64,000 nt of DNA, taken from contig NZ_CP090977.1 of NCBI RefSeq assembly GCF_021513255.1, forward strand, positions 496,001-560,000, written 5' to 3'. This DNA is from Planococcus sp. 107-1. GTDB lineage: Bacteria; Bacillota; Bacilli; Bacillales_A; Planococcaceae. How positions within the stretch are numbered: position 1 is the stretch's first letter; every line of letters begins with the position of its first letter. A program made the position numbers and the translations under genes. Below are positions 1-64,000 of the stretch, piece by piece. The notes under the pieces were generated by a model. That model searched no databases and was not told the origin of the DNA. It saw only the letters and a program-made list of their open reading frames with translations.

Positions 1-31
1 CGAAAACGATATTTTAGCAATTTTAGGCTAA
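1..31 (+). CDS. groES: GroES co-chaperonin, C-terminal end only
   Basis: The first 31 bases read in frame as the last nine codons of a protein ending Glu-Asn-Asp-Ile-Leu-Ala-Ile-Leu-Gly and then TAA. This is the typical C-terminus of GroES, the heptameric lid of the GroEL chaperonin. It lies 35 bases before groEL in the usual groES-groEL order. Only the tail is in the window, so nothing can be said about its promoter or a CIRCE operator. Confidence 0.75.
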
Positions 32-51
32 TACATTTCAATAGACATTGA

Positions 52-1698
<1,647 letters not shown>

Positions 1699-1702
1699 AA
1701 AG

Positions 1703-1745
1703 AACTCCCGAACCTTGGTAATACAGGGTTTCGGGAGTTTTCTTT
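1703..1745 (+). terminator. Rho-independent terminator downstream of groEL, supplied by the island
   Basis: AACTCCCGAA pairs with TTCGGGAGTT around a 17-base loop, followed by a T-rich run. It begins five bases after the attL core, so it belongs to the inserted element and now ends groEL transcription in place of the original terminator at 17583. Confidence 0.8.
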
Positions 1746-1750
1746 TTGTG

Positions 1751-1773
1751 TTGGGCAATAATTGGGCAATAAT
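1751..1773. repeat. Left arm-type integrase sites (tandem 11-bp repeats)
   Basis: TTGGGCAATAA occurs twice in direct tandem at 1751 and 1762. A matching pair with the same 11-bp period (TTGGGCAACAA, then TCCGGCAACAA) lies at 17423-17444 near attR. Paired direct repeats near both ends of an element are typical of arm sites bound by the N-terminal domain of tyrosine integrases. This role is inferred. Confidence 0.5.
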
Positions 1774-1791
1774 GAATTTCAAAAAAATATT

Positions 1792-2961
1792 TTATTGGAG
1801 TTTTTCGCTCAAAGCAGAGAGGTGACTGCTGAACAATTGTGTTGCCTGGCTCTTGGTATTTTTCGTCATGTGAGTGTAAATATTCATGGTGGTGGTTATA
1901 TCCGTATGGCCAACTCTACGTTGAATCTCTCCGATTGGAACGTTAGCTTCTATTAGAAGAGAGATATTGGTGTGCCGGAAACTATGGGGCGTTATATGCT
2001 TATCTGTTTCCATCATTTTAAGTAAACGTTGTAAGCGGATAGAAACTTTCTTGACTGTCGGTGGGTATCCTTGTTCATCGGCAAAAATGAAGCCATGGTC
2101 TTTATAGATTTTCCGATTTTTCATTTTCACTTCTTTATGCTGCTTAATGTGTTCTTTTAACAAACTGATAACGAATGGATCCAGTTCAAATTTTCTTACA
2201 GAGCCTTTAGTTTTAGGCGTAAGAAGTTTGAACTCTTTTTTATTATTGGTGGGATTGTAATAAGTCTTAGTTACATTCACTTCATTTGTATTCATATCGA
2301 TATCCGATTCTTTCAATGAGATTAATTCGCCGATACGCAATCCGGAATAAGCTAACGTAGTAAACAAAACTAGATCACCTAGTAATCCGTGTTCTTTCGC
2401 TAACAATAGAAACCTCATTAATTCCTCGCGATCTAAGAAACTTTCCATTTCCACAATCTCTTCATTTACTTCATCCTTAACCATTCTCGGTTTTTCGAAA
2501 TGTTCAGTAGGATTGAACTTAATCATTTTCAATTTCATTGCGTGATTGAAGATCATACGGCCAGTGCTATGGATGCTGTCCAGATAGTTTTCGCTGAATT
2601 GAAGGCTTAAATCATCCAGTCTTTGCTGATACATGGCCATTGTGATACTGCTTAAAGGATAATGCTCCCACTCGTCCAAGAGTCGTTTTGCTGCAATACG
2701 GCGAGCCCGGACGCTGCTGATCTTCGCACGCTTTTCATAATGAGAGAGCCATTGAGGGACGAACTCCCCAAATGTGGTCTTTGATTCCTTGACGTATGTT
2801 CCTTGCTTTAATTCCTCTTCAATTCTTCTCGCTTCATTCTTGGCAGCTGTCTTTGTTCTAAACCCAGACTTCCTGATTTTCGTGTATTTCTTCGTTACTG
2901 GATCTTTGCCAGCGCTGATGATGTATTCCCAGGAGCCGTTCTTTTCTCGGAAATGGGCCAT
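1792..2961 (-). CDS. int: Tyrosine recombinase/integrase of the island
   Basis: This 389-residue protein has the three-part plan of the Tn916/phage integrase family: an N-terminal arm-binding domain (about 1-60), a SAM-like core-binding domain (about 65-165) and a C-terminal catalytic domain. Visible catalytic signatures are the Arg in SGLRIGE, the HSFRH box (His-x-x-Arg), the GHTDITTTMNIY segment and its Tyr near residue 362. It should catalyse recombination between attP and the groEL 3' end. The gene runs towards attL. Its ATG directly abuts the stop codon of the upstream repressor gene, so the two are co-transcribed and integrase is under the repressor's own leftward promoter. Confidence 0.95.
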   Translation of the reverse strand: MAHFREKNGSWEYIISAGKDPVTKKYTKIRKSGFRTKTAAKNEARRIEEELKQGTYVKESKTTFGEFVPQWLSHYEKRAKISSVRARRIAAKRLLDEWEHYPLSSITMAMYQQRLDDLSLQFSENYLDSIHSTGRMIFNHAMKLKMIKFNPTEHFEKPRMVKDEVNEEIVEMESFLDREELMRFLLLAKEHGLLGDLVLFTTLAYSGLRIGELISLKESDIDMNTNEVNVTKTYYNPTNNKKEFKLLTPKTKGSVRKFELDPFVISLLKEHIKQHKEVKMKNRKIYKDHGFIFADEQGYPPTVKKVSIRLQRLLKMMETDKHITPHSFRHTNISLLIEANVPIGEIQRRVGHTDITTTMNIYTHMTKNTKSQATQLFSSHLSALSEKLQ

Positions 2962-3585
2962 TTACTCACCTTCTTTATCTAATAATGTATAGCGTTCCAT
3001 AGTAACAGTGCTCATCCCTTCAATTTCATTACCATAAAAGAAATCATGTCCCCAAACCATTAAGAAATCATCTAATAAGTAATACATATAAGATTCAGCG
3101 TGAGGAATTAAATTTAGTTCATATAATTTGTAATCAAAAATAGGTGAAACTCCACTAGTAAAATGAATCATTTCTTTTTTTTCGTCTATTCCATAAATAA
3201 CTTCTACTGGAAAAGTGAAGTCATAAGTATTCCCTTCGTATCTAAGCTTGCATGAAATATTTAATGAAGTTTGGATACTTGAGACGAAGTTATATCCACT
3301 ACCTTCTTCATCTGTTATATAAGTATCTTCTTCCATAGTTACATCCGGATTCTTAGTTAAAACTTCAAATTCAGGATCAATTTCTATATAAGTAAGCAAG
3401 TCCCCCGGCTGACATTTAAGTAATTCACATAGTTCGAGTAATGTTCCGTATTGTATCCCCGAACCGAGATTATTATACAGATTAGATATAGTAGTTCGCG
3501 ATAAAGAAGTTCGATCTTTTACCTTTTGAATATTCAGTCCTCGTTCAGCCATTAAAACCCTCAAATTACAATGAATTAAGCCCAT
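2962..3585 (-). CDS. Master repressor, Cro/CI-type HTH with novel C-terminal domain
   Basis: This 207-residue protein has an N-terminal Cro/C1-type helix-turn-helix (about residues 5-65, with DRTSLSRTTISNLYN as the recognition region). The C-terminal half, about 140 acidic and aromatic-rich residues, is one I do not recognise. I see no Ser/Lys peptidase (S24, LexA-type) signature, so SOS self-cleavage is unlikely. The position, leftward beside int and facing the early operon, is that of Stl-type repressors of PICIs, which helper-phage proteins inactivate. Its start has a GGAGGTG ribosome binding site. The Stl-like role is inferred from position and architecture. Confidence 0.75.
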   Translation of the reverse strand: MGLIHCNLRVLMAERGLNIQKVKDRTSLSRTTISNLYNNLGSGIQYGTLLELCELLKCQPGDLLTYIEIDPEFEVLTKNPDVTMEEDTYITDEEGSGYNFVSSIQTSLNISCKLRYEGNTYDFTFPVEVIYGIDEKKEMIHFTSGVSPIFDYKLYELNLIPHAESYMYYLLDDFLMVWGHDFFYGNEIEGMSTVTMERYTLLDKEGE

Positions 3586-3666
3586 TATGACACCTCCAAG
3601 TGTTTAATAATTTTCTTTAATAGTATCATAACTAATCATTTTAACCAATAGACTAATCAAAATAAC

Positions 3667-3695
3667 TTGACAACCAATCAACAAATCGATATGAT
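3667..3695 (+). promoter_or_regulatory. Rightward early promoter of the island
   Basis: TTGACA at 3667-3672 and TATGAT at 3690-3695 are separated by exactly 17 bp, a near-consensus sigma-A promoter reading into the HTH gene at 3772. Several TAACCAA/TTGGTTA-like words around it are probable repressor sites. Confidence 0.75.
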
Positions 3696-3711
3696 TAGCT
3701 CAAACATCTAA

Positions 3712-3731
3712 ATAACCAGCTTATTGGTTAT
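3712..3731. promoter_or_regulatory. Inverted-repeat operator in the divergent control region
   Basis: ATAACCA and TGGTTAT form perfect 7-bp arms around a 6-bp spacer, just downstream of the early promoter. Related half-sites occur at about 3641 (TTAACCA) and 3743 (ATTGGTTAT). It is a good candidate operator for the 207-residue repressor or the 74-residue HTH protein. Which of the two binds cannot be told from sequence. Confidence 0.6.
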
Positions 3732-3771
3732 AAAAGAGTTTGAATTGGTTATTTTGAAAGGAGGTCTACCA

Positions 3772-3996
3772 ATGATTGTATTAAAAAGTCTTCAAATTTT
3801 TAATCAAAGTGTCTCGAAGAAAGGCTTTACTAAACGGTCTTTTGCCCGACATTGTGGTTTATCAGAATCTACTTATATTCAAATATCAAACGGAAAACAA
3901 TCACCGAGACCAGATACAGCTAAGAAAATTTGTAACGGCTTGGGGCTAGACTTTGACGATATTTTTGATATAAGAGATAAGCCAGATTTTAAATAA
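3772..3996 (+). CDS. Small Cro-like XRE-family regulator
   Basis: The 74-residue product is almost entirely a Cro/C1 helix-turn-helix: KRSFARHCGLSESTYIQISNGKQSPRPDTAKKICNGLGL. An upstream TTG at 3724 is open, but AAAGGAGG seven bases before the ATG at 3772 fixes the start there. It is the first gene of the rightward operon and divergent from the master repressor, the place of the Cro-like (Str-type) regulator that balances the repressor in PICIs and temperate phages. Confidence 0.75.
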   Translation: MIVLKSLQIFNQSVSKKGFTKRSFARHCGLSESTYIQISNGKQSPRPDTAKKICNGLGLDFDDIFDIRDKPDFK

Positions 3997-4012
3997 GGTA
4001 GGTGATGTTTAA

Positions 4013-4318
4013 ATGATTCAAGTTCAAATTGATGAAGCGGAATTGAAAACCATGTATTTGGCCAAACTAGAAGAGAGAATGAAGGAAATTGAAGGAGAGG
4101 TTTTCTTTATGTCTAGCAAGGAGCTTTGTCGTTATGTCGGAATGTCATGGACAAACGTTGTAACTCATTTACTAAGCGATCCGGAGTATCCAGCATGCCG
4201 TCTGGGAAATAAATGGCTATTTCCTCGAAAAGAAGTATCCGAATACATGCAGAAATATTATGAAGCAGTTCGGAATGATACCGGAGACATAAAAACATTT
4301 AAACGGATGGGAAGTTGA
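4013..4318 (+). CDS. DUF771-like DNA-binding protein, candidate excisionase
   Basis: This 101-residue protein has a helical, charged N-terminus and then a winged-helix-like core: a short helix, CRYVGMSWTNVVTHLLSDPEY, and a conserved KWLFPRKEVSEYM end. This resembles the DUF771/MerR-like phage DNA-binding family. In satellites the second rightward gene is often xis. A second protein of the same kind lies at 14511, so one of the two may direct excision and the other act later. The start is supported by a GGTAGGTGATG upstream region. Confidence 0.55.
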   Translation: MIQVQIDEAELKTMYLAKLEERMKEIEGEVFFMSSKELCRYVGMSWTNVVTHLLSDPEYPACRLGNKWLFPRKEVSEYMQKYYEAVRNDTGDIKTFKRMGS

Positions 4319-4321
4319 AGC

Positions 4322-4447
4322 ATGAAACGCTTAAATACTTATTTCTTCGGAAACGAATCAATTAGTTTAGAAGATGCTGCTTATACGTACGGAGTAATCG
4401 GCACAACAGTGGCCATCGCATTATACACAATCTTTTCTATCTATTAA
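4322..4447 (+). CDS. 41-residue single-span membrane peptide
   Basis: A short open frame starts at an ATG three bases after the previous stop and encodes 41 residues. The C-terminal half (YGVIGTTVAIALYTIFSIY) is a hydrophobic span that could cross the membrane. No own strong ribosome binding site is visible, so translational coupling is likely. Function unknown. Tiny genes of this kind are common in early operons of phages and satellites. Confidence 0.45.
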   Translation: MKRLNTYFFGNESISLEDAAYTYGVIGTTVAIALYTIFSIY

Positions 4448-4468
4448 AAAATAAGGGAGCGAATCAAC

Positions 4469-4957
4469 ATGACTAACAAAACGTTGACAGTAAACAAAGC
4501 TACAGAAGCAAACTTGGTATTTGGTCTTGAAATTATGGAAGTGGGGAAAGCATATCACGGCACGTTTGTAGTAACAGGCAAGGAGTATTACGGAGTAGGC
4601 TATCAAGCTAAGACTGAAGAAGGACTGCTTTCAGATTTTGAATACTTCAAATCGGGGTTTATGAAGCTACAGGCATTGTTGGACGAGGGGATACAAAAAA
4701 ATGTTCCGCGTGAAAAATGCATCACATTTAAGGAAGCGCGGATTATGAGCGGGATCCATCCAGCAATTTTGGCTGAACGTCTTGGGATCTCTTTGGATTA
4801 CTTAAAGCGGTTAGAAGAAGGGGAAGCGAAACAAGGATTAACTTGGAACCAGGCATTTACCCTTTACCAGTCAACTTATGTAAAAGACATGAAAATGGAT
4901 TTCATTGAATGGGGAACGAAAGAACAAAAAAAGCCTCTTACTTCTGGCGGGAAGTAA
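4469..4957 (+). CDS. Hypothetical protein with C-terminal HTH-like segment
   Basis: This 162-residue protein has a clear AAGGGAG ribosome binding site. The N-terminal half has no recognised fold. The C-terminal half (about residues 90-135) includes KEARIMSGIHPAILAERLGI and SLDYLKRLEEGEA, which looks like an XRE-type helix-turn-helix. It sits between the DUF771-like gene and the primase, so an early regulatory or replication accessory role is plausible. This is inferred from context only. Confidence 0.6.
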   Translation: MTNKTLTVNKATEANLVFGLEIMEVGKAYHGTFVVTGKEYYGVGYQAKTEEGLLSDFEYFKSGFMKLQALLDEGIQKNVPREKCITFKEARIMSGIHPAILAERLGISLDYLKRLEEGEAKQGLTWNQAFTLYQSTYVKDMKMDFIEWGTKEQKKPLTSGGK

Positions 4958-5043
4958 AGAAGGCATTTGAATAATAATATCATTTATCAGTATAACGGAA
5001 ATTCATTCTAAGTCGCAATAGCAAAGGGCGGTGAAAACTACTA

Positions 5044-7527
5044 ATGACAAAAACTTTCGATGCACCGATTATAACAAATTACCTAGAAAAAGTAAATCGG
5101 CTTTTGCCGAGTGCAAAAGTAATCAAGTTGAAGGGTTACAGCAACAAAAACCCTAAGCACGACTACTCGATGGCTAAGACTCCAGTAGAAGCATGGCAGG
5201 ATGCTGAGCCTATGACGGAAACGCAAATCGATAGATGGATTGCTGGAGGCGGATGGATTGGAGCAACTCTTCCGGAGAATCGCTTCATCATTGATGTGGA
5301 CGATACGGATGATGGCGCATTGCTGAAAGACTTACTGGAAGGTGAAAATGTCAGTCACCACTGTATAAAAACAGTGAGAGGGTGGCAGTTCATTTTCAAA
5401 GCGTCAGAGCAACGCACAGCAGCTATTAAACAGGTTTCAAACCACTGGAGCGCTATAGGTATTCGGATTGATACAAAGCCGCCTGGCAAGGGATACGTTG
5501 TCTTTCCAAGTATGAACACTGCAGGGCGTGAAATAGCATCAGAGAGCTTAAACGAGCTGGCGGAAGTACCGGATTATCTTCATCCAGTCTGGAATGCCAG
5601 TAAAACAAAAGATTATGAATTCCCTCTACCCCTGGATGAAGGAAGTCGCAATAATACGCTTTATGAATTTGCGAGAAGATTACATTCTTGTGGTGTACAT
5701 GATGATTTAGTAAAAAAATCAACACACTTAATTCATGAATACTTCGTTCCGGATAAAAAGGATTTTAACTCCGATGAAGTCGACACTCTTATTAATTCAG
5801 CTTTGAGCTTGGAAGTGGAGAAACGACCTAAACGCGAAACGTTCGAGCTTCACATTAAAGGTGAAGATAGTCAGCAAATTTACATCCCAACTCCTTACTA
5901 TCGAAATTACTCAGAAATGTATAACAAAGAAACTCTGTTTAAAACAGTTATTAAAATCATTAAGGGTGAAGAGACTGAAGTACCAAAAATGGTTTGCCGT
6001 CATTTGCCGGTAGTGACGCGCTCTTATACAAATGTCGAGAAAAGCCAGCTTTATTACGAGGTCCAGTGGACGGATCACAACCGTATTTATAGCGAAACAG
6101 TTCCAGCCGGAAGTTTGGCGACTAAGAAAGATTTACTCAAACTTGCAGATATGTCACTAGGTGTGAACGACTTGAATGCAAAGGATCTCATTGATTACTT
6201 TGATAAGTTTGTTACTCAAAACGAGATTGACCGGCAATATCTTGTTGAAAGATTAGGTCACGTGAAAAACGGCTTTTTTCATCCTCTAATGGCGGATGGA
6301 GTAAAAATCCTGCCTAGCGACATTGGAGAAAAACAAATGCTTGAAGCGTTCGAAGTATCGGGAACTGCAGATGGTTGGATCAATGAAGTATTCGAGAAAA
6401 TCAAAGATCATCCAAAAGCTATCTTGATGGTTTTAGGAGCATTTACTTCTGTGATTTTAAGTGATTTGAAACTTTCTCCTTTCATCATTGATTTGTCAGG
6501 ACCAACTAGTAAGGGGAAAACCACTGTACTGAAAGTATCAGCTAGTGTCTGGGGGAACGGGCACTTAGTAAATGAATGGAACACCACTAAGGTGGCAGTC
6601 GAACGCAAAGCAGCATTTCTTAATAGTTTCCCACTTATGCTGGACGACACAATGAAAGCAGACGAAAAGCAATTGAAAGCTTTTGTTTATAACTTTAGCG
6701 GCGGACGTTCAAAGGGGCGAGGTTCTGTTTCAGGAAGCCAGGAAGAATACTCTTGGAATAACCTACTGTTGTCCACAGGAGAGACCTCATTAACCGATTA
6801 TGCTATGCAAGCAGGCGGAGCAGCGGCACGAGTTCTACCCATTTCAGGATTGCCGTTCGAAGATGTGGAATATGATTTTTTTAATGAATTGTATGAAGCG
6901 ATTGAAGAGAATCATGGAGCTATTGGAATTGAATTTTTGAAGCAATGGAAGGATAAAAAAGCAGTGATGCTTCCACTCTACAAAGAATTTAATGCACAGT
7001 TTCAAAAACATTCCGCTGGAAATGAAGTATTAGGACGAATCGCCAGGCATTATGCAGCGGTAGTCTTCACGGCAAACTTACTGAATGACTTCTTTCAATT
7101 AGAAATCAATTTGAATGAGTTGACTTATCTATTTGATGAAATCGCTAAGGAAAATAAAGCGATTGATAAACCAATGCAATTACTGGAAGCAATCCTATCT
7201 GATTTGGATGCTGATAGAGGTTCAATCCATGGAAAAACTTCGACGCAACGGGATACAAAAGCAGTATTTAAAAACAAGACTTTGTATCTTCTGCCGAATT
7301 ACTTAAAAGGTTTTCTTAAATCAGAGCAAACGAGTATTAGAAATGAATGGCTGAGAAGAGAAATTACAATCGGGCGGAGTGAAAATGGGAAATTTGTCGA
7401 CTATCAGCAGATCAAACAAGGCGGGAATAAATACCGAGGCATCGCAGTGCAGCCCGAGATAGTTGAAAAACTAGGTTTCGATTTTGAAGAAGATATTCAG
7501 CAGTACCAAGGGTACCAAATAGATTGA
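5044..7527 (+). CDS. Primase-helicase replication protein (Prim-Pol-like N-terminus, DUF927/P-loop C-terminus)
   Basis: This 827-residue protein has an N-terminal region (about 10-190) resembling the bifunctional primase/polymerase fold; RFIIDVDDTDD gives the acidic metal-binding residues. A linker follows, then a C-terminal superfamily-3-like ATPase of the DUF927 type. Walker A is GPTSKGKTT near residue 486 and a Walker B-like LMLDD lies near 530. Proteins of this kind are the replication initiators of SaPIs and related islands, where primase and helicase are often separate genes. Here they appear fused. The iteron array at 7503-7797 begins inside the last codons of this gene, as in satellites where Rep binds an origin next to its own gene. 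Confidence 0.85.
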   Translation: MTKTFDAPIITNYLEKVNRLLPSAKVIKLKGYSNKNPKHDYSMAKTPVEAWQDAEPMTETQIDRWIAGGGWIGATLPENRFIIDVDDTDDGALLKDLLEGENVSHHCIKTVRGWQFIFKASEQRTAAIKQVSNHWSAIGIRIDTKPPGKGYVVFPSMNTAGREIASESLNELAEVPDYLHPVWNASKTKDYEFPLPLDEGSRNNTLYEFARRLHSCGVHDDLVKKSTHLIHEYFVPDKKDFNSDEVDTLINSALSLEVEKRPKRETFELHIKGEDSQQIYIPTPYYRNYSEMYNKETLFKTVIKIIKGEETEVPKMVCRHLPVVTRSYTNVEKSQLYYEVQWTDHNRIYSETVPAGSLATKKDLLKLADMSLGVNDLNAKDLIDYFDKFVTQNEIDRQYLVERLGHVKNGFFHPLMADGVKILPSDIGEKQMLEAFEVSGTADGWINEVFEKIKDHPKAILMVLGAFTSVILSDLKLSPFIIDLSGPTSKGKTTVLKVSASVWGNGHLVNEWNTTKVAVERKAAFLNSFPLMLDDTMKADEKQLKAFVYNFSGGRSKGRGSVSGSQEEYSWNNLLLSTGETSLTDYAMQAGGAAARVLPISGLPFEDVEYDFFNELYEAIEENHGAIGIEFLKQWKDKKAVMLPLYKEFNAQFQKHSAGNEVLGRIARHYAAVVFTANLLNDFFQLEINLNELTYLFDEIAKENKAIDKPMQLLEAILSDLDADRGSIHGKTSTQRDTKAVFKNKTLYLLPNYLKGFLKSEQTSIRNEWLRREITIGRSENGKFVDYQQIKQGGNKYRGIAVQPEIVEKLGFDFEEDIQQYQGYQID

Positions 7528-7797
7528 TTTAAATTTCTAATTTGGTACCTCTTAAAATCCAGTTATATCAAGCTTTTAAACATATTAGTACCAAGAGTAC
7601 CAAGAGTACCAAATAAAAATATATATACATGAAAAAATTTAATTCTGCTTTTTATATATGCGCTATATATATTTACTCTGTTTTTTACTTGGTACTTGGT
7701 ACTTTCGGTACTCAACCCTTTGAAAGCTTGATGGACAAGGATTTTAGCGGTACCACGAGAGTACCAAATAGGGTACCAAATGCGAAAAAGGTACCAA
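7503..7797. other. Iteron-type replication origin of the island
   Basis: The 7-bp word GTACCAA recurs in two clusters. The left cluster has forward copies at 7503, 7512, 7588, 7597 and 7606, and an inverted copy at 7542. The right cluster has inverted copies at 7689, 7696 and 7705 (one mismatch), and forward copies at 7750 (one mismatch), 7761, 7773 and 7791. Three left copies have a strict 9-bp period. Between the clusters lies a roughly 76-bp, very AT-rich core (7613-7688). Two iteron sets around an AT-rich melting region directly downstream of rep is the described layout of SaPI origins. The open frame across this stretch is a by-product of the repeats. Confidence 0.8.
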
Positions 7798-7817
7798 ATA
7801 CAAGGAGGATTAAATAA

Positions 7818-7997
7818 ATGAACAACTACCGAATCGAAGTTAAAGCCTGGGTGGGGAGAAACAAAGCGACCGAGGGAACAAATAAATTCATCTCAGAGTG
7901 CAACGATGCCGGCGTAAAAATACTGGATATCACTACGCATGTCACGGAAACAGAAGAATGCATGACCTATATATTTATTTTTAAATTGGAAGCTTAG
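7818..7997 (+). CDS. Small hypothetical island protein (59 residues)
   Basis: The ATG at 7818 is preceded by AAGGAGG and opens a 59-residue frame right after the last iteron. The product is soluble and mixed alpha/beta in appearance, with an N-terminal MNNYRIEVKAWVG strand and a C-terminal beta-rich YIFIFKLEA. I do not recognise a family. It is the first gene after the origin and the start of the next gene cluster. Confidence 0.6.
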   Translation: MNNYRIEVKAWVGRNKATEGTNKFISECNDAGVKILDITTHVTETEECMTYIFIFKLEA

Positions 7998-8009
7998 GAG
8001 AGTGACCAT

Positions 8010-8330
8010 GTGACGGATTCAGCTACATTAAAACGCTGCCATGAAAAAATCTTGAAAACCTTAGCTGAGTTAAACGCGATGGAGTCTCGGTTCAGCGCCT
8101 ACTGCGAATTCTACAAAGTAAGCACTGGTGCAGGATGGGAACGGGCAAAGCTTCGAGAAGTCTATGAGGAAACATTGCAGCCTATTAAAGATATCTATAT
8201 CCTCTATGCGCTTCTGGAAGAGGGAGAACGTAAACAGATGCCAGCCATTGATAAAGAGAATCTGAAAGAACGGAAGCATCAGATTGAAAGACTGTATGGC
8301 CGAACCGCTGCAGTCCGTAAGAAAACATAA
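8010..8330 (+). CDS. Hypothetical helical phage/satellite protein
   Basis: This 106-residue, largely helical protein begins at GTG 8010 with AGGAG nine bases upstream. The overlapping ATG at 8008 is in another frame and hits an immediate stop. No motif is recognised. It is followed 21 bases later by the 8352 gene with the same orientation and similar style, so the two are likely co-expressed. Confidence 0.6.
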   Translation: MTDSATLKRCHEKILKTLAELNAMESRFSAYCEFYKVSTGAGWERAKLREVYEETLQPIKDIYILYALLEEGERKQMPAIDKENLKERKHQIERLYGRTAAVRKKT

Positions 8331-8351
8331 TCTAGAAGCGAGGGGAGAACG

Positions 8352-8774
8352 ATGGACACTGAAACACTGAACATAACAGCCTGGCAACTCAAGCACCTGG
8401 CACAAGCTCTAACACGGGCTAAGCGATTGGAAGCCATGAGGATGGCATTCCATAAAGAACTATATGAATGCATTTCTTTTCCCACAACCAACTTCGACCC
8501 ATTGAATCCGAAAGGGATAAAGACTGCAACAGATGCACAGGCGATCCGGATTATCGAATTGAAGGAACGCTATGACCGAACCATCATGAATGAGTATGGA
8601 CGGCATGTTCAATGGAAACTGCTGCTTGATTGGTTAACGGACCGAGATCAATTGATTATGATTCGCTACTTCCAGAAGAAAAAGTATGTGCGTCCAGAGT
8701 TGATTGCTTCATTGCTTCAACGAATCCATTTAAAGGTGGAGGAAGAGGAAAGCTACATCGAGAAGGCGGGATGA
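8352..8774 (+). CDS. Hypothetical protein, possible late-gene transcription activator (ArpU/RinA-like)
   Basis: This 140-residue helical protein has a good GAGGGGAG ribosome binding site. The C-terminal third (DRDQLIMIRYFQKKKYVRPELIASLL) is reminiscent of the sigma-region-4-like helix-turn-helix found in ArpU/RinA late activators, which lie just before the packaging genes in Firmicutes phages. The position, directly before a cos-like patch and a TerS-like gene, fits that role. The sequence similarity I can judge by eye is weak. Confidence 0.5.
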   Translation: MDTETLNITAWQLKHLAQALTRAKRLEAMRMAFHKELYECISFPTTNFDPLNPKGIKTATDAQAIRIIELKERYDRTIMNEYGRHVQWKLLLDWLTDRDQLIMIRYFQKKKYVRPELIASLLQRIHLKVEEEESYIEKAG

Positions 8775-8985
8775 TTTAGCGAAAGAAGAACATGCGGAAT
8801 ACCGGAGAGTTAAAGCCGAGAAGCGTTTGCCTAAACGAAAGCTATCTGTATTTGAAGATGGCAAATGGATCTTCATCGACCCAGATGAATATAAGATTCA
8901 ACAATGGAAGAAAAGGCAGGACCAAAAGTTTGAAGAGACGCGAAGATACTTCAGAGAAACCTATAACCATCCGGACGCTCTGTAA
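8770..8985 (+). pseudogene. Short charged phage protein lacking a visible start (frameshifted or internally started)
   Basis: The frame from 8770 to the TAA at 8985 encodes about 71 residues with good coding character: KRLPKRKLSVFEDGKWIFID, then a Lys/Arg/Glu-rich helical end. It has no ATG or GTG start in frame. An ATG at 8771 is one frame off and stops after two codons. A lost base there would restore a start overlapping the previous stop. The alternative is initiation at TTG 8827. The other open frame across this stretch (8792-9055) gives a less natural Ser/Arg/Thr-rich product and is probably a shadow. Confidence 0.4.
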
Positions 8986-9049
8986 ATCAATCCGTAAGCA
9001 GCAAACGGTTCAAATAAATTGTTTGGAAATCAGAAACAACGCCCCCGCA

Positions 9050-9150
9050 TCGTAGGTTTACTCATGTGGTTTCAACAGGGAGACCGAGGAGGGGGAAAGC
9101 ACTCTCCAATTTTTCGAAGAATTTCTCGCGTGACCCCTACCCCCCAATAG
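9050..9150. other. Noncoding GC-rich patch, candidate cos (packaging) site
   Basis: Between the charged small protein and the TerS-like gene is about 180 bp without a convincing gene. It contains unusually G- and C-rich runs: GACCGAGGAGGGGG at about 9082, then a T/A-rich stretch, then GCGTGACCCCTACCCCCC at about 9130. In Firmicutes cos phages such a patch just upstream of the small terminase gene holds the cohesive-end site, and some PICIs carry a helper-like cos. The call rests on position and base pattern only. Confidence 0.35.
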
Positions 9151-9166
9151 AAGGAAGGTGATTTGA

Positions 9167-9520
9167 ATGGTTATTCAGAGTTCCAAAGATGAACGTGTGA
9201 AGGCTGAAGTGGCGCGGTTAAAGCGGATATACAAAGAAGCTCCTAAAGACCGCATGAAGATTGTAGAAGGTTTAATCATACAGGCGGCCAGATTACGTAT
9301 ATTGCTAGACGATATGTGGGATGACATTAAAGAAAATGGCGATGTGGAAATGTTTTCTCAATCTGAAAAGACCGAACCCTATGAGCGTGAACGGCCGGTT
9401 GCAAGGTTATACAACACTCGCGATCAAAGTTACCAACGCATTATAAAACAACTGGGCGATTTGTTTGGAGAAGTCGAAAACGAAGATGAAAATTCTCGTG
9501 AACTTCCTAGCCTAATATAA
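9167..9520 (+). CDS. TerS-like phage packaging protein (small terminase family, tentative)
   Basis: This 117-residue protein has the pattern I associate with short proteins next to the terminase in many Firmicutes phages: a helix with KDRMKIVEGLIIQAARLRILLDD, then an ERPVARLYNTRDQSYQRIIKQL segment before the end. These are generally regarded as small-terminase-like. An AAGGAAGGTGATTTG ribosome binding region precedes the ATG. A satellite-encoded small terminase would redirect the helper's large terminase to island DNA, and no large terminase is present here. The assignment depends on pattern memory. Confidence 0.5.
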   Translation: MVIQSSKDERVKAEVARLKRIYKEAPKDRMKIVEGLIIQAARLRILLDDMWDDIKENGDVEMFSQSEKTEPYERERPVARLYNTRDQSYQRIIKQLGDLFGEVENEDENSRELPSLI

Positions 9521-9544
9521 AAAACAAAAATGGAGGCTATACAA

Positions 9545-10195
9545 ATGAAAAAAGTAGAACTAATTGATGCACAACAGTACTTTACAGAATCAGAAAAAGT
9601 TATTGAAATTGTAAAAGAAAATAAGGACAAGCTTCGCCGTAACTTACCAGCAAAAAATCGTTTGAAATTGGCTAAAGATTTATTAGAGAGTGCAAAATCA
9701 GCTGCTGAACATCACGAACTAAAAAAAGAAATAGAAGAGCTGGAGTTGGAAATCAAATTTGATAAAGGAAGGGTCCCAGCCATCCCGGAAGAGCACCAAC
9801 CTAAAATTGCTTTCAACCGTGTGGTCGAAGAAGAAAAGCTCGATGCAGAGCTGGAGAAACAAAAACAAGAATTGAATAAGTTAGCGACCATCTTCGAAGA
9901 GCAATTATTGCCAACCTTGAAGAATATCGCTTCCCTCGAAAAACGCAAATTGGTTGGGAAGAAGATAGATATTTTATTGGATGGTCATATTATTTCGAGA
10001 GAAATAAACGATCGGGATGCATTGACGGATGCCAATTATCTTTCATTCTCAGGAGGAGAGGAACGCGCGCACGAAGCTGAACTCATTGCAACTAAACTCA
10101 ATAAGCAGTTGAGAACGATTGTAACCAGACCTCACGATTTAACTGGGCTAGAAAAGCCATCCATCTTTAAAAAACTATTAGGAGGTAAGAAATAA
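9545..10195 (+). CDS. Hypothetical coiled-coil protein of the packaging/tail module
   Basis: The ATG at 9545 is chosen because GGAGG lies eight bases upstream; an earlier in-frame ATG at 9530 overlaps that binding site. The 216-residue product has two long charged helices rich in Glu and Lys (about 50-85 and 100-150), then a compact C-terminal region ending in KKLLGGKK. No family is recognised. It lies where a phage would carry head genes and where SaPIs carry capsid-size redirecting genes. A capsid or packaging modifier is therefore a guess worth testing. Its stop overlaps the start of the next gene. Confidence 0.55.
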   Translation: MKKVELIDAQQYFTESEKVIEIVKENKDKLRRNLPAKNRLKLAKDLLESAKSAAEHHELKKEIEELELEIKFDKGRVPAIPEEHQPKIAFNRVVEEEKLDAELEKQKQELNKLATIFEEQLLPTLKNIASLEKRKLVGKKIDILLDGHIISREINDRDALTDANYLSFSGGEERAHEAELIATKLNKQLRTIVTRPHDLTGLEKPSIFKKLLGGKK

Positions 10196-10677
10196 TGAAC
10201 CGATACGAAATGGAAATTGCAAAATTAGAAGCACGTACACCACAGTTTTATTATCCGTACAGCATAAAATTGAAAACAGATTTTGCCAAAGAAATGATAG
10301 TGGTACATCTCATAAGAAAAGGTCCATTAGGTCCTGTTACAAAAAATGAATTAAATCAAGTTGAAGAAAGAACGAAAGAGTTTTCAGGTAAATATGTATT
10401 CCATCACAATGACCCGGAACAAACTGATGAGACTATAAAAGAGCAAGTACGAAACGGGGCGCTAAATAATCTTAGTAGTTATCATTTCTTCCCGTCTAGT
10501 CCAGCTTTTGAAAACATTAAAAAGTATGGTGCTCTTCTAAGGTACGGCAAAGATTTCGAAATCTGCATAGGCGATCGCGTAGATATCCAACAACCAAAAA
10601 CACTGACATTCGACGACCTTCCAGATTTAATGGGCATCGAAGAAGAAATGAAAAATACAAAGGGGGTGCAGGCATGA
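10195..10677 (+). CDS. Hypothetical protein of the packaging/tail module
   Basis: This 160-residue protein has GGAGG upstream and starts at the last base of the preceding stop codon, so translation is coupled. It is mixed alpha/beta with no recognised motif. Its end overlaps the start of the tail chaperone gene by four bases. The tight overlap chain 9545-10195-10674-11006 suggests one co-regulated block. Function unknown. Confidence 0.55.
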   Translation: MNRYEMEIAKLEARTPQFYYPYSIKLKTDFAKEMIVVHLIRKGPLGPVTKNELNQVEERTKEFSGKYVFHHNDPEQTDETIKEQVRNGALNNLSSYHFFPSSPAFENIKKYGALLRYGKDFEICIGDRVDIQQPKTLTFDDLPDLMGIEEEMKNTKGVQA

Positions 10678-11009
10678 AATTTCTAAACCGAAATACAAAC
10701 AAAGCTTTTGCCATCGAAATCGACGGGAAACAAGTAGACCTCAAAATAAATCGGGCAGCTAGAAAGCTATACAAGAGCCGTTTCAAGTTAGACCTTTTCA
10801 AAGCAATGGAGGACCACTTGGAATTAGAGAAAATGAATTTAAAACAAAGTAATCAAATGGCCCAAATCGTCTGGGCATTCGCAAAGACATCGGATCCTAA
10901 GATTCCGGAATACGAAGAATGGATCGAGACTTTCGAAGTCTTCCCGTTAGCGGATATTTTTACAGACATCGTTACAAAACTAAAAGAGAGTAGAGGTGCT
11001 GCCGTTTGA
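10674..11009 (+). CDS. Tail assembly chaperone-like protein (gpG type)
   Basis: This 111-residue protein has the look of siphophage tail assembly chaperones: an N-terminal beta region (KAFAIEIDGKQVDLKINRAARKLY) and a helical remainder. It sits a few hundred bases before the tape measure gene, the invariant place of this family. It would coat the tape measure and recruit tail tube protein. In most phages a -1 frameshift extends it. Here the next gene is in the -1 frame, but no canonical slippery heptamer is visible in the 12-base open overlap, so re-initiation at TTGA is more likely. Confidence 0.65.
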   Translation: MKFLNRNTNKAFAIEIDGKQVDLKINRAARKLYKSRFKLDLFKAMEDHLELEKMNLKQSNQMAQIVWAFAKTSDPKIPEYEEWIETFEVFPLADIFTDIVTKLKESRGAAV

Positions 11010-11152
11010 AAGATACATTGACAAAAAAAGAGCCATCTTATCTAAAACGGGTCCGATGCATTAAATGCACTAGGCTACTCGGGAAAATAATTGGTACTGC
11101 TGAAATCAAATGCCACAAATGTGGTCAACTAAATATTTTCAAAAATAAATAA
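11006..11152 (+). CDS. Com-like zinc-ribbon protein (48 residues)
   Basis: The frame starts at TTG 11006, overlapping the TGA of the tail chaperone, and encodes 48 residues with two Cys-x-x-Cys pairs (VRCIKC and IKCHKC) 14 residues apart. This matches the short zinc ribbon of phage Mu Com, an RNA-binding translational activator. Homologous short ribbons occur beside tail genes in Firmicutes prophages. Here it lies between the chaperone and tape measure, in the -1 frame. It may be a free regulator or the distal part of a frameshift product. Confidence 0.6.
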   Translation: MKDTLTKKEPSYLKRVRCIKCTRLLGKIIGTAEIKCHKCGQLNIFKNK

Positions 11153-11280
11153 TAGAGGAATTCATTTTCCAGACACTATAGAGACTCCAGAAGTCCAGCC
11201 GCTTTACTGTGGCCGGGCTTCTTTTTCTTTTGTGGATGCCGGCGAGTAAAGCGAGCAACCATAAAAGAGGTGGAGAAAAA

Positions 11281-14259
11281 ATGGTAAAAGTACAAGGCGT
11301 GACCATTACACTCGGCGCCGACGCTTCGGGAATTGAAACGGCATTATCCGATGTGAATAAGGCGTCCGGTAAAACCAGCAAGGAACTTCAGCAAATTAAC
11401 CGAGCATTAAAATTCGATCCAGACAACGTCAACCTCTTGCAACAGCGATTTGATGTTTTGCAGGATGCGGCTCGGAATGCTGCGGCTAAGCTAGATACAT
11501 TGCGACAGGCGCAAGTGGAAGTGAACAGGCAGTTTGCTGCAGGGGAAATAGACGAATCAACATTCCGTGCGTTTAATCGTGAAGTCGAAATGACAGAAGG
11601 TTTGCTTCGGAATTTGCAAAATCAGGCGCGGCAAACTCAGATTAGAATCAATCCGGATATCGATACAAGCGATCTGCAGAATGCTGAAGACGATATTGAA
11701 GATTTAGGAGACGAAGCCAGAGAAACGGGTCGAAAAATCGGCAGTGCCATATCGAAAGGTGCAGCGGTAGGTTCGGCGGCAATTGCTGGTCTTGTAACGA
11801 GTATGCAAGAAACCAATACGCAGTTGGCGATGCTTGAAACACAAGCAGCTAATGCAGGGTCTGGACTGCGAACATTCAGCAGTGCTTCCAAGCAAATGAG
11901 CGAGGAGGAACTGGCTGAATATGAAGAACAGTTAGCGGCACAGGAAACCAAACTGGAAGAGTCTATGGAAAGCAGAGAAGACACCCTTTCAGAGGCGTAC
12001 AGCGCTCAGAAGGACGCTCTTGCGAAGTCCCTGGATACTGAATACAAAGAAGTGTCCAAAGCCTATGAACGGCAGGAAAGAGCGTTACAGGACTCGCTGG
12101 ATGCGGAATTTGAAGCACTCGAAGAAGCATCTGAACGAAAAATGAAATTAATCGATAAAGAGTACATGGAAAAACTGAAGTTGATCGATGAGGACCGCTA
12201 CAATCGTTTAAAAGCCATTGACGATGAAATTGCCGGATTAAGGTCTTTATCGGATGCGGAAGATAAAGCTGCAAAGAATAAAGAGAACGCGGACCAGCGA
12301 GCAGCCCTGCAAGCGGATATCGATAATCAGAAAACTAAGAAAGGCCGTCGTCTTGCAGCTGAGAAACTTGCTGAATTTGAAGCGAAATTGCGCGCGGATC
12401 AAATCCAGGAAGACCGCAACAATCAAATTGAAGCACTGACTATACAAAAAGATGGCGTGAATGAAACATTTGATAAAAAGAAAGAAGCCATCGAGAATGA
12501 ATACGATTTACGCAAGGAACAGGCCGCTCAAGAACTCGAGATTGATAAAGAAACGTTGAAGGAACGGCAAGCGCTTGAAATGGAGTCGCTGAAGGCTACG
12601 AATCAATCCCGTCTTGAGAACTTGAAAGAGCAGCAAGATGAAAGCAAAAAGGCGCTGGACAGTCGCTTAGGTGCAGAACTCGAAGCCGTCAAGAAAGCGC
12701 ACCAGGAAGAACTCGATTCTTTCCGGAAAATGAGCGAGGAAAAAGTGAAGACGGCCCAGGCGGCGCCAGTAGAGCAAAAGGTTATGATGACCGCTAGTGC
12801 AGACGTTCAGCCCTTAAGTATGGAGGAACTTCAACCGGCTCGTGTGAATTTCGCTTCAGTCGACCAGGACGTTGGCCAAATTACGGAAGCGATGGGGAAC
12901 TTGATCCAAGCAGGTTATACCACAGAAGAAGCGCTCACAAAAGTTTCTAAGGGAATATCAGGAGCCATCGTTAAGTATGGGGAAACGTTTACAGCTGAAG
13001 GTTTAGCGGAATCGATTACGACTACTTCTCAGCTCGGGGAAGTTACCGGCCAGCTGACGGATCTCATGGAGAAAAGTGGCGTAGATGTCGCGAAGTTCAA
13101 TGAGGAATTACAGGGTATGTCGTCCACCCAGGAACGTTCAAATGCGATTGCTAAATTGTTTGCAGATCAAGGGTTAAACGATGTGTTCGATCAGTACGTG
13201 AGAAATAATCAGGAAATCGTCAAGAATGCTGAAGCACAGCAACGGCTGCAAGATGCAATGGCTGGACTAGCAGAAGCGATGGCGCCTGTAGTTACCGCCA
13301 TCACGAATATCGTTGCGGCCATAGTCGAATGGATGGCAGATAATAAAGAATTATCTCTAGTGCTAGCATCAATAATCACTGTAATCTCTTTGGTTAGTGG
13401 CGCGATTCTCGCATTAGTTCCGGCACTCGCATTTCTTCCTACATTAATTCCGATAATCACCGGTGCGTTCGGGGCTTTAGCCGGTATCTTGCCCGCGATA
13501 GGCTCAGCCATAGCCGCCATAGCCGCACCCGTAGCAATAGCTATTGCAGCAATAGCAGCATTAATCGGCATCGTCGCATTAATCGTGAAAAACTGGGAAC
13601 CGATTACCGAATTCTTTTCAAATTTATGGTCAAATATTAAAGATATTTTTGTGAAAACGAAAGATGCGATTTTTGATGTAGTGGGTGGCTGGATCCTTGA
13701 TGTCATGCGAAAATTTTTCGAATTGAAAGATGGAGCAGTCGGAATTTTTAAAGGTCTTTCAGATGCGGCAGTAATTATTTTCCGAACTATGAAAGACGTT
13801 CTTATGAAACCTGTAAATGCTATACGAGACGCTATCACATCAGTTTTTGAAAAAATTTCCAGTAATTTATCAGGAATTTGGCAGGGAATTACAGACAGTA
13901 TTAAAAAATCCATCAATTTCATTATCGAATTAATCAATGATTTTATCGGTGGCATGAACACGCTCAAGATTCCTGACTGGGTTCCGGCAATTGGCGGTGC
14001 AGGCGTTGATATTCCGAATATCCCGATGCTTGCAAAAGGGACGGAATACTTTAAGGGCGGTCCTGCAATTGTGGGAGAAAAAGGTCCTGAATTGGTTGAT
14101 ATGCCGAGGGGTTCAAGGGTAACATCTAATGACAAAATGGCCGGCATGATGGGCGGTAATGTCACTGTTCAGCAAATGGTGGTTCGAGAAGAAGCAGATA
14201 TTAAGCGTGTAGCTCGCGAACTGTATAATATGCAGCAAGTGGAAATGAGAGGGCGTTAA
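11281..14259 (+). CDS. Phage tail tape measure protein
   Basis: The ATG at 11281 has AGAGGTGGAG upstream; an open extension to 11209 lacks a site. The 992-residue product begins with the typical tape measure N-terminus (GVTITLGADASGIETALSDVNK). A highly charged coiled coil covers about residues 205-495. A TMP core with YTTEEALTKVSKGISGAI follows, then a long hydrophobic Ala/Ile-rich stretch at about 690-770. It ends with the family's C-terminal signature GGPAIVGEKGPELVDMPRGS. It appears complete and would set the length of a siphovirus tail. No major tail protein or distal tail gene accompanies it. Confidence 0.92.
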   Translation: MVKVQGVTITLGADASGIETALSDVNKASGKTSKELQQINRALKFDPDNVNLLQQRFDVLQDAARNAAAKLDTLRQAQVEVNRQFAAGEIDESTFRAFNREVEMTEGLLRNLQNQARQTQIRINPDIDTSDLQNAEDDIEDLGDEARETGRKIGSAISKGAAVGSAAIAGLVTSMQETNTQLAMLETQAANAGSGLRTFSSASKQMSEEELAEYEEQLAAQETKLEESMESREDTLSEAYSAQKDALAKSLDTEYKEVSKAYERQERALQDSLDAEFEALEEASERKMKLIDKEYMEKLKLIDEDRYNRLKAIDDEIAGLRSLSDAEDKAAKNKENADQRAALQADIDNQKTKKGRRLAAEKLAEFEAKLRADQIQEDRNNQIEALTIQKDGVNETFDKKKEAIENEYDLRKEQAAQELEIDKETLKERQALEMESLKATNQSRLENLKEQQDESKKALDSRLGAELEAVKKAHQEELDSFRKMSEEKVKTAQAAPVEQKVMMTASADVQPLSMEELQPARVNFASVDQDVGQITEAMGNLIQAGYTTEEALTKVSKGISGAIVKYGETFTAEGLAESITTTSQLGEVTGQLTDLMEKSGVDVAKFNEELQGMSSTQERSNAIAKLFADQGLNDVFDQYVRNNQEIVKNAEAQQRLQDAMAGLAEAMAPVVTAITNIVAAIVEWMADNKELSLVLASIITVISLVSGAILALVPALAFLPTLIPIITGAFGALAGILPAIGSAIAAIAAPVAIAIAAIAALIGIVALIVKNWEPITEFFSNLWSNIKDIFVKTKDAIFDVVGGWILDVMRKFFELKDGAVGIFKGLSDAAVIIFRTMKDVLMKPVNAIRDAITSVFEKISSNLSGIWQGITDSIKKSINFIIELINDFIGGMNTLKIPDWVPAIGGAGVDIPNIPMLAKGTEYFKGGPAIVGEKGPELVDMPRGSRVTSNDKMAGMMGGNVTVQQMVVREEADIKRVARELYNMQQVEMRGR

Positions 14260-14275
14260 ATCAGTTTGATTGGAT

Positions 14276-14304
14276 GGCAGCCGGTAAAAGGGCTGTCTTT
14301 TTTT
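14276..14304 (+). terminator. Terminator after the tape measure gene
   Basis: GGCAGCC pairs with GGCTGTC (one G-T pair) around an eight-base loop, followed by seven T residues. It closes the packaging/tail block. Confidence 0.75.
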
Positions 14305-14371
14305 GCGGCGGAAAAGGTTATTGTGAGTGCTGAAGCGAATACTATTTCATCAAATACGAAAGGGGACTTGT

Positions 14372-14575
14372 ATGGATCCGATAAAAAAAGAAATCCCGCA
14401 GTCAAATGTTCCGCCGGAAGTAGCAGCTAGGATGTGGCAATTTTTCTTAAAGACTTCGGTGCCTCGGCTTATTGCTGAGCACGAAGAACAGAAAAGAAAG
14501 GAAGTAGCGGATGCAGAAAACAGTAGCCATCGAACTGAAAGTGAACGAAGCGGAAATAAGGGAACTAATCAATGA
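14372..14575 (+). CDS. Small hypothetical protein (67 residues)
   Basis: The ATG at 14372 has AAAGGGG upstream; an upstream extension to 14327 lacks support. The product has a short helical segment ([31 protein letters not shown]) and a polar tail. It overlaps the next gene by 65 bases in another frame, suggesting translational coupling. Function unknown. Confidence 0.5.
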
Positions 14576-14786
14576 AAAGCTAGATGCAGCAATCAAGGAT
14601 GTATTGTTTACCTGGGATATCAATGAGATGGCCAAACGAACATGTATGAGCAAGTCTTTCTTGGAGAATGAATTTCTGGATGATCCACGGATGAAGATTC
14701 TGGAACGGCGCAAGGAAAAAGGGAAACGGTACTGGTTCTACGAGGAAAGTTTACAGGCCATGAAGCAAATAATGGACAGCTGGTAA
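14511..14786 (+). CDS. Second DUF771-like DNA-binding protein
   Basis: This 91-residue protein shares the plan of the 4013 gene product: an N-terminal [19 protein letters not shown] helix and a central [28 protein letters not shown] helix-turn-helix-like core. It ends in [17 protein letters not shown], which matches the Trp-Phe wing of the other copy. Two divergent members of one DNA-binding family thus lie at opposite ends of the island's core. A role in excision or late control is possible. Confidence 0.6.
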
Positions 14787-14908
14787 CACAAATAACATGC
14801 GTGGACAGACGCTTCGATTATTTTTGATAAAATCTGGAATTTAAAAAGGATTTCTCAATTTTATGTAGAATAGTAATATATTAGAATATACAAAAGTGAG
14901 GGATTCTA

Positions 14909-15517
14909 GTGGGATATTTTGAAGGACTTGTTGCTCTGAGCAAATCTAAAGAAGAATTAAAGAAGTTGGAAGAAAATCTTGAGAAGCTTTATTACGAAAG
15001 AAAAAACACTTATCTAGATCTTTTGAAGTCTCCGGCTTACTCAAAAGAATTAATCTCTAAAAGAGAAGCGGCAATTAAGCAATTTAAAGAGTTTTTTGAG
15101 TCTATAGGATTTGAAGTAAGACATCTTCAAAATATTATGGTGAAAGGCTTTACTGGAATAACCGCTACAGTAAATGAAACAACTATAAAGTTGAGTTTTA
15201 AAGAAGAAAGAGAGTTCGATTTTGTTGTTCCAGAAGTTTATTCTGCAGAATTCACATTGCAGGATCGGAACGATGAGGAAGTAATAGTCGGTGTAACAGA
15301 AAGCAACGGGGAATTAGATTGGCCAGATTCTTACGATGCTGACGATTACGAATCCCTTTTGAAAATTCAAAACGAATTAAAACAAGATATCGTCAATATA
15401 AAGAAAAAAATAGCAGCTAAATACAAGCCTGAAATTGTTTTCTATAATTGGAATGATGGTTCAGAGTATGAAGACTTTAAAATCTTCATCAATGAAATTA
15501 ATGAAGTACTTCAATAA
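14909..15517 (+). CDS. Hypothetical cargo protein (coiled coil plus beta domain)
   Basis: This 202-residue protein starts at GTG with GAGGG seven bases upstream and an AT-rich promoter region before it. An N-terminal coiled coil (about 10-70) leads to a beta-rich middle domain, then an acidic Asp/Tyr-rich segment (WPDSYDADDYESLL), then another helix. It has its own terminator, so it is a separate cargo unit. Base composition is more AT-rich than the host flank. I do not recognise a family. The position in the variable right end suggests defence, toxin or superinfection functions, none of which the sequence proves. Confidence 0.6.
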   Translation: MGYFEGLVALSKSKEELKKLEENLEKLYYERKNTYLDLLKSPAYSKELISKREAAIKQFKEFFESIGFEVRHLQNIMVKGFTGITATVNETTIKLSFKEEREFDFVVPEVYSAEFTLQDRNDEEVIVGVTESNGELDWPDSYDADDYESLLKIQNELKQDIVNIKKKIAAKYKPEIVFYNWNDGSEYEDFKIFINEINEVLQ

Positions 15518-15525
15518 ACAAACCA

Positions 15526-15553
15526 AGAGTGTCCAAGCGGACGCTCTTTTTAT
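15526..15553 (+). terminator. Terminator of the 202-residue cargo gene
   Basis: AGAGTGTCC and GGACGCTCT pair around a short loop with one G-T pair, followed by five T residues. Confidence 0.7.
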
Positions 15554-15872
15554 GTTAGCTTGAAAGTCAGAACACAGTCTATTTTTTAAGGAGAAATTTT
15601 TAAAAAACTTAAAGTAGACACAAGACTTTTAAGGTACCTACGAGCCTTTGTAAAGGAATTTATTTATTGTTAGGAATTAGACCTAAAAATCTTTTAAAAC
15701 TCCTTAGAAGTAGTTCTAATGGACTTTGAAAAGTCGTTTAATGCTTGTCTCCTCAAAAAATATTTGTAGAATATTGACCTTGCTAGAGCGGAGTATGAGG
15801 GGGTGTACAAGGAGAAATAGAGTGGTATATTTGTAATGTAAAAGAAAATTCTTTCGATATGGAGTGATAAGA
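15554..15872. other. Noncoding AT-rich stretch before the Panacea operon
   Basis: About 320 bases without a convincing gene. Two leftward open frames here are short, lack ribosome binding sites and read through AT-rich sequence. I see no clear promoter hexamers or long inverted repeat. It probably holds the promoter and autoregulatory site of the antitoxin-toxin pair downstream. Confidence 0.4.
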
Positions 15873-16364
15873 ATGAGCGAGAAAACAGCCATCTTACCCA
15901 ACGTAAACCACCTAGCTGGTTATCTTCACAGTTTAAAACCTGATATCTCACCTATAAAATTACAAAAAAGCTTGTACTTTTTATATGCTTACCATGGAGC
16001 TTTTTATAACCAACGACCGACTGAAACTATCTCTGAAGGAACATTAAGTAATAATGTAGAGCTTTTTAAAGCGGATTTTGAAGCATGGAAGTATGGTCCA
16101 GTTATAAGAGAAGTATACTTTAAGAAGAAGAATAACGAGTATAATGATGGAAATAAAATCAGTGAAGCTATAGGAGAAATAGAAAAATATCCAGAAGTTA
16201 AAAAGTTCATTGATGATTTATTTAATCAACTCGACAGTGTAAGTGATTTTGCACTTGTAGACAGAAGTCATATGGACGATTCTTGGAAAACCGCTTATCA
16301 AAAAGGTGAAGTTATGAACAAGGACTTCTTGTTAAAGGAGTATACTGAGAAGTATGTCCATTGA
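15873..16364 (+). CDS. Panacea/SocA-type antitoxin (DUF4065)
   Basis: The ATG at 15873 has GGAGTG eight bases upstream. The 163-residue protein carries the DUF4065 signatures: SPIKLQKSLYFLYAYHGAFY near the N-terminus and FEAWKYGPVIREVYFKKK in the middle, then a helical end. This is the Panacea domain, which neutralises many unrelated toxins and is named for that promiscuity; SocA is a member. The gene overlaps the next by 11 bases, so the two form a bicistron as toxin-antitoxin pairs do. It lies in the cargo position of the island, next to attR. Confidence 0.85.
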   Translation: MSEKTAILPNVNHLAGYLHSLKPDISPIKLQKSLYFLYAYHGAFYNQRPTETISEGTLSNNVELFKADFEAWKYGPVIREVYFKKKNNEYNDGNKISEAIGEIEKYPEVKKFIDDLFNQLDSVSDFALVDRSHMDDSWKTAYQKGEVMNKDFLLKEYTEKYVH

Positions 16365-16962
16365 TAGTGATTTCTTTTTAAAATCATTACCTGAAGGAGA
16401 TAAAAATAAAGTTTCTGTGCTGCAACAAGTTACTAAACAGGTCATGGGCGAAAGAGTAGAAGGTGAAGTGTTTCTAAATTCCGTTCCAGAGAAAAGTGAG
16501 TTTCAGTACTTAGATGAAAGTATTAAGAAATCCAAAACAAGTAAAGATTTAAAGTTTACAAATTTTATAGCTAATAACCGAAATGAAAATATAAAAATGT
16601 GTCTTGAAAAGTTAAGAGCTGATTTAAATATAGTTATAACTTCGGATGGTGTTTTAAAGCCCATCGAGATAAATAAACGTTTTCAAAACTGCTTAAGTCT
16701 TTACATTGATCCGGTTAATGGGGATGATACTTTTTTGCAATCTGACATCAGAGATTTGGCAGGCGGTCAAATAGGAGTTAGAGTATATTTTCGATTTGAT
16801 CTAGATCCTGTAACTTTCATGCCTGTATATGTTATTGTACTAATTGATCCTCATCACTTAGTTTTCCCTACACCATTTAAAGGAAAAAAAGTAGCTGAGG
16901 TTGTCAAAGAAAAGTATGGAACAAATGCTGGGAGCGGGCATTGCATGAGTGCTTACCTATAG
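16354..16962 (+). CDS. Unknown partner of the Panacea antitoxin, candidate toxin
   Basis: This 202-residue protein starts inside the end of the antitoxin gene. I do not recognise its family. The N-terminal 70 residues are polar. A globular part follows with helix LKFTNFIANNRNENIKMCLEKL and a compact C-terminal segment: SLYIDPVNGDD, DLAGGQIGVRVYFRF, PVYVIVLIDPHHLVFP and a final CMSAYL. The IDPHHLVFP strand-turn with two His residues could be catalytic, though this is only a visual hint. Genes paired with Panacea domains usually encode toxins, so the toxin role follows from the family rule and the overlap. Confidence 0.6.
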   Translation: MSIDSDFFLKSLPEGDKNKVSVLQQVTKQVMGERVEGEVFLNSVPEKSEFQYLDESIKKSKTSKDLKFTNFIANNRNENIKMCLEKLRADLNIVITSDGVLKPIEINKRFQNCLSLYIDPVNGDDTFLQSDIRDLAGGQIGVRVYFRFDLDPVTFMPVYVIVLIDPHHLVFPTPFKGKKVAEVVKEKYGTNAGSGHCMSAYL

Positions 16963-16998
16963 TTCAAAAGTAATTATCATAAATAAATTAGTTTTTCC

Positions 16999-17027
16999 AA
17001 AAGAGGAGCAATAGCTCTTCTTTTTTT
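16999..17027 (+). terminator. Terminator after the Panacea bicistron
   Basis: AAGAGGAGC and GCTCTTCTT pair around AATA with a G-T pair, followed by a T run. Confidence 0.75.
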
Positions 17028-17083
17028 GTATCTTCTAAAAAATTTCATTTCCCTGTATATTTATGGAAGAGAGAGGTGGAAAT

Positions 17084-17380
17084 ATGGCTTGGTTAGAAAA
17101 CGGCAAACTAATATCAGATGCAGAAAGTAGAGAACTTATTTCTAAAGGCTTTCAATATGTCGAAGGTGTTTTAGAGTCACCTGACAAGGTAAATGACTTT
17201 ATAAAGTCTGGGTACACTCGACCACATTTACCAGAGGAATTAAGATATACTTTTACTTCTAAAGAAAAGCAAATCTTAGGGGATTTAGGGGTTAGAGTTT
17301 TGGGTGCTGGAATAGTTTCACTAGGAGCATGGAAAATTAGTAAGTTCGCAAAAAGTAAATTTGATAATAGAAAAAAATAA
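17084..17380 (+). CDS. Small hypothetical protein with possible membrane anchor (98 residues)
   Basis: The ATG at 17084 is preceded by GAGAGGTGG. The product has a soluble helical N-terminal part (NGKLISDAESRELISKGF) and a weakly hydrophobic C-terminal segment (VRVLGAGIVSLGAWKISKFA) ending in a lysine-rich tail, which could associate with the membrane. It is the last gene before attR. Function unknown. Confidence 0.5.
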   Translation: MAWLENGKLISDAESRELISKGFQYVEGVLESPDKVNDFIKSGYTRPHLPEELRYTFTSKEKQILGDLGVRVLGAGIVSLGAWKISKFAKSKFDNRKK

Positions 17381-17422
17381 AAACAAAAAGCTTTGTAGGA
17401 GTAAAAGCAAAAAGTATAGTTT

Positions 17423-17444
17423 TTGGGCAACAATCCGGCAACAA
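17423..17444. repeat. Right arm-type integrase sites
   Basis: Two 11-bp repeats in tandem (TTGGGCAACAA and TCCGGCAACAA) mirror the left pair at 1751-1773 in sequence, orientation and period. They lie about 100 bp inside attR. Confidence 0.5.
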
Positions 17445-17545
17445 TAAAATAATTTTGTATAGGTTTCTATACAAAGAGAAAACGAAAACCTTCTATATAA
17501 TAAGGTTTTTAACACTCTATAAAATGCTATATTAACCGCTAGTCA

Positions 17546-17563
17546 ATGGGCGGCATGATGTAA
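17546..17563. other. attR, right attachment site
   Basis: ATGGGCGGCATGATGTAA repeats the groEL 3' end exactly. Upstream sequence is island; downstream sequence is the original groEL 3' flank with its terminator. Confidence 0.9.
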
Positions 17564-17582
17564 TTATTTATCAAACTAAACT

Positions 17583-17618
17583 CTCAACCCTCAATCTGAC
17601 AGGGTTGAGGGTTTTTTT
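17583..17618 (+). terminator. Original groEL terminator, stranded beyond attR
   Basis: CTCAACCCT pairs with AGGGTTGAG around a nine-base loop, with seven T residues after it. It lies 20 bases after the attR core, where it would directly follow groEL in an island-free chromosome. Confidence 0.85.
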
Positions 17619-17720
17619 ATTTGTCTTTGCTGCTCAATGCCATTCGATAATCTATGGTAAAATTAATGAAATGCAGCCGCTATACGGAGGTTTGGCAATT
17701 AGTAATTGGGGTGTTATGTG

Positions 17721-18659
17721 ATGACCACGTTTCAAGAACTGCAAATGTATAAGAATTTTAATGAACTGGCCAATGATTTATTGGATTTGGCGAAAGAGAT
17801 TTTGCCCGGCCACTTAATCTATTTGACTTCTCATAGTGATACGCAGCAAGTCATCTTAAAGTTTTCGAATGAAGATACGAGTATTGTGGTGGGGGAAGGA
17901 TTGGTATTAAACCTTAACGATACTTTATGCAACCGGATTAATTTTCAAGAAAACGAACCTTTAGTTTACGAAGACACGAAAAAAGAAAGCAGTTTGACGG
18001 GGCTTCAAAGTAAGCTTGATCAAATGAAAATCCGGTCTTATTTAGGGCTGCCGATTTCTCATATAAATGGTGAAAAGTTCGGGACCTTGTGTGCAGTCAA
18101 TGATAAAGTCAGCCACTTCGATCCCAAAAATATTCAGCTGCTGCAAAAAATTGTCCGGATGTTTTCTTATTATCTTGATTTGGAACGTTTGGCTTTCCGG
18201 GATGCTTTAACGGATTTGTATAATCGACGGTATCTTTTTAAGTTTTTTGAGAGCCATTCCGAAGCGGGTGGCGTGATCTACTACTTGGACCTGGACGGCT
18301 TTAAACGGGTAAATGATTTCTGTGGACATGATGAAGGGGATCAAGTCTTGAAAGAAGTCGCTTCAAGGCTGCAACGGCTCGTAGCGGACGGGCTGGGTGC
18401 TTTTGTGGTTAGAATAGGGGGAGATGAGTTTGTTATCCACTTTTCCGGTGTTTCTGACAAAGAAGAAATAAATGAACAAGCAGAAGCGATCATTCACGCT
18501 TTGAGTGCATGGGAACAAGGCTATGCCCTTTCTGCCAGCGTAGGGATTGCGAGTTACCCCGCAAATTATAAGGGTACGTTGGAACCGCTGCTCAAACAAG
18601 CAGATGAAGCTTTGTATCTTGCCAAAGCTGAAGGAAAGAATACTTATAAGTTTTTCTGA
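17721..18659 (+). CDS. GAF-GGDEF protein, probable diguanylate cyclase
   Basis: The 312-residue product has an N-terminal GAF-like sensor domain (about 1-155) and a C-terminal GGDEF domain. The latter has FRDALTDLYNRRYL, the DLDGFKRVND metal-binding loop and an intact RIGGDEF active-site motif. It should make cyclic di-GMP from two GTP in response to a cytoplasmic signal. There is no membrane segment. ATG 17721 is preferred, with GGGGTG seven bases upstream; GTG 17718 is possible. The gene is monocistronic with its own terminator and lies in host chromosome, just outside the island. Confidence 0.88.
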   Translation: MTTFQELQMYKNFNELANDLLDLAKEILPGHLIYLTSHSDTQQVILKFSNEDTSIVVGEGLVLNLNDTLCNRINFQENEPLVYEDTKKESSLTGLQSKLDQMKIRSYLGLPISHINGEKFGTLCAVNDKVSHFDPKNIQLLQKIVRMFSYYLDLERLAFRDALTDLYNRRYLFKFFESHSEAGGVIYYLDLDGFKRVNDFCGHDEGDQVLKEVASRLQRLVADGLGAFVVRIGGDEFVIHFSGVSDKEEINEQAEAIIHALSAWEQGYALSASVGIASYPANYKGTLEPLLKQADEALYLAKAEGKNTYKFF

Positions 18660-18672
18660 AAAGACATCCTTT

Positions 18673-18708
18673 CTCTTCACAAGCCAACTGGCGAGTGAAG
18701 AGTTTTTT
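18673..18708 (+). terminator. Terminator of the GGDEF gene
   Basis: CTCTTCAC and GTGAAGAG form a stem, followed by six T residues. Confidence 0.85.
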
Positions 18709-18864
18709 ATGTTCGATATTCGTTTCTTTCCACAGGCGCCTGACTCGTGTAAACTAGTTAAGGTTAAGAAAGACCCGATGATGAATTAAAATGTGGTTTC
18801 GTTTAATAGATGAGGAATTTCGGGTAAAGAGTGTGCTTTTTGCCCGCGATGAAAGGATTGAAAG

Positions 18865-19910
18865 TTGGATATGAAAGAGAATTTTTGGCGTGATTTGCCG
18901 CGGCCATTCTTTATACTCGCGCCGATGGAGGAAGTCACGAATGTGGTGTTCCGGAAAGTGGTGGCGAAAGCTGCACGTCCCGATGTGTTTTTTACGGAGT
19001 TCACGAATACGGAAAGCTATTGCAACCCGGACGGTGTTTTCAGTGAAGAAGGGCGATTGGTCTTTACCCCCGATGAGCAGCCGATGGTGGCACATATTTG
19101 GGGCAATAAGCCTGAGCAGTTCCGCGAGATGAGCATCGGGATGGCGAAACGGGGCTTTAAAGGCGTCGATATTAACATGGGCTGCCCGGTATCCAACGTA
19201 GCGACAAAAGGGAAAGGAAGCGGCATGATCCGTTTCCCGGACAACGCAGCGGAAGTGATCCAAGCGGCGAAGGCTGGCGGATTGCCGGTCAGTGTCAAAA
19301 CCCGCCTTGGCTACACGAATGTAGAGGAATGGAGAGCTTGGCTTTCGCATGTGCTCGAGCAGGATATCGCCAATTTGTCGATCCATTTGCGGACCAAGAA
19401 AGAAATGAGCCGCGTGCCGGCACATTGGGAGCTGATTCCTGAAATCAAGCAACTGCGGGATGAAATCGCTCCGGATACCTTGATCACGATTAATGGAGAT
19501 ATTCCGGATCGCCAAACCGGCATGGAATTGGCTGAGAAATACGGCATTGACGGCGTCATGATCGGACGCGGATTTTCCAAAACCCGTTCGCTTTTGAAAA
19601 AGAGCCGCGCGAGCATAGCGATGCAGAAATGCTGGAGCTTTTAGAGCTGCAGTTGGATTTGCATGATTATTACTCTACGGAAGAAGAACCGCTGCCGTTC
19701 AGACCGCTGCGCCGCTTCTTTAAAATCTATGTCAGCAATATTGCAGATGCAGATGAATTTAGAGGCCAATTGCTGAAGAGTGAATCGACGGATGAGGCGC
19801 GGCATTGCTTCAAACATTCAAACAAAGAATTGCAGTTGGTTGATCCAACTGCTTATATCAAAAGATCACCGACCTATGCAGCATATAGATCGGTGATTTT
19901 TTTGTGGTAA
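18865..19910 (+). pseudogene. tRNA-dihydrouridine synthase (Dus family), one frameshift
   Basis: Dus enzymes reduce uridine to dihydrouridine in tRNA using FMN. The first part, to about 19570, has APMEEVTN, the NMGCP active-site Cys segment, VKTRLG and INGDIPD, then GVMIGRG. At the GGATTTTCC run (about 19572-19576) a base is missing: restoring it continues the frame as GRG[12 protein letters not shown] and joins the C-terminal part (about 19629-19910). Full length would be near 349 residues, and the coding end runs into the terminator hairpin. With many similar breaks in this window, a sequencing deletion is more likely than true inactivation. Confidence 0.8.
19866..19904 (+). terminator. Terminator after dus
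   Basis: ATCACCGA and TCGGTGAT form a stem with a 17-base loop and a T run. It overlaps the last codons of the reconstructed dus frame. Confidence 0.8.
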
Positions 19911-20063
19911 AAACAGCAAAATAAGTTTAAATTATGTCGGCGCTTTCAAAAGTTTATCCGTATATGACACCTATCACTAGCCGTCATCTGGTGCGTCAGG
20001 TAAATTAGCCGTAGCAGAAAGCTGCTTCCGATATGGAATCGCATTTAAAGGAGAAACTAGTAG

Positions 20064-20909
20064 ATGAAAAAAATAGCATGGATTACCGATACAGCTGCAC
20101 AATTAGACGATCATTTTATTCAAAAACATCAAGTTTATGTACTCCCGCTTAGTGTTGTTTTTTCAGATGGGGTTTATAGAGAGTCCATCGATTTTACACA
20201 GGAAGAATTTTATGAGAAATTGCGCTTGGCGGATGTATCCCCTAAAACTTCACAGCCAGCTATTGGCGAAATGCTTGCTTTATATGAAAAAATTCAGGCA
20301 GACGGCTATGATTCCGCGATTGCGCTCCATTTGTCCAGCGGCCTTTCTGGAACCTTCGCAACCGCCCAGTCGGCTGCAGAAATGACCGATTTAAATGTAT
20401 ACCCCATTGATTCGAAAATCGGATCGTTCCCGATGGTCAAAATGATTGAAACGGGAGCCGAGCTGCTTGCAGCGGGCAAAGAGGTGGAAGATGTTGTGGC
20501 TGTGATAAAGGGCATGACAGCTAAATCCCATCTCTCATTTATTCCTTCTAGTTTGAATCAATTGCACAAAAGCGGCCGTGTTTCAGGAACACAAGCCTTT
20601 TTAAGCAATATCCTGAACATAAAATTGGTTATTACTTTCGAAGATGGAGTAACGGTCCTGAAAGAAAAAGTCCGTTCCAATAAGCGGGCAAAAAACAGGG
20701 TCGTTTCATCGCTGCGTTCAGATATGGCGAAAGGAGCTGTACCGGAAGTGGCTGTCAACCATTGCAATAATGCAGCAGATGCAGAAATCTGGAAAAACGA
20801 GCTTTTGGAAGAGTTTCCAGACCTCAACGTGCAAGTTGTCCAGCTCAGTGTTTGTGTAGGGGTTCACGCTGGTGAAGGGACAACCGGTTTGAGCTGGGTG
20901 GCTTATTAA
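20064..20909 (+). CDS. DegV family fatty-acid-binding protein (FakB-like)
   Basis: This 281-residue protein belongs to the DegV family. It begins KKIAWITDTAAQL (the WITDT/VTDS strand) and has SPKTSQPAIGEM, the LSSGLSGT loop that binds the carboxylate, and HKSGRVSG. Family members such as FakB present fatty acids to the FakA kinase for phospholipid synthesis. AAAGGAG lies upstream of the ATG. The preceding 150 bp contains small hairpins but nothing I can name. Confidence 0.9.
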   Translation: MKKIAWITDTAAQLDDHFIQKHQVYVLPLSVVFSDGVYRESIDFTQEEFYEKLRLADVSPKTSQPAIGEMLALYEKIQADGYDSAIALHLSSGLSGTFATAQSAAEMTDLNVYPIDSKIGSFPMVKMIETGAELLAAGKEVEDVVAVIKGMTAKSHLSFIPSSLNQLHKSGRVSGTQAFLSNILNIKLVITFEDGVTVLKEKVRSNKRAKNRVVSSLRSDMAKGAVPEVAVNHCNNAADAEIWKNELLEEFPDLNVQVVQLSVCVGVHAGEGTTGLSWVAY

Positions 20910-20963
20910 AGAAGCTGCAAAAGTCCTCAAATTCCGAAGCTGAATTTAATCTATACATTGACT

Positions 20964-20998
20964 AAAACCTTTTCTCATTCCCGGGGAAAGGTTTTTAT
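20964..20998 (+). terminator. Terminator after the degV gene
   Basis: AAACCTTTTC and GGAAAGGTTT pair around a C-rich loop, followed by T residues. Confidence 0.7.
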
Positions 20999-21002
20999 GA
21001 TT

Positions 21003-21053
21003 TTGACAAATATCGTTAAATAAAAATTATAAGAGGGAAAGCTATGCTATAAT
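21003..21053 (+). promoter_or_regulatory. Promoter region of the aquaporin gene
   Basis: TTGACA at 21003 is followed after 17-18 bases by ATTATAA. A second -10-like TATAAT lies at 21048. Either could drive the gene at 21112. Confidence 0.45.
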
Positions 21054-21111
21054 ATTTTGAAAGTTCAGATTAATTATGACGGTGAGGTTTTAAAGGAAAG
21101 GAGAGGTTTCT

Positions 21112-21879
21112 ATGAAGAAGTATTTAGCAGAGTTCATCGGTACATTTATCTTGGTGTTTCTTGGAACAGGGGCGGCTGTGGTTTTAGGTGGATATTCGGG
21201 AGGGACCGATAATGGGTACCTCGGCGTTTTAGCCATTGCTTTTGCATTCGGGTTGTCGATTGTAGCAGCAGCTTACGCTATCGGGCATATTTCAGGATGC
21301 CATGTAAATCCGGCAGTTTCGCTGGCTGTCTGGATGTCCGGGAATTTGACAGCTAAAGAGTTTGGCGGGTATGTAGTGGCTCAAATTGTAGGAGCATTTG
21401 CAGGAAGTGCGTTTCTTGCATTCGTGGCTGCGAATTCGACCACTCTCGAAGGATACGGAGCAAACGGCTATGGCGATTTAAGTGCTGTCGGTTTAAATTT
21501 ACTCGGAGCATTTGGCGTTGAAATCATCCTTACGTTCATCTTTGTACTGGCAATACTCGGGGTGACTTCGAGCAAAGCGACTTCCCATATGGGTGGAATC
21601 GTCATCGGGTTGACCTTGGTGCTTGTACACATCATTGGCATTCCGTTGACAGGCACTTCTGTAAACCCGGCAAGAAGCTTGGCGCCTGCTATTTTTGCCG
21701 GCGGCGATGCCCTGGCCCAAGTATGGCTATTCATTGCCGCTCCATTGATTGGCGCAGCGCTTGCAGCCCTTGTGTTTAGAAGTTTCTTTTATATAAAAGA
21801 AGAAACGGGTCTTGAAGTGGCGGGAGATTCGCGTATTGACGGGGAAAGCGGTCCTCTTCCGAACAGAAGCCGCAGATAA
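21112..21879 (+). CDS. MIP family channel, aquaporin Z-like
   Basis: This 255-residue protein has six hydrophobic spans and both half-helix motifs: GCHVNPAVSLAV in the first half and TSVNPARSLAPAIF in the second. The second NPA is followed by Arg-Ser, and the sequence resembles water-selective AqpZ more than glycerol channels, which usually have Asp-Arg there. It lets water cross the membrane passively. The C-terminal 25 residues are hydrophilic. A strong GGAAAGGAGAGG site precedes the start. Confidence 0.9.
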   Translation: MKKYLAEFIGTFILVFLGTGAAVVLGGYSGGTDNGYLGVLAIAFAFGLSIVAAAYAIGHISGCHVNPAVSLAVWMSGNLTAKEFGGYVVAQIVGAFAGSAFLAFVAANSTTLEGYGANGYGDLSAVGLNLLGAFGVEIILTFIFVLAILGVTSSKATSHMGGIVIGLTLVLVHIIGIPLTGTSVNPARSLAPAIFAGGDALAQVWLFIAAPLIGAALAALVFRSFFYIKEETGLEVAGDSRIDGESGPLPNRSRR

Positions 21880-21881
21880 CA

Positions 21882-21924
21882 AAAAGGCTGTTCCCTGGTT
21901 GATCTGGGAAACAGCCTTTTTTAC
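21882..21924. terminator. Bidirectional terminator between aquaporin and tetR genes
   Basis: AAAGGCTGTTCCC pairs with GGGAAACAGCCTTT (one bulge). It is flanked by A and T runs and so can stop both convergent genes. Confidence 0.85.
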
Positions 21925-21925
21925 G

Positions 21926-22513
21926 TTATAAATTGCGGATAAAGAAAATGATCTGGATATACATTTCGGCCATTTCTTCCGGTGTTTCAGCCAGTTCGTT
22001 TTCCAGCCATTGTTCAATGAGCCCTAAAAAAGCGGAAGTGGCAAAGGATGACAAATAATCTTGCGGGACCGATGCACTTTTGAAGAAGCTTTCGTTTTTC
22101 ATCATCTTTTCGACAAAGTGATCGACGAAAAAACGTTTTAGCCGCTTGTGAAAGCCGATGTGGTTATTTTCACCGAGGAAGATTTGAAAATATTCGGCGT
22201 TCAATTGAATATAGCGGAACACTTCCACCGCGTTCATCGAAATCCGTCCTTTTTCTGCTTCCTCGAGCAATAAATCCGGCTTTAGCTGTTCCAGGTGCTT
22301 ATCCAAGTCTTCCAATAATCCCGCTTCTATTTGATCCAGCAAATCGTATTTATCCAAGTAATGCAGATAAAAAGTGCCTCTGTTGATCTCCGCCGCTTCG
22401 GTGATGTCACGGACAGATACTTTCATGAAGTTCTTTTCCTTTAACAGCTGAAGGAAATGCTGCTGGATTTTTTCTTTCGTCTTTTCTGCCATTTCTTCGT
22501 AAATCGAAGCCAT
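21926..22513 (-). CDS. TetR family transcriptional regulator
   Basis: The 195-residue product begins at the ATG at 22513 with GGAGGGG upstream. The N-terminal helix-turn-helix reads KVSVRDITEAAEINRGTFYLHYLDKYDLL, a canonical TetR DNA-binding helix. The C-terminal ligand domain is helical and ends in a TetR_C-like segment. It is divergent from the membrane protein at 22643, which may be its target. Ligand unknown. Confidence 0.88.
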   Translation of the reverse strand: MASIYEEMAEKTKEKIQQHFLQLLKEKNFMKVSVRDITEAAEINRGTFYLHYLDKYDLLDQIEAGLLEDLDKHLEQLKPDLLLEEAEKGRISMNAVEVFRYIQLNAEYFQIFLGENNHIGFHKRLKRFFVDHFVEKMMKNESFFKSASVPQDYLSSFATSAFLGLIEQWLENELAETPEEMAEMYIQIIFFIRNL

Positions 22514-22642
22514 CAGGTCCCCTCCGTACCACTGAACAGGTGCGCCTATTCTGTTTATTGCTTTCATTATAGCAGGGGCCTAAAATAAAGATATACCAAT
22601 CAACATAGTGTTGAGTGGAATTTGCAGAATGGGTGATGGAAT

Positions 22643-23050
22643 ATGAAGAAATCTCATATAGCGATGATTGCAGCGTTTTTAATTGGAGTCGGGATGCTGG
22701 GGAAAGCATTTGCCATGGATGAAGATATTAAAATGTACTTATTGATGTTCTGGGGAATCGGGATGGCCCTTGCGTTCTTGCGCATCTTTGTAAATAACTC
22801 GATTAAGAAGATGAAGGGCAAGAACTGGAAAGTGAAAGTTGTGTTTTTTGCCGTATTGTTGGGATTTGGTTTGCCGTTCCAGTCGTGGTTCCGAAATGCC
22901 GTGCTTTTTAATATGGACTCCGCTTATCTTGGCGGCAGTATCCTCATGCTGGTCGTCGGAATGGTCTTCATGACCTTCTTTTCAGGCTACGCCAAAGGGA
23001 AATTCCTGGAGAGAAAAACGCAAAATACCCAAGCCGTTTTAAAATCGTAA
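22643..23050 (+). CDS. Small integral membrane protein of unknown function
   Basis: This 135-residue protein has four predicted spans: IAMIAAFLIGVGML, MYLLMFWGIGMALAFL, VVFFAVLLGFGLPF and GGSILMLVVGMVFMTFF. A Lys-rich loop and tail mark cytoplasmic faces. No family is recognised. GATGGAATATG lies upstream with a weak ribosome binding site. It is divergent from the TetR gene, so it could be under its control. Confidence 0.6.
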   Translation: MKKSHIAMIAAFLIGVGMLGKAFAMDEDIKMYLLMFWGIGMALAFLRIFVNNSIKKMKGKNWKVKVVFFAVLLGFGLPFQSWFRNAVLFNMDSAYLGGSILMLVVGMVFMTFFSGYAKGKFLERKTQNTQAVLKS

Positions 23051-23189
23051 ATAGAGGAAAATCATTTATTGTTCTTATTGCCGGTCAAGCCGTGCTATAA
23101 TAAGGAACTTAGGACGAATACGGATGAACCCAAAATTCAACGGAAGCTAAGCGTTTCTGCCTGCAAATAAATGATAGAGGTGTAAGAGA

Positions 23190-23405
23190 ATGAATAAACG
23201 ATGGACAATCGATAAAATAAGAGAATTTACAGAGAAAAACTCCGACAGCAAATTGCTGTCAACGGAATACCACGGATTTTCACAAAAGCTGCTGTTCAAA
23301 TGTTCTTGCGGCAATAACTTTGAGAAGACCTTCACAAAGTTCAACAAAAACAACCAGCGCAAATGCGATACATGCCAACCGCCGAAAGCGCCGCGCGGCG
23401 AATAA
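23190..23405 (+). CDS. Short zinc-ribbon protein
   Basis: The 71-residue protein carries two Cys pairs, FKCSCGNNF and RKCDTC, spaced for one zinc ribbon or treble clef. The layout HGFSQKLLFKCSCGNNFEKTF resembles the small zinc domains found in homing endonuclease-associated and DUF723-like proteins. GAGGTG lies upstream. It is a stand-alone gene with its own terminator. A nucleic-acid-binding role is inferred. Confidence 0.6.
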   Translation: MNKRWTIDKIREFTEKNSDSKLLSTEYHGFSQKLLFKCSCGNNFEKTFTKFNKNNQRKCDTCQPPKAPRGE

Positions 23406-23416
23406 AACAATGACAG

Positions 23417-23453
23417 GCACTTCTTTTCAGCTTTCGAAAAGAAGTGCTTTTTC
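23417..23453 (+). terminator. Terminator after the zinc-ribbon gene
   Basis: GCACTTCTTTTC and GAAAAGAAGTGC form a 12-bp perfect stem with a 7-base loop and a T run. Confidence 0.9.
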
Positions 23454-23524
23454 TTTAGGGGAAAATCCGGAAAAGCAGATTAGTTGTGCCTCCAAGAAAA
23501 ACGAGTTATTCTGTAGTTGTTGAT

Positions 23525-23538
23525 ATACCCATAGGGGT
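23525..23538. promoter_or_regulatory. CstR operator 1 (upstream of DUF302 gene)
   Basis: ATACCC-ATAG-GGGT matches the 16-bp ATACCC-N4-GGGTAT palindrome seen five times in this regulon, minus the last two bases. It lies 42 bases before the DUF302 start. Confidence 0.7.
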
Positions 23539-23579
23539 TTAATTTTGAGTCCTAGAATAGAAGAAGAGGAGGAGAAAAA

Positions 23580-23963
23580 ATGTTCAATTACACAGTAGAA
23601 ACGTCAAAAAGCAGAGATGAAGCGGTGCAAGCACTTGAAGAGAATTTAAAGAGCGAAAAGTTCGGTGTCTTGTGGAATTTCGATCTTACGGCGAAGCTGA
23701 AAGAAAAAGGCACAGATTTTGATACGCCGTTTACCGTACTGGAAGTTTGCAACCCGGAAGAAGCCAATAAAGTGCTGTCGGAAGATTTGATGGTGGGGTA
23801 TTTCTTGCCTTGCAAAATCGTCGTCTATGAAGAAAAAGGTACGACGAAAATCGGCATGCCGCGTCCTACTGCTTTAACCGACATGGTTCAGAACGACTCC
23901 ATTAAGAATATCGCTGTAGAGATCGAGAAACGATTGATCGGCTGCATCGACCAATCTGTATAA
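23580..23963 (+). CDS. DUF302 family protein
   Basis: This 127-residue single-domain DUF302 protein has TFDTPFTVLEVCNPEEANKVL-like and GYFLPCKIVVYEE segments. The family is widespread and functionally undefined, often found with sulfur or metal stress genes. Here CstR-type operators lie on both sides, and it is the first gene of the persulfide regulon. Cys residues in EVCNP and LPCK are conserved in the family and could react with sulfane sulfur. That is speculation. Confidence 0.85.
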   Translation: MFNYTVETSKSRDEAVQALEENLKSEKFGVLWNFDLTAKLKEKGTDFDTPFTVLEVCNPEEANKVLSEDLMVGYFLPCKIVVYEEKGTTKIGMPRPTALTDMVQNDSIKNIAVEIEKRLIGCIDQSV

Positions 23964-23985
23964 GACAGGTTGAAGGATTGATTTC

Positions 23986-24001
23986 ATACCCAAAGGGGTA
24001 T
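23986..24001. promoter_or_regulatory. CstR operator 2 (upstream of cstR)
   Basis: ATACCC-AAAG-GGGTAT is the best palindrome of the set, 45 bases upstream of cstR, which implies autoregulation. Confidence 0.75.
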
Positions 24002-24045
24002 AAAATTGGATAGAAACAAGGGAAAGTGAAGGGGGCAATCATACG

Positions 24046-24306
24046 ATGGAATACGATAAACAAGTCCAAAACCGCCTAAGAAGAATCGAAGGCCAGCTTA
24101 AAGGGGTCTTGCGCATGGTGGAAGACAACGAAGATTGCCGCGATGTCGTGACTCAATTGTCTGCAGTGCGAAGCGCAGTAGACCGGGCAATCGGCGTTAT
24201 TGTCAGTGAGAACTTGGAGCAATGTGTCCGGGACAGCATTGATAAAGGTGAAAGCACAGATCAGCTGGTTAAAGATGCGGTTAGCCTATTGGTTAAAAGC
24301 AGATAA
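24046..24306 (+). CDS. cstR: Persulfide-sensing repressor CstR (CsoR/RcnR family)
   Basis: This 86-residue all-helical CsoR-family repressor begins RLRRIEGQLKGVLRMVED. Cys lies at positions 31 and 60, exactly as in Staphylococcus CstR. The His that CsoR uses for Cu(I) is absent (the segment reads ENLEQC), so copper sensing is unlikely. CstR releases DNA when the two Cys residues become linked by tri- or tetrasulfide. Five matching operators lie around its neighbours. Confidence 0.9.
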   Translation: MEYDKQVQNRLRRIEGQLKGVLRMVEDNEDCRDVVTQLSAVRSAVDRAIGVIVSENLEQCVRDSIDKGESTDQLVKDAVSLLVKSR

Positions 24307-24355
24307 GAAATCCGTAGAACTTTCGGGTTGACGGATTTTCTTTTTGGATGTTAAT

Positions 24356-24371
24356 ATACCCCTATAGGTAT
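24356..24371. promoter_or_regulatory. CstR operator 3
   Basis: ATACCC-CTAT-AGGTAT lies after cstR and about 90 bases before the DsrE gene. Together with operator 4 it forms a double site controlling the main operon. Confidence 0.65.
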
Positions 24372-24414
24372 TTTACGTGTTGTTGAGTCAGCGCTTTTTT
24401 ATTTAAATTAAAAT

Positions 24415-24430
24415 ATACCCCGTGCGGTAT
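24415..24430. promoter_or_regulatory. CstR operator 4
   Basis: ATACCC-CGTG-CGGTAT lies 20 bases before the DsrE start and overlaps the likely -10 region and the approach to the ribosome binding site. Confidence 0.7.
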
Positions 24431-24449
24431 AAGGGAGGTGGAATCAGAG

Positions 24450-24929
24450 ATGGAAGAAAGAAAGACAACAAACATCATTTTGTTCAGCGGAGATTACGAT
24501 AAAGCGATGGCGGCCTATATCATTGCGAATGGAGCAGCGGCATACGACCACGAGGTAACGATTTTCCACACATTTTGGGGACTGAATGCTTTAAGAAAAG
24601 ACAATCCGCAAGCCGTGAAGAAAGGATTCCTTGAAGGGATGTTCGCAAAAATGATGCCAAGAGGCGCAGATAAATTAGGGCTTTCTACGATGAATATGGC
24701 CGGAATGGGACCAAAGATGATTAAGCATGTTATCGGCAAGCATAATGCGATGACACTTCCGCAATTGATTGATATGGCGAAAGAACAAGAAATCAATCTG
24801 GTGGCGTGTACGATGACAATGGATCTTCTTGGATTGAAAGAGGAAGAATTGCTGGAAGACGTGGCCTTTGCTGGAGTAGCGACTTATCTGGCTGATGCAG
24901 AAGACGGCAATGTGAATTTATTCATTTAA
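24450..24929 (+). CDS. DsrE/DsrF-like sulfur carrier protein (YrkE-like)
   Basis: The 159-residue product begins at ATG 24450; GTG 24438 is too close to the GGGAGG site. It has the DsrE-like fold pattern: NIILFSGDYDKAMAAYIIANGA, then FHTFWGLNAL, a Met-rich helix and NLVACTMTMDLLGL with the family Cys. Such proteins carry sulfane sulfur in relays with TusA and rhodaneses. It heads the main operon and is equivalent to yrkE beside yrkD and yrkF in Bacillus. Confidence 0.85.
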   Translation: MEERKTTNIILFSGDYDKAMAAYIIANGAAAYDHEVTIFHTFWGLNALRKDNPQAVKKGFLEGMFAKMMPRGADKLGLSTMNMAGMGPKMIKHVIGKHNAMTLPQLIDMAKEQEINLVACTMTMDLLGLKEEELLEDVAFAGVATYLADAEDGNVNLFI

Positions 24930-24945
24930 AGAAAAGGGGAGAATC

Positions 24946-25317
24946 ATGGATACTTGGCTGATGTTAGTGATTGGAGCGGTCATCCTGTGGATTGGGTACA
25001 GAGCCATCTCCCTTCCAAAAGGGGCAAAGGCAATTTCAACGGATGATTTGAAATCGGTGATCAAGAAAAAAGAACAGCAATTGATCGATGTACGGACACC
25101 TGCAGAATTCAAAGCAAACCACATCAAGGAATTTAAGAATATTCCACTGGCTGAATTGCCGAAGCGCTTGCAGGAACTTGATAAGGAAAAAGAAGTTTAC
25201 GTGATTTGCCAAAGCGGCATGCGAAGCAGCCGGGCAGCGGCGCTCTTGCAGCGAAATGGCTTTGCACAAGTGATCAACGTAACCGGCGGGATGAACCAAT
25301 ACCGGCCGCAACGATAG
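24946..25317 (+). CDS. Membrane-anchored rhodanese
   Basis: This 123-residue protein has an N-terminal span (WLMLVIGAVILWIGYRAI) and a single rhodanese domain with LIDVRTPAEF. Its active loop CQSGMRSS contains the catalytic Cys that accepts persulfide. GGGGAGAATC precedes the ATG. It would act on sulfane sulfur at the inner face of the membrane. Confidence 0.88.
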   Translation: MDTWLMLVIGAVILWIGYRAISLPKGAKAISTDDLKSVIKKKEQQLIDVRTPAEFKANHIKEFKNIPLAELPKRLQELDKEKEVYVICQSGMRSSRAAALLQRNGFAQVINVTGGMNQYRPQR

Positions 25318-25329
25318 GAGGAAAAAAGA

Positions 25330-25626
25330 ATGAAGCGAATGACAACAGAAGAAGTGAATGAATACGTAAACCGGCATCCGGATGTTTCCATTATCGATGT
25401 ACGCGAAACAGAAGAAGTAAAAGCAGGGAAGATACCGGGAGCAGTCAATATTCCATTAGGGCTGCTTGAATTCCGTCTGCAGGATATCAACCGATCGAAA
25501 GAACATATTCTCGTATGCCGTTCAGGCAATCGCAGTGGAATGGCGGCGCGGTTATTAGAAGATAAAGGGTTTGACGTCGTTAATATGGATGGTGGCATGC
25601 TGGAATGGAACGGTCCGACGGTTTAA
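25330..25626 (+). CDS. Single-domain rhodanese
   Basis: This 98-residue soluble rhodanese has IIDVRETEEV and the active loop CRSGNRSG with catalytic Cys. AGGAGG lies just after the stop of the preceding gene, twelve bases away, so they are translated together. It moves sulfane sulfur between low-molecular thiols and proteins. Confidence 0.88.
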   Translation: MKRMTTEEVNEYVNRHPDVSIIDVRETEEVKAGKIPGAVNIPLGLLEFRLQDINRSKEHILVCRSGNRSGMAARLLEDKGFDVVNMDGGMLEWNGPTV

Positions 25627-25644
25627 ATTTTTTTGACACTAAAT

Positions 25645-25660
25645 ATACCCCCGTGGGTAA
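25645..25660. promoter_or_regulatory. CstR operator 5 with internal promoter
   Basis: ATACCC-CCGT-GGGTAA follows a TTGACA box at 25633, so the operator covers the -10 region of an internal promoter. It lies 15 bases before the TusA-rhodanese start and would block that promoter when CstR is bound. Confidence 0.7.
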
Positions 25661-25674
25661 AAGGAGGAAGACAG

Positions 25675-26244
25675 ATGATTAAGACCGATAAAACCTTGGA
25701 TGCCAAAGGGCTAGCTTGTCCGATGCCGATTGTCCGGACGAAAAAAGCGATGAATGATTTAGAGCCCGGACAAGTGATTGAAGTGCAAGCGACGGACAGA
25801 GGTTCACTTGCGGATATGAAAGCTTGGGCCAAGAGCAGCGGCAACCATTACCTCGGGACTTCTGAAGAAGGGAATGTGCTGATCCATTATTTGCGGAAAG
25901 CCGATCGCTCAGAAGAAAAAGAGGAAATGAAATTTCCGCACACGCTAACTAATGCAGAATTAGAGCAACAACTTGGGCACGGAGATTTAATCGTTTTGGA
26001 TGTTCGGGAACCGGCAGAATACGCATTCGGGCATATCGAGGGAGCTGTATCGATTCCACTTGGCGAACTCGAGCAGCGGATGAGTGAATTGGATTCGGAT
26101 AAAGAAGTGATCGTTATTTGCCGGACAGGCAAGCGCAGTGATTTTGCAGCAAAGCAGCTGGAGGAAAAAGGATTTACCCGCATTAAAAATGCAGCCCAGG
26201 GCATGTCCGAATGGACAGGTGCTACGGAGCCGAACAACGCGTAA
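25675..26244 (+). CDS. TusA-rhodanese fusion protein (YrkF-like)
   Basis: The 189-residue protein starts at ATG 25675 with AAAGGAGGA upstream. The N-terminal TusA domain (about 1-75) has [13 protein letters not shown] with the sulfur-accepting Cys. The C-terminal rhodanese (about 90-185) has [17 protein letters not shown] and active loop CRTGKRSD. The fusion lets sulfur pass directly between domains. It has the same architecture as Bacillus YrkF. Confidence 0.9.
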
Positions 26245-26314
26245 CTCTCAGAAATTCAGCTCACCGAATGAAACGGGAATTTTGGAACAAGACTATACGG
26301 CAGGGGGTAAAAAG

Positions 26315-27493
26315 ATGACAGTAGAATCGTTAACAGCAAAAGAAGTTGCGAAAAAGGTGATCAACAACGAACCGCTCTTTATTTTTGATGTCCGCAATGA
26401 AGATGCGTTTGCGGACTGGAAAATAGAAGGCAGCCGCTTTGATTATTTGAACATCCCGTATTTTGATTTATTGGACGGGGTCGAAGAAGCGGCGGCTAAG
26501 CTTCCAACGGATAAAGACATACTGGTGGTTTGTGCAAAGGAAGGATCTTCGGTCATGGTGGCAGAAATGCTTGCTGAAGAAGGGATCGAGGCCGCTTACT
26601 TAGAAGGCGGGATGAAGGCTTGGAGCGAACATTTGGAACCGGTGAAAGTGGGGGATTTAAAAGGCGGCGGTGAGTTATACCAATTTGTCCGGATCGGAAA
26701 AGGCTGTTTGTCTTATATGGCCATCTCGGACGGAGAAGCTGCCGTGATCGATGCAACACGCATGGCGGATGTCTTTCTAAATTTCGCAGCGGAAAAAGGC
26801 GCTGTGATCAAACACGTCTTTGATACCCATCTGCATGCAGACCATATTTCTGGCGGACGCCAAATCGCGGAAGCAATAGGCGCAGCTTATTATTTGCCGC
26901 CGGCAGATGCAGAAGAAGTGGTGTTTGACTACGTGAAACTTGTCAATGGACTGAAAGTGGAATTAGGAGAAGAAAAAACCGAAATCCACGCATTTTATTC
27001 GCCTGGACATACGATCGGTTCGACTTCTTTCATCGTAGACGGCCAGTATTTAATGACGGGTGATATTCTGTTTATCGATTCCATTGGACGCCCGGACCTT
27101 GCAGGGCTTGCAGAAGATTGGGTGGGGGATCTAAGAGAATCCCTCTACAAGCGCTATCCGGGACTGGCGGACGGGTTAATCGTTCTTCCAGCCCATTTCA
27201 TGATCATCGATGAGTTGAATGAAGACGGAAGCGTCTATAAAACATTGAGCGCTTTGTTTAAAGAGAATCACGGATTGAATATAGAAGATGAACAAACTTT
27301 CCGGGATATGGTGACCCGTCATCTGCCGCCGCAGCCGAATGCGTATCAGGAAATCCGCAAGACCAATATGGGAATCATTTCGCCGGCTGAAGAAGAGCAG
27401 CGGAAATGGAGATTGGACCAAACCGCTGTGCTGTGCGGTAAACCATTGAACGAGGCAATAAAAAATTGGAAATTGAAGGAGCGACTCACATGA
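26315..27493 (+). CDS. Rhodanese/metallo-beta-lactamase persulfide dioxygenase (CstB/YrkH-like)
   Basis: The ATG at 26315 has AGGGGG upstream. In this 392-residue protein an N-terminal rhodanese (about 1-115) with active Cys in VVCAKEGSS precedes an ETHE1-type metallo-beta-lactamase domain. The latter has [10 protein letters not shown] for metal binding, plus [18 protein letters not shown] and LPAHF. It should oxidise persulfides to sulfite or thiosulfate. The rhodanese comes first, whereas Staphylococcus CstB has the lactamase domain first. The gene overlaps the next tusA by four bases. Confidence 0.88.
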
Positions 27494-27717
27494 ATTCAGA
27501 TAAAGTATTAGATGCAAAAGGCTTGGCATGCCCGATGCCGATTGTGAAAACAAGAAAAGAGATGAAAGGGCTGGCATCCGGTCAAGTCTTAGAAATCCAT
27601 GCAACGGATAAAGGGGCAAAAGCGGATATGACAGCTTGGGCAAAATCAGGCGGCCATGACTTGCTCGAAGTCCAAGAAGACGGCGGCCTGTTGAAATTCT
27701 GGATCAAGAAAGGCTAA
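27490..27717 (+). CDS. TusA family sulfur carrier (YrkI-like)
   Basis: This 75-residue TusA protein starts with ATG overlapping the previous stop (ATGA) and has AAGGAG upstream. It has [19 protein letters not shown] with the persulfide Cys and the [18 protein letters not shown] second half. It is a single-domain version of the TusA half of the 25675 fusion, to which it is clearly paralogous. Confidence 0.9.
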
Positions 27718-27772
27718 AAGCTGAAGGGTATCGATCTGATGCCCTTTTTCCTTTTGGCAAGGAGGAATTGGT

Positions 27773-28549
27773 ATGAGTATAGATTTTATCATCGTCATTT
27801 TTTTCATCGGTTTTATTGGTTCATTTATCTCAGGAATGGTGGGAATCGGGGGCTCGATCATCAAATACCCGATGCTGCTCTACATACCGGTGATGCTTGG
27901 CTATACGGCTTTCAGCGCCCATGAAGTATCCGGGATCAGCGCCATCCAGGTGTTTTTTGCGACGATCGCTGGAGTTTGGGCTTACCGGGGGAGCGGCTAT
28001 ATCAATAAGGCGCTGATCGCTTATATGGGCGGGGCCATTTTAGTCGGGAGTTTTATCGGGGGCTACGGCTCCACGCTATTGTCTGAACAAGCCATTAATA
28101 TTGTCTATGCCATTTTGGCGACAATTGCCGTCATCATGATGTTCCTTCCCAAAAAAGGAGTCGACGACATTCCACTTGACCAAGTGGTGTTCCATAAAGG
28201 GCTGGCGGCCGGCCTTGCTTTGATCGTCGGAATTGCTGCAGGCATCGTCGGGGCAGCGGGTGCTTTTATCCTGGTGCCAATCATGCTTGTGGTGTTGAAA
28301 ATACCGACGCGCATGACCATTGCGACTTCACTGGCGATTACGTTCATTTCGTCGATTGGCTCGACGGTCGGAAAAATTGTCACCGACCAGATTTTGTACG
28401 GGCCGGCAGCCGTCATGATTGTAGCAAGCCTGATCGCCGCACCGCTCGGGGCGAAACTCGGACAGAAGATGAACACGAAATACCTGCAGTGGATTTTGGC
28501 TTTGCTTATTTTAGGGACAGCGATCAAAATCTGGAGCGATATTCTTTAA
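27773..28549 (+). CDS. TSUP (TauE/SafE) family sulfur-compound transporter (YrkJ-like)
   Basis: This 258-residue membrane protein has about seven to eight spans and the TSUP repeats: [23 protein letters not shown] in the first half and [17 protein letters not shown] in the second. TSUP proteins export or import small sulfur anions such as sulfite or thiosulfate. At the end of the persulfide operon it probably exports the oxidised product. GGAGGAATT precedes the ATG. Confidence 0.88.
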
Positions 28550-28666
28550 ATGGCGCATGGCGTCGTGCGCATCAAGAATTGCTGGCCTGCAGCAACGAAG
28601 CAAATTGACTTCATCCATCCGCTTCTGTATATTAAATGGCGGAGAACAAGGATAGGAGTGAACGGA

Positions 28667-29104
28667 TTGAATCCAGACACTAATTTGCAGGACTTAGATT
28701 TGATTGATTTATTGAGTGAGCGCCATACGATGGTGCGCCGGATCATCGAAAAAGATTGGAACAATCGAAGCGAAATCTATTTATCGAATTCGGAATGGTA
28801 TATCATGGCACGCATCTATAAAAAGCAAGCGACGCTTTCTTACGTCAACAAGACAGTCGATATTTCCCGGCAAGCCATCCATAAATTCATCAAGAACTTG
28901 GAAGCCAAAGGATTAGTGGAAGTCGGCAGCGTGGAAAACAATAAAAAAGAGAAATCGATCCGTTTAACCGCACGCGGCGAACAATGCTACGAGGAAAGCC
29001 AGGCGATGAAAGCGCAGCTTGAGGAAAAGATTGCTGCGAAACTCGGTGAAGCGCAAGTGGCCGCTTTAAAAGAGCTGCTGCGTATGGATTGGGATTTAAC
29101 ATGA
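28667..29104 (+). CDS. MarR family transcriptional regulator
   Basis: TTG 28667 is chosen because AGGAG lies eight bases upstream; the longer open frame back to 28550 has no site. The 145-residue product has the MarR winged helix: ARIYKKQATLSYVNKTVDISRQAIHKFIKNLEAKGLVEV, then the wing NNKKEKSIRLTARG. It is a single gene after the persulfide operon and before a terminator. Ligand and targets are unknown. Confidence 0.85.
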   Translation: MNPDTNLQDLDLIDLLSERHTMVRRIIEKDWNNRSEIYLSNSEWYIMARIYKKQATLSYVNKTVDISRQAIHKFIKNLEAKGLVEVGSVENNKKEKSIRLTARGEQCYEESQAMKAQLEEKIAAKLGEAQVAALKELLRMDWDLT

Positions 29105-29138
29105 AAAAACCCCGTGTGCTCGGCACATGGGGTTTTTA
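29105..29138. terminator. Bidirectional terminator between marR-type and CarD-like genes
   Basis: AAAACCCCGTGTGC and GCACATGGGGTTTT form a stem with one mismatch, flanked by A and T runs. Confidence 0.85.
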
Positions 29139-29142
29139 TCGA

Positions 29143-29652
29143 TTAATGGAGCGCTTTTTCTCTGATGAAATGCAAGGCTTGGTTATTGATGTCCTCGAAA
29201 TTGGTATCCAGTGAGAGCGCGAGTTCCTTGAACAGGATGGACTGGGTGAAATTCAACACTTTATGGTCGCGTTCGTATAAGTTCCGTCCTTCGAGCTGCA
29301 CTTCCATTTTCTTGCGCATTAAGGTGTTCACGACTTTTGCGATTTCTTTCCGGTCGCCTGCAGCAATAATGCTTGAAAATAAATTCTGGCGGGCATTCGC
29401 GTTGTCGTTCCACTCGATGCCAGGTTCACTGAAGGTCTCGAGCAATTCCGTGGCCTCTTCTTTATCGAGTAGATCGAGCATCAGTACTTTGTCGTTGTCT
29501 ATGGGTGTGCTGATGGTGACACGTTGGCTATTTTCCAATGGATGGAGCTTGTAGTAAGTTTTTGTAACGCCGGAAACCGTTTCTTCACATATATCGTCAA
29601 TTCTGCAAATACCGTGGGCGGAATAAATAATTTGATCCCCAATATTAAACAT
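29143..29652 (-). CDS. CarD-like transcription regulator (CdnL/TRCF-type domain)
   Basis: The start at 29652 has GGAGG upstream on the minus strand; a longer frame to 29682 lacks one. The 169-residue product has an N-terminal CarD/RID Tudor-like domain (MFNIGDQIIYSAHGICRIDDI) and a helical C-terminal DNA-binding part. CarD proteins bind the RNA polymerase beta subunit and stabilise open promoters, often at rRNA genes. Confidence 0.85.
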   Translation of the reverse strand: MFNIGDQIIYSAHGICRIDDICEETVSGVTKTYYKLHPLENSQRVTISTPIDNDKVLMLDLLDKEEATELLETFSEPGIEWNDNANARQNLFSSIIAAGDRKEIAKVVNTLMRKKMEVQLEGRNLYERDHKVLNFTQSILFKELALSLDTNFEDINNQALHFIREKALH

Positions 29653-29827
29653 GATAGCCTCCTGGATTCGTTGTCTATACAACTCATCTTACTCTCTTTT
29701 TGTCAAAATGTCAACTTGGTTGACATTTTGCGTTTTTCCTTAAATCCAAGGCTTCAAATATGCTATGATAAAGAAAGCGAAAAAGATGATGGAACAGCTA
29801 TCATGCATAATAATTGGAGGTTTCCCG

Positions 29828-30346
29828 ATGGACAATAATGATATTCTAATCAGGCTGCGCTACGCACTTGATATTAAAAATAATGACATGATAAAGATTT
29901 TCAAGGAAGGCGGCATCGAGCTGTCGAAAGAAGATGTGTTGAAAGTGTTGACGAAGACGCCGGAAAGCGAAGGCGATGACATGGACAGCGTTTTGGATGC
30001 TTCTGAAAATGCCGATCATATCCGTGTCGATAACCGGATGTTGGAGTCCTTCTTGAACGGTTTGATTGTCTTCAAGCGGGGACGCCAAGAGCCGAAACCG
30101 GGGCAGCCAGCTGCACCGCCGATGAGCAACGAGCCGGCACACAATTTGCTGTTGAAGAAAGTGAAAATCGCTTTGCAATTGACGAGTGAAGACATGCTTG
30201 AATTGCTCGCACTTGCAGGCGTGACCGTTTCCAAAAGTGAGATGAGCGGCATTTTGCGGAAACAAGGACATAAGAATTACAGCGTTTGCGGCGACCGCTA
30301 TGCCCGCAACTTCCTAAAAGGATTGGCAATCAAATATAGAAAATAA
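29828..30346 (+). CDS. DUF1456 family protein (YehS-like)
   Basis: The ATG at 29828 has TTGGAGG upstream. The 172-residue protein has two copies of a roughly 65-residue helical unit: NDILIRLRYALDIKNNDMIKIF at the start and NLLLKKVKIALQLTSEDMLELLALAG later. This internal duplication is the DUF1456 hallmark. A conserved MLESFLNGLIVFKRG follows the first unit and NFLKGLAIKYR the second. Function unknown. Confidence 0.88.
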   Translation: MDNNDILIRLRYALDIKNNDMIKIFKEGGIELSKEDVLKVLTKTPESEGDDMDSVLDASENADHIRVDNRMLESFLNGLIVFKRGRQEPKPGQPAAPPMSNEPAHNLLLKKVKIALQLTSEDMLELLALAGVTVSKSEMSGILRKQGHKNYSVCGDRYARNFLKGLAIKYRK

Positions 30347-30411
30347 TGCCTGGATCCGCTTCTTTCATTGGAGGCGGATTTTTGATTTAGAGGATGGGAG
30401 TTGGAGAGTTG

Positions 30412-30504
30412 GGAGTATTCGAGGGGAAGTCGGGAGTATTCATACAGAAGTTGGGAGTATTCGAACGAAAGTCGAGCGTATTTCACAAAAAGTCGGGAGT
30501 AAAC
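30412..30504. repeat. Tandem degenerate 21-bp repeats (locus A)
   Basis: The core GGAGTATTC or a close variant starts at 30412, 30433, 30454, 30475 and 30496, exactly 21 bp apart, with 12 more variable bases between. A second locus at 36647 has the same period with a related core. The open frame across it is a by-product. Confidence 0.8.
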
Positions 30505-30530
30505 GAAAATGGTTTTCGGGCTGAAATCAA

Positions 30531-30565
30531 AAGGCTGGACAGCAAAAACGCCGTCCAGCTTTCTT
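30531..30565 (-). terminator. Hairpin after the 141-residue gene
   Basis: GCTGGAC and GTCCAGC form a stem right after the stop codon of the leftward gene. The trailing T run is short on the minus strand. Confidence 0.5.
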
Positions 30566-30991
30566 TTATTGCCACGGATAGGTTGCCAGAAGTTTGGCGC
30601 TGAGCACCATGAAATCTTCCGCGGGCGACTGTGCTTTTTTCTCAGTCAACAAGTCATTGCCGGCTGCAAAAAGCGCTTCTGTTGTCGGGTAGGAGAGCGT
30701 TTTTTCAGGTTCGATGAACGTCACCGAGTTTTCGGTATAGCGGAACAGGAAATTTTGGTATTGGGTTTCGCTTGCGGCATGAAAGCTCGATGGAATGGTG
30801 TAGTCGATGTCGGCAGTAAGCACGCCGACGCGTTCATAGATGGCAAGCGGGCCAGCACTTTTCACCAGGTGCTGTTCTGCGCCTTCCGCTAAGGCATTTG
30901 GATCTTTAGCAATCGAAGGGAAGAGGCGGTTCTCGAGCAACACGAAATAATTGCGTGGATCGTTGACATCAAGCAGGTATTTTTCGGACAT
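30566..30991 (-). CDS. Hypothetical protein (141 residues)
   Basis: A soluble protein with the start supported by AGGAGG at 30999-31004 on the minus strand. It has mixed helices and strands, with segments SEKYLLDVNDPRNYFVLLENRLFPS and FRYTENSVTFIEPEKTLSYP. No family is recognised. It is monocistronic and divergent from the S-box-controlled methionine genes. Confidence 0.65.
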   Translation of the reverse strand: MSEKYLLDVNDPRNYFVLLENRLFPSIAKDPNALAEGAEQHLVKSAGPLAIYERVGVLTADIDYTIPSSFHAASETQYQNFLFRYTENSVTFIEPEKTLSYPTTEALFAAGNDLLTEKKAQSPAEDFMVLSAKLLATYPWQ

Positions 30992-31180
30992 ACAGAAATT
31001 CCTCCTAAAAGCGGTGATTGACTCCCATGATAGCGGAAATGGGCCAAAAGGGAAACGACGAGAAACTAAAACGGTTATTGTCTTTTTTAACAGAAAGTTC
31101 GTTTATTTCTGGTAAATCGCCTTGATTTTCCTTTCTAGACCAGTTACCCTTATAAAAAGCAAAATTGAATAAAGTGAATT

Positions 31181-31287
31181 CTTATCGAGAGAAGTCGAGG
31201 GACTGGCCCTATGACGCTTCAGCAACCAGCCGCAAGGTCAGGTGCTAAATCCAGCAGGCAAGTGATTGCCTGAGAGATGAAAAGGAA
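31181..31287 (+). ncRNA. SAM-I (S-box) riboswitch
   Basis: The conserved S-box words occur in order: CTTATCGAGAG at the 5' side of P1, GAGGGACTGGCCC, ATGACGCTTCAGCAACC, GGTGCTAAATCC, CAG and GAGAGATGAAAAGG closing P1. It binds S-adenosylmethionine and, when bound, favours the terminator directly downstream, shutting off yitJ-metH in methionine excess. Confidence 0.95.
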
Positions 31288-31302
31288 CGAGTGTGAACTC
31301 AT

Positions 31303-31333
31303 AAAGCCTTCTTTTTCATGGAGGGCTTTTTTT
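31303..31333 (+). terminator. Riboswitch-controlled terminator
   Basis: AAAGCCTTC and GAGGGCTTT form a stem, with T residues to 31333. It lies 16 bases after the S-box aptamer and 20 bases before yitJ. Confidence 0.88.
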
Positions 31334-31352
31334 GTATATAGAGGAGGTTAAA

Positions 31353-33213
31353 ATGATGGGGTTATTAGAAGAGTTGAAAACGAGAATTCTGACGGCGGAC
31401 GGTGCGATGGGGACATTGCTGTATTCGTACGGCATTGAATATTGCAACGAGGAATTGAATTTGCAGCGGCCGGACATCATCGAAAGGATTCATGAAGAGT
31501 ATATCCAGGCAGGTGCGGATATCATCCAAACGAACACCTACGGCGGAAATGCGCTGAAACTTGCGCGCTACGGGCTGGAGAGCCAAGTAAAGGAAATCAA
31601 CGAAGCGGCGATTGCCATTGCAAAACGCGCTGCGGCACCGGGCGGGCAGTTTGTTTTCGGAACAATCGGCGGGATCCGCGGATTCGGAAGAGTGATGCGA
31701 CGCTTGATAAAATCATCGCGATGGTGGACCAGCAATCGGGCTACCTCTTAAGTGGGGATCCGGATGCTTTATTGCTCGAGACCTATTATGATTTTGAGGA
31801 ACTAGCAGCGACCGTTACCCATTTGCGGAAACGGACAGACGTGCCGCTAATCGCCCAAGTATCGATGCACGAACCGGGAATTTTACAGAACGGCATGGCG
31901 CTGAACGATGCCCTCCATCAACTTGAAGGACTTGGCGCCGACATTGTCGGCGTGAATTGCCGGTTAGGCCCTCACCACACCATTCAAGCACTGGAAGACG
32001 TAGTGCTGCCGAAGAAAGCCTTCCTTTCCGCTTATCCGAATGCAAGTTTATTGGATCTTGAAAATGGCCGCGTCGTCTATGAATCGGAAGCCGATTATTT
32101 CGGGCGCGCGGACTGCTCTTAAGAGAAGAAGGGGCGCGCCTAATCGGCGGTTGCTGCGGTACGACGCCGAAGCATATTGAAGCGTTGAAAAAACGCGTCG
32201 GCAATTTAAAGCCGATTACGGTAAAAGAAGTGGAAACGAAAAAACCGATCGTCATCCGGGAAGCGGAGTTATCCAATGAAGTGCCGCTCCATGAAAAAGC
32301 GAAGACGGAACGGACGATCATTGTGGAACTCGACACACCGAAGCATCTCGATGTCACTAAATTCCTGGAAGGGTCGAAGGCGTTGAATGCGGCAGGCGTG
32401 GACGCGGTCACCATGGCGGATAACTCACTCGCTTCTCCGCGGGTCAGCAATCTTGCCATGGGCTCGATATTGAAGCATCAGGAACAGATTCGCCCGCTTG
32501 CGCATATCACTTGCCGCGACCGGAATTTAATCGGTTTGCAATCGCATTTGATGGGATTGGACGCACTGGGCATCCGTGATATCCTGGCTGTAACGGGAGA
32601 TCCGACAAAAGTGGGCGATTTCCCGGGAGCCACAAGCGTCTATGATGTCTCAAGCTTGGAATTGATCCAATTGATCAAAAAGCTCAACGAAGGAATTTCA
32701 TTTTCCGGGAAACCTCTGCAAAAGAAGGCGAACTTCTCGGTAGCTGCAGCATTCAATCCGAATGTACGGGTGCTTGACCGCGCAGTTGCAAGGCTTGAGA
32801 AGAAAATCGAAAGCGGGGCTGATTATTTTATTTCACAGCCGGTTTATACGAAAGAGAAAATCGTCGAAATCCATGAAGCGACGAAGCATCTGGAAACGCC
32901 GATTTTCCTTGGGGTCATGCCGCTGACAAGCATTCGCAGTGCGGAGTTTCTGCACAATGAAGTGCCGGGCATCAAATTATCTGAAGAATCACTTGCGCGG
33001 ATGCGTGCTTGCGGCGATGACAAGGAGCGGGCGACAGCAGAAGGCATTCAAATCGCCAAAGAACTGATTGACGCAGCAGCCGGTTTGTTCAACGGAATTT
33101 ACGTGATCACACCGTTCTTCCGCTACGATATGTCAATTGAATTGATAAATTACATCCGGAAACTAGATCAACAGAAAGAGAGCGATAGCAGCCATGTCCA
33201 GACAGCGAATTGA
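31353..33213 (+). pseudogene. yitJ: Bifunctional homocysteine S-methyltransferase / methylenetetrahydrofolate reductase (YitJ), two frameshifts
   Basis: GAGGAGG precedes ATG 31353. The N-terminal homocysteine methyltransferase domain has TADGAMGTLL and the zinc Cys motifs GVNCRLGP and GGCCGTTP. The C-terminal reductase domain has [32 protein letters not shown] and FISQPVYT. Full length would be about 620 residues. Two breaks are visible. A missing base near 31688-31691 changes GGAAAGAG to GGAAGAG, and a missing base lies in the GGGCGCGCGGA run at about 32103-32113. Both are single-base losses inside conserved sequence, so I suspect sequencing errors. The end overlaps metH by 20 bases. Confidence 0.88.
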
Positions 33214-36200
33214 AGAACAGCTAGAAAAAAGGATTTTGATCATTGATGGGGCCATGGGAACGATGATTCAGAATGCCGATTTGTCTCCGGAAGATTTCGG
33301 CGGAGAAGAGTTCGACGGCTGCAATGAATACTTGAATATCGTAAAGCCGGAAGTCATTGAAGGCGTCCACGATGCATACCTTGAAGCAGGTGCCGATATT
33401 CTCTGTACGAATACATTCGGCGGCACGCCGGTCGTGCTGGATGAATATGGATTGGGTGAAAAAGCGGCGGATATTAACCGTTTAGCAGTCGAGATTGCGA
33501 AGAGGAGTGCAGCGAAATTCGCGACGCCGGAATGGCCCCGTTTTGTCGCTGGCGCAATCGGGCCGACAACGAAAACCTTATCCGTAACGGGCGGCATTAC
33601 CTTTGATGAACTGAAAGAAAACTTCTATGTGCAGGCGAAGTCCTTGGTCGAAGGCGGCGCCGATTTGATATTGCTTGAGACGAGCCAGGACATGCTGAAT
33701 GTGAAAGCGGCGACGATCGGCATCAAGCAGGCATTTGAAGAAACCGGCATTGAATTGCCGATCATGGTTTCCGGCACGATCGAACCGATGGGAACGACGC
33801 TTGCGGGCCAAAGCATTGAAGCGTTTTATATTTCGATCGAACACGTCAAGCCGCTGTCGGTCGGATTGAATTGTGCGACGGGTCCTGAGTTTATGACGGA
33901 TCACATCCGTTCGCTGTCAGAGCTGTCGGACGGCTATGTCAGCTGCTACCCAAATGCGGGCTTGCCGGACGAAGAAGGGCATTATCATGAAACGCCGGAA
34001 TCGCTGTCGAAAAAGCTGCGCGGTTTGCAGAAAAAGGCTGGCTCAATGTGGTGGGCGGCTGCTGCGGCACGACGCCTGCCCATATCAAAGCAGTGAAAGA
34101 TGCGATGGACGGCATTGTGCCGCGGAAACCGGAACCGGCTTCGCATGGCCATGTCGTTTCCGGCATTGAACCGCTGCAATACGATGAAACGATGCGGCCG
34201 CTGTTTATCGGCGAACGGACAAATGTTATCGGTTCCCGCAAATTCAAGCGGCTGATTGTCGACGGCCAATTTGAAGAAGCCGCGGAAATTGCGCGGGCAC
34301 AAGTGAAGAACGGAGCGCATGTCATCGATATTTGCCTTGCGAACCCGGATCGTGATGAATTGGAAGACATGACAAATTTCATGCAGGAAGTCGTCAAGAA
34401 AGTGAAAGTCCCGCTCGTCATTGATTCCACTGACGAAGAAGTGATTGAAGCGGCATTGAAATTTTCGCAAGGAAAAGCCATCATCAATTCGATTAACCTG
34501 GAAGATGGGCTGGAGCGTTTTGAAGCGGTGATGCCTTTAGTGAAAAAATACGGCGCTTCGGTAGTCGTCGGAACGATTGATGAAAAAGGGATGGCGGTGA
34601 CCCGTGAACGGAAATTGGAAATCGCGGAGCGCTCGTATGATTTATTGGTCAACGAATGGGGCTTGGCACCGGAAGACATCATTTTCGATCCGCTCGTCTT
34701 CCCGGTCGGAACCGGCGACCAGCAATACATCGGCTCCGCTGTGGAAACGATTGAAGGCATCCGGTTGATCAAAGGGAAGTTCCGCGCGCCTTGACGATTC
34801 TCGGCGTCAGCAATGTCTCGTTCGGCTTGCCGCCGGTCGGCCGCGAAGTGTTGAATGCGGTATATTTATACCATTGCACCCAGGCAGGGCTTGATTACGC
34901 CATCGTCAATACCGAAAAGCTCGAACGCTACGCGTCCATTCCGGAAAATGAAATCAGCATGGCCAACGAATTGCTGTTTACGACAACCGATGAAACTTTG
35001 GCCGATTTTACCGCTTTTTACCGCGATAAGAAAAAAGAGAAGACAGAAGATGATATCCCAAAAACGGTAGACGGGCGTCTTGCTTATTATATTATCGAAG
35101 GAACGAAAGAAGGCTTGATTCCGGATCTTGAAAAAGCGCTTGATCAATACGACACGCCGCTCGATGTCATCAATGGACCGTTGATGGAAGGGATGGCGGA
35201 AGTCGGGCGTTTATTCAATGACAATCAATTGATTGTTGCGGAAGTGCTGCAAAGTGCCGGTGTCATGAAAGCGGCTGTGGCATTCCTTGAGCAATACATG
35301 GAGAAAAAAGAAGGTGACAGCGGCAAAGGGAAGATTGTCTTGGCTACGGTGAAAGGCGATGTCCACGATATCGGGAAAAACCTGGTGGAAATCATTTTGA
35401 GCAATAACGGCTTTAAAGTGGTCGATGTCGGCATTAAAGTCACGCCTGCCACGTTGATCGAAGTGATCCGGAAAGAAAAGCCGGATATGGTTGGCTTGTC
35501 TGGTTTATTGGTTAAATCGGCGAAGCAGATGGTGTTGACGGCTCAGGACTTTAAAGAAGCAGGCATTGATGTACCGATTTTAGTTGGCGGCGCAGCTTTG
35601 TCGCGGCGTTTTACCGAAACCAAAATTGCGGCCGAATACGACGGGCCGGTCATTTACGCAAAAGATGCAATGCAAGGGCTCGATCTTGCCAACCGTTTGC
35701 AAAGCGGAGCAGGGAAAGCGGAGCTGTTGAGAGAGCTCGATGCCCAGCAGGAAAAACGTTTGGCTTCTGAAGCGGCCCGTGCAGCGAAGCCGGCAGTCGC
35801 GGTGGCAGAAAAACCGGTCAAGACAGTACGTGAAGATGCCCCGGTTTATGTGCCGCACGACTTACGCCGGCATGTGCTGAAGGATTATTCGGTGTCGCAT
35901 CTTTATCCGTATGTGAATATGCGCACCTTGATCGGGCACCACCTCGGCTTAAAAGGCTATAACGACAATACGTTAGCGAAAGGCGATCCACGGGCAGTCG
36001 AGCTCCATGAACTGGCGACCGGCTTTTTGCAATCAGGATTGCTGAAGCCGTCCGGCATGTACCAATTTTTCCCGGCGCAATCGGATGGGGATGATGTGGT
36101 CATCTACAGCCCGGCAGACGGGAAAACGGAAATCGAGCGCTTTACATTCCCGCGCCAGTCTTCTGCACCGTTTTTATGTTTGGCCGATTATTTGAAATCG

Positions 36201-36629
36201 ATTGATAGCGGCGAAATGGATTACGTGGCTTTCATGCAAGTGACAGCAGGGCACGGGGTGAGAAGTGAAGCACAGCACCTGAAAGAACAAGGCAAGTTTC
36301 TCGAAAGCCATGCGCTTCAAGCAACGGCACTCGAACTCGCCGAAGGCTTTGCCGAGCGCATCCATCAGGAAATCCGCGATCAATGGGGCTTCCCGGATGC
36401 GACGGACTTCACGATGCGCGACCGCTTTGCCGCCAAATACCAGGGCCAGCGTTTTTCATTCGGCTATCCGGCATGTCCGAACTTGGAAGATCAGGCGAAA
36501 TTATTCGGCTTGATCAAACCGGAAGACATCGGCGTCCAATTGACGGAAGAATATATGATGGATCCGGAAGCTTCGGTGTCGGCGATTGTCTTTGCCCATC
36601 CGGATGCGCGGTATTTTGTGGTGGATTGA
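33194..36629 (+). pseudogene. metH: Cobalamin-dependent methionine synthase MetH, two frameshifts
   Basis: Joined length is about 1145 residues, complete for MetH. Domains in order are homocysteine binding with GLNCATGP and [10 protein letters not shown] (about 1-300), pterin binding with RPLFIGERTNVIGSRKFK (about 320-600), the cap helix domain, and B12 binding with the axial His in DVHDIGKNLVEI (about 715). The C-terminal SAM-dependent reactivation domain ends near GYPACPN. Frame breaks lie near 34031-34043 (one base missing in AAAAAGGCTGGCTC) and at 34781 (TTCCGCGCG, one C missing). Both are single-base deletions. It is translationally coupled to yitJ and shares its S-box. MetH needs cobalamin. 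Confidence 0.93.
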
Positions 36630-36646
36630 GTGGTGGAAAGAGGTTC

Positions 36647-36730
36647 GGACAGTATTAGGGGAGGAATGGACAGTACTTAGCTAGGAACGGACAGTATTTC
36701 GCAGTCAATAGACAGTATATCCAAATAAAT
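36647..36730. repeat. Tandem degenerate 21-bp repeats (locus B)
   Basis: GGACAGTAT-like cores start at 36647, 36668, 36689 and 36710, exactly 21 bp apart. The intervening 12 bases vary. The layout equals locus A at 30412, though the cores differ. Confidence 0.8.
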
Positions 36731-36732
36731 GG

Positions 36733-36770
36733 AAAAAGGGCGGCTCAGAGATTCTGAGCCGCCCTTTTTA
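36733..36770. terminator. Bidirectional terminator between metH and the xylosidase gene
   Basis: AAAAAGGGCGGCTCAGA pairs with CTGAGCCGCCCTTTTTA around a short loop, with A and T runs on both sides. Confidence 0.9.
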
Positions 36771-36776
36771 TTGGGT

Positions 36777-38386
36777 TTATTCGCGTTCTTTGTAAATAAA
36801 ATAATCGAAATCCGCCGCCAACTTTTGGCCGGACGTATCTTGGCATTGCATGCCGACAAATGCGCCGGTGAAGAATCCGCCGCCTTGGATGTAGTCATCG
36901 GAAAGTTTATGCGAACCGAAGCGGATCGGAATCAAGTGCCAGTCCTCCCCATCGAACGAATAGGAATACTGATAAATCTCCGCATCGACATCGACGCGCA
37001 TGTGGACGTACTCGACTTCATCCGGCACGACGATTTCGTCGCCTTGCAGCGGCTGATCGTAGGCGAAATTATCGCAGACAGTCAAATCAAGGATGCGGCC
37101 TTTCTCTTCGTGCCACGTAATTTGAAGCGCCGTCCAGTTTTCCGTGTTGTAATAGTTTACAAGACCCGCTGCCTGCTGGAATGTATCCGGCTGGAAGGCA
37201 ACTTTCGTTTCCGCAGTAAAGTGGAAATGCTGCCAGCGTCTCGCGACGAATGCTTGGGTGAATTTAGATGTCAACGACTCGCGTCCATGAATGCGCAAGT
37301 GGCCTGGATTTTCCTTCAAGGAAACGATTTCTTCGCCTAAAGGAATGCGCAGCGTCTGGAAATGCGGGTTCAATGTCTCCGAATCGAAATCGTCTTTTTC
37401 CGGATAATCGCGATCCCACACCACTTCTTCGATGGCTGGCCCTTCGATTTGAAGTGAGGGTGCATTTCCGCCGACGACATATGGCCAATCGTTTTTCCAT
37501 TCCACTCGCTGGATGGCTGTTTCGCGTCCAAGCGGGCAGTAGCCGCGCGGTCAAGCAAAGCTTGTCCTTTTCGGGAAAGCGGACGCCCCGTCAAATGCAC
37601 CAGGAACCATTCGTCCGTATGCGTTTGGACAATGGAAGCATGTCCCGATTTCTGCAGCGGATTTCTTGGCGAGAAGAAAGATGTGATCAACGGATTTTCC
37701 GGATGGACTTCATAAGGTCCGTGCAAATCTTTTGAACGGGCAATCGTAGCTTGGTGGTCATACTTCGTGCCGCCTTCAGCGGTCAATAAATAATAATATT
37801 CGCCGATTTTGTAAAGATGCGGCGCTTCAACTAATGCCACATCGGTTCCTTTGAAGATGATTTCGGATTTGCCGACTAATTTCTGTTCTTCAACGCTGTA
37901 TTCCTGAAGCGCGATGCCGTAAAAATTATGATGGCCATGTCGGTGATCCCAATACATATTCACCAAGTATTTCTTGCCGGATTCATCGTGGAACAGGGAA
38001 GGGTCAAATCCAGAACTGTTCAAATAAATCGGTTCCGACCATTCGCCGTCAATCGTTTCGCAAGTGACGAGGTAGTTATGGCAATCTTTCCATTGGCCTT
38101 CTGTCACTTTTACATCCGTGAAAATCAGCCAGAACTTTCCGTCGCTGTATGAAAGGGCAGGTGCCCAGACGCCGCCGGAGTTCGGGTTGCCCATCATATT
38201 CAATTGGCTAAGGCGGTTAAGCGGACGAGAGATCAAACGCCAGTTTTTCAAGTCCTTGGAATGGTAGATGCCGACACCGGGGAACCATTCAAAAGTGGAA
38301 ACCGCGATGTAATAATCTTCTCCCACACGGCAAATGCTTGGATCCGGATTGAATCCAGTCAAAATCGGATTTTGGATAATAGCCAT
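36777..38386 (-). pseudogene. xynB: Glycoside hydrolase family 43 beta-xylosidase, one frameshift
   Basis: The joined protein is about 537 residues. The N-terminal five-bladed propeller begins [33 protein letters not shown], which holds the catalytic base Asp. It has [18 protein letters not shown] and [21 protein letters not shown] with the acid Glu. The C-terminal GH43_C2 beta-sandwich follows. Near 37541-37548 one base is missing in the CCGCGCGG run; restoring it gives [24 protein letters not shown]. It releases xylose from xylo-oligosaccharides in the cytoplasm; there is no signal peptide. It is under a XylR-type operator and a cre site. Confidence 0.9.
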
Positions 38387-38441
38387 TTTTTCGTCACCCT
38401 TTTATGTAAGATTTTGTGGATATGCTGTAGAGGCGAAATAA

Positions 38442-38455
38442 TGTAAGTGCTTTCA
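38442..38455. promoter_or_regulatory. Catabolite-responsive element (cre) of xynB
   Basis: TGTAAGTGCTTTCA fits the CcpA consensus palindrome. It lies between the xynB promoter and its start codon, the road-block position. Confidence 0.65.
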
Positions 38456-38538
38456 AAAACACGTGCCCAAACAGCAAAAACACAAAGATTTTTAAAATGA
38501 TTTAAACGAAAATTAAAAATCTTCGGTTGTTATAAACG

Positions 38539-38573
38539 ATCATACACTACTTAGTACGATTGGTAAACTAAGT
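38539..38573 (-). promoter_or_regulatory. xynB promoter with XylR-type operator
   Basis: On the minus strand TTTACC (38562-38567) and TATGAT (38539-38544) are 17 bp apart. An inverted repeat, ACTTAGT (38549-38555) and ACTAAGT (38567-38573), covers the spacer and -35. Confidence 0.65.
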
Positions 38574-38594
38574 GTGATGAAAGTTTATAACAGC

Positions 38595-39803
38595 TTAAGA
38601 AAAAATGGCTTGCTGCGGCTGCATGCGGACACTCAAGAAATTCTCAATGGTAAAAGCAGCGACGCCAAGTGCCGTTGGCAGCGTATCAAGTTCCGAAAAG
38701 CCGATGATCAAATCGTTTTGCTGGAACCAAAGGGCTTGGTTTGCCACGCGTTCATTCAACGATTCGCTCAGCCAATTTTTGGCGGAAGCCATCCGGTTGC
38801 CGATCACTACTTGCTGCGGGTTAAAAGTGTTGACGATGTTGTTGATGCCGACGCCTAAATAATCGCCGCTTTTTTTGAAGAGGGCAATGGCTTCTTCGTT
38901 TCCGGATTCCGCAAGCTGGATCAAATGGGGCAAATCCAATTCTTCATCAGTGGAAGCGAATAAACCGGACTGCACCGCTGTATCAAGCAAAGCTTGTTCC
39001 GACGCGTATAATTCCCAGCATCCTTCATTTCCACAGCGGCATTTTGGGCCGTTTACTTGAATGGTCATGTGGCCAAGTTCGCCGGAAAATCCGTTCGATC
39101 CTTTATAGAGGGAACCGTTTAAGATCAAGCCGACGCCAATCCCGATGCCTGCGCTGACATAGATGATGTTTTCGCATTCCTGTCCCGCACCGAAACGCTT
39201 TTCGCCGTAAGCACCGGCATTCGCCTCGTTTTCGATAATGACGGGAAGTCCATACTTTTCTTCCAAGACCGATTTCAAGTCCAGGTTCCGCCACTTCAAG
39301 TTTGGCGCTAGCAAGATTTCTCCACTTTTATCAACGACTCCCGGTACACCGACGCCGATGCCAACTACGCCGTGAGGGCTTTCAGGTGCAGAAGCAATCA
39401 ATGAATCAATGGTGGAAAACATTTTTTCTCTGATTTCTTCATATGAAAGATTTTTAAAACTGCATTCTTTCTTCAACTGGATATTGCCGCTGAGATCCGT
39501 CAATACGCCAAGCAGGTAATTGACGCCGATATCGATGCCAATTGCATAGCCGGCCAAATCGTTGAACAAGAGCATAACCGGTCGGCGGCCGCCGCTTGAT
39601 TCGCCAGGGCCGGATTCGTAGATCAATTGATCGTCCAGCAAATCACTGACAAGGGAAGAAACGGTTCCTTTGTTTAGTCCGGTCTGGCTTGCGACAGCCG
39701 CCCGCGAAATCGGTGAATTGTTTTTGATCTTATCCAACACTAATGATTTATTGCCTTCTTTGACGACTTGATGGTTCCAGGTCTTGGTCACTTTTACATT
39801 CAT
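38595..39803 (-). CDS. xylR: XylR-type xylose repressor, ROK family
   Basis: The 402-residue protein has an N-terminal winged helix (SPISRAAVASQTGLNKGTVSSLVSDLLDDQLI) and a ROK domain. The latter has AIGIDIGVNYLLGVLTDLSG and the GHMTI zinc His plus the CRCGNEGCWE zinc Cys cluster. XylR represses xylose genes until xylose binds. It lies between xynB and the ABC transporter, and operators lie in the xynB, transporter and xylA promoters. A glucokinase function is unlikely given the HTH and the context. Confidence 0.92.
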   Translation of the reverse strand: MNVKVTKTWNHQVVKEGNKSLVLDKIKNNSPISRAAVASQTGLNKGTVSSLVSDLLDDQLIYESGPGESSGGRRPVMLLFNDLAGYAIGIDIGVNYLLGVLTDLSGNIQLKKECSFKNLSYEEIREKMFSTIDSLIASAPESPHGVVGIGVGVPGVVDKSGEILLAPNLKWRNLDLKSVLEEKYGLPVIIENEANAGAYGEKRFGAGQECENIIYVSAGIGIGVGLILNGSLYKGSNGFSGELGHMTIQVNGPKCRCGNEGCWELYASEQALLDTAVQSGLFASTDEELDLPHLIQLAESGNEEAIALFKKSGDYLGVGINNIVNTFNPQQVVIGNRMASAKNWLSESLNERVANQALWFQQNDLIIGFSELDTLPTALGVAAFTIENFLSVRMQPQQAIFS

Positions 39804-39878
39804 CCTGCTCAGCTCTTTCTATCATTTTTAAGACTATTTTAACAGATACTTTGAAACGAAAGTAGTTTAATAAAAAAC

Positions 39879-39920
39879 TTTGTTTAGCCACTAGACGAAC
39901 ATGAAAACCCTTGCTATAAT
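39879..39920 (+). promoter_or_regulatory. XylR operator and promoter of the ABC transporter operon
   Basis: TTTGTTTAG-CCA-CTAGACGAA is an imperfect palindrome (39879-39899). The -35 box TAGACG (39892) lies inside it and the -10 box TATAAT (39915) follows after 17 bp. The same arrangement occurs at xylA. Confidence 0.75.
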
Positions 39921-39982
39921 GAAAACGCATACAACAATCTGAATATTGTTGTAATAGCACACAAAGTGGGGGGAAGAAAAAA

Positions 39983-41281
39983 ATGAAAAGGAAGAAAACG
40001 CTTGCACTGCTATTGTCCGCTGCTATTTCATCGTTACTGCTAGTAGGGTGTTCAGATTCTGATGAGGCGTCATCGGGTTCAAGTAATGCAGACACTGAAA
40101 TTAAATTTATGCACTTATGGCCAGAAGGTAGCTCCAAAAAGCATTATGACGTGGTAAACGATATTATTGCTGATTACGAAGCGGAAAACGAAGGCGTCAA
40201 AATAGATTTAGAAGTTTTAAGCAATGAGCAATACAAAGATAAATTGCGTGTCCTTTCAACATCAAAAGAATTGCCGGATGTAGGCCTTACATGGGCTGCT
40301 GGATTCCTTGAGCCTTATGTTGGCGGAAATATGTTCGCACCGTTGGATGATGTCATCGAGTCTGAACTATCAGATGCATTCGTACCAGGAACTGCTGAAG
40401 CCTATGCGCTTGACGGCACAACTTACGGATTGCCATTGGAATTGAACATTGTCAGCATTTATTACAATGAGAAGATGTTTAAGGATAACGGCATTGAAGT
40501 TCCAGAAACATATGAAGAATTGTTAGAAGCATCAAAAGCATTCCGTGACGAGGGCATTCAGCCGATTGCTCTAGGAAACAGAGATTCATGGACAGGTTCT
40601 ATGTGGTATATGTACTTGGCTGACCGCATCGGCGGCGCTGATACATTGAACAAAGCAATCGACCGTTCAGGCAGCTTCGAAGATCCTGCCTTGATCGAAG
40701 CGGCTGCAGAAGTTCAAAACTTGGTAGACAGCGGGGCTTTTGTTGATGGATTCAACGGCCTTGCAGATGAAGAAGCGAAGAGCATGTTCATGAGCGAACA
40801 AGCGCCGATGTACATGATCGCAACTTGGGATCTTCCAAACTTCACGACAAATGAAGACGTACCACAAGAATTCAGAGATTCTGTAAAATACATGAACTTC
40901 CCAACAGTTGACGGCCAAGGCGATATGAACAGCTTTGTCGGCGGCCCTGGAGTTGGCTTGTTCGTAGCAGAAGATTCAGATGTAAAAGAAGAAGCAAAAG
41001 ACTTTTCTGCCTACTTTGTGAAAGAGTGGGGCGAAAAAGCGGTTGAAGAAGCTGGCGTAATCCCAGCGACGAAAGTGGATGCTGCGTCAATGGATCTTCC
41101 ACAAATGTATATCGATATCTTGGAAGAACTGAACCAAGCGAGCAACATCACAATGTTTGCGGATGTTCAATTGAGCCCGGAAGTGGCAACGGTCCACTTG
41201 GACGCAATTCAAGCGCTGTTCGGCAACGAAATGACGCCTGAAGAATTTGCGAAAGCCCACGAGGACGCTCTTTCGAAATAA
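39983..41281 (+). CDS. Sugar ABC transporter, substrate-binding lipoprotein
   Basis: This 432-residue extracytoplasmic lipoprotein has signal MKRKKTLALLLSAAISSLLL and lipobox LVGC; the mature chain begins CSDSDEASSG. It is a cluster B (family 1) solute-binding protein with YGLPLELNIVSIYYNE and TFEEYTEL-like features. From its operon (XylR site upstream, two permeases downstream) the substrate is probably xylose oligomers or a xylan fragment. No ATPase gene follows; the MsmX-type ATPase at 48323 can serve. Confidence 0.9.
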   Translation: MKRKKTLALLLSAAISSLLLVGCSDSDEASSGSSNADTEIKFMHLWPEGSSKKHYDVVNDIIADYEAENEGVKIDLEVLSNEQYKDKLRVLSTSKELPDVGLTWAAGFLEPYVGGNMFAPLDDVIESELSDAFVPGTAEAYALDGTTYGLPLELNIVSIYYNEKMFKDNGIEVPETYEELLEASKAFRDEGIQPIALGNRDSWTGSMWYMYLADRIGGADTLNKAIDRSGSFEDPALIEAAAEVQNLVDSGAFVDGFNGLADEEAKSMFMSEQAPMYMIATWDLPNFTTNEDVPQEFRDSVKYMNFPTVDGQGDMNSFVGGPGVGLFVAEDSDVKEEAKDFSAYFVKEWGEKAVEEAGVIPATKVDAASMDLPQMYIDILEELNQASNITMFADVQLSPEVATVHLDAIQALFGNEMTPEEFAKAHEDALSK

Positions 41282-41317
41282 AGAACGATAACAACGGTTT
41301 GCAAAGTTAGAGAAACA

Positions 41318-41356
41318 AGAAGGGGGCATATCCAGAATTCAGGATTGTCCCCTTCT
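41318..41356 (+). terminator. Intercistronic stem-loop between binding protein and permease genes
   Basis: AGAAGGGGG and CCCCTTCT form a stem with a long loop and a short T run. Such partial terminators commonly keep the binding protein more abundant than the permeases. Confidence 0.6.
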
Positions 41357-41383
41357 ACTTTATAAGATATGGGGTTGAATGTT

Positions 41384-42262
41384 ATGAACAAAGTGATGTC
41401 CAATAAGCTTTATATCGCGTTCTATATTGCGCCCGCCTTTATATTGCTGATGGTCTTGATCTTTATCCCGCTGCTCCTGTCCGGCTACTACGGCTTGATG
41501 GACTGGGATGGAATCGGAGAAAAAACTTTTATCGGCCTGGACAATTATATAGAAGGAATCCAAGATAAACTATTTTGGAACAGTGCTCTGCATTCGTTCT
41601 TATTGGCCCTTTTCTCAGCATTAAGTTTAATCATCTATTTAGCTGTATCGATCATCCTGGCTTCAAAAATCAAAGGTGCGGACTTGCTTCGTAAAATCTA
41701 CTTGATTCCGATGCTCTTGTCATCCGTTGCCATTGCCCAGTTGTGGGTAAAAGTCTACAACCCGTCAAACGGGATTTTGAATTCATTCCTTAGAACTATC
41801 GGAGTTGAAAATCCACCATCTTGGCTCGCAGATCCAAGCTTGGTTTTGTTTGCCATCTTCGTTCCGATCCTATGGCAATATGCAGGATTTTATATCCTGA
41901 TTTACTATGCGGCATTGAAAAATATTCCGGAATCTTTGATTGAAGCTGCAAGAATTGATGGCGCGACGCCATTCCAGATCGCAATGCGCATCAAATTGCC
42001 ATTGATCAAAGAAATCGTGAGTGTGACCATCGTCTTGGCGATTGTCGGTTCCTTGAAATACTTCGATTTGATTTATGTAATGACAGCCGGCGGACCGAAC
42101 GGAGCCAGTGAAGTAATGGCTTCTTATATGTACAAATTGGCTTTCTCCAGCTATAACTTCGGCTACGGCAGTGCCATCGGATTCTTGTTGCTGATCATCA
42201 CATTGATCGTTACGTTGATCATCCGCAAAGTAACCGAAACAAAAGAGAAGCTCGAATACTAA
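41384..42262 (+). CDS. Sugar ABC transporter permease (MalF-like)
   Basis: The 292-residue product begins at ATG 41384 (GGGG upstream); a longer frame from 41369 lacks a site. It has six spans and the EAA loop ESLIEAARIDGATPFQIAMRIKLPLI, which docks the ATPase. It is the first of two paired permeases and follows the lipoprotein gene. Confidence 0.92.
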   Translation: MNKVMSNKLYIAFYIAPAFILLMVLIFIPLLLSGYYGLMDWDGIGEKTFIGLDNYIEGIQDKLFWNSALHSFLLALFSALSLIIYLAVSIILASKIKGADLLRKIYLIPMLLSSVAIAQLWVKVYNPSNGILNSFLRTIGVENPPSWLADPSLVLFAIFVPILWQYAGFYILIYYAALKNIPESLIEAARIDGATPFQIAMRIKLPLIKEIVSVTIVLAIVGSLKYFDLIYVMTAGGPNGASEVMASYMYKLAFSSYNFGYGSAIGFLLLIITLIVTLIIRKVTETKEKLEY

Positions 42263-42277
42263 GAGGAGGTTTGTTTA

Positions 42278-43099
42278 ATGAAACGCGTTGGATATTTCTT
42301 TCTTTACCTGGCTTTGATAGTAGTGGCATTATTTCAAATCCTCCCACTCATCTGGCTGTTCCTGTTCTCGTTGAAGAGCAACCAGGAAATCTTTGCAGGA
42401 TCACCGTTTTCTTTGCCGTCGGAGTTCAGATGGGAAAACTACCAGAAAGTCTGGGACGGGGGAATCGGCACGTATTTCCTTAATAGTGTGTGGATTACCA
42501 TTGCTGCGATCATCTTCACCGTATTATTCGCAAGCATGGCCGCATTTGCATTGACGCGCATGAAGTGGAAACTAAGCGGCCTTGTGCTCGGGCTTTTCAT
42601 GATTGGCTTGATGATTCCGATCCACTCGGCATTGATCCCGCTCTACAGCATGTTCTTAAGCGTCGACATGATCGATAACCCGTGGTCAATCGTCATCACG
42701 TACACCGCGTATAACTTACCGATCACCTTAATGATTCTGCTCGGTTTCTATTACACCTTGCCGCACGAAGTCGAAGAAGCGGCAATCATCGATGGCTGTT
42801 CGATCCATCGCATGTTCTTCCGCATCATTTTGCCGATGACTACGCCGATCATGGCGACTACGGTCGTCATCAATATGATCTACAACTGGAATGAATTCGT
42901 TTTCGTCAACACCTTCATCAGCTCGGAGAAATACAAAACGCTGACAGTCGGTATCCAGAACTTCATCGGGCAATACATGACCGACTGGGGTGCAATCGGC
43001 GCCACGTTGATCATCAGCGTCTTTCCGATCATCATCGCCTTCATCTTCTTCAGCAATAAAGTCGTTGAAGGGATTTCATCAAGTGCGGTGAAGGGGTAA
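42278..43099 (+). CDS. Sugar ABC transporter permease (MalG-like)
   Basis: This 273-residue protein has six spans and the EAA loop HEVEEAAIIDGCSIHRMFFRIILPMT. It pairs with the preceding permease, AGGAGG lies before the ATG, and it is the last gene of this operon. A long structured repeat follows its stop codon. Confidence 0.92.
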   Translation: MKRVGYFFLYLALIVVALFQILPLIWLFLFSLKSNQEIFAGSPFSLPSEFRWENYQKVWDGGIGTYFLNSVWITIAAIIFTVLFASMAAFALTRMKWKLSGLVLGLFMIGLMIPIHSALIPLYSMFLSVDMIDNPWSIVITYTAYNLPITLMILLGFYYTLPHEVEEAAIIDGCSIHRMFFRIILPMTTPIMATTVVINMIYNWNEFVFVNTFISSEKYKTLTVGIQNFIGQYMTDWGAIGATLIISVFPIIIAFIFFSNKVVEGISSSAVKG

Positions 43100-43102
43100 T
43101 TG

Positions 43103-43343
43103 GAAAAGCGGAGATGGCCGTTTAGCTTCGACAGGCATAAGACGGGTCGGCTGTGCGGCGTTCTTTGCCGCATGGCCGGCAGGGCTTATGTCCCAAGAAG
43201 CTGGCCATCGGAGTCTGGACACAAGAAAAGCGGAAGCGCCTGTTCAGCTCCGAAAGGCTTAAGGCAGAACACGGAGGAAATCCTGATTTCCGTAGTGGGC
43301 TGACTTAAGATCCGAGGAGCTAGGCGCTGGAGTCTGGACACAA
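43103..43343. repeat. Tandem pair of about 120-bp structured intergenic repeats
   Basis: Two copies (43103-43224 and 43225-43343) begin GAAAAGCGG and end GGAGTCTGGACACAA. Each folds on itself. In copy 1 GATGGCC pairs with GGCCATC and AGCTTC with GAAGCT. In copy 2 the equivalent stem is AGCGCC with GGCGCT and AGCTCC with GGAGCT, so the stem is kept though the bases differ. A third GAAAAGC start overlaps the following terminator. I recall similar elements between genes of Bacillales. There is no protein-coding signal. Confidence 0.8.
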
Positions 43344-43344
43344 G

Positions 43345-43392
43345 AAAAGCTTCACCTCATCAGGAATTGTATCTGAGAGGTGAAGCTTTTTA
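43345..43392. terminator. Bidirectional terminator between the transporter operon and yesL-type gene
   Basis: AAAAGCTTCACCTC and GAGGTGAAGCTTTT form a 14-bp stem with an 18-base loop, flanked by A and T runs. Confidence 0.88.
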
Positions 43393-44019
43393 TTGTGGCA
43401 GTTCACTCGTGCTTTTCTCAGCTGTTTTATTGAAAGCGTTCAAAGAAATCCACATCGTGATGAAAGCATAGGAACTTGCACCGAAGATGAACGCGAGCGC
43501 CGGCAAAGCCTGCATGATCAGAAAAAGCGGTACTAAGCAAAGCAGGATCAGCAAACTGTGAAGCGGATGGATCAGCATGATCAAAAATGCGTTTTTAAGC
43601 ACTTGGGTGGCTTTGATATCAAAATGCACAAATGTCGGGAATAGATAAAACAGGAACAATAAAACCAAAAGCATGAAAGCAAACAAAGGAATCGATATCC
43701 AGGTCAGATGGGCAGCGTCTAAGGCCAACAAATAGAAGACGTCAGCGGCGATTAACGCGCCAAGCAGCCAAACAAACAGGCCCATCACATTGCTTTTCAC
43801 GAAATCTTTCCGGTAATAATCCCAGAACGTACGGAAAACGGGCACGTCCGTCTGGCCGCGCAGCCATTTTCGGCAAACGGAGAACATTGCGGTTGTCGCA
43901 GGGAACAGCCCCAAAATGACCGCACCTGCTAATGTGAAAACAATCCAGAGTAAATTCAAATAGGCAAAACGGGTAATCCATTCGGTAATCTGATAAACGG
44001 TATTTTTAGTGGAATTCAT
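43390..44019 (-). CDS. YesL/DUF624 family membrane protein
   Basis: This 209-residue membrane protein has about five spans and the DUF624 features: FAYLNLLWIVFTLAGAVILGLFPATTAMFSVCRKW, an extramembrane TFWDYYRKDFVKSN segment and further spans. YesL-like genes accompany oligosaccharide ABC transporters in Bacillus loci (as in yes and xyl loci). Function unknown. It diverges from xylA and may share its XylR region. Confidence 0.85.
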   Translation of the reverse strand: MNSTKNTVYQITEWITRFAYLNLLWIVFTLAGAVILGLFPATTAMFSVCRKWLRGQTDVPVFRTFWDYYRKDFVKSNVMGLFVWLLGALIAADVFYLLALDAAHLTWISIPLFAFMLLVLLFLFYLFPTFVHFDIKATQVLKNAFLIMLIHPLHSLLILLCLVPLFLIMQALPALAFIFGASSYAFITMWISLNAFNKTAEKSTSELPQ

Positions 44020-44223
44020 TTATGACCTTCCTTACATTCGATTTTAGACAAAGCGAAATCGACAAACAAAACTTACTTAAAAGCATACCTCAATTACTTG
44101 AATTGAACGAATAAATATCACTGAAAAACTTAATAGCTAAAAACTTTCCCTTTTATTTTACCAAGGAAAGAGCGAAGCGATTTCATCATTGCCTGTAAAT
44201 AGTCGAATCATTCTAAATAAAAC

Positions 44224-44265
44224 TTTGTTTAACCAATAGACAAACTAATTGTAACTTGTTATAAT
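44224..44265 (+). promoter_or_regulatory. XylR operator and xylA promoter
   Basis: TTTGTTTA-N5-TAGACAAA (44224-44244) is an imperfect palindrome of the same size as that at 39879. The -35 box TAGACA (44237) is within it, and TATAAT (44260) follows after 17 bp. It lies in a 327-bp intergenic stretch that otherwise shows only AT-rich sequence. Confidence 0.78.
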
Positions 44266-44346
44266 ATCAAATGAAAGCCTTTTCATTAAGGATAGACTCA
44301 TTTAATTTTCAAACAAGCAGAACATCATACTTAGGAGGCAAAAATT

Positions 44347-45667
44347 ATGGCATATTTCGAGAACATTAACAAAATTAAATTTGAAGGTGCATCTTCAAAA
44401 AATCCATTCGCATTTAAATTTTACAATCCGGAAGAAGTGATCGGCGGAAAGTCGATGGAAGAAATTCTTCGCTACGCGGTTTCTTACTGGCACACATTCA
44501 CAATGGATGGCTCTGATCCATTCGGCGCCGGTACAATGAACCGCCCATGGGATAAATTCAGCGGAATGGATTTGGCTAAAGCACGTGTAGATGCAAGTTT
44601 CGAATTCTATGAAAAAATGGACGTGCCATTCTTCTGCTTCCATGATATCGACATTGCACCAGAAGGCAGCAACTTAAGAGAATCGAACCAAAACTTAGAC
44701 GTCATCGTTGCGATGATCAAAGATTACATGAAAGACAGCAAAGCGAAATTGCTTTGGAACACAGCCAATAACTTCACGCACCCGCTTTATCCACGGTGCT
44801 GCAACATCCAACCATGCAGACGTTTTCGCTTATTCAGCAGCTAAAGTGAAAAAAGGCTTGGAAATCGGTAAAGAACTTGGCGCCGAGAACTACGTGTTCT
44901 GGGGCGGCCGCGAAGGCTACGAAACATTATTGAACACAAACATGAAGCTTGAGCTTGATAACTTGGGCCGCTTCTACCATATGGCTGTTGATTACGCGAA
45001 AGAAATCGGCTTTGACGCACAATTCCTGATCGAGCCAAAACCAAAAGAGCCGACAACTCACCAGTACGACTACGATGTAGCGACTGGCCATGCATTCTTG
45101 CAAAGCTACGGTTTGGAAAACCACTTCAAATTCAATATTGAAGCAAACCACGCGACGCTTGCAGGCCATACATTCGAACACGAATTGCATTATGCACGCA
45201 TCAACAACATGCTTGGATCCGTTGATGCGAACCAAGGCGATCCGCTTCTTGGATGGGATACAGATGAATTCCCGACAGATCTTTGGTCAACGACGCTTGC
45301 GATGTACGAAATCCTTAAAAACGGCGGACTTGGCAAAGGCGGCTTGAACTTCGACGCGAAAGTACGCCGTGGTTCATTCGAGCCTGAAGATTTGTTCCAC
45401 GCACATATCGCGGGAATGGATGCATTTGCTGTCGGCTTGAAAGTTGCTCAGCAATTGATCGACGACAAAGTATTGGATTCCATCATGGAAGACCGCTACC
45501 AAACATATACAGAAGGAATCGGCCTCGACATCGTCGAAGGCAAAACGGATTTCCACAAATTAGAAGAGCATGCACTTGGCTTAACTGAAATCAAACAAAC
45601 ATCTGGCCGTCTTGAGCAGATCAAATCTACAATCAACCAGTACTTGCTGCAAGCTTTCGCTAAATAA
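44347..45667 (+). pseudogene. xylA: Xylose isomerase, one frameshift
   Basis: The joined protein is about 440 residues, family length. It has [10 protein letters not shown] with the catalytic His and Asp, [34 protein letters not shown] and [21 protein letters not shown], plus metal ligands [19 protein letters not shown]. The break lies near 44784-44790 in CCCGCTTTATCC, where the frame needs two added bases (or one removed) to read on into [20 protein letters not shown]. It converts xylose to xylulose. A strong GGAGG site precedes it and xylB follows. Confidence 0.92.
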
Positions 45668-45700
45668 TAAGAGTCTGCTAACGCTAGGAGAGCTGTCGCT

Positions 45701-47198
45701 ATGAAATATGTTATTGGAGTCGATCTTGGAACGAGTGCCGTGAAAATCCTGCTGGTCAACCAGCAAGGGGAAGTGGTGCACAGCGTTTCGAAATCGTATG
45801 CATTGATTCAAGAAAAAACAGGATACAGTGAGCAGAATCCGCACGACTGGGTGACTCAAACAACTTCCGGGTTGCTTGAGCTCCTCTCCGGTTTTGATGG
45901 AACTGCAGAAGACATTGAAGGCATCAGCTTCTCGGGGCAGATGCATGGCCTTGTGCTGCTTGACGAAAACAATGAAGTCTTGCGCCAGGCTATTTTATGG
46001 AACGATACAAGAACGACGGCTGAATGCCAGCAAATATACGATGTCGTAGGCAATGAGCGTTTACTCGAAATTACAAAGAATCCGGCGCTTGAAGGCTTCA
46101 CGCTGCCGAAAATTCTTTGGGTCCAAAAGCACGAACCGGAAATTTTTGCGAAAGCGAAATCGTTCGTTTTGCCAAAAGATTATTTGCGCTTCAAGATGAC
46201 CGGCAATTTGGAGATGGAATTCTCGGATGCTGCCGGCACTTTATTGCTCGATATCAGCAAAAAACAGTGGAGTACAGAAATCTGTGAGCTTTTGAATATT
46301 GATCCAAACCTGTGCCCGCCGCTTGTCTACTCGCATGACGAAGTGGGTACGGTTACGGCTGAATATGCAGAAGCTTCAGGGCTTGCACCGACCACGCGTT
46401 TTTGCTGGCGGTGCGGATAACGCGTGCGGTGCAATCGGTTCCGGAATTCTGGAAGACGGCAAAACGCTTTGCAGTATCGGGACTTCCGGTGTTGTGTTAT
46501 CTTATGAAGCAAGCAGCGACAAAGATTTTGGCGGCAAGGTCCATTACTTCAACCATTCGGCGCCGGACGTCTATTACACGATGGGTGTAACGCTTGCAGC
46601 CGGCTACAGTTTGACTTGGTTCAAGGAAACCTTTGCGGCGGATGAATCATTTGAAGATTTGCTTGCTGAAGTGGGTTCTGTTCCAGCTGGATCTAACGGT
46701 TTGCTGTTTACGCCGTATCTTGTCGGTGAACGCACACCTCATGCAGATGCGGCAATCCGTGCAAGTTTCATCGGGATGGATAGTTCCCATCGCCGAAAAG
46801 ATTTTGCCCGGGCAGTACTGGAAGGCATTACATTTTCTTTAAATGAATCCATCGAGATTTTCCGCGAAAGCGGAAAGGAAATTGATACGATTGTGTCAAT
46901 TGGCGGCGGTGCGCAGAACAAAGACTGGCTTCAAATGCAGGCAGATATTTTCAATGCGAAAATCGTACGCCTGACAAGCGAACAAGGTCCAGGAATGGGT
47001 GCAGCCATGCTTGCTGCTTTTGGCAGCGGGTGGTTTTCTTCATTAAAAGAATGTGCGGATGTCTTCTTAAAAGAAGATTCGCAGTATGAACCGAATCCGG
47101 CGAATGTAGAAAGCTATCAAAAACTTTTTTCTATTTATCAAGATATTTACGGACAAACAAAAGAGATGAACGAAAAGCTTTTGGCGTTCCGTAAATAG
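45701..47198 (+). pseudogene. xylB: Xylulokinase, one frameshift
   Basis: The joined protein is about 499 residues, of the FGGY family. It begins YVIGVDLGTSAVKILLVN (phosphate loop) and has SFSGQMHGLVLLDENN, LWNDTRTTAEC, FVLPKDYLRFKMTG and, after the break, GGADNACGAIGSGI, then VSIGGGAQNKDWLQMQADIF. Near 46395-46398 (ACCACGCGTTTTTG) two bases appear to be missing, since ACGCCGGTTTTTG would restore TPVFAGG. It phosphorylates xylulose for the pentose phosphate pathway. Confidence 0.92.
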
Positions 47199-47210
47199 GC
47201 AATATAAATA

Positions 47211-47245
47211 AGAGTCTCAACTTTTGGGTTGGGGCTCTTCTTTGT
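47211..47245 (+). terminator. Terminator after xylB
   Basis: AAGAGTCTCAAC and GTTGGGGCTCTT form a stem with G-T pairs, then CTTTG. Confidence 0.7.
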
Positions 47246-47278
47246 AAGTATTTATAAAATAGAATGGGAGTGGCATAG

Positions 47279-48262
47279 ATGGATTATCGGCAAATTGGCA
47301 AGACAGATTTAAAAGTGAGTGAACTTAGTTTTGGAACATGGGCGATTGGGGGTTCGTGGGGAAAGACGAATGACCAGGAATCGTTGAAAGCTTTGGAATA
47401 TGCGATGGAGCAAGGCGTCAATTTCTTTGACACAGCTGACGTTTACGGCGATGGCCATAGCGAAGAGCTTCTTGCGAAAGCGACAAAAGGCAGACATGAT
47501 GAAATCCACATCGCAACAAAATTCGGCCGCGCCGATGATTTTGCGGATCCAAAAAACTACACAATGGAAAGCGTCGCAGCATATTGCGAAAATAGCTTGA
47601 GACGTCTTGGGCGTGAACAAATTGACTTGTTCCAAATCCATTGTCCCGCTACCGACATTTTACGCGATGGCCATGTATTCGAAGTGCTGGACCGCTTAAA
47701 AGAACAAGGCAAAATCCGCTACTACGGCGTTAGTGTTGAAACGGTTGAAGAAGGGCTGATTTGTCTGCAAAACCCGAATGTCAGCAGTTTGCAGGTCATT
47801 TTTAATTTATTCCGCCAAAAGCCGATTGAGGAATTATTCCCGAAAGCGAAAGAGCAAGGTGTTGGAATTTTAGCGCGTGTGCCTTTAGCGAGCGGATTAT
47901 TGACCGGAAAATTCAAAGTGGATGCCCAATTTGAACAAGATGACCACCGCAATTTCAACCGCAATGGCGATGCTTTCAATGTTGGAGAGACTTTTGCCGG
48001 ACTGGAATTTGAAAAAGGGGTCGAATTGGCTGAAAATTTAAAATGGATTGCAGAAAATAGAGGAAATATGACGCAAGCCGCGTTAAAATGGATATTAGAG
48101 CACGATGCTATTTCTTCGGTGATTCCAGGCTTTAAATCAGTTGCACAAGTACAAGACAACTTGAAAGCAATCGAAGCTGCGCCTTATTCTGCAGAAGAAA
48201 TGGACAAACTTGCAAGATTCTATAAAGAACAGGTGGCTTCTGAAATCAGAGGAGCATATTAA
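47279..48262 (+). CDS. Aldo/keto reductase
   Basis: This 327-residue TIM-barrel oxidoreductase has the catalytic tetrad in view: Asp in FFDTADVYG, Tyr in VYGDGHSEELL, Lys in ATKFGR and His in FQIHCP. It should reduce aldehydes or ketones with NADPH. It sits between xylB and msmX, possibly acting on xylose or related aldoses, though this is not shown by sequence. The ribosome binding site is weak (GGGAGTGG). Confidence 0.9.
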   Translation: MDYRQIGKTDLKVSELSFGTWAIGGSWGKTNDQESLKALEYAMEQGVNFFDTADVYGDGHSEELLAKATKGRHDEIHIATKFGRADDFADPKNYTMESVAAYCENSLRRLGREQIDLFQIHCPATDILRDGHVFEVLDRLKEQGKIRYYGVSVETVEEGLICLQNPNVSSLQVIFNLFRQKPIEELFPKAKEQGVGILARVPLASGLLTGKFKVDAQFEQDDHRNFNRNGDAFNVGETFAGLEFEKGVELAENLKWIAENRGNMTQAALKWILEHDAISSVIPGFKSVAQVQDNLKAIEAAPYSAEEMDKLARFYKEQVASEIRGAY

Positions 48263-48266
48263 ACGA

Positions 48267-48281
48267 AAGTAAGCGCTTTAT
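48267..48281. promoter_or_regulatory. cre-like site upstream of msmX
   Basis: AAGTAAGCGCTTTAT contains the CcpA core AAGCGCTT and is nearly palindromic. It lies 42 bases before the ATPase gene. Confidence 0.5.
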
Positions 48282-48322
48282 CGGCTCGTACTGGAGCCTT
48301 TACACAATTTGGAGGGATGAAA

Positions 48323-49419
48323 ATGGCTGGGTTAAACTTAGTGAATGTGAAAAAAATCTACGATAAAGGGGTAGTGTCGGTTCAAGACTTCAATTTGGAG
48401 ATCCGCGACAAGGAATTCTTGGTGCTCGTCGGACCGTCCGGCTGCGGGAAGTCCACGACTTTGCGTATGATTGCCGGGCTTGAAGACATCACGGAAGGTG
48501 ATTTGTTCATTGGCGACAAGCGCGTCAACGATGTCTCGCCAAAAGACCGCGACATTGCGATGGTGTTCCAGAACTATGCGTTGTACCCTCATATGAACGT
48601 TTACGATAACATGGCGTTCAGCTTGAAATTGCGCAAACTGAAAAAAGCGGAAATCAAAGAACGCGTTGAGAACGCAGCGAAAATCTTGAACTTGGAAGAT
48701 TATTTATACCGCAAACCCAAAGCCTTATCAGGTGGTCAGCGCCAGCGGTAGCACTAGGCCGCGCAATCGTGCGCGACGCTGAAGTGTTCTTGATGGATGA
48801 GCCATTATCCAACTTGGATGCGAAGCTGCGTGTGCAAATGCGTGCGGAAATCCAGAAATTGCACCGCCGCTTGCAGACGACAACGGTTTACGTAACACAC
48901 GACCAGACAGAAGCAATGACGATGGCGACTCGTCTTGTTGTCATGAAAGACGGTTTTATCCAGCAAGTCGGTACGCCAAAAGAAGTGTACGATTTGCCGA
49001 ATAATATGTTCGTCGGCGGCTTTATCGGTTCTCCAGCAATGAACTTCTTCCACGGGAAATTGGAAGGCAACCAATTTGTCATGGGCGACCAGCGCTTATT
49101 GGTGCCAGAAGGCAAGCTTGCCGTATTGAAGGAAAACGGCTTTGGCGATAAAGAAGTGATCCTTGGCGTACGTCCGGAAGACATTCACGATGAGCCATTA
49201 TTCCTTGACCACTCGCCGCACACGAAGATCAAAGCACCAATCGAAGTGGCGGAATTGATGGGCTCGGAAATCGTCTTGTATTCGCAAGTGAACGGCGAAA
49301 GCTTTGTGGCCCGCGTCGATGCACGCTTCAACGTGGAAGCTGGCCAGACGATCGAAATGGCGATGGACTTGAACAAAGCCCATTTCTTCGATCCTGCAAC
49401 AGAACTACGCATCAAATAA
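48323..49419 (+). pseudogene. msmX: MsmX/UgpC-type sugar ABC transporter ATPase, one frameshift
   Basis: ATG 48323 has GGAGGG upstream. Joined length is about 366 residues. Walker A is [10 protein letters not shown], the Q-loop is [11 protein letters not shown], the signature is LSGGQRQR, Walker B is VFLMDEPLSNLD and the switch is YVTHDQTEAMT. A C-terminal TOBE/OB domain follows. At about 48746-48750 (CAGCGGTAG) a base is missing, breaking QRQRVALGR. MsmX ATPases energise several sugar importers, which would supply the transporter at 39983-43099. Confidence 0.93.
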
Positions 49420-49531
49420 TAAGCGATAGGCAAGAAGCGCAAAGCTGTCTTGAAATCCAAAGCCGCTACGGGACAGTTTATGCGCCCCTTATCGGCTTTT
49501 TTAATGATTAAAAACCAAAGGAGATGATGGA

Positions 49532-50506
49532 ATGGAAAAAATACGATGGGGCGTTTTAAGCACAGCGAATATTGGCAGAACCCAGGTCATACCGGCAATT
49601 TTTCGGGCGGAAAATGCGGAAATGTCCGCAATTTCGAGTAGAGGAGACCGTGTGTACGCTGCGGCAAGAGAGTTAGGGATTCCAAAAGCGTATGAGAGTT
49701 ACGAAGCATTGTTGGATGATCCGGAAATTGACGCGGTGTATATCCCTCTGCCAAACAATCTACATAAAGAATGGGTCATCAAAGCGGCTGAAAAAGGCAA
49801 GCACGTGCTTTGCGAAAAACCGGCAGCGCTGTCGGCCCAAGAAGCGAAAGAAATGATTGAGGCATGTGAAGCGAATGGCGTGAAATTCATGGAAGCCTTC
49901 ATGTATCAATTGCACCCGCAGCATGCCCGCGTAAAAGAAATTATCGCGTCCGGAGAAATCGGCGAGGTGAAGCTTATTAAATCGAGCCACTCGTTTTACT
50001 TGAACAACCGGGAAGGGGATATCCGGATGGATAAAACGATGGGGGGCGGAAGCATTTACGATGTCGGTTCTTATTGCGTTCAAGTTATTCGCCATTTGAC
50101 GGATTCAGAGCCTGTGAAAGTCCAAGCGATTGCCGAATTGGATGAGGCGACCGGAATCGATTTGACGTCAACGGTCTATATGAAAATGGACAATGGCGTC
50201 AAGGCGATGTTCGATTGCAGCTTTGATATGATCAACCGCAACGAGTATGAAGTCATCGGTACTGAAGGGAAGATCAAAGTGCCATTCGCTTTTCGCCCGG
50301 ATATTAACGGGGGAATTGGAAAAGTCGTTATCCAGAACAATGGCATGACCCGTGAAGAAAAGATTTACGGCGATATCTACCGGATGGAAATCGAGCAATT
50401 CTCACGGGCAATTCTAGACGGCGGGGAACCGGTTATCACGACGGAATCCACACTAAAGAATATGGCCGTGTTGGATAAATGCTACGAATCGATCCAGAAT
50501 ACCTGA
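49532..50506 (+). CDS. Gfo/Idh/MocA family oxidoreductase
   Basis: This 324-residue protein has an N-terminal Rossmann fold (IRWGVLSTANIGRTQVIPAI), the CEKPAAL motif with catalytic Lys, and a C-terminal alpha/beta domain with GGGSIYDVGSYCVQ. Family members oxidise or epimerise sugars using NAD(P). Adjacent xylose genes suggest a pentose substrate such as xylose dehydrogenase activity. This is inferred. AGGAGATG lies upstream. Confidence 0.9.
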   Translation: MEKIRWGVLSTANIGRTQVIPAIFRAENAEMSAISSRGDRVYAAARELGIPKAYESYEALLDDPEIDAVYIPLPNNLHKEWVIKAAEKGKHVLCEKPAALSAQEAKEMIEACEANGVKFMEAFMYQLHPQHARVKEIIASGEIGEVKLIKSSHSFYLNNREGDIRMDKTMGGGSIYDVGSYCVQVIRHLTDSEPVKVQAIAELDEATGIDLTSTVYMKMDNGVKAMFDCSFDMINRNEYEVIGTEGKIKVPFAFRPDINGGIGKVVIQNNGMTREEKIYGDIYRMEIEQFSRAILDGGEPVITTESTLKNMAVLDKCYESIQNT

Positions 50507-50580
50507 AACAAGGTGTTTTGGATTGAAAGTTCCCGCATGCTAAACTGGGGAATCATTAATTTAAAAAAGGCGGGACTGGC

Positions 50581-51566
50581 ATGCTGGCATTGAATATTCT
50601 GGACTACTCACCAATCGATGAAGGAAAAACGGCGCGGAAGCGCTTCTGGAGACAACAGAACTGGCACAGCTTGCAGAGCGCTCCGGCTTCAAACGGTTTT
50701 GGGTAGCGGAGCATCATAAAGTGGCATCGGTTGCCGGGAGTACACCGGAAATGCTGATGATGCATTTGGCGACTTCTACGTCGAAAATCCGGATCGGTTC
50801 GGGTGGTGTCATGCTTCCGCATTACAGCGCTTATAAAGTGGCCGAGAATTTTCGTATGCTTGAAGCACTGCATCCGAATCGAATCGATCTTGGCATCGGG
50901 CGTTCGCGCAGTTACCAGGCAGTCAATAAAGCGCTGAATAGCATGCGTGAAAGAGCGGAGCCTTATGAAGAACAGCTGGACCAATTGAAAAACTATTTGG
51001 CGGATAAGAGCGAGTTGCCTGCGATGCCGATCACTGAAACAGCGCCCGAGTTGTGGCTGCTCGGGACCGGTGAAGGCAGCGCAGCCCTTGCGGCTGAAAA
51101 AGGCATGGCGTACTCCTATGCCCATTTTGCCCGGCCTTCTATCGACGGAGTGGAAATCATCGGGAAATACCGTAGCGAATTTAAAGCTTCTCCGTTTTTA
51201 GAGCAGCCAAAAGTGATGATTGCGGTATTCGCAGTCGTTGCGGAAACGAAAGAACAAGCGGAAGAAATAGCGATGGCCTTTGACCTTTGGCTCCAATTCG
51301 TCGAATCGAATACGCCTCCGCCTTATTATCCTTCGATTGAAACTGCGAAATTGCGGGGCTTCAGCGCGAGGGAACAGCAAAAAGTATTGGAAAACCGCAA
51401 GCGTATGATCATCGGAGATGCCGATTTTGTGAAGGCGGAAATCGAAAGGATTGCGGAACTTTACAAGGCGGATGAAATTACCATTATCCCGAATGTGGCA
51501 GGAGCGGAAAATCGCATGAAGAGCATTCGTTTATTGGCAGAAGCTTTTGGAATGGCAATTGAATAG
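50581..51566 (+). pseudogene. LLM class flavin-dependent oxidoreductase, one frameshift
   Basis: Joined length is about 329 residues. The ATG is at 50581 with GGCGGG upstream. It reads LALNILDYSPIDEGKTAR; one base is missing in the GGCGCGGAAG run near 50632-50636. It then continues EALLETTELAQLAERSGFKRFWVAEHHKVASVAGSTPEML, the typical luciferase-like N-terminus. RIGSGGVMLPHYSAYKVAENFRMLE and LGIGRSR follow. Such enzymes use reduced flavin for monooxygenation. Substrate unknown. Confidence 0.88.
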
Positions 51567-51653
51567 TTTTTAAAGTTCTTTGAATCGCTGCGAAACTTTT
51601 CTGAATTCTTTTCGTATAAATTGATAACTTATGAAAAGCGAGGAGAATTGCGG

Positions 51654-51779
51654 ATGAAAAAGAAAAGGGAAAAGAAAGACCGAACATGGGCATGGGAATT
51701 GATCGATTTAGCGGAATTGCTTTACCATGTTGTGCTCTTTATTCCGCGCACGGTTTTAAAAATTGCAAAAGATCTTTAA
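51654..51779 (+). CDS. 41-residue small protein, basic N-terminus and amphipathic helix
   Basis: ATG 51654 follows a GAGGAG site, and the stop is followed by a strong terminator. The peptide begins KKKREKKDR and continues with WAWELIDLAELLYHVVLFIPRTVLKIAKDL, which can form an amphipathic or membrane-bound helix. The clean start signal, terminator and isolation suggest a real gene. Function unknown. Confidence 0.6.
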   Translation: MKKKREKKDRTWAWELIDLAELLYHVVLFIPRTVLKIAKDL

Positions 51780-51783
51780 ACGA

Positions 51784-51821
51784 AAGCTTCTGCCATCGAT
51801 TTGGCAGAAGCTTCTTTGTTT
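51784..51821 (+). terminator. Terminator after the 41-residue gene
   Basis: AAGCTTCTGCC and GGCAGAAGCTT form an 11-bp perfect stem followed by a T-rich run. Confidence 0.9.
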
Positions 51822-52002
51822 TATAAATATGTAGAAAGAGTTAAATTGGATTATCCTAGTTTTAGGATTTTATAGAAGGGTAAAGAGAAGAGTGGCGAAA
51901 AAATGTACGAAAGCAGCCAGCATTTTCATGGCTGAAGTATTAGAAGCTATTTTCAAAGATCCATCCAATACATTCTACCAATTGAAAAGAGGAGTGAAGA
52001 AA

Positions 52003-53475
52003 ATGAAGACGGATTTTTCGAAAGTGTATATAAACGGTGAATGGCGCGACGGTTCAAGCGATCAGATGATGGCGAATACAAATCCTTTCACAGGCGAAGA
52101 TTTGATCGCGACGAAAGCAGCCAATAAAGACGATTTGGATGCGGCTTACAAGGCGGCAGCGGAAGCGCAAATCGAATGGGCGAAGGAATTGCCGCAGAAC
52201 AAACGGGCGATTCTGGAGAAAACAGTGGAAGTCATGCAGGAAAACAAACAATTGATCATCGACTGGCTCGTAAAAGAAGCGGGCAGCACGGTCATTAAAG
52301 CGACAGTCGAATTCGGCGCAGCTTTGGATGTGGTGAAGCAGTCGATGGCTTATCCATTCCAGATGGAAGGGAAAATTTTGCCTTCCCAGCAGCCTGGAAA
52401 AGAAAACCGCATTTACCGCAACCCGATCGGTGTTATCGGGGTCATCAGCCCTTGGAATTTCCCGTTCCATTTAGCGATGCGTTCCATTGCACCAGCTCTT
52501 GCAACCGGAAATGGAGTCGTGGTGAAACCGGCAACGGATACACCGATTACCGGCGGTTTGATTTTCGCCAGCATTTTTGAAGCAGCTGGATTGCCGAAAG
52601 GACTATTGAATATCGTTGTCGGACGCGGCTCAGAAATCGGTGATGACGTTGTTAAGCACCCAATTCCGCGACTGATTTCCTTTACCGGCTCAACGGAAGT
52701 CGGTATGGGCATCGGAAAACTGGCAGGCGGCAATTTGAAGAAAACCGCTTTAGAACTGGGAGGCAATAACGTCTTTGTCGTACTGGATGATGCAGATATC
52801 GACCAAGCAGTAGATTCGGCGCTATTCGGCAAATTCTATCACCAAGGCCAGATCTGTATGGCAATCAACCGGATATTTGTCCATAAAGACAAATACGATG
52901 AATTCGCTGAGCTCTTTATCAAACGTGCCGGAAAATTGAAATACGGCAATCCGGCAGAACTGGATACGAATGTCGGACCACTGATCAACCGCAAGCAAGT
53001 CGACCGCATCTTGGAAGACTTGGAAGAGAGCGTCAAGCAAGGCGCAGAAATCCGCTTAGGCGGCAAGGCTGACGGCAACGTCCTTGAGCCGACGGTTGTC
53101 ACTAATGTCACGAACGAAATGCCGCTCGCAGTCAATGAAATCTTTGGGCCGGTGGCAATCTTGATTCCGTTCGAAGACGACGACGATGCAGCGGAAATGG
53201 CCAATGCGCTGCCATACGGATTGAGCGGAGCTGTCCATTCTTCTAATTTAGAACACGGCGCAGCATTTGCCCACAGAATCCATACGGGCATGATCCATGT
53301 CAATGACCAGCCGGTAAATGACGAATCGCATGTGCCGTTCGGGGGAGAAAAGAACTCCGGGCTTGGCCGTTTCAATGGCGAATGGATCCTCGAAGAATTC
53401 ACGACTTTAAAATGGATCTCCTTGCAGCATCAACGCCGGGACTACGGTCCGTTCATCAATCAATTAAAAGAATAA
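52003..53475 (+). CDS. Aldehyde dehydrogenase (benzaldehyde/vanillin dehydrogenase-like)
   Basis: ATG 52003 is preceded by AAGAGGAGTG. The 490-residue protein has GVISPWNFPFHLAMRSIAPAL for NAD binding, the catalytic Glu in LELGGNNVFVVLDDADID, the catalytic Cys in HQGQICMAINRI, and FGGEKNSGLGRFNGEW near the end. It oxidises aldehydes to acids with NAD(P). Closest in style are YfmT-like aromatic aldehyde dehydrogenases. An in-frame 37-codon extension to GTG 51892 is open, probably by chance. Confidence 0.92.
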   Translation: MKTDFSKVYINGEWRDGSSDQMMANTNPFTGEDLIATKAANKDDLDAAYKAAAEAQIEWAKELPQNKRAILEKTVEVMQENKQLIIDWLVKEAGSTVIKATVEFGAALDVVKQSMAYPFQMEGKILPSQQPGKENRIYRNPIGVIGVISPWNFPFHLAMRSIAPALATGNGVVVKPATDTPITGGLIFASIFEAAGLPKGLLNIVVGRGSEIGDDVVKHPIPRLISFTGSTEVGMGIGKLAGGNLKKTALELGGNNVFVVLDDADIDQAVDSALFGKFYHQGQICMAINRIFVHKDKYDEFAELFIKRAGKLKYGNPAELDTNVGPLINRKQVDRILEDLEESVKQGAEIRLGGKADGNVLEPTVVTNVTNEMPLAVNEIFGPVAILIPFEDDDDAAEMANALPYGLSGAVHSSNLEHGAAFAHRIHTGMIHVNDQPVNDESHVPFGGEKNSGLGRFNGEWILEEFTTLKWISLQHQRRDYGPFINQLKE

Positions 53476-53482
53476 ATGACAG

Positions 53483-53512
53483 GGACCTTTGCTTCGGCAG
53501 AGGTCTTTTTTT
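53483..53512 (+). terminator. Terminator after the aldehyde dehydrogenase gene
   Basis: GACCTTTGC and GCAGAGGTC form a stem with a short loop and seven T residues. Confidence 0.75.
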
Positions 53513-53592
53513 AGTTTCAAAATAATATGACTAAATAGTCTGACAATAATATATACTAGGAGTGTATGAGATTCGAAAAGGGAGGAATTGGA

Positions 53593-54336
53593 ATGGATTT
53601 GCAAGGGAAAGTGGCAGCAGTAACAGGCGGAGCATCGGGAATCGGTTTAGCAACAGCGAAAGCTTTTATCAGCAAAGGGGTGAAGGTGGTCATTGCTGAT
53701 TTCAATGAAGAAGGAGGAGAAGCTGCGGCGAAAGAATTGAGCGGCAACGGGGCAGAAGCGGTATTTGTGAAGGTGGATACCTCTCAAGAAGATTCTGTGG
53801 AAAATCTGGTGGCGCAAACGGTCAGTCAATTCGGCCAAATCGACATCATGGTCAATAATGCAGGAATCGGCGCCTTGAGCGAAACGCATGAATTGTCTGA
53901 TGAAGATTACCAAAAAGTGATTGGCGTCAATCAGGATGGTGTTTTTTACGGCATTAAATATGCGGTACGGGAAATGCTGAAGACAGGCGGAGGCGCAATT
54001 GTCAACACGTCTTCCATACTCGGCAGCGTCGGAGAGCCGCAAGCTTTCGCCTACAACGCTTCGAAAGGCGCGGTAAACTTGATGACCAAATCAGCTGCTC
54101 TCCAATACGGGGATAAAAATATCCGCGTCAATGCTGTGGCACCCGGCTATATCGAAACAGCCATGGTGAACCGTGAAGCGCTGGGCGAAGAATTTTATAA
54201 TGGGTTGGTGGCGAAACATCCTGCAGGGCGCTTAGGAAAAGCGGATGAAGTTGCCCATGCCATTGTGTTCCTTTGCGAAAATGATTTTGTAACAGGTACA
54301 ACTGTAATGGTTGACGGGGGATACACGGCTCAATAA
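53593..54336 (+). CDS. Short-chain dehydrogenase/reductase
   Basis: ATG 53593 has GGGAGG upstream. The 247-residue protein has the classical SDR features: TGGASGIG for cofactor, NNAG, the catalytic Ser in SSILGS, YNASKGA with Tyr and Lys, and a C-terminal TGTTVMVDGGY. An Asp after the second strand (IADFNEEG) suggests NAD. Substrate unknown. Possible partner of the preceding dehydrogenase. Confidence 0.92.
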   Translation: MDLQGKVAAVTGGASGIGLATAKAFISKGVKVVIADFNEEGGEAAAKELSGNGAEAVFVKVDTSQEDSVENLVAQTVSQFGQIDIMVNNAGIGALSETHELSDEDYQKVIGVNQDGVFYGIKYAVREMLKTGGGAIVNTSSILGSVGEPQAFAYNASKGAVNLMTKSAALQYGDKNIRVNAVAPGYIETAMVNREALGEEFYNGLVAKHPAGRLGKADEVAHAIVFLCENDFVTGTTVMVDGGYTAQ

Positions 54337-54382
54337 AGCCAGGAATGTAAAATGCATTGCCTGCCGAGTTGAATTATAAATG

Positions 54383-54416
54383 AAAAGAGAGGCTTTCATC
54401 TGAAAGCCTCTCTTTT
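54383..54416. terminator. Bidirectional terminator between SDR and metal ATPase genes
   Basis: AAAAGAGAGGCTTTCA and TGAAAGCCTCTCTTTT are perfect 16-bp arms around two bases. Confidence 0.92.
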
Positions 54417-54441
54417 GCGTAAATCACCAATATAGCCGATT

Positions 54442-56311
54442 TCAAAGACGATGATTCAGCATGCGCAAACCGTTTAAAATCACAAGCAAAGTGCTGCCTT
54501 CATGGCCGATGACGCCAAAAGGAATGGAAAGGGATTGCATAAAATTCAAGAAAACAAGAATGACAATCACCCCTACGGAAAAATACATATTCTGCTTTAC
54601 GATTTTCTCCATTTTTCGGGCGAGCCGAATCGAATAGACAATACGGGATAAATCATTTTTCATCAAGATCACATCAGCGGTTTCCAATGCGACATCCGTT
54701 CCTTCGCCCATTGCTATCCCAGTTGTGGCGGTTGCGAGGGCAGGGGCGTCATTGATGCCGTCGCCGGTCATCGCAATATAAGGGTAGTCATTCATCAGTT
54801 TCTTCAATTCTTTTACTTTATCCCCGGGCATGCAGCCGCCGACGTAATCATCCACCCCCGCTTTCTTCGGCAATCGCTTTGGCAGTTTTTACATTATCGC
54901 CTGTCAGCAAGATGCAAAAAACCCCTTCTTTTTGCAGTTCTTGAATAGTGCTTTTCGTATTCGGGCGGATGGTATCCTTTAATGCAATGGCTGCAGCGAT
55001 TCCTTGGCTATCGCGCACAAATGTCACGGTTTTTCCTTCATTCGCCAAACGTTCCAGCAAGTTTCCGTAAAAAATTTCGGCTTCCGACTCACCGACAAAT
55101 GCGGGCTTGCCGACTTTTATTTCCTCGCCGGAAATTACCGCTTTTAATCCATTGCCCGGCACATCGGTTATTTGCAGTCCGGAGAGCGGGGCAATGCCTT
55201 TGGATTGAATAAATTCCGTAATGGCTTTTGCAAGCGGGTGGTTGGACTGCATTTCAATGCCGGCAACCTTTTCCATCAGAGCGTCCTGTGAGATTCCTTC
55301 ACGCAACACGAAGTCAGTCACTTGGGGCCGGCCCATGGTTAAGGTTCCCGTCTTATCAAATGCGATTGCCTGGACGGCGCTCAAGTTTTCCAGATGGACA
55401 CCGCCTTTGAAGATAATGCCGCTTTTGGCTCCGTTGGAAATGGCCGCTAGTGTAGCGGGCATAATTGACGCCACGAGAGCACAAGGCGAAGCCACCACGA
55501 GCAGGAGGATGGCCCGGTAGAACGTAGTATTCCAATCCCAATCAAATAAGTAATGCGGCAGGAAAAGCATGAGAGAGAAGAGAATCAAGACGATATTGAC
55601 ATAGTTTCCTTCAAAGCGCTCGACAAATTGCTGGGAAGGGGGCTTTTCATTTTGGGCAGACTGGACGAGGTCGATAATTTTCTGTACAAGCGTTTCAGAA
55701 TTCGGTTTCGTCATCTCCATCGTAATCGCCCCGCTTAAATTGACAGTAGAGGCAAATAGTTCGTCTCCGGAATCTTTGGAGACCGGAATGGACTCTCCGC
55801 TGATCGAGGATTCATCGACAACCGTATGCCCCGTCAAAAGGTTTCCGTCTGCAGGGATTCGTTCGCCAGGCTTCACGACAAGCGTATCTCCCGCTTGGAG
55901 AGAAGAAATGCTGACCCGAGACGTGGTCTCGCCTTGTAAAAGCCAGGCTTCTTCAGGCTGGATTTCCATTAAAGCGGAAACTTCTTTCCGGCTTTTGTTC
56001 ATGGTATAAGTTTCTAATGCACCGCTAAGCGAAAAAATGAAAATCAGAATCGCGCCCTCTGTCCAGTAGCCGATCAGCGAAGCACCGACGGCAGCGAGCA
56101 CCATTAACAGCTCGACATTGGGTTTTCGGTTTTCAATGGTTTTTTGGATGCCGTATTTCGCTTTGGCATAGCCGCCGATAAAAAAGGCCAGCAGGTAAAC
56201 AGGCACTGAAAAACTTGCGAGCTCATTCTTTTCAAGGAGATAGGCTAGAAGAATTAATATTCCGGATAGAATAGCTGCGATCAATTCAATATGGGTTTTC
56301 CAGTTCTTCAT
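54442..56311 (-). pseudogene. pfeT: P1B-4 type metal-transporting ATPase (PfeT/ZosA-like), one frameshift
   Basis: The joined protein is about 622 residues. It lacks an N-terminal heavy-metal-binding domain. Its membrane motif is SPC (VVASPCALVAS), typical of the P1B-4 group that exports Fe(II) or Co(II). Phosphorylation motif DKTGTLTMG, actuator VDESSISGES, hinge GDGINDAPAL and a terminal HEGSTLLVILNGLRML segment are intact. At 54855-54859 an extra G (CCCCC on the plus strand) breaks AEESGVDDYVGG. Removing one restores the frame. No Fur or PerR box is evident upstream. Confidence 0.9.
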
Positions 56312-56381
56312 TTGATATCCAGCTCCTTTGAACTTATATGGCTTGAGAAAATAGAGATTTCACAGCTGGAAGAAATATTCC

Positions 56382-56439
56382 AGCGAAAAAGAAAAGTCCA
56401 GTCCACTTGTTTTCAAGTTGACCAGACTTCTTTTTCGCT
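56382..56439 (-). terminator. Long hairpin between Usp and metal ATPase genes
   Basis: AGCGAAAAAGAA-AA-GTC pairs with GACTTCTTTTTCGCT around a 26-base loop. It ends transcription of the Usp gene at 56472, upstream of the ATPase. Confidence 0.7.
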
Positions 56440-56471
56440 GTTAAGAGGGAAGACCAGTTGCTGCCGTCATT

Positions 56472-56930
56472 TTAATTTTGATTGGTCGGAAGTTCCCTGC
56501 GAACGACAAGAACGTCACAGGAACTATTGCTGACGATATGCTGAGAGACGCTGCCCATCAAATATTTTTCAAAAGCATTCAATCCTTGGGCTCCGCAAAT
56601 AATCAAGTCTGCGTCCACCTGCTTGGCAAAATCGCGTGAAATGGCTTTTTTTGGAGAGCCTGAAGCTACAAATGCGTTTACATCAGACAATCCGGCACCA
56701 ATGGCTTCATTCTTATACTTTTCGACAAGTGCTCTTCCTTCTTCGAAGATTGGATCATCTTCAGAAGGTACCCGCTTTGTCATAGCAGTAAAAGAGCGGG
56801 TATCCACTACATGGATTAAATTCAGTGAAGCCTTATGTTTCTTCGCCATCTCAATGGATTTCCTGAATGCCCACTCTGCTTCTTTCGAACCGTCAACTGC
56901 GACTAAAATATGATTGTATTCTAAAGCCAT
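56472..56930 (-). CDS. Universal stress protein UspA family
   Basis: The start at 56930 has GAGGAGG upstream on the minus strand. The 152-residue product has HILVAVDGSKEAEWAFRKSIEMAKK at the N-terminus and the ATP-binding GAQGLNAFEKYLMGSVSQHIVSNSSCDVLVVR at the C-terminus, where the usual GxxG is here GAQG. It is a paralogue of the next gene, about 60 percent alike by eye. Confidence 0.92.
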   Translation of the reverse strand: MALEYNHILVAVDGSKEAEWAFRKSIEMAKKHKASLNLIHVVDTRSFTAMTKRVPSEDDPIFEEGRALVEKYKNEAIGAGLSDVNAFVASGSPKKAISRDFAKQVDADLIICGAQGLNAFEKYLMGSVSQHIVSNSSCDVLVVRRELPTNQN

Positions 56931-57025
56931 ACGTATCCTCCTCTGCTTTTTTCTCTTCTTTGTTCTCATTCTCCATTAAAAATAAAACCCCTTCTTAAAT
57001 TACGAATATTCTGAAAACTTTTATC

Positions 57026-57508
57026 TTATTTATACTCAATTCTTTCTTTCGGTTTCTTATTCTTGGGACCGGTTTGGCGAACGACTAAAACATCGCAAGG
57101 GCTGCTCCGAACGATGTGTTGGGAAACGCTGCCAAGGAGAAAATGTTCGAATGCATTTAAACCTTGGGCTCCGCAGACGATCAAGTCGGCGCTAAGCTGT
57201 TTTGCATAGTCCCGGGCAATCACTTTTTTAGGAGAGCCGGGAACAACGAATGTATGGGCTTCCTGGACTCCGGAATCCAGCGCTTTTGCTTTGTAGCCCT
57301 CAAGAAGTTCTCTTCCGTGCTTGAATGCTTCATCTTCTATATGCGGTTCGTGAAGCTTGATAGCTGTGTAAGAACGGCTATCCACTACGTAAATAATATT
57401 CAGTACAGCGGTATTTCTCTTCGCGATGCCGATTGCTTTTTCAAAAGCGCGCTCCGCTTCGCTGGATCCATCGACGGCCACCAGAATGCTTTTGTATGCA
57501 AAATACAT
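57026..57508 (-). CDS. Universal stress protein UspA family
   Basis: The start at 57508 has GGGAGG upstream. The 160-residue product has SILVAVDGSSEAERAFEKAIGIAKR and GAQGLNAFEHFLLGSVSQHIVRSSPCDVLVVR. It is tandem to its paralogue, with no strong terminator between them, so the pair may be co-transcribed. It has a basic C-terminal extension. Confidence 0.92.
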   Translation of the reverse strand: MYFAYKSILVAVDGSSEAERAFEKAIGIAKRNTAVLNIIYVVDSRSYTAIKLHEPHIEDEAFKHGRELLEGYKAKALDSGVQEAHTFVVPGSPKKVIARDYAKQLSADLIVCGAQGLNAFEHFLLGSVSQHIVRSSPCDVLVVRQTGPKNKKPKERIEYK

Positions 57509-57677
57509 ATCAATTCCTCCCGTCATAATTTTGCTTAGCAAGTAGTTCTCTATACAAGGGGCAATCTCCTGCATAGGAAGAGAATCATTCAAGCAATTGC
57601 AGGGAAAGAAATTTCGTTATTTTTGTATAGAGGCCTTTTTGATTATATTTCAGAATTTACCCGCGATTGGTTGATTC

Positions 57678-57691
57678 TGAAAGCACTTTCA
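57678..57691. promoter_or_regulatory. cre (CcpA) site of the kdg operon
   Basis: TGAAAGCACTTTCA is near-palindromic and fits the CcpA consensus. It lies 88 bases before kdgK. Confidence 0.65.
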
Positions 57692-57702
57692 TTTATAGTT
57701 TA

Positions 57703-57728
57703 ACTAAACCGATTTACTAAACCGATTT
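57703..57728. promoter_or_regulatory. Tandem operator of the kdg operon
   Basis: ACTAAACCGATTT occurs twice without a gap (57703-57715 and 57716-57728). Each half resembles the KdgR-type AAACCGATTT/AAATCGGTTT site. It is the likely binding place of the LacI-family regulator at 61296. Confidence 0.65.
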
Positions 57729-57765
57729 ATAAAATGAAAATAGCATACAAGAGAGGGGAAATACC

Positions 57766-58722
57766 TTGTCTAATCAATATAATGTTTTTACTTTAGGAGA
57801 TGCATTGATCACGTTCAATCCTTCTGAAACTGGGCCGCTGCGTTATGTGCCTTCTTTCACCCGGAAAGTGGGCGGGGCTGAATTGAATTTTGCGATCGGC
57901 TGCGCACGCCTTGGGTTGAATATCAAATGGGCAAGCCGGCTGGGCGGAGACGAATTTGGGCGGGTCATCTATAATTTTGCCACGGAGGAAGGCGTCGATT
58001 TATCGGAAGTCGAGTTTGTGGAGAACTATCCAACTTCCTTGAATTTTAAAGAGATCCGGGAAGATGGTTCCGGCAAGACTTTTTACTATCGCTATCAATC
58101 TCCGATCTTAACAATGGAGCCAAGCGATATAACTGAAGATATGTTTGAAGGCGTTGATTTGATTCACCTGACCGGTGTTTTCCTGGCGATTGATCCGAAA
58201 AACTTGGCCATCGTAAAACGGGTTTTGGAAATCGCTGCTGAAAAGAATATCCGCATTTCATTTGACCCGAATATTCGATTGAAGCTTTGGACCTTGGACC
58301 AGGCAAAAGCTGCATATATGGAAATTTTGCCGTCAGTGGATATTCTACTGACAGGCTTGGATGAAATCGAGATGATCATCGGAGATTCTGCAGACCGAGC
58401 ACTTGAACAATGTGCGAAAGACTTCAACATCGAACAACTTGTAATTAAAGATGGGGGCAATGGGGCGCGAGTTTACCAAAACGGCGCTTGGCATAAAAAA
58501 GAGGCGTTCCCGGTGAATCCGATTGATACAGTAGGCGCAGGGGACGGCTTTGACGCTGGCTATGTATACGCAACGCTTCATGGCTATTCGCCGGAAGAAG
58601 CGCTGGAGTTTGCAAACGGCGTCGGAGCATTGGTTACAACGGTGTCCGGCGACAACGAAGGGCTGCCTTATTTAGAAGAAGTGACGGCATTGATCCGTAA
58701 AGAAAAAGTTGTGGAACGTTAA
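57766..58722 (+). CDS. kdgK: 2-keto-3-deoxygluconate kinase (PfkB family)
   Basis: TTG start with GAGAGGGG upstream. The 318-residue ribokinase-fold protein has GGAELNFAIGCARLG, WASRLGGDEFGRV, FDPNIRLKLW and the C-terminal DTVGAGDGFDAGYVYA box with catalytic Asp. It phosphorylates KDG to KDPG, the substrate of the aldolase encoded next. Confidence 0.92.
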   Translation: MSNQYNVFTLGDALITFNPSETGPLRYVPSFTRKVGGAELNFAIGCARLGLNIKWASRLGGDEFGRVIYNFATEEGVDLSEVEFVENYPTSLNFKEIREDGSGKTFYYRYQSPILTMEPSDITEDMFEGVDLIHLTGVFLAIDPKNLAIVKRVLEIAAEKNIRISFDPNIRLKLWTLDQAKAAYMEILPSVDILLTGLDEIEMIIGDSADRALEQCAKDFNIEQLVIKDGGNGARVYQNGAWHKKEAFPVNPIDTVGAGDGFDAGYVYATLHGYSPEEALEFANGVGALVTTVSGDNEGLPYLEEVTALIRKEKVVER

Positions 58723-58742
58723 ATAGAAGAGGAGCTGAAAAA

Positions 58743-59363
58743 ATGTTAAAACATGAAGTGTTAGCAAATTTGACCAAAACGAAAGTCGTCGCAGTGATTC
58801 GCGGGACTAGTGCAGAAGAAGCGATCGAGTTGTCAAAAGCGGCAATCCAAGGAGGCATTCCCGCAATCGAATTGACGTATACGACACCGCAAGTGCAGAA
58901 CGTCTTTGAAGCATTGAAAGAAGAAGATGTACTGCTCGGTGCAGGGTCGGTCTTGGATCCGGAAACAGCGCGCCACGCCATTCTTGCCGGAGCAAAGTTC
59001 ATCGTCAGCCCGCATTTCAATGAAGACATTGCGCCGGTCTGCAACCGCTACGGCGTTCCGTATTTGCCTGGCTGCATGACCATCCGTGAAATGGTCAAAG
59101 CACTTGAATCCGGCAGCGACATCATCAAGTTATTCCCGGCGAATAATTTCGAGCCGTCATTCATCAAATCAGTCAATGGCCCGCTTCCGCATGTACGGAT
59201 CATGCCGACAGGCGGCATCAACTTAAACAACATCCAAGACTGGATTTCCGCTGGAGCAGTAGCAGTAGGAATCGGCAGCGATTTGAATAAAGCTTACGCA
59301 GCTGGCGGATTTGAAGCAGCTGTTGAGTTAAGCAAACAATACATGGAAAAAAGCGCACAATAG
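58743..59363 (+). CDS. kdgA: KDPG/KHG aldolase
   Basis: This 206-residue TIM-barrel class I aldolase has AVIRGTSAEEAIELSKA, IELTYTTP with catalytic Glu, GAGSVLDPETAR, FIVSPHF and the Schiff-base Lys in SGSDIIKLFPAN. It cleaves KDPG to pyruvate and glyceraldehyde 3-phosphate. GAGGAGCTG precedes it, and spacing to kdgK is 20 bp. Confidence 0.95.
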   Translation: MLKHEVLANLTKTKVVAVIRGTSAEEAIELSKAAIQGGIPAIELTYTTPQVQNVFEALKEEDVLLGAGSVLDPETARHAILAGAKFIVSPHFNEDIAPVCNRYGVPYLPGCMTIREMVKALESGSDIIKLFPANNFEPSFIKSVNGPLPHVRIMPTGGINLNNIQDWISAGAVAVGIGSDLNKAYAAGGFEAAVELSKQYMEKSAQ

Positions 59364-59378
59364 AGGAGGAACCCCCGA

Positions 59379-60455
59379 ATGAACATGACATTCCGTTGGT
59401 ACGGCAAAGATAACGATACGGTTACCCTTGAAAACATCAAACAAATTCCTGGCGTGAAAGGGATCGTCTGGGCATTGCACGATGTCCCGGCAGGAGAAGT
59501 TTGGACGAAAGAAGCGATCAAAGCGGAAGTGGATTATATCGAATCTTACGGTTTCCATACCGAAGTGGTGGAGAGCGTCAATGTCCACGAATCGATTAAA
59601 CTCGGGAACGCAGACCGCGACCGCTATATTGAAAACTACAAAGAGTCGATCCGCAATTTGGCAGAAGCCGGCGTGAAAGTGATCTGCTATAACTTCATGC
59701 CGATCTTTGATTGGACGCGTACGGAAATGTTCCATCCTTTAGAAGACGGTTCGACGGCTTTATTCTTCGAGAAATCGAAAGTGGAGAACTTGGACCCGCA
59801 GGAATTGGTGCGTACCGTGAGCGAAGCGTCGGATCTGACATTGCCAGGCTGGGAGCCGGAAAAACTTGACCATTTGAGTGAATTGTTCGAAGCTTATAAA
59901 GAGATTGATGAGGCTCAGTTGTGGGAGAATTTGGCTTATTTCCTGAAAGCGATCTTGCCGACGGCTGAAGAAGCAGGGATTAAAATGGCCATCCATCCGG
60001 ATGATCCGCCGTATTCGATTTTCGGATTGCCGCGCATCATCACGGGTGAACAAAGCTACGAGAAGTTGATTGAGATTTCCGATTCAGCATCCAATGCGTT
60101 TACGATGTGCACCGGATCCATGGGCGCAAGCTTATCCAATAATATGGTGGAAGTGGCGAGAAAATATGCGAAGCGTGCGCCATTTGCACACATCCGCAAC
60201 GTCAAGGTTTATGACAACGGAGACTTTACGGAAACCTCGCATTATACGCAAGACGGATCGATTGATATTAAAGGCGTCGTAAAAGAATTGCATGAACAGG
60301 ATTATGACGGTTATGTGCGTCCAGACCATGGCCGCCACATTTGGGGCGAAGTTTGCCGACCGGGATACGGATTGTATGACCGTGCACTCGGCATCATGTA
60401 CTTGCTTGGTTTATGGGATGCTTACGAAACGAAAAGAACGGAGGATGCAAAATGA
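59379..60455 (+). CDS. uxuA: Mannonate dehydratase
   Basis: The 358-residue protein is UxuA-like: NMTFRWYGKDNDTVTLENIKQIPGVKGIVWALHDVPAGEVW at the start, YNFMPIFDWTRT, MAIHPDDPPYSIFGLPRI and DGYVRPDHGRHIWGE with His and Asp metal ligands. It dehydrates D-mannonate to KDG. It overlaps the next gene by four bases (ATGA). Confidence 0.95.
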   Translation: MNMTFRWYGKDNDTVTLENIKQIPGVKGIVWALHDVPAGEVWTKEAIKAEVDYIESYGFHTEVVESVNVHESIKLGNADRDRYIENYKESIRNLAEAGVKVICYNFMPIFDWTRTEMFHPLEDGSTALFFEKSKVENLDPQELVRTVSEASDLTLPGWEPEKLDHLSELFEAYKEIDEAQLWENLAYFLKAILPTAEEAGIKMAIHPDDPPYSIFGLPRIITGEQSYEKLIEISDSASNAFTMCTGSMGASLSNNMVEVARKYAKRAPFAHIRNVKVYDNGDFTETSHYTQDGSIDIKGVVKELHEQDYDGYVRPDHGRHIWGEVCRPGYGLYDRALGIMYLLGLWDAYETKRTEDAK

Positions 60456-61288
60456 TTCCAATCCATGAAAATTTAAAAGGCCGTACAGCGGTTATTACAG
60501 GTGGCAGCGGTGTACTCTGTTCAGAAATGGCACGCGAACTGGCTCGCCACGGCGTGAAAGTGGCGATTTTAAACCGGACAGCTGAAAAAGGAGCAGACGT
60601 GGCAGCGGAAATTAACGCTGCAGGCGGAGAAGCATTGGCTGTAGCGGCGAATGTCTTGGACCGTGCTTCTTTGGAAAAAGCAAAAACCGAAATTCTGGAA
60701 GCTTTCGGCAAAATTGATATTTTGATCAATGGCGCAGGAGGAAACCATCCGGACGCGATCACAGGACCGGAAACCTACGATGAATCGGCAGAAGGAAAAT
60801 CGTTCTTCGACTTGGAAGAAGAAGGCTTCTCAAATGTTTTCTCGGTTAACTTCACCGGAACATTCCTTGCAAGCCAAGTATTCGGCAAAGAATTGTTGAA
60901 GAGCGAGTCGCCGGCAATCGTCAACTTGTCTTCGATGAGTTCGTATGCGCCGATGACCAAAGTGCCTGCTTACAGTGCAGCGAAAGCATCGATCAACAAC
61001 TTCACAATGTGGATGGCGGTTCATTTTGCGGAAACGGGCTTGCGCGTCAACTCGATCGCACCGGGCTTCTTCTTGACAACGCAAAACCGCGATTTGCTGC
61101 TCGATCCAGAAGGCAATCCGACATCGCGTTCAAAGAAAATCCTGACAGCGACGCCGATGAAGAAATTCGGCCAGCCGGAAGATTTATTGGGGGCGCTGTT
61201 ATTCTTAGTGGATGAATCGTATTCATCCTTTGTTACCGGTACGACTTTAGCGGTCGATGGCGGCTTCATGGCTTATTCAGGAGTTTGA
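60452..61288 (+). CDS. D-mannonate oxidoreductase/fructuronate reductase, SDR type (UxuB/YjmF-like)
   Basis: ATG 60452 overlaps the uxuA stop with GGAGG upstream. The 278-residue SDR has VITGGSGVLCSEMARELARHG, NGAGGNHPDA, SSMSSYAPM, YSAAKASINNF and a C-terminal GTTLAVDGGFMAYSGV. The ILNRTAEKG turn fits NADPH or NADH use. In Bacillus the equivalent (YjmF) reduces fructuronate to mannonate. The gene before it uses mannonate. Confidence 0.9.
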   Translation: MIPIHENLKGRTAVITGGSGVLCSEMARELARHGVKVAILNRTAEKGADVAAEINAAGGEALAVAANVLDRASLEKAKTEILEAFGKIDILINGAGGNHPDAITGPETYDESAEGKSFFDLEEEGFSNVFSVNFTGTFLASQVFGKELLKSESPAIVNLSSMSSYAPMTKVPAYSAAKASINNFTMWMAVHFAETGLRVNSIAPGFFLTTQNRDLLLDPEGNPTSRSKKILTATPMKKFGQPEDLLGALLFLVDESYSSFVTGTTLAVDGGFMAYSGV

Positions 61289-61295
61289 TGCGTCC

Positions 61296-62300
61296 ATGAA
61301 AACCGTGACCATCGCAGAAGTGGCGGAACATGCAAAAGTATCCAAAAGCACCGTTTCGCAGTATTTGAATAAACGCTATGAATACATGAGCGAAAACACA
61401 CGGAAACGGATTGAAGCGTCAATCGAAGAATTGAACTATCATCCGAATGTCATTGCGAGAAGCTTAAAGCAGAAGTCGACATTTACAGTCGGTGTGATCG
61501 TTGCAAATATCCTTCACAGTTTTTCAACGCAGATTCTCCGGACGATTGAAAATAATTTCAATGGGCAAGGATTCCATACAATTATTTGCAATGCGGATGA
61601 CGAACCCGAAAAAGAGCGGAATTACATCGAAATGCTCTTAGCGAAGCAAGTCGACGGGTTGATTATCTTCCCGACCGGCGGGAATTTGGATCTCTATGAA
61701 CAAATGAAGAAAAGAGACTTTCCGGTCGTCTTCATGGACCGGAAAATTGAAGGATTGGAAATTGAGACGGTCATGCTCGACAATCACCGGGCAGCTGAAC
61801 TGGCGGTCCGCAAATTCGCCGAAAGCGGCTATTCAAAAGTTTCCATCGTGACAACTTCGATCATCCGAAATACGAGCCCTCGGGTCGAACGGATTGAAGG
61901 GTATCGAAAAGCGGTTGAAGAAGTTAACCTGACAGCCGACCCGGCTTATATCCAAACAGCTGATGCGGAAAAGATCCAGGAAGTGCTGAAAGATTTATTC
62001 GCCTTGCCAGAGCCGCCGGATGCGATTCTGGCCGGCAATGATATTGTCTTGATCGAAGTACTGAAATTCATGAAAGAGCAGCAGCTGCATATTCCAAAAG
62101 ATGTCGCAGTCATCGGCATTGACGAAGTGCCGTTTGCAAGCTTCTATTCACCGCCGCTTACGATCGTTTCACAGCCGACGATTGAAATGGGGAACTTGGC
62201 AGCTGAGCTTTTGTTGAAGCAGATCAACGGAACTTCGGAAAAAGAAAGCCCGGTTGTGCACCGGCTTCAACCAAGCCTGATCGATCGGGATTCTTGTTGA
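61296..62300 (+). CDS. LacI family regulator of the kdg operon (KdgR-like)
   Basis: ATG 61296 has CAGGAG upstream. The 334-residue protein has the LacI HTH (TIAEVAEHAKVSKSTVSQYLNKRYEYMSENTRKRIEASIEELNYHPN) and hinge (ARSLKQKSTFTVGVIV), then a periplasmic-binding-like core with DRKIEGLEIETVMLDNHRAA and VAVIGIDEVPFASFYSPPLTIV. It is encoded last in the operon, and tandem sites lie upstream of the first gene. Its inducer is likely KDG or a related acid. Confidence 0.92.
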   Translation: MKTVTIAEVAEHAKVSKSTVSQYLNKRYEYMSENTRKRIEASIEELNYHPNVIARSLKQKSTFTVGVIVANILHSFSTQILRTIENNFNGQGFHTIICNADDEPEKERNYIEMLLAKQVDGLIIFPTGGNLDLYEQMKKRDFPVVFMDRKIEGLEIETVMLDNHRAAELAVRKFAESGYSKVSIVTTSIIRNTSPRVERIEGYRKAVEEVNLTADPAYIQTADAEKIQEVLKDLFALPEPPDAILAGNDIVLIEVLKFMKEQQLHIPKDVAVIGIDEVPFASFYSPPLTIVSQPTIEMGNLAAELLLKQINGTSEKESPVVHRLQPSLIDRDSC

Positions 62301-62332
62301 AGAAAGAGATAGGCTGGAATCCAGTCGCATTA

Positions 62333-62366
62333 AAATAGCCTGCCGGCTTTTGCCGGCAGGCTATTT
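62333..62366. terminator. Terminator of the kdg operon
   Basis: AAATAGCCTGCCGGC and GCCGGCAGGCTATTT form perfect 15-bp arms around four T residues. Nothing else is seen between 62367 and 62547. Confidence 0.9.
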
Positions 62367-62547
62367 ATGTGTTGAAGAAGCTACTAAGAAGCGCTCATAA
62401 ATATCGTTTCAATTGTTTTGCGCCATATCTCTTTCGAATTTTCTAGCACCGGCGCTGTCCATAGCGCCGAAGTGCGATCATTAGAAACGGATGCTTTAAT
62501 TCAGCCCGTTTTCAATAGACTGAGAGCAAGAGTGCAGGCTATTTTTC

Positions 62548-63876
62548 TTAACCCGTAAATACTTGGTCGTACGGATAGCGGAAATGGTCTTTCTTCGGTT
62601 TCATTAAGATGAAAAACAAAGTGAGCGGACCAATTCGGCCGACGAACATCACGAGGCTTAAAAGAATTTCGCCGAGATCGGATAATTGTGCCGTGATGCC
62701 CATCGAAAGCCCCACTGTCCCGAATGCCGATACAACTTCGAACACTAAAGGCAGAAAAGGGATTTTCTCTGTCACGGTCAGCAAGAATGAAAACAGCAGC
62801 ACGAGCAGAAGGCTGATGGTTGTGATGGCAAGCGAGCGGACGATGGTTTCGATCCGGATCGTACGGCCGAATATCTCAGGTTCTTTTTGTGTGCGCAAAA
62901 AAGCATAAGTCGATAGCAGCACGACGATAAAAGTGGTCAGCTTGATCCCGGATGCCGTCGAAGCACTGCCGGCGCCGATGAACATTAATGCCATCGTGAA
63001 TAACAAGGTCGGATCTTCCAATGTCCCGTAATCGAAAACGTTGAATCCTGCTGTTCTCGGCGTTACGGCTGCAAAATAGGAAGACAGGATTTTTTCTCCC
63101 CACGCCCTTCCGCCAAGCGATTCCGGATTGCCAAACTCCAAGGCGAGAATGATCAAGGTTGCGCCTAGATTCAAGGCGAGCGTCCCCCACACCATCAATT
63201 TCGTATGGAGCGACCAGGAGCGCAAAGATTTTTTTTGATAAATGTCGACGACGACGGTAAATCCTAAGCCCCCAAGGATAAACAAGCTGGACAACAGTAC
63301 CAGGACAAAAGGGTCATTGCCGAAGCTCATCAAGTTGTCTGGGAACAAAGAAAAACCGGCATTGTTGAAAGCGGAAATAACGTGGAAGACGCTTAAATTC
63401 ACTGCTTTTTGAAAGCCGTAGTCCGGCAGCCAATAAACCGTCAGCAGCACAATGGCGATTGCTTCCACGCTTAATGCGAAAGTGAGGATCATCTTGACCA
63501 GTTTGACAATTCCCCCAATGGAGTTTTGAGAGAAGGATTCTTGCAAGTAGATCCGGTTTTGGAGGCCGATTTTTCGCCGCAGCAAAATCAGGATCGCTAC
63601 AGCAAACGTCATTAGCCCGATACCGCCGCACTGGATCAGCAACAGCAAGACAATCTCACCGAACAGCGTCAACGTGGTGCCAGGGTCAAATACGCTAAGT
63701 CCAGTGACAGTAGTGGCCGATGTGGCGGTAAACAATGCGTCCGTCCAGGAAATCGGTGCAGTTGTGGCAATTGGCAGTTTTAACAGCAGGGTCCCTAAGG
63801 TGATTAAAAACAAAAAGCTGCCGGCAATGACAATCGGCGGTGAGACTTTAACTTGCTTTTTTTTGGATGGCTTCAC
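62548..63876 (-). CDS. Potassium uptake membrane subunit (KtrB/TrkH family)
   Basis: The 442-residue protein begins at GTG 63876 with AGGAAG upstream. It has four repeated M1-P-M2 units. Selectivity-filter segments include ATSATTVTGLSVFD, SAFNNAGFSL, TPRTAGFNVFDYG and SAFGTVGLSMG, each with the conserved Gly. It imports K+ with a KtrA/C regulatory subunit, which is not in the window. KtrB and KtrD types are hard to separate by eye. Confidence 0.9.
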   Translation of the reverse strand: MKPSKKKQVKVSPPIVIAGSFLFLITLGTLLLKLPIATTAPISWTDALFTATSATTVTGLSVFDPGTTLTLFGEIVLLLLIQCGGIGLMTFAVAILILLRRKIGLQNRIYLQESFSQNSIGGIVKLVKMILTFALSVEAIAIVLLTVYWLPDYGFQKAVNLSVFHVISAFNNAGFSLFPDNLMSFGNDPFVLVLLSSLFILGGLGFTVVVDIYQKKSLRSWSLHTKLMVWGTLALNLGATLIILALEFGNPESLGGRAWGEKILSSYFAAVTPRTAGFNVFDYGTLEDPTLLFTMALMFIGAGSASTASGIKLTTFIVVLLSTYAFLRTQKEPEIFGRTIRIETIVRSLAITTISLLLVLLFSFLLTVTEKIPFLPLVFEVVSAFGTVGLSMGITAQLSDLGEILLSLVMFVGRIGPLTLFFILMKPKKDHFRYPYDQVFTG

Positions 63877-64000
63877 AATGGCACTTCCTAAAGATAAGAG
63901 TGAAATAATAGCTAACTGTATGCCTGTTTTTTGAAGCTGTCAACAGAAGTTTTTTGTCTCGAAAATTTAGGGACCTTCACCAGAAAAAAGAATTATTCCA

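Follow-up and report, generated by a model that had tools for sequence, protein, structure and literature searches.

The tandem repeat behind the sugar permease gene of the window, i.e. the 64,000-nt stretch of Planococcus sp. 107-1 DNA analysed here, belongs to a dispersed family of hairpins that resembles a small mobile element of a type so far undescribed. We infer movement and function of the family from sequence comparisons, and with moderate confidence we read its members, each about 120 nt long and non-coding, as mobile hairpin cassettes of the non-autonomous type that would land beside terminators or beside their own copies. Covariation that is strand-specific but independent of orientation, units that are exchanged while their sites stay fixed, and linkers typical of an array even where its units are dissimilar together offer a testable route to how small bacterial repeats without a transposase of their own spread, an old question for ERIC, bcr and similar elements.

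The first-pass annotation had described two adjacent units with common ends at 43103-43343, and both the arrangement and the coordinates are borne out (Table 1), the 39- and 47-nt ends of the two units being 77 and 79% identical. Each unit forms a long interrupted hairpin in the predicted fold, and both outer stems that had been proposed, GATGGCC/GGCCATC and AGCGCC/GGCGCT, occur in the sequence and form base pairs in the minimum free energy (MFE) fold of 43095-43350. The MFE of this segment is -115 kcal/mol as compared to -85.2 kcal/mol (sd 4.5) for shuffled sequences (z = -6.62), with none of 200 shuffles being as low. Alignment of the family's units resulted in the consensus ends GAAAAGCGG (5') and GGAGTCTGGACA (3'), and a 24-nt junction motif, allowing for up to three mismatches, matches twice in the window versus 0.00 expected matches. 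The cores of unit 1 (43103-43221) and unit 2 (43225-43340) score 123.8 and 111.3 bits, respectively, with the covariance model R1 described below. On the 3' side of the units a perfect inverted repeat with arms at 43345-43358 and 43377-43390 is read as a terminator.

Table 1. Features of the hairpin array and its surroundings (window positions)
Feature	Position	Strand	Remarks
Unit 1, subtype A	43103..43224	+	122 nt: 119-nt core plus linker CAA; inner helix GCGGC..GCCGC
Unit 2, subtype B	43225..43343	+	119 nt: 116-nt core plus linker CAA; inner helix GGAAATCCTGATTTCC
Conserved 5' end GAAAAGC	43103..43109	+	Unit 1; also opens unit 2 (43225) and the 3' flank (43344); A1 consensus
Conserved 3' end GGAGTCTGGACA plus linker CAA	43210..43224	+	Unit 1; identical letters at 43329-43343 in unit 2
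GAAAAGC, then terminator-like hairpin of the permease operon	43344..43395	+	Starts GAAAAGCTTCACCTC; inverted repeat
ABC sugar permease ORF	42278..43099	+	Stop codon ends 3 nt before the array

At the element within the window no family of Rfam 15 exceeded its gathering score, and a permissive Rfam scan returned only microRNA- and snoRNA-like matches, all below gathering score. Over 19 loci Rfam recovered only three riboswitches, all of them away from the units. The repeat family, a large one, has no match in Rfam 15. Elsewhere in the window we noted a SAM riboswitch (31179-31283, 86.2 bits) as well as xylose isomerase- and xylulokinase-like ORFs (44347-45667 and 45701-47198, named by eye), each consisting of two adjoining or overlapping frames, which reflects either sequencing error or decay.

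A BLAST search with the unit pair identified 59 places in the 3.51-Mb chromosome of Planococcus sp. 107-1. From the first 40 BLAST regions we cut 72 full units, 68 of them distinct, and aligned 66 of these (one degenerate unit and one near-duplicate were omitted) to build R1, which in turn gave 113 matches at E<=0.01. The five weakest were set aside and the remaining 108 were grouped into 65 arrays of one to four units (33 single, 22 double, 9 triple, 1 quadruple), demonstrating that further copies exist and that the family is dispersed. The units fall into at least three inner subtypes with one common outer architecture. Within arrays 12 of 49 unit pairs are near-identical (>=94%); the similarity of the others does not exceed 84%, so that they differ about as much as randomly chosen units. 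There is almost no linkage between the outer, middle and inner stems of units (Mantel r 0.09-0.15), which could also reflect saturation. For linkage we rely on the Mantel values alone, as tables by inner type were set aside because of an unreliable type label and the outer-by-middle four-gamete count (9/6600) is little informative. The idea that a 3' partial unit always copies unit 1 was dropped as it holds for some arrays only.

The 65 arrays leave one stretch of 541 kb (2,862,053-3,402,824) without a counted array; for 65 places drawn at random, the probability of a gap of 538 kb or more is P = 0.0015. One weak R1 match (2,969,362, E 3.4e-4), which is among those set aside, lies inside it. 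A second small repeat of about 75 nt (AAGAGATG..CATCTCTTTGCGACGAAG..GCAGGAGCAA) was observed inside or at the end of units, near 409,600-410,050 in Planococcus sp. 107-1 (L015) and at three P. ruber loci (L259, L278 and L284). Locus L029 (1501-1742) has two units identical in sequence between two co-directional ORFs, of which the downstream ORF is lipoyl-domain acyltransferase-like by eye.

The fold of the units is conserved by covariation. In the type-A set (39 units) 97.7% of the stem cells of 34 consensus pairs are paired, and double changes occur at 22 of the 34 pairs as compared to 13.0 in shuffles, with none of 500 shuffles being as high; when the partners were slid against each other only 3-7 pairs carried double changes. 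The mixed set (66 units) has 26 pairs that are 95.9% paired, with double changes at 21 of them (0/500 shuffles). For four of five measures no shuffle out of 500 was as high in either set, the count of further pair types being equalled by 6/500 shuffles for the type-A set and by 5/500 for the mixed set, and slid controls were 25-50% paired versus 96-98% observed in both sets. These counts stem from units related by descent rather than from independent events, a relatedness that the slid controls retain, and the consensus structure was derived from the same alignments that were scored, which favours the structure. Covariation is present and very strong, and together with the pairing in both unit sets it supports the proposal that the fold is selected. 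The two checks named in the first-pass annotation as able to refute it, on further copies and on covariation, hence both came out in its favour.

We also followed the structure in 22 vertical unit pairs. Differences were counted at 78 of 1664 stem positions as compared to 90 of 961 loop positions, i.e. stems change half as fast, and 27 base pairs changed on one side while still being paired, nine changed on both sides, and 30 were broken. The structure is therefore partly kept in place, and selection at each round of movement would not alone explain this. The retention of structure in place could be raised further if close copies replace units or if repair is templated by the hairpin, and compensatory change in place is not required by the mobile-cassette model.

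The arrays are placed at the ends of genes. With genes defined as longest-ORF calls, uncurated, 62 of the 65 arrays adjoin a gene 3' end and only three lie between two gene starts. An upstream gene is co-directional for 42 arrays, and in 34 of these the distance from stop codon to array start is -1 to 6 nt; starts within -2 to 8 nt of the stop were found for 24 of 28 arrays in P. ruber and 38 of 52 in other genomes of the genus. A scan for terminator-like sites on the element strand, which missed the terminator at the window locus, detected a site within 110 nt downstream of 29 of the 42 co-directional arrays versus 3.4 in shuffled flanks. For the 20 arrays that lie against both neighbours an element-strand terminator was found in 7 cases and an other-strand terminator in 17. 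The idea of an A-tract-plus-hairpin as landing site thus receives partial support only. An A/T preference is all that the six bases preceding the arrays exhibit, and an independent non-coding RNA gene, one of three roles suggested by the first-pass annotation, seems unlikely.

In P. ruber, the nearest named relative, R1 identified 66 matches in 45 arrays. Both flanks of 37 of these arrays align to stretches of Planococcus sp. 107-1 with 77-99% identity, the comparison covering the stretches around the arrays of Planococcus sp. 107-1 (eight P. ruber arrays fall outside), and 36 of the 45 lie at sites that are also occupied in Planococcus sp. 107-1. The site opposite P. ruber L289 was rejected as an empty site in Planococcus sp. 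107-1 as it contains a degraded remnant. For the 55 comparable units at shared sites (about 95-135 nt in length, a range comprising 96 of 108 units of Planococcus sp. 107-1 and 62 of 66 of P. ruber) the best P. ruber match is at the same site for 26 and elsewhere for 29. At the window site the order is A-B in Planococcus sp. 107-1 and B-A in P. ruber, and at least two further arrays (920781 and 1985669) look rotated likewise. These alignments indicate that the sites are old and that their unit contents change.

Dissimilar pairs within an array carry the same linker in 22 of 47 cases, as compared to 3.6 expected and a maximum of 12 in 5000 draws, and the last linker equals the suffix of the 5' flank in 20 of 77 arrays versus 9.7 expected (0/5000 shuffles as high), both counts pooling Planococcus sp. 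107-1 and P. ruber, where sites common to the two species are non-independent. The window locus obeys the same-linker rule (CAA, CAA) but not the flank rule (flank TTG, linker CAA). This misfit and the only partial match of linker to flank count against the mobile-cassette reading. As to target-site duplications, exact repeats of 5-9 nt directly at both ends were present in 0 of 60 arrays, and repeats of 4 nt in 10 of 60, a count that has no control of its own; the short linkers that agree with the 5' flank beyond chance vary in length.

We compared occupied and unoccupied states of the window site in 80 loci with a related permease, where R1 units (E<=0.1) were present only in P. ruber (L051); 12 other named loci of the genus carry no units at this site. 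In L053, L054 and L061, all without units, an A-tract plus terminator hairpin lies within a few bases of the stop codon, and in L055-L058 a short stretch ending GACAATAGAAAAGC is remnant-like, both as judged by eye. A loose end-motif pattern matches 12 of the 80 permease loci, most of which look like chance, and two Psychrobacillus loci (L063 and L064) have GGAGTTAGACA or GGAATTAGACA right behind the stop codon; the window site may have been visited, or inherited, beyond the genus. Both occupied and unoccupied orthologous sites are seen, and the unoccupied ones could be losses instead of reflecting a gain elsewhere.

The range of the family was determined with R1 using stricter filters in all three scans. 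Among 60 relatives it matched at E<=1e-6 in 36 of 36 genomes of the genus (Planococcus sp. 107-1 included) and in none of 24 others; at E<=1e-3 it matched in 110 of 150 genomes of the order, and at E<=1e-4 in 30 of 250 genomes of the class, 15 of these outside the family Planococcaceae. Copy number within the genus ranges from 7 to at least 60. Ends similar to AAAAG- and to CTGGACA- or CTAGACA- are mostly retained by the copies examined in 12 genomes from 11 further genera, with five short loci (L301, L308, L312, L315 and L325) left out, and a distant blastn search of plasmids and phages gave no match at E<=1e-3. The repeat is common within a single family of Bacilli, and its distribution outside that family is patchy.

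The plus strand forms the more stable fold in 61 of 66 units, and the stems of the mixed set, first pair excluded, contain 86 G·U versus 10 A·C cells. A role as mRNA stabiliser had also been suggested by the first-pass annotation, and in general form it would mean that the hairpins shield mRNAs of upstream genes against 3'-to-5' exonucleases and are maintained as 3'-UTR elements for that role, which we regard as distinctly doubtful. The frequent position within 6 nt of a co-directional stop codon and the slow change of stems, with nine double changes kept in vertical pairs, argue for this role, and so does the G·U:A·C ratio in Planococcus sp. 107-1 alone (73:5 behind co-directional genes versus 13:5 elsewhere, p 0.019; between vertical pairs 14:2 versus 9:6, p 0.11). 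The difference vanished, however, in independent data, i.e. 65 matches from 45 P. ruber loci and 134 matches from 60 loci in further genomes of the genus, the latter taken from the top of the R1 score list, with identical units of one array counted once and arrays without upstream ORF excluded: here the ratios are 163:24 and 79:12 (p 1.0), about 7:1 in both contexts, and pooling all three sets gave 236:29 versus 92:17 (p 0.23). As these alignments were fitted to the model structure G·U may be raised over A·C, equally in both contexts. Pairing is 0.957 for the 50 units behind co-directional genes as well as for the 16 elsewhere, arrays between tandem genes run with transcription in 17 cases and against it in 20, and four of the nine double changes occurred in arrays without a co-directional upstream gene (five with one). 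Context-dependent selection on mRNA was therefore rejected as general cause, and stabilisation of mRNA is not supported as what the fold is kept for, although the hairpins may have a local stabilising side effect. If transcription or replication biased the mutations, the bias should reverse with orientation, and the simplest reading is that the fold is selected on the element's own strand, which would be kept regardless of host transcription. No replication-strand preference was observed (30 leading versus 35 lagging arrays, terminus set by GC skew).

A linked transposase or recombinase was not found with the profiles Y1_Tnp, RVT_1 and Y2_Tnp, the last of which is uninformative as it gave zero matches anywhere, controls included. 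REP-like elements moved by a RAYT (IS200/IS605-type Y1 transposase) would be in line with hairpins at gene 3' ends and with the presence of Y1_Tnp in 25 of the 40 genomes scanned within the genus, Planococcus sp. 107-1 among them. We consider this explanation highly improbable and rejected the link: 12 Y1_Tnp loci (40,074 bases; 12 of the 33 matches listed) contain no unit even at E<=1, and copy number is not associated with Y1_Tnp, medians being 28 (15 genomes) and 51 (21 genomes; p 0.50, with top counts given as at least 60). Moreover, P. ruber has no Y1_Tnp match yet exhibits unit turnover, and the units are arranged head-to-tail and are about three times as long as REPs. The Y1_Tnp gene of Planococcus sp. 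107-1 (226-aa ORF, L202 1390-2070) has no unit within 3.3 kb. A reverse transcriptase was likewise rejected as mover, RVT_1 being present in only 3 of 12 genomes, including P. ruber but not Planococcus sp. 107-1.

The strongest rival to the mobile cassette is ectopic conversion of duplicated units, i.e. concerted evolution of ancient repeats at fixed sites by slippage duplication, with interiors swapped by ectopic gene conversion through the conserved ends. Duplication and ectopic replacement of the unit interior would create the same pattern without transposition, which counts against the mobile reading, as does the observation that none of 96 units in Planococcus sp. 107-1 has an identical copy at another locus (best dispersed pair 96.7%), meaning that no very recent jump is seen. 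The sharing of most P. ruber array sites by both species, the array-specific linkers, the near-identical duplicates within arrays and the almost unlinked stems are all consistent with conversion. Low linkage could also be saturation, however, and the 12 other named loci of the genus that are free of units at the window site, together with the range of copy numbers within the genus, imply that sites were gained or lost. On balance we regard concerted evolution without transposition as unlikely. A non-autonomous mobile repeat fits best of the three roles suggested initially, given dispersed copies, occupied and unoccupied orthologous sites, and unit turnover.

For mobile cassettes we suggest the following course. 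The folded plus strand would be the substrate of propagation, as single-stranded DNA or, less likely, as an RNA copy. A new unit would be placed 5' of an A-tract plus hairpin, provided either by the AAAAGC of a terminator or by the GAAAAGC of a resident unit, and a few adjacent bases may be copied as linker upon insertion. Units could be lost when slippage occurs between the direct repeats on either side of a hairpin. With insertion beside resident units and loss by slippage, existing arrays would act as safe landing pads. More speculatively, the units might be recombination cassettes recognised by fold and not by sequence. In this view the plus strand would leave the duplex by extrusion as single-stranded DNA and be excised or copied; a structure-specific recombinase would then join it 5' of any A-tract-plus-hairpin, be it a terminator or a resident unit, and copy a few of the adjacent bases. 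If true, the logic would resemble that of an integron but do without integron, genes and dedicated site, with the arrays behind genes serving as attachment sites.

In the literature covered, which included few subscription papers, we found no description of this hairpin family. The repeats bcr1-bcr18 of the Bacillus cereus group are interspersed non-coding repeats of 100-400 bp, bcr1 having tens of copies, and in the accessible parts of the sources mobile DNA features are described for them, with mobility tied to TTTAT motifs (PMC6542083, PMC3733652). To judge from these parts, the hairpin units resemble them as interspersed non-coding repeats in Bacilli; they differ from bcr1 in that only 1 of 60 arrays has TTTAT within 12 nt of an end, and they form mixed tandem arrays with array-specific linkers, of which the accessible parts make no mention for bcr. 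REPs, as far as the available text of the source describes them, are imperfect hairpins of 20-40 bp that carry GTAG or CGTC at one end and occur in high copy outside genes (PMC3733652). The units are imperfect hairpins in many copies outside genes, too, but measured against that description they are about 120 nt long, have GAAAAGC and CTGGACA ends, and lack GTAG/CGTC at their consensus ends; in contrast to REPs with a RAYT, no unit flanks the 12 Y1_Tnp loci.

Bhal-1 (74 nt) and Bant-1 are stem-loop families in Bacilli, Planococcus being absent from the family table in the accessible part of the source (PMC2267715). The units share with them the nature of intergenic stem-loop repeats of Bacilli, the differences being the length of Bhal-1 and the missing entry for Planococcus. 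ERIC and RU-1 are described in the available text as 127-bp units with terminal inverted repeats and TA duplications (PMC2759123); going by this text, the units are comparable in length, intergenic, and form a stable stem-loop, but their terminal 10-12 nt pair at only two positions. They also differ from MITEs in that there are no terminal inverted repeats of 15-30 bp, the long stem of the units beginning at column 11. The attC sites of integrons are recognised by structure as a folded single strand, and their cassette arrays change order. No gene cassettes lie between the units, which abut with short linkers, and the resemblance is one of logic only: recognition by structure, as for attC, and arrays with changing order.
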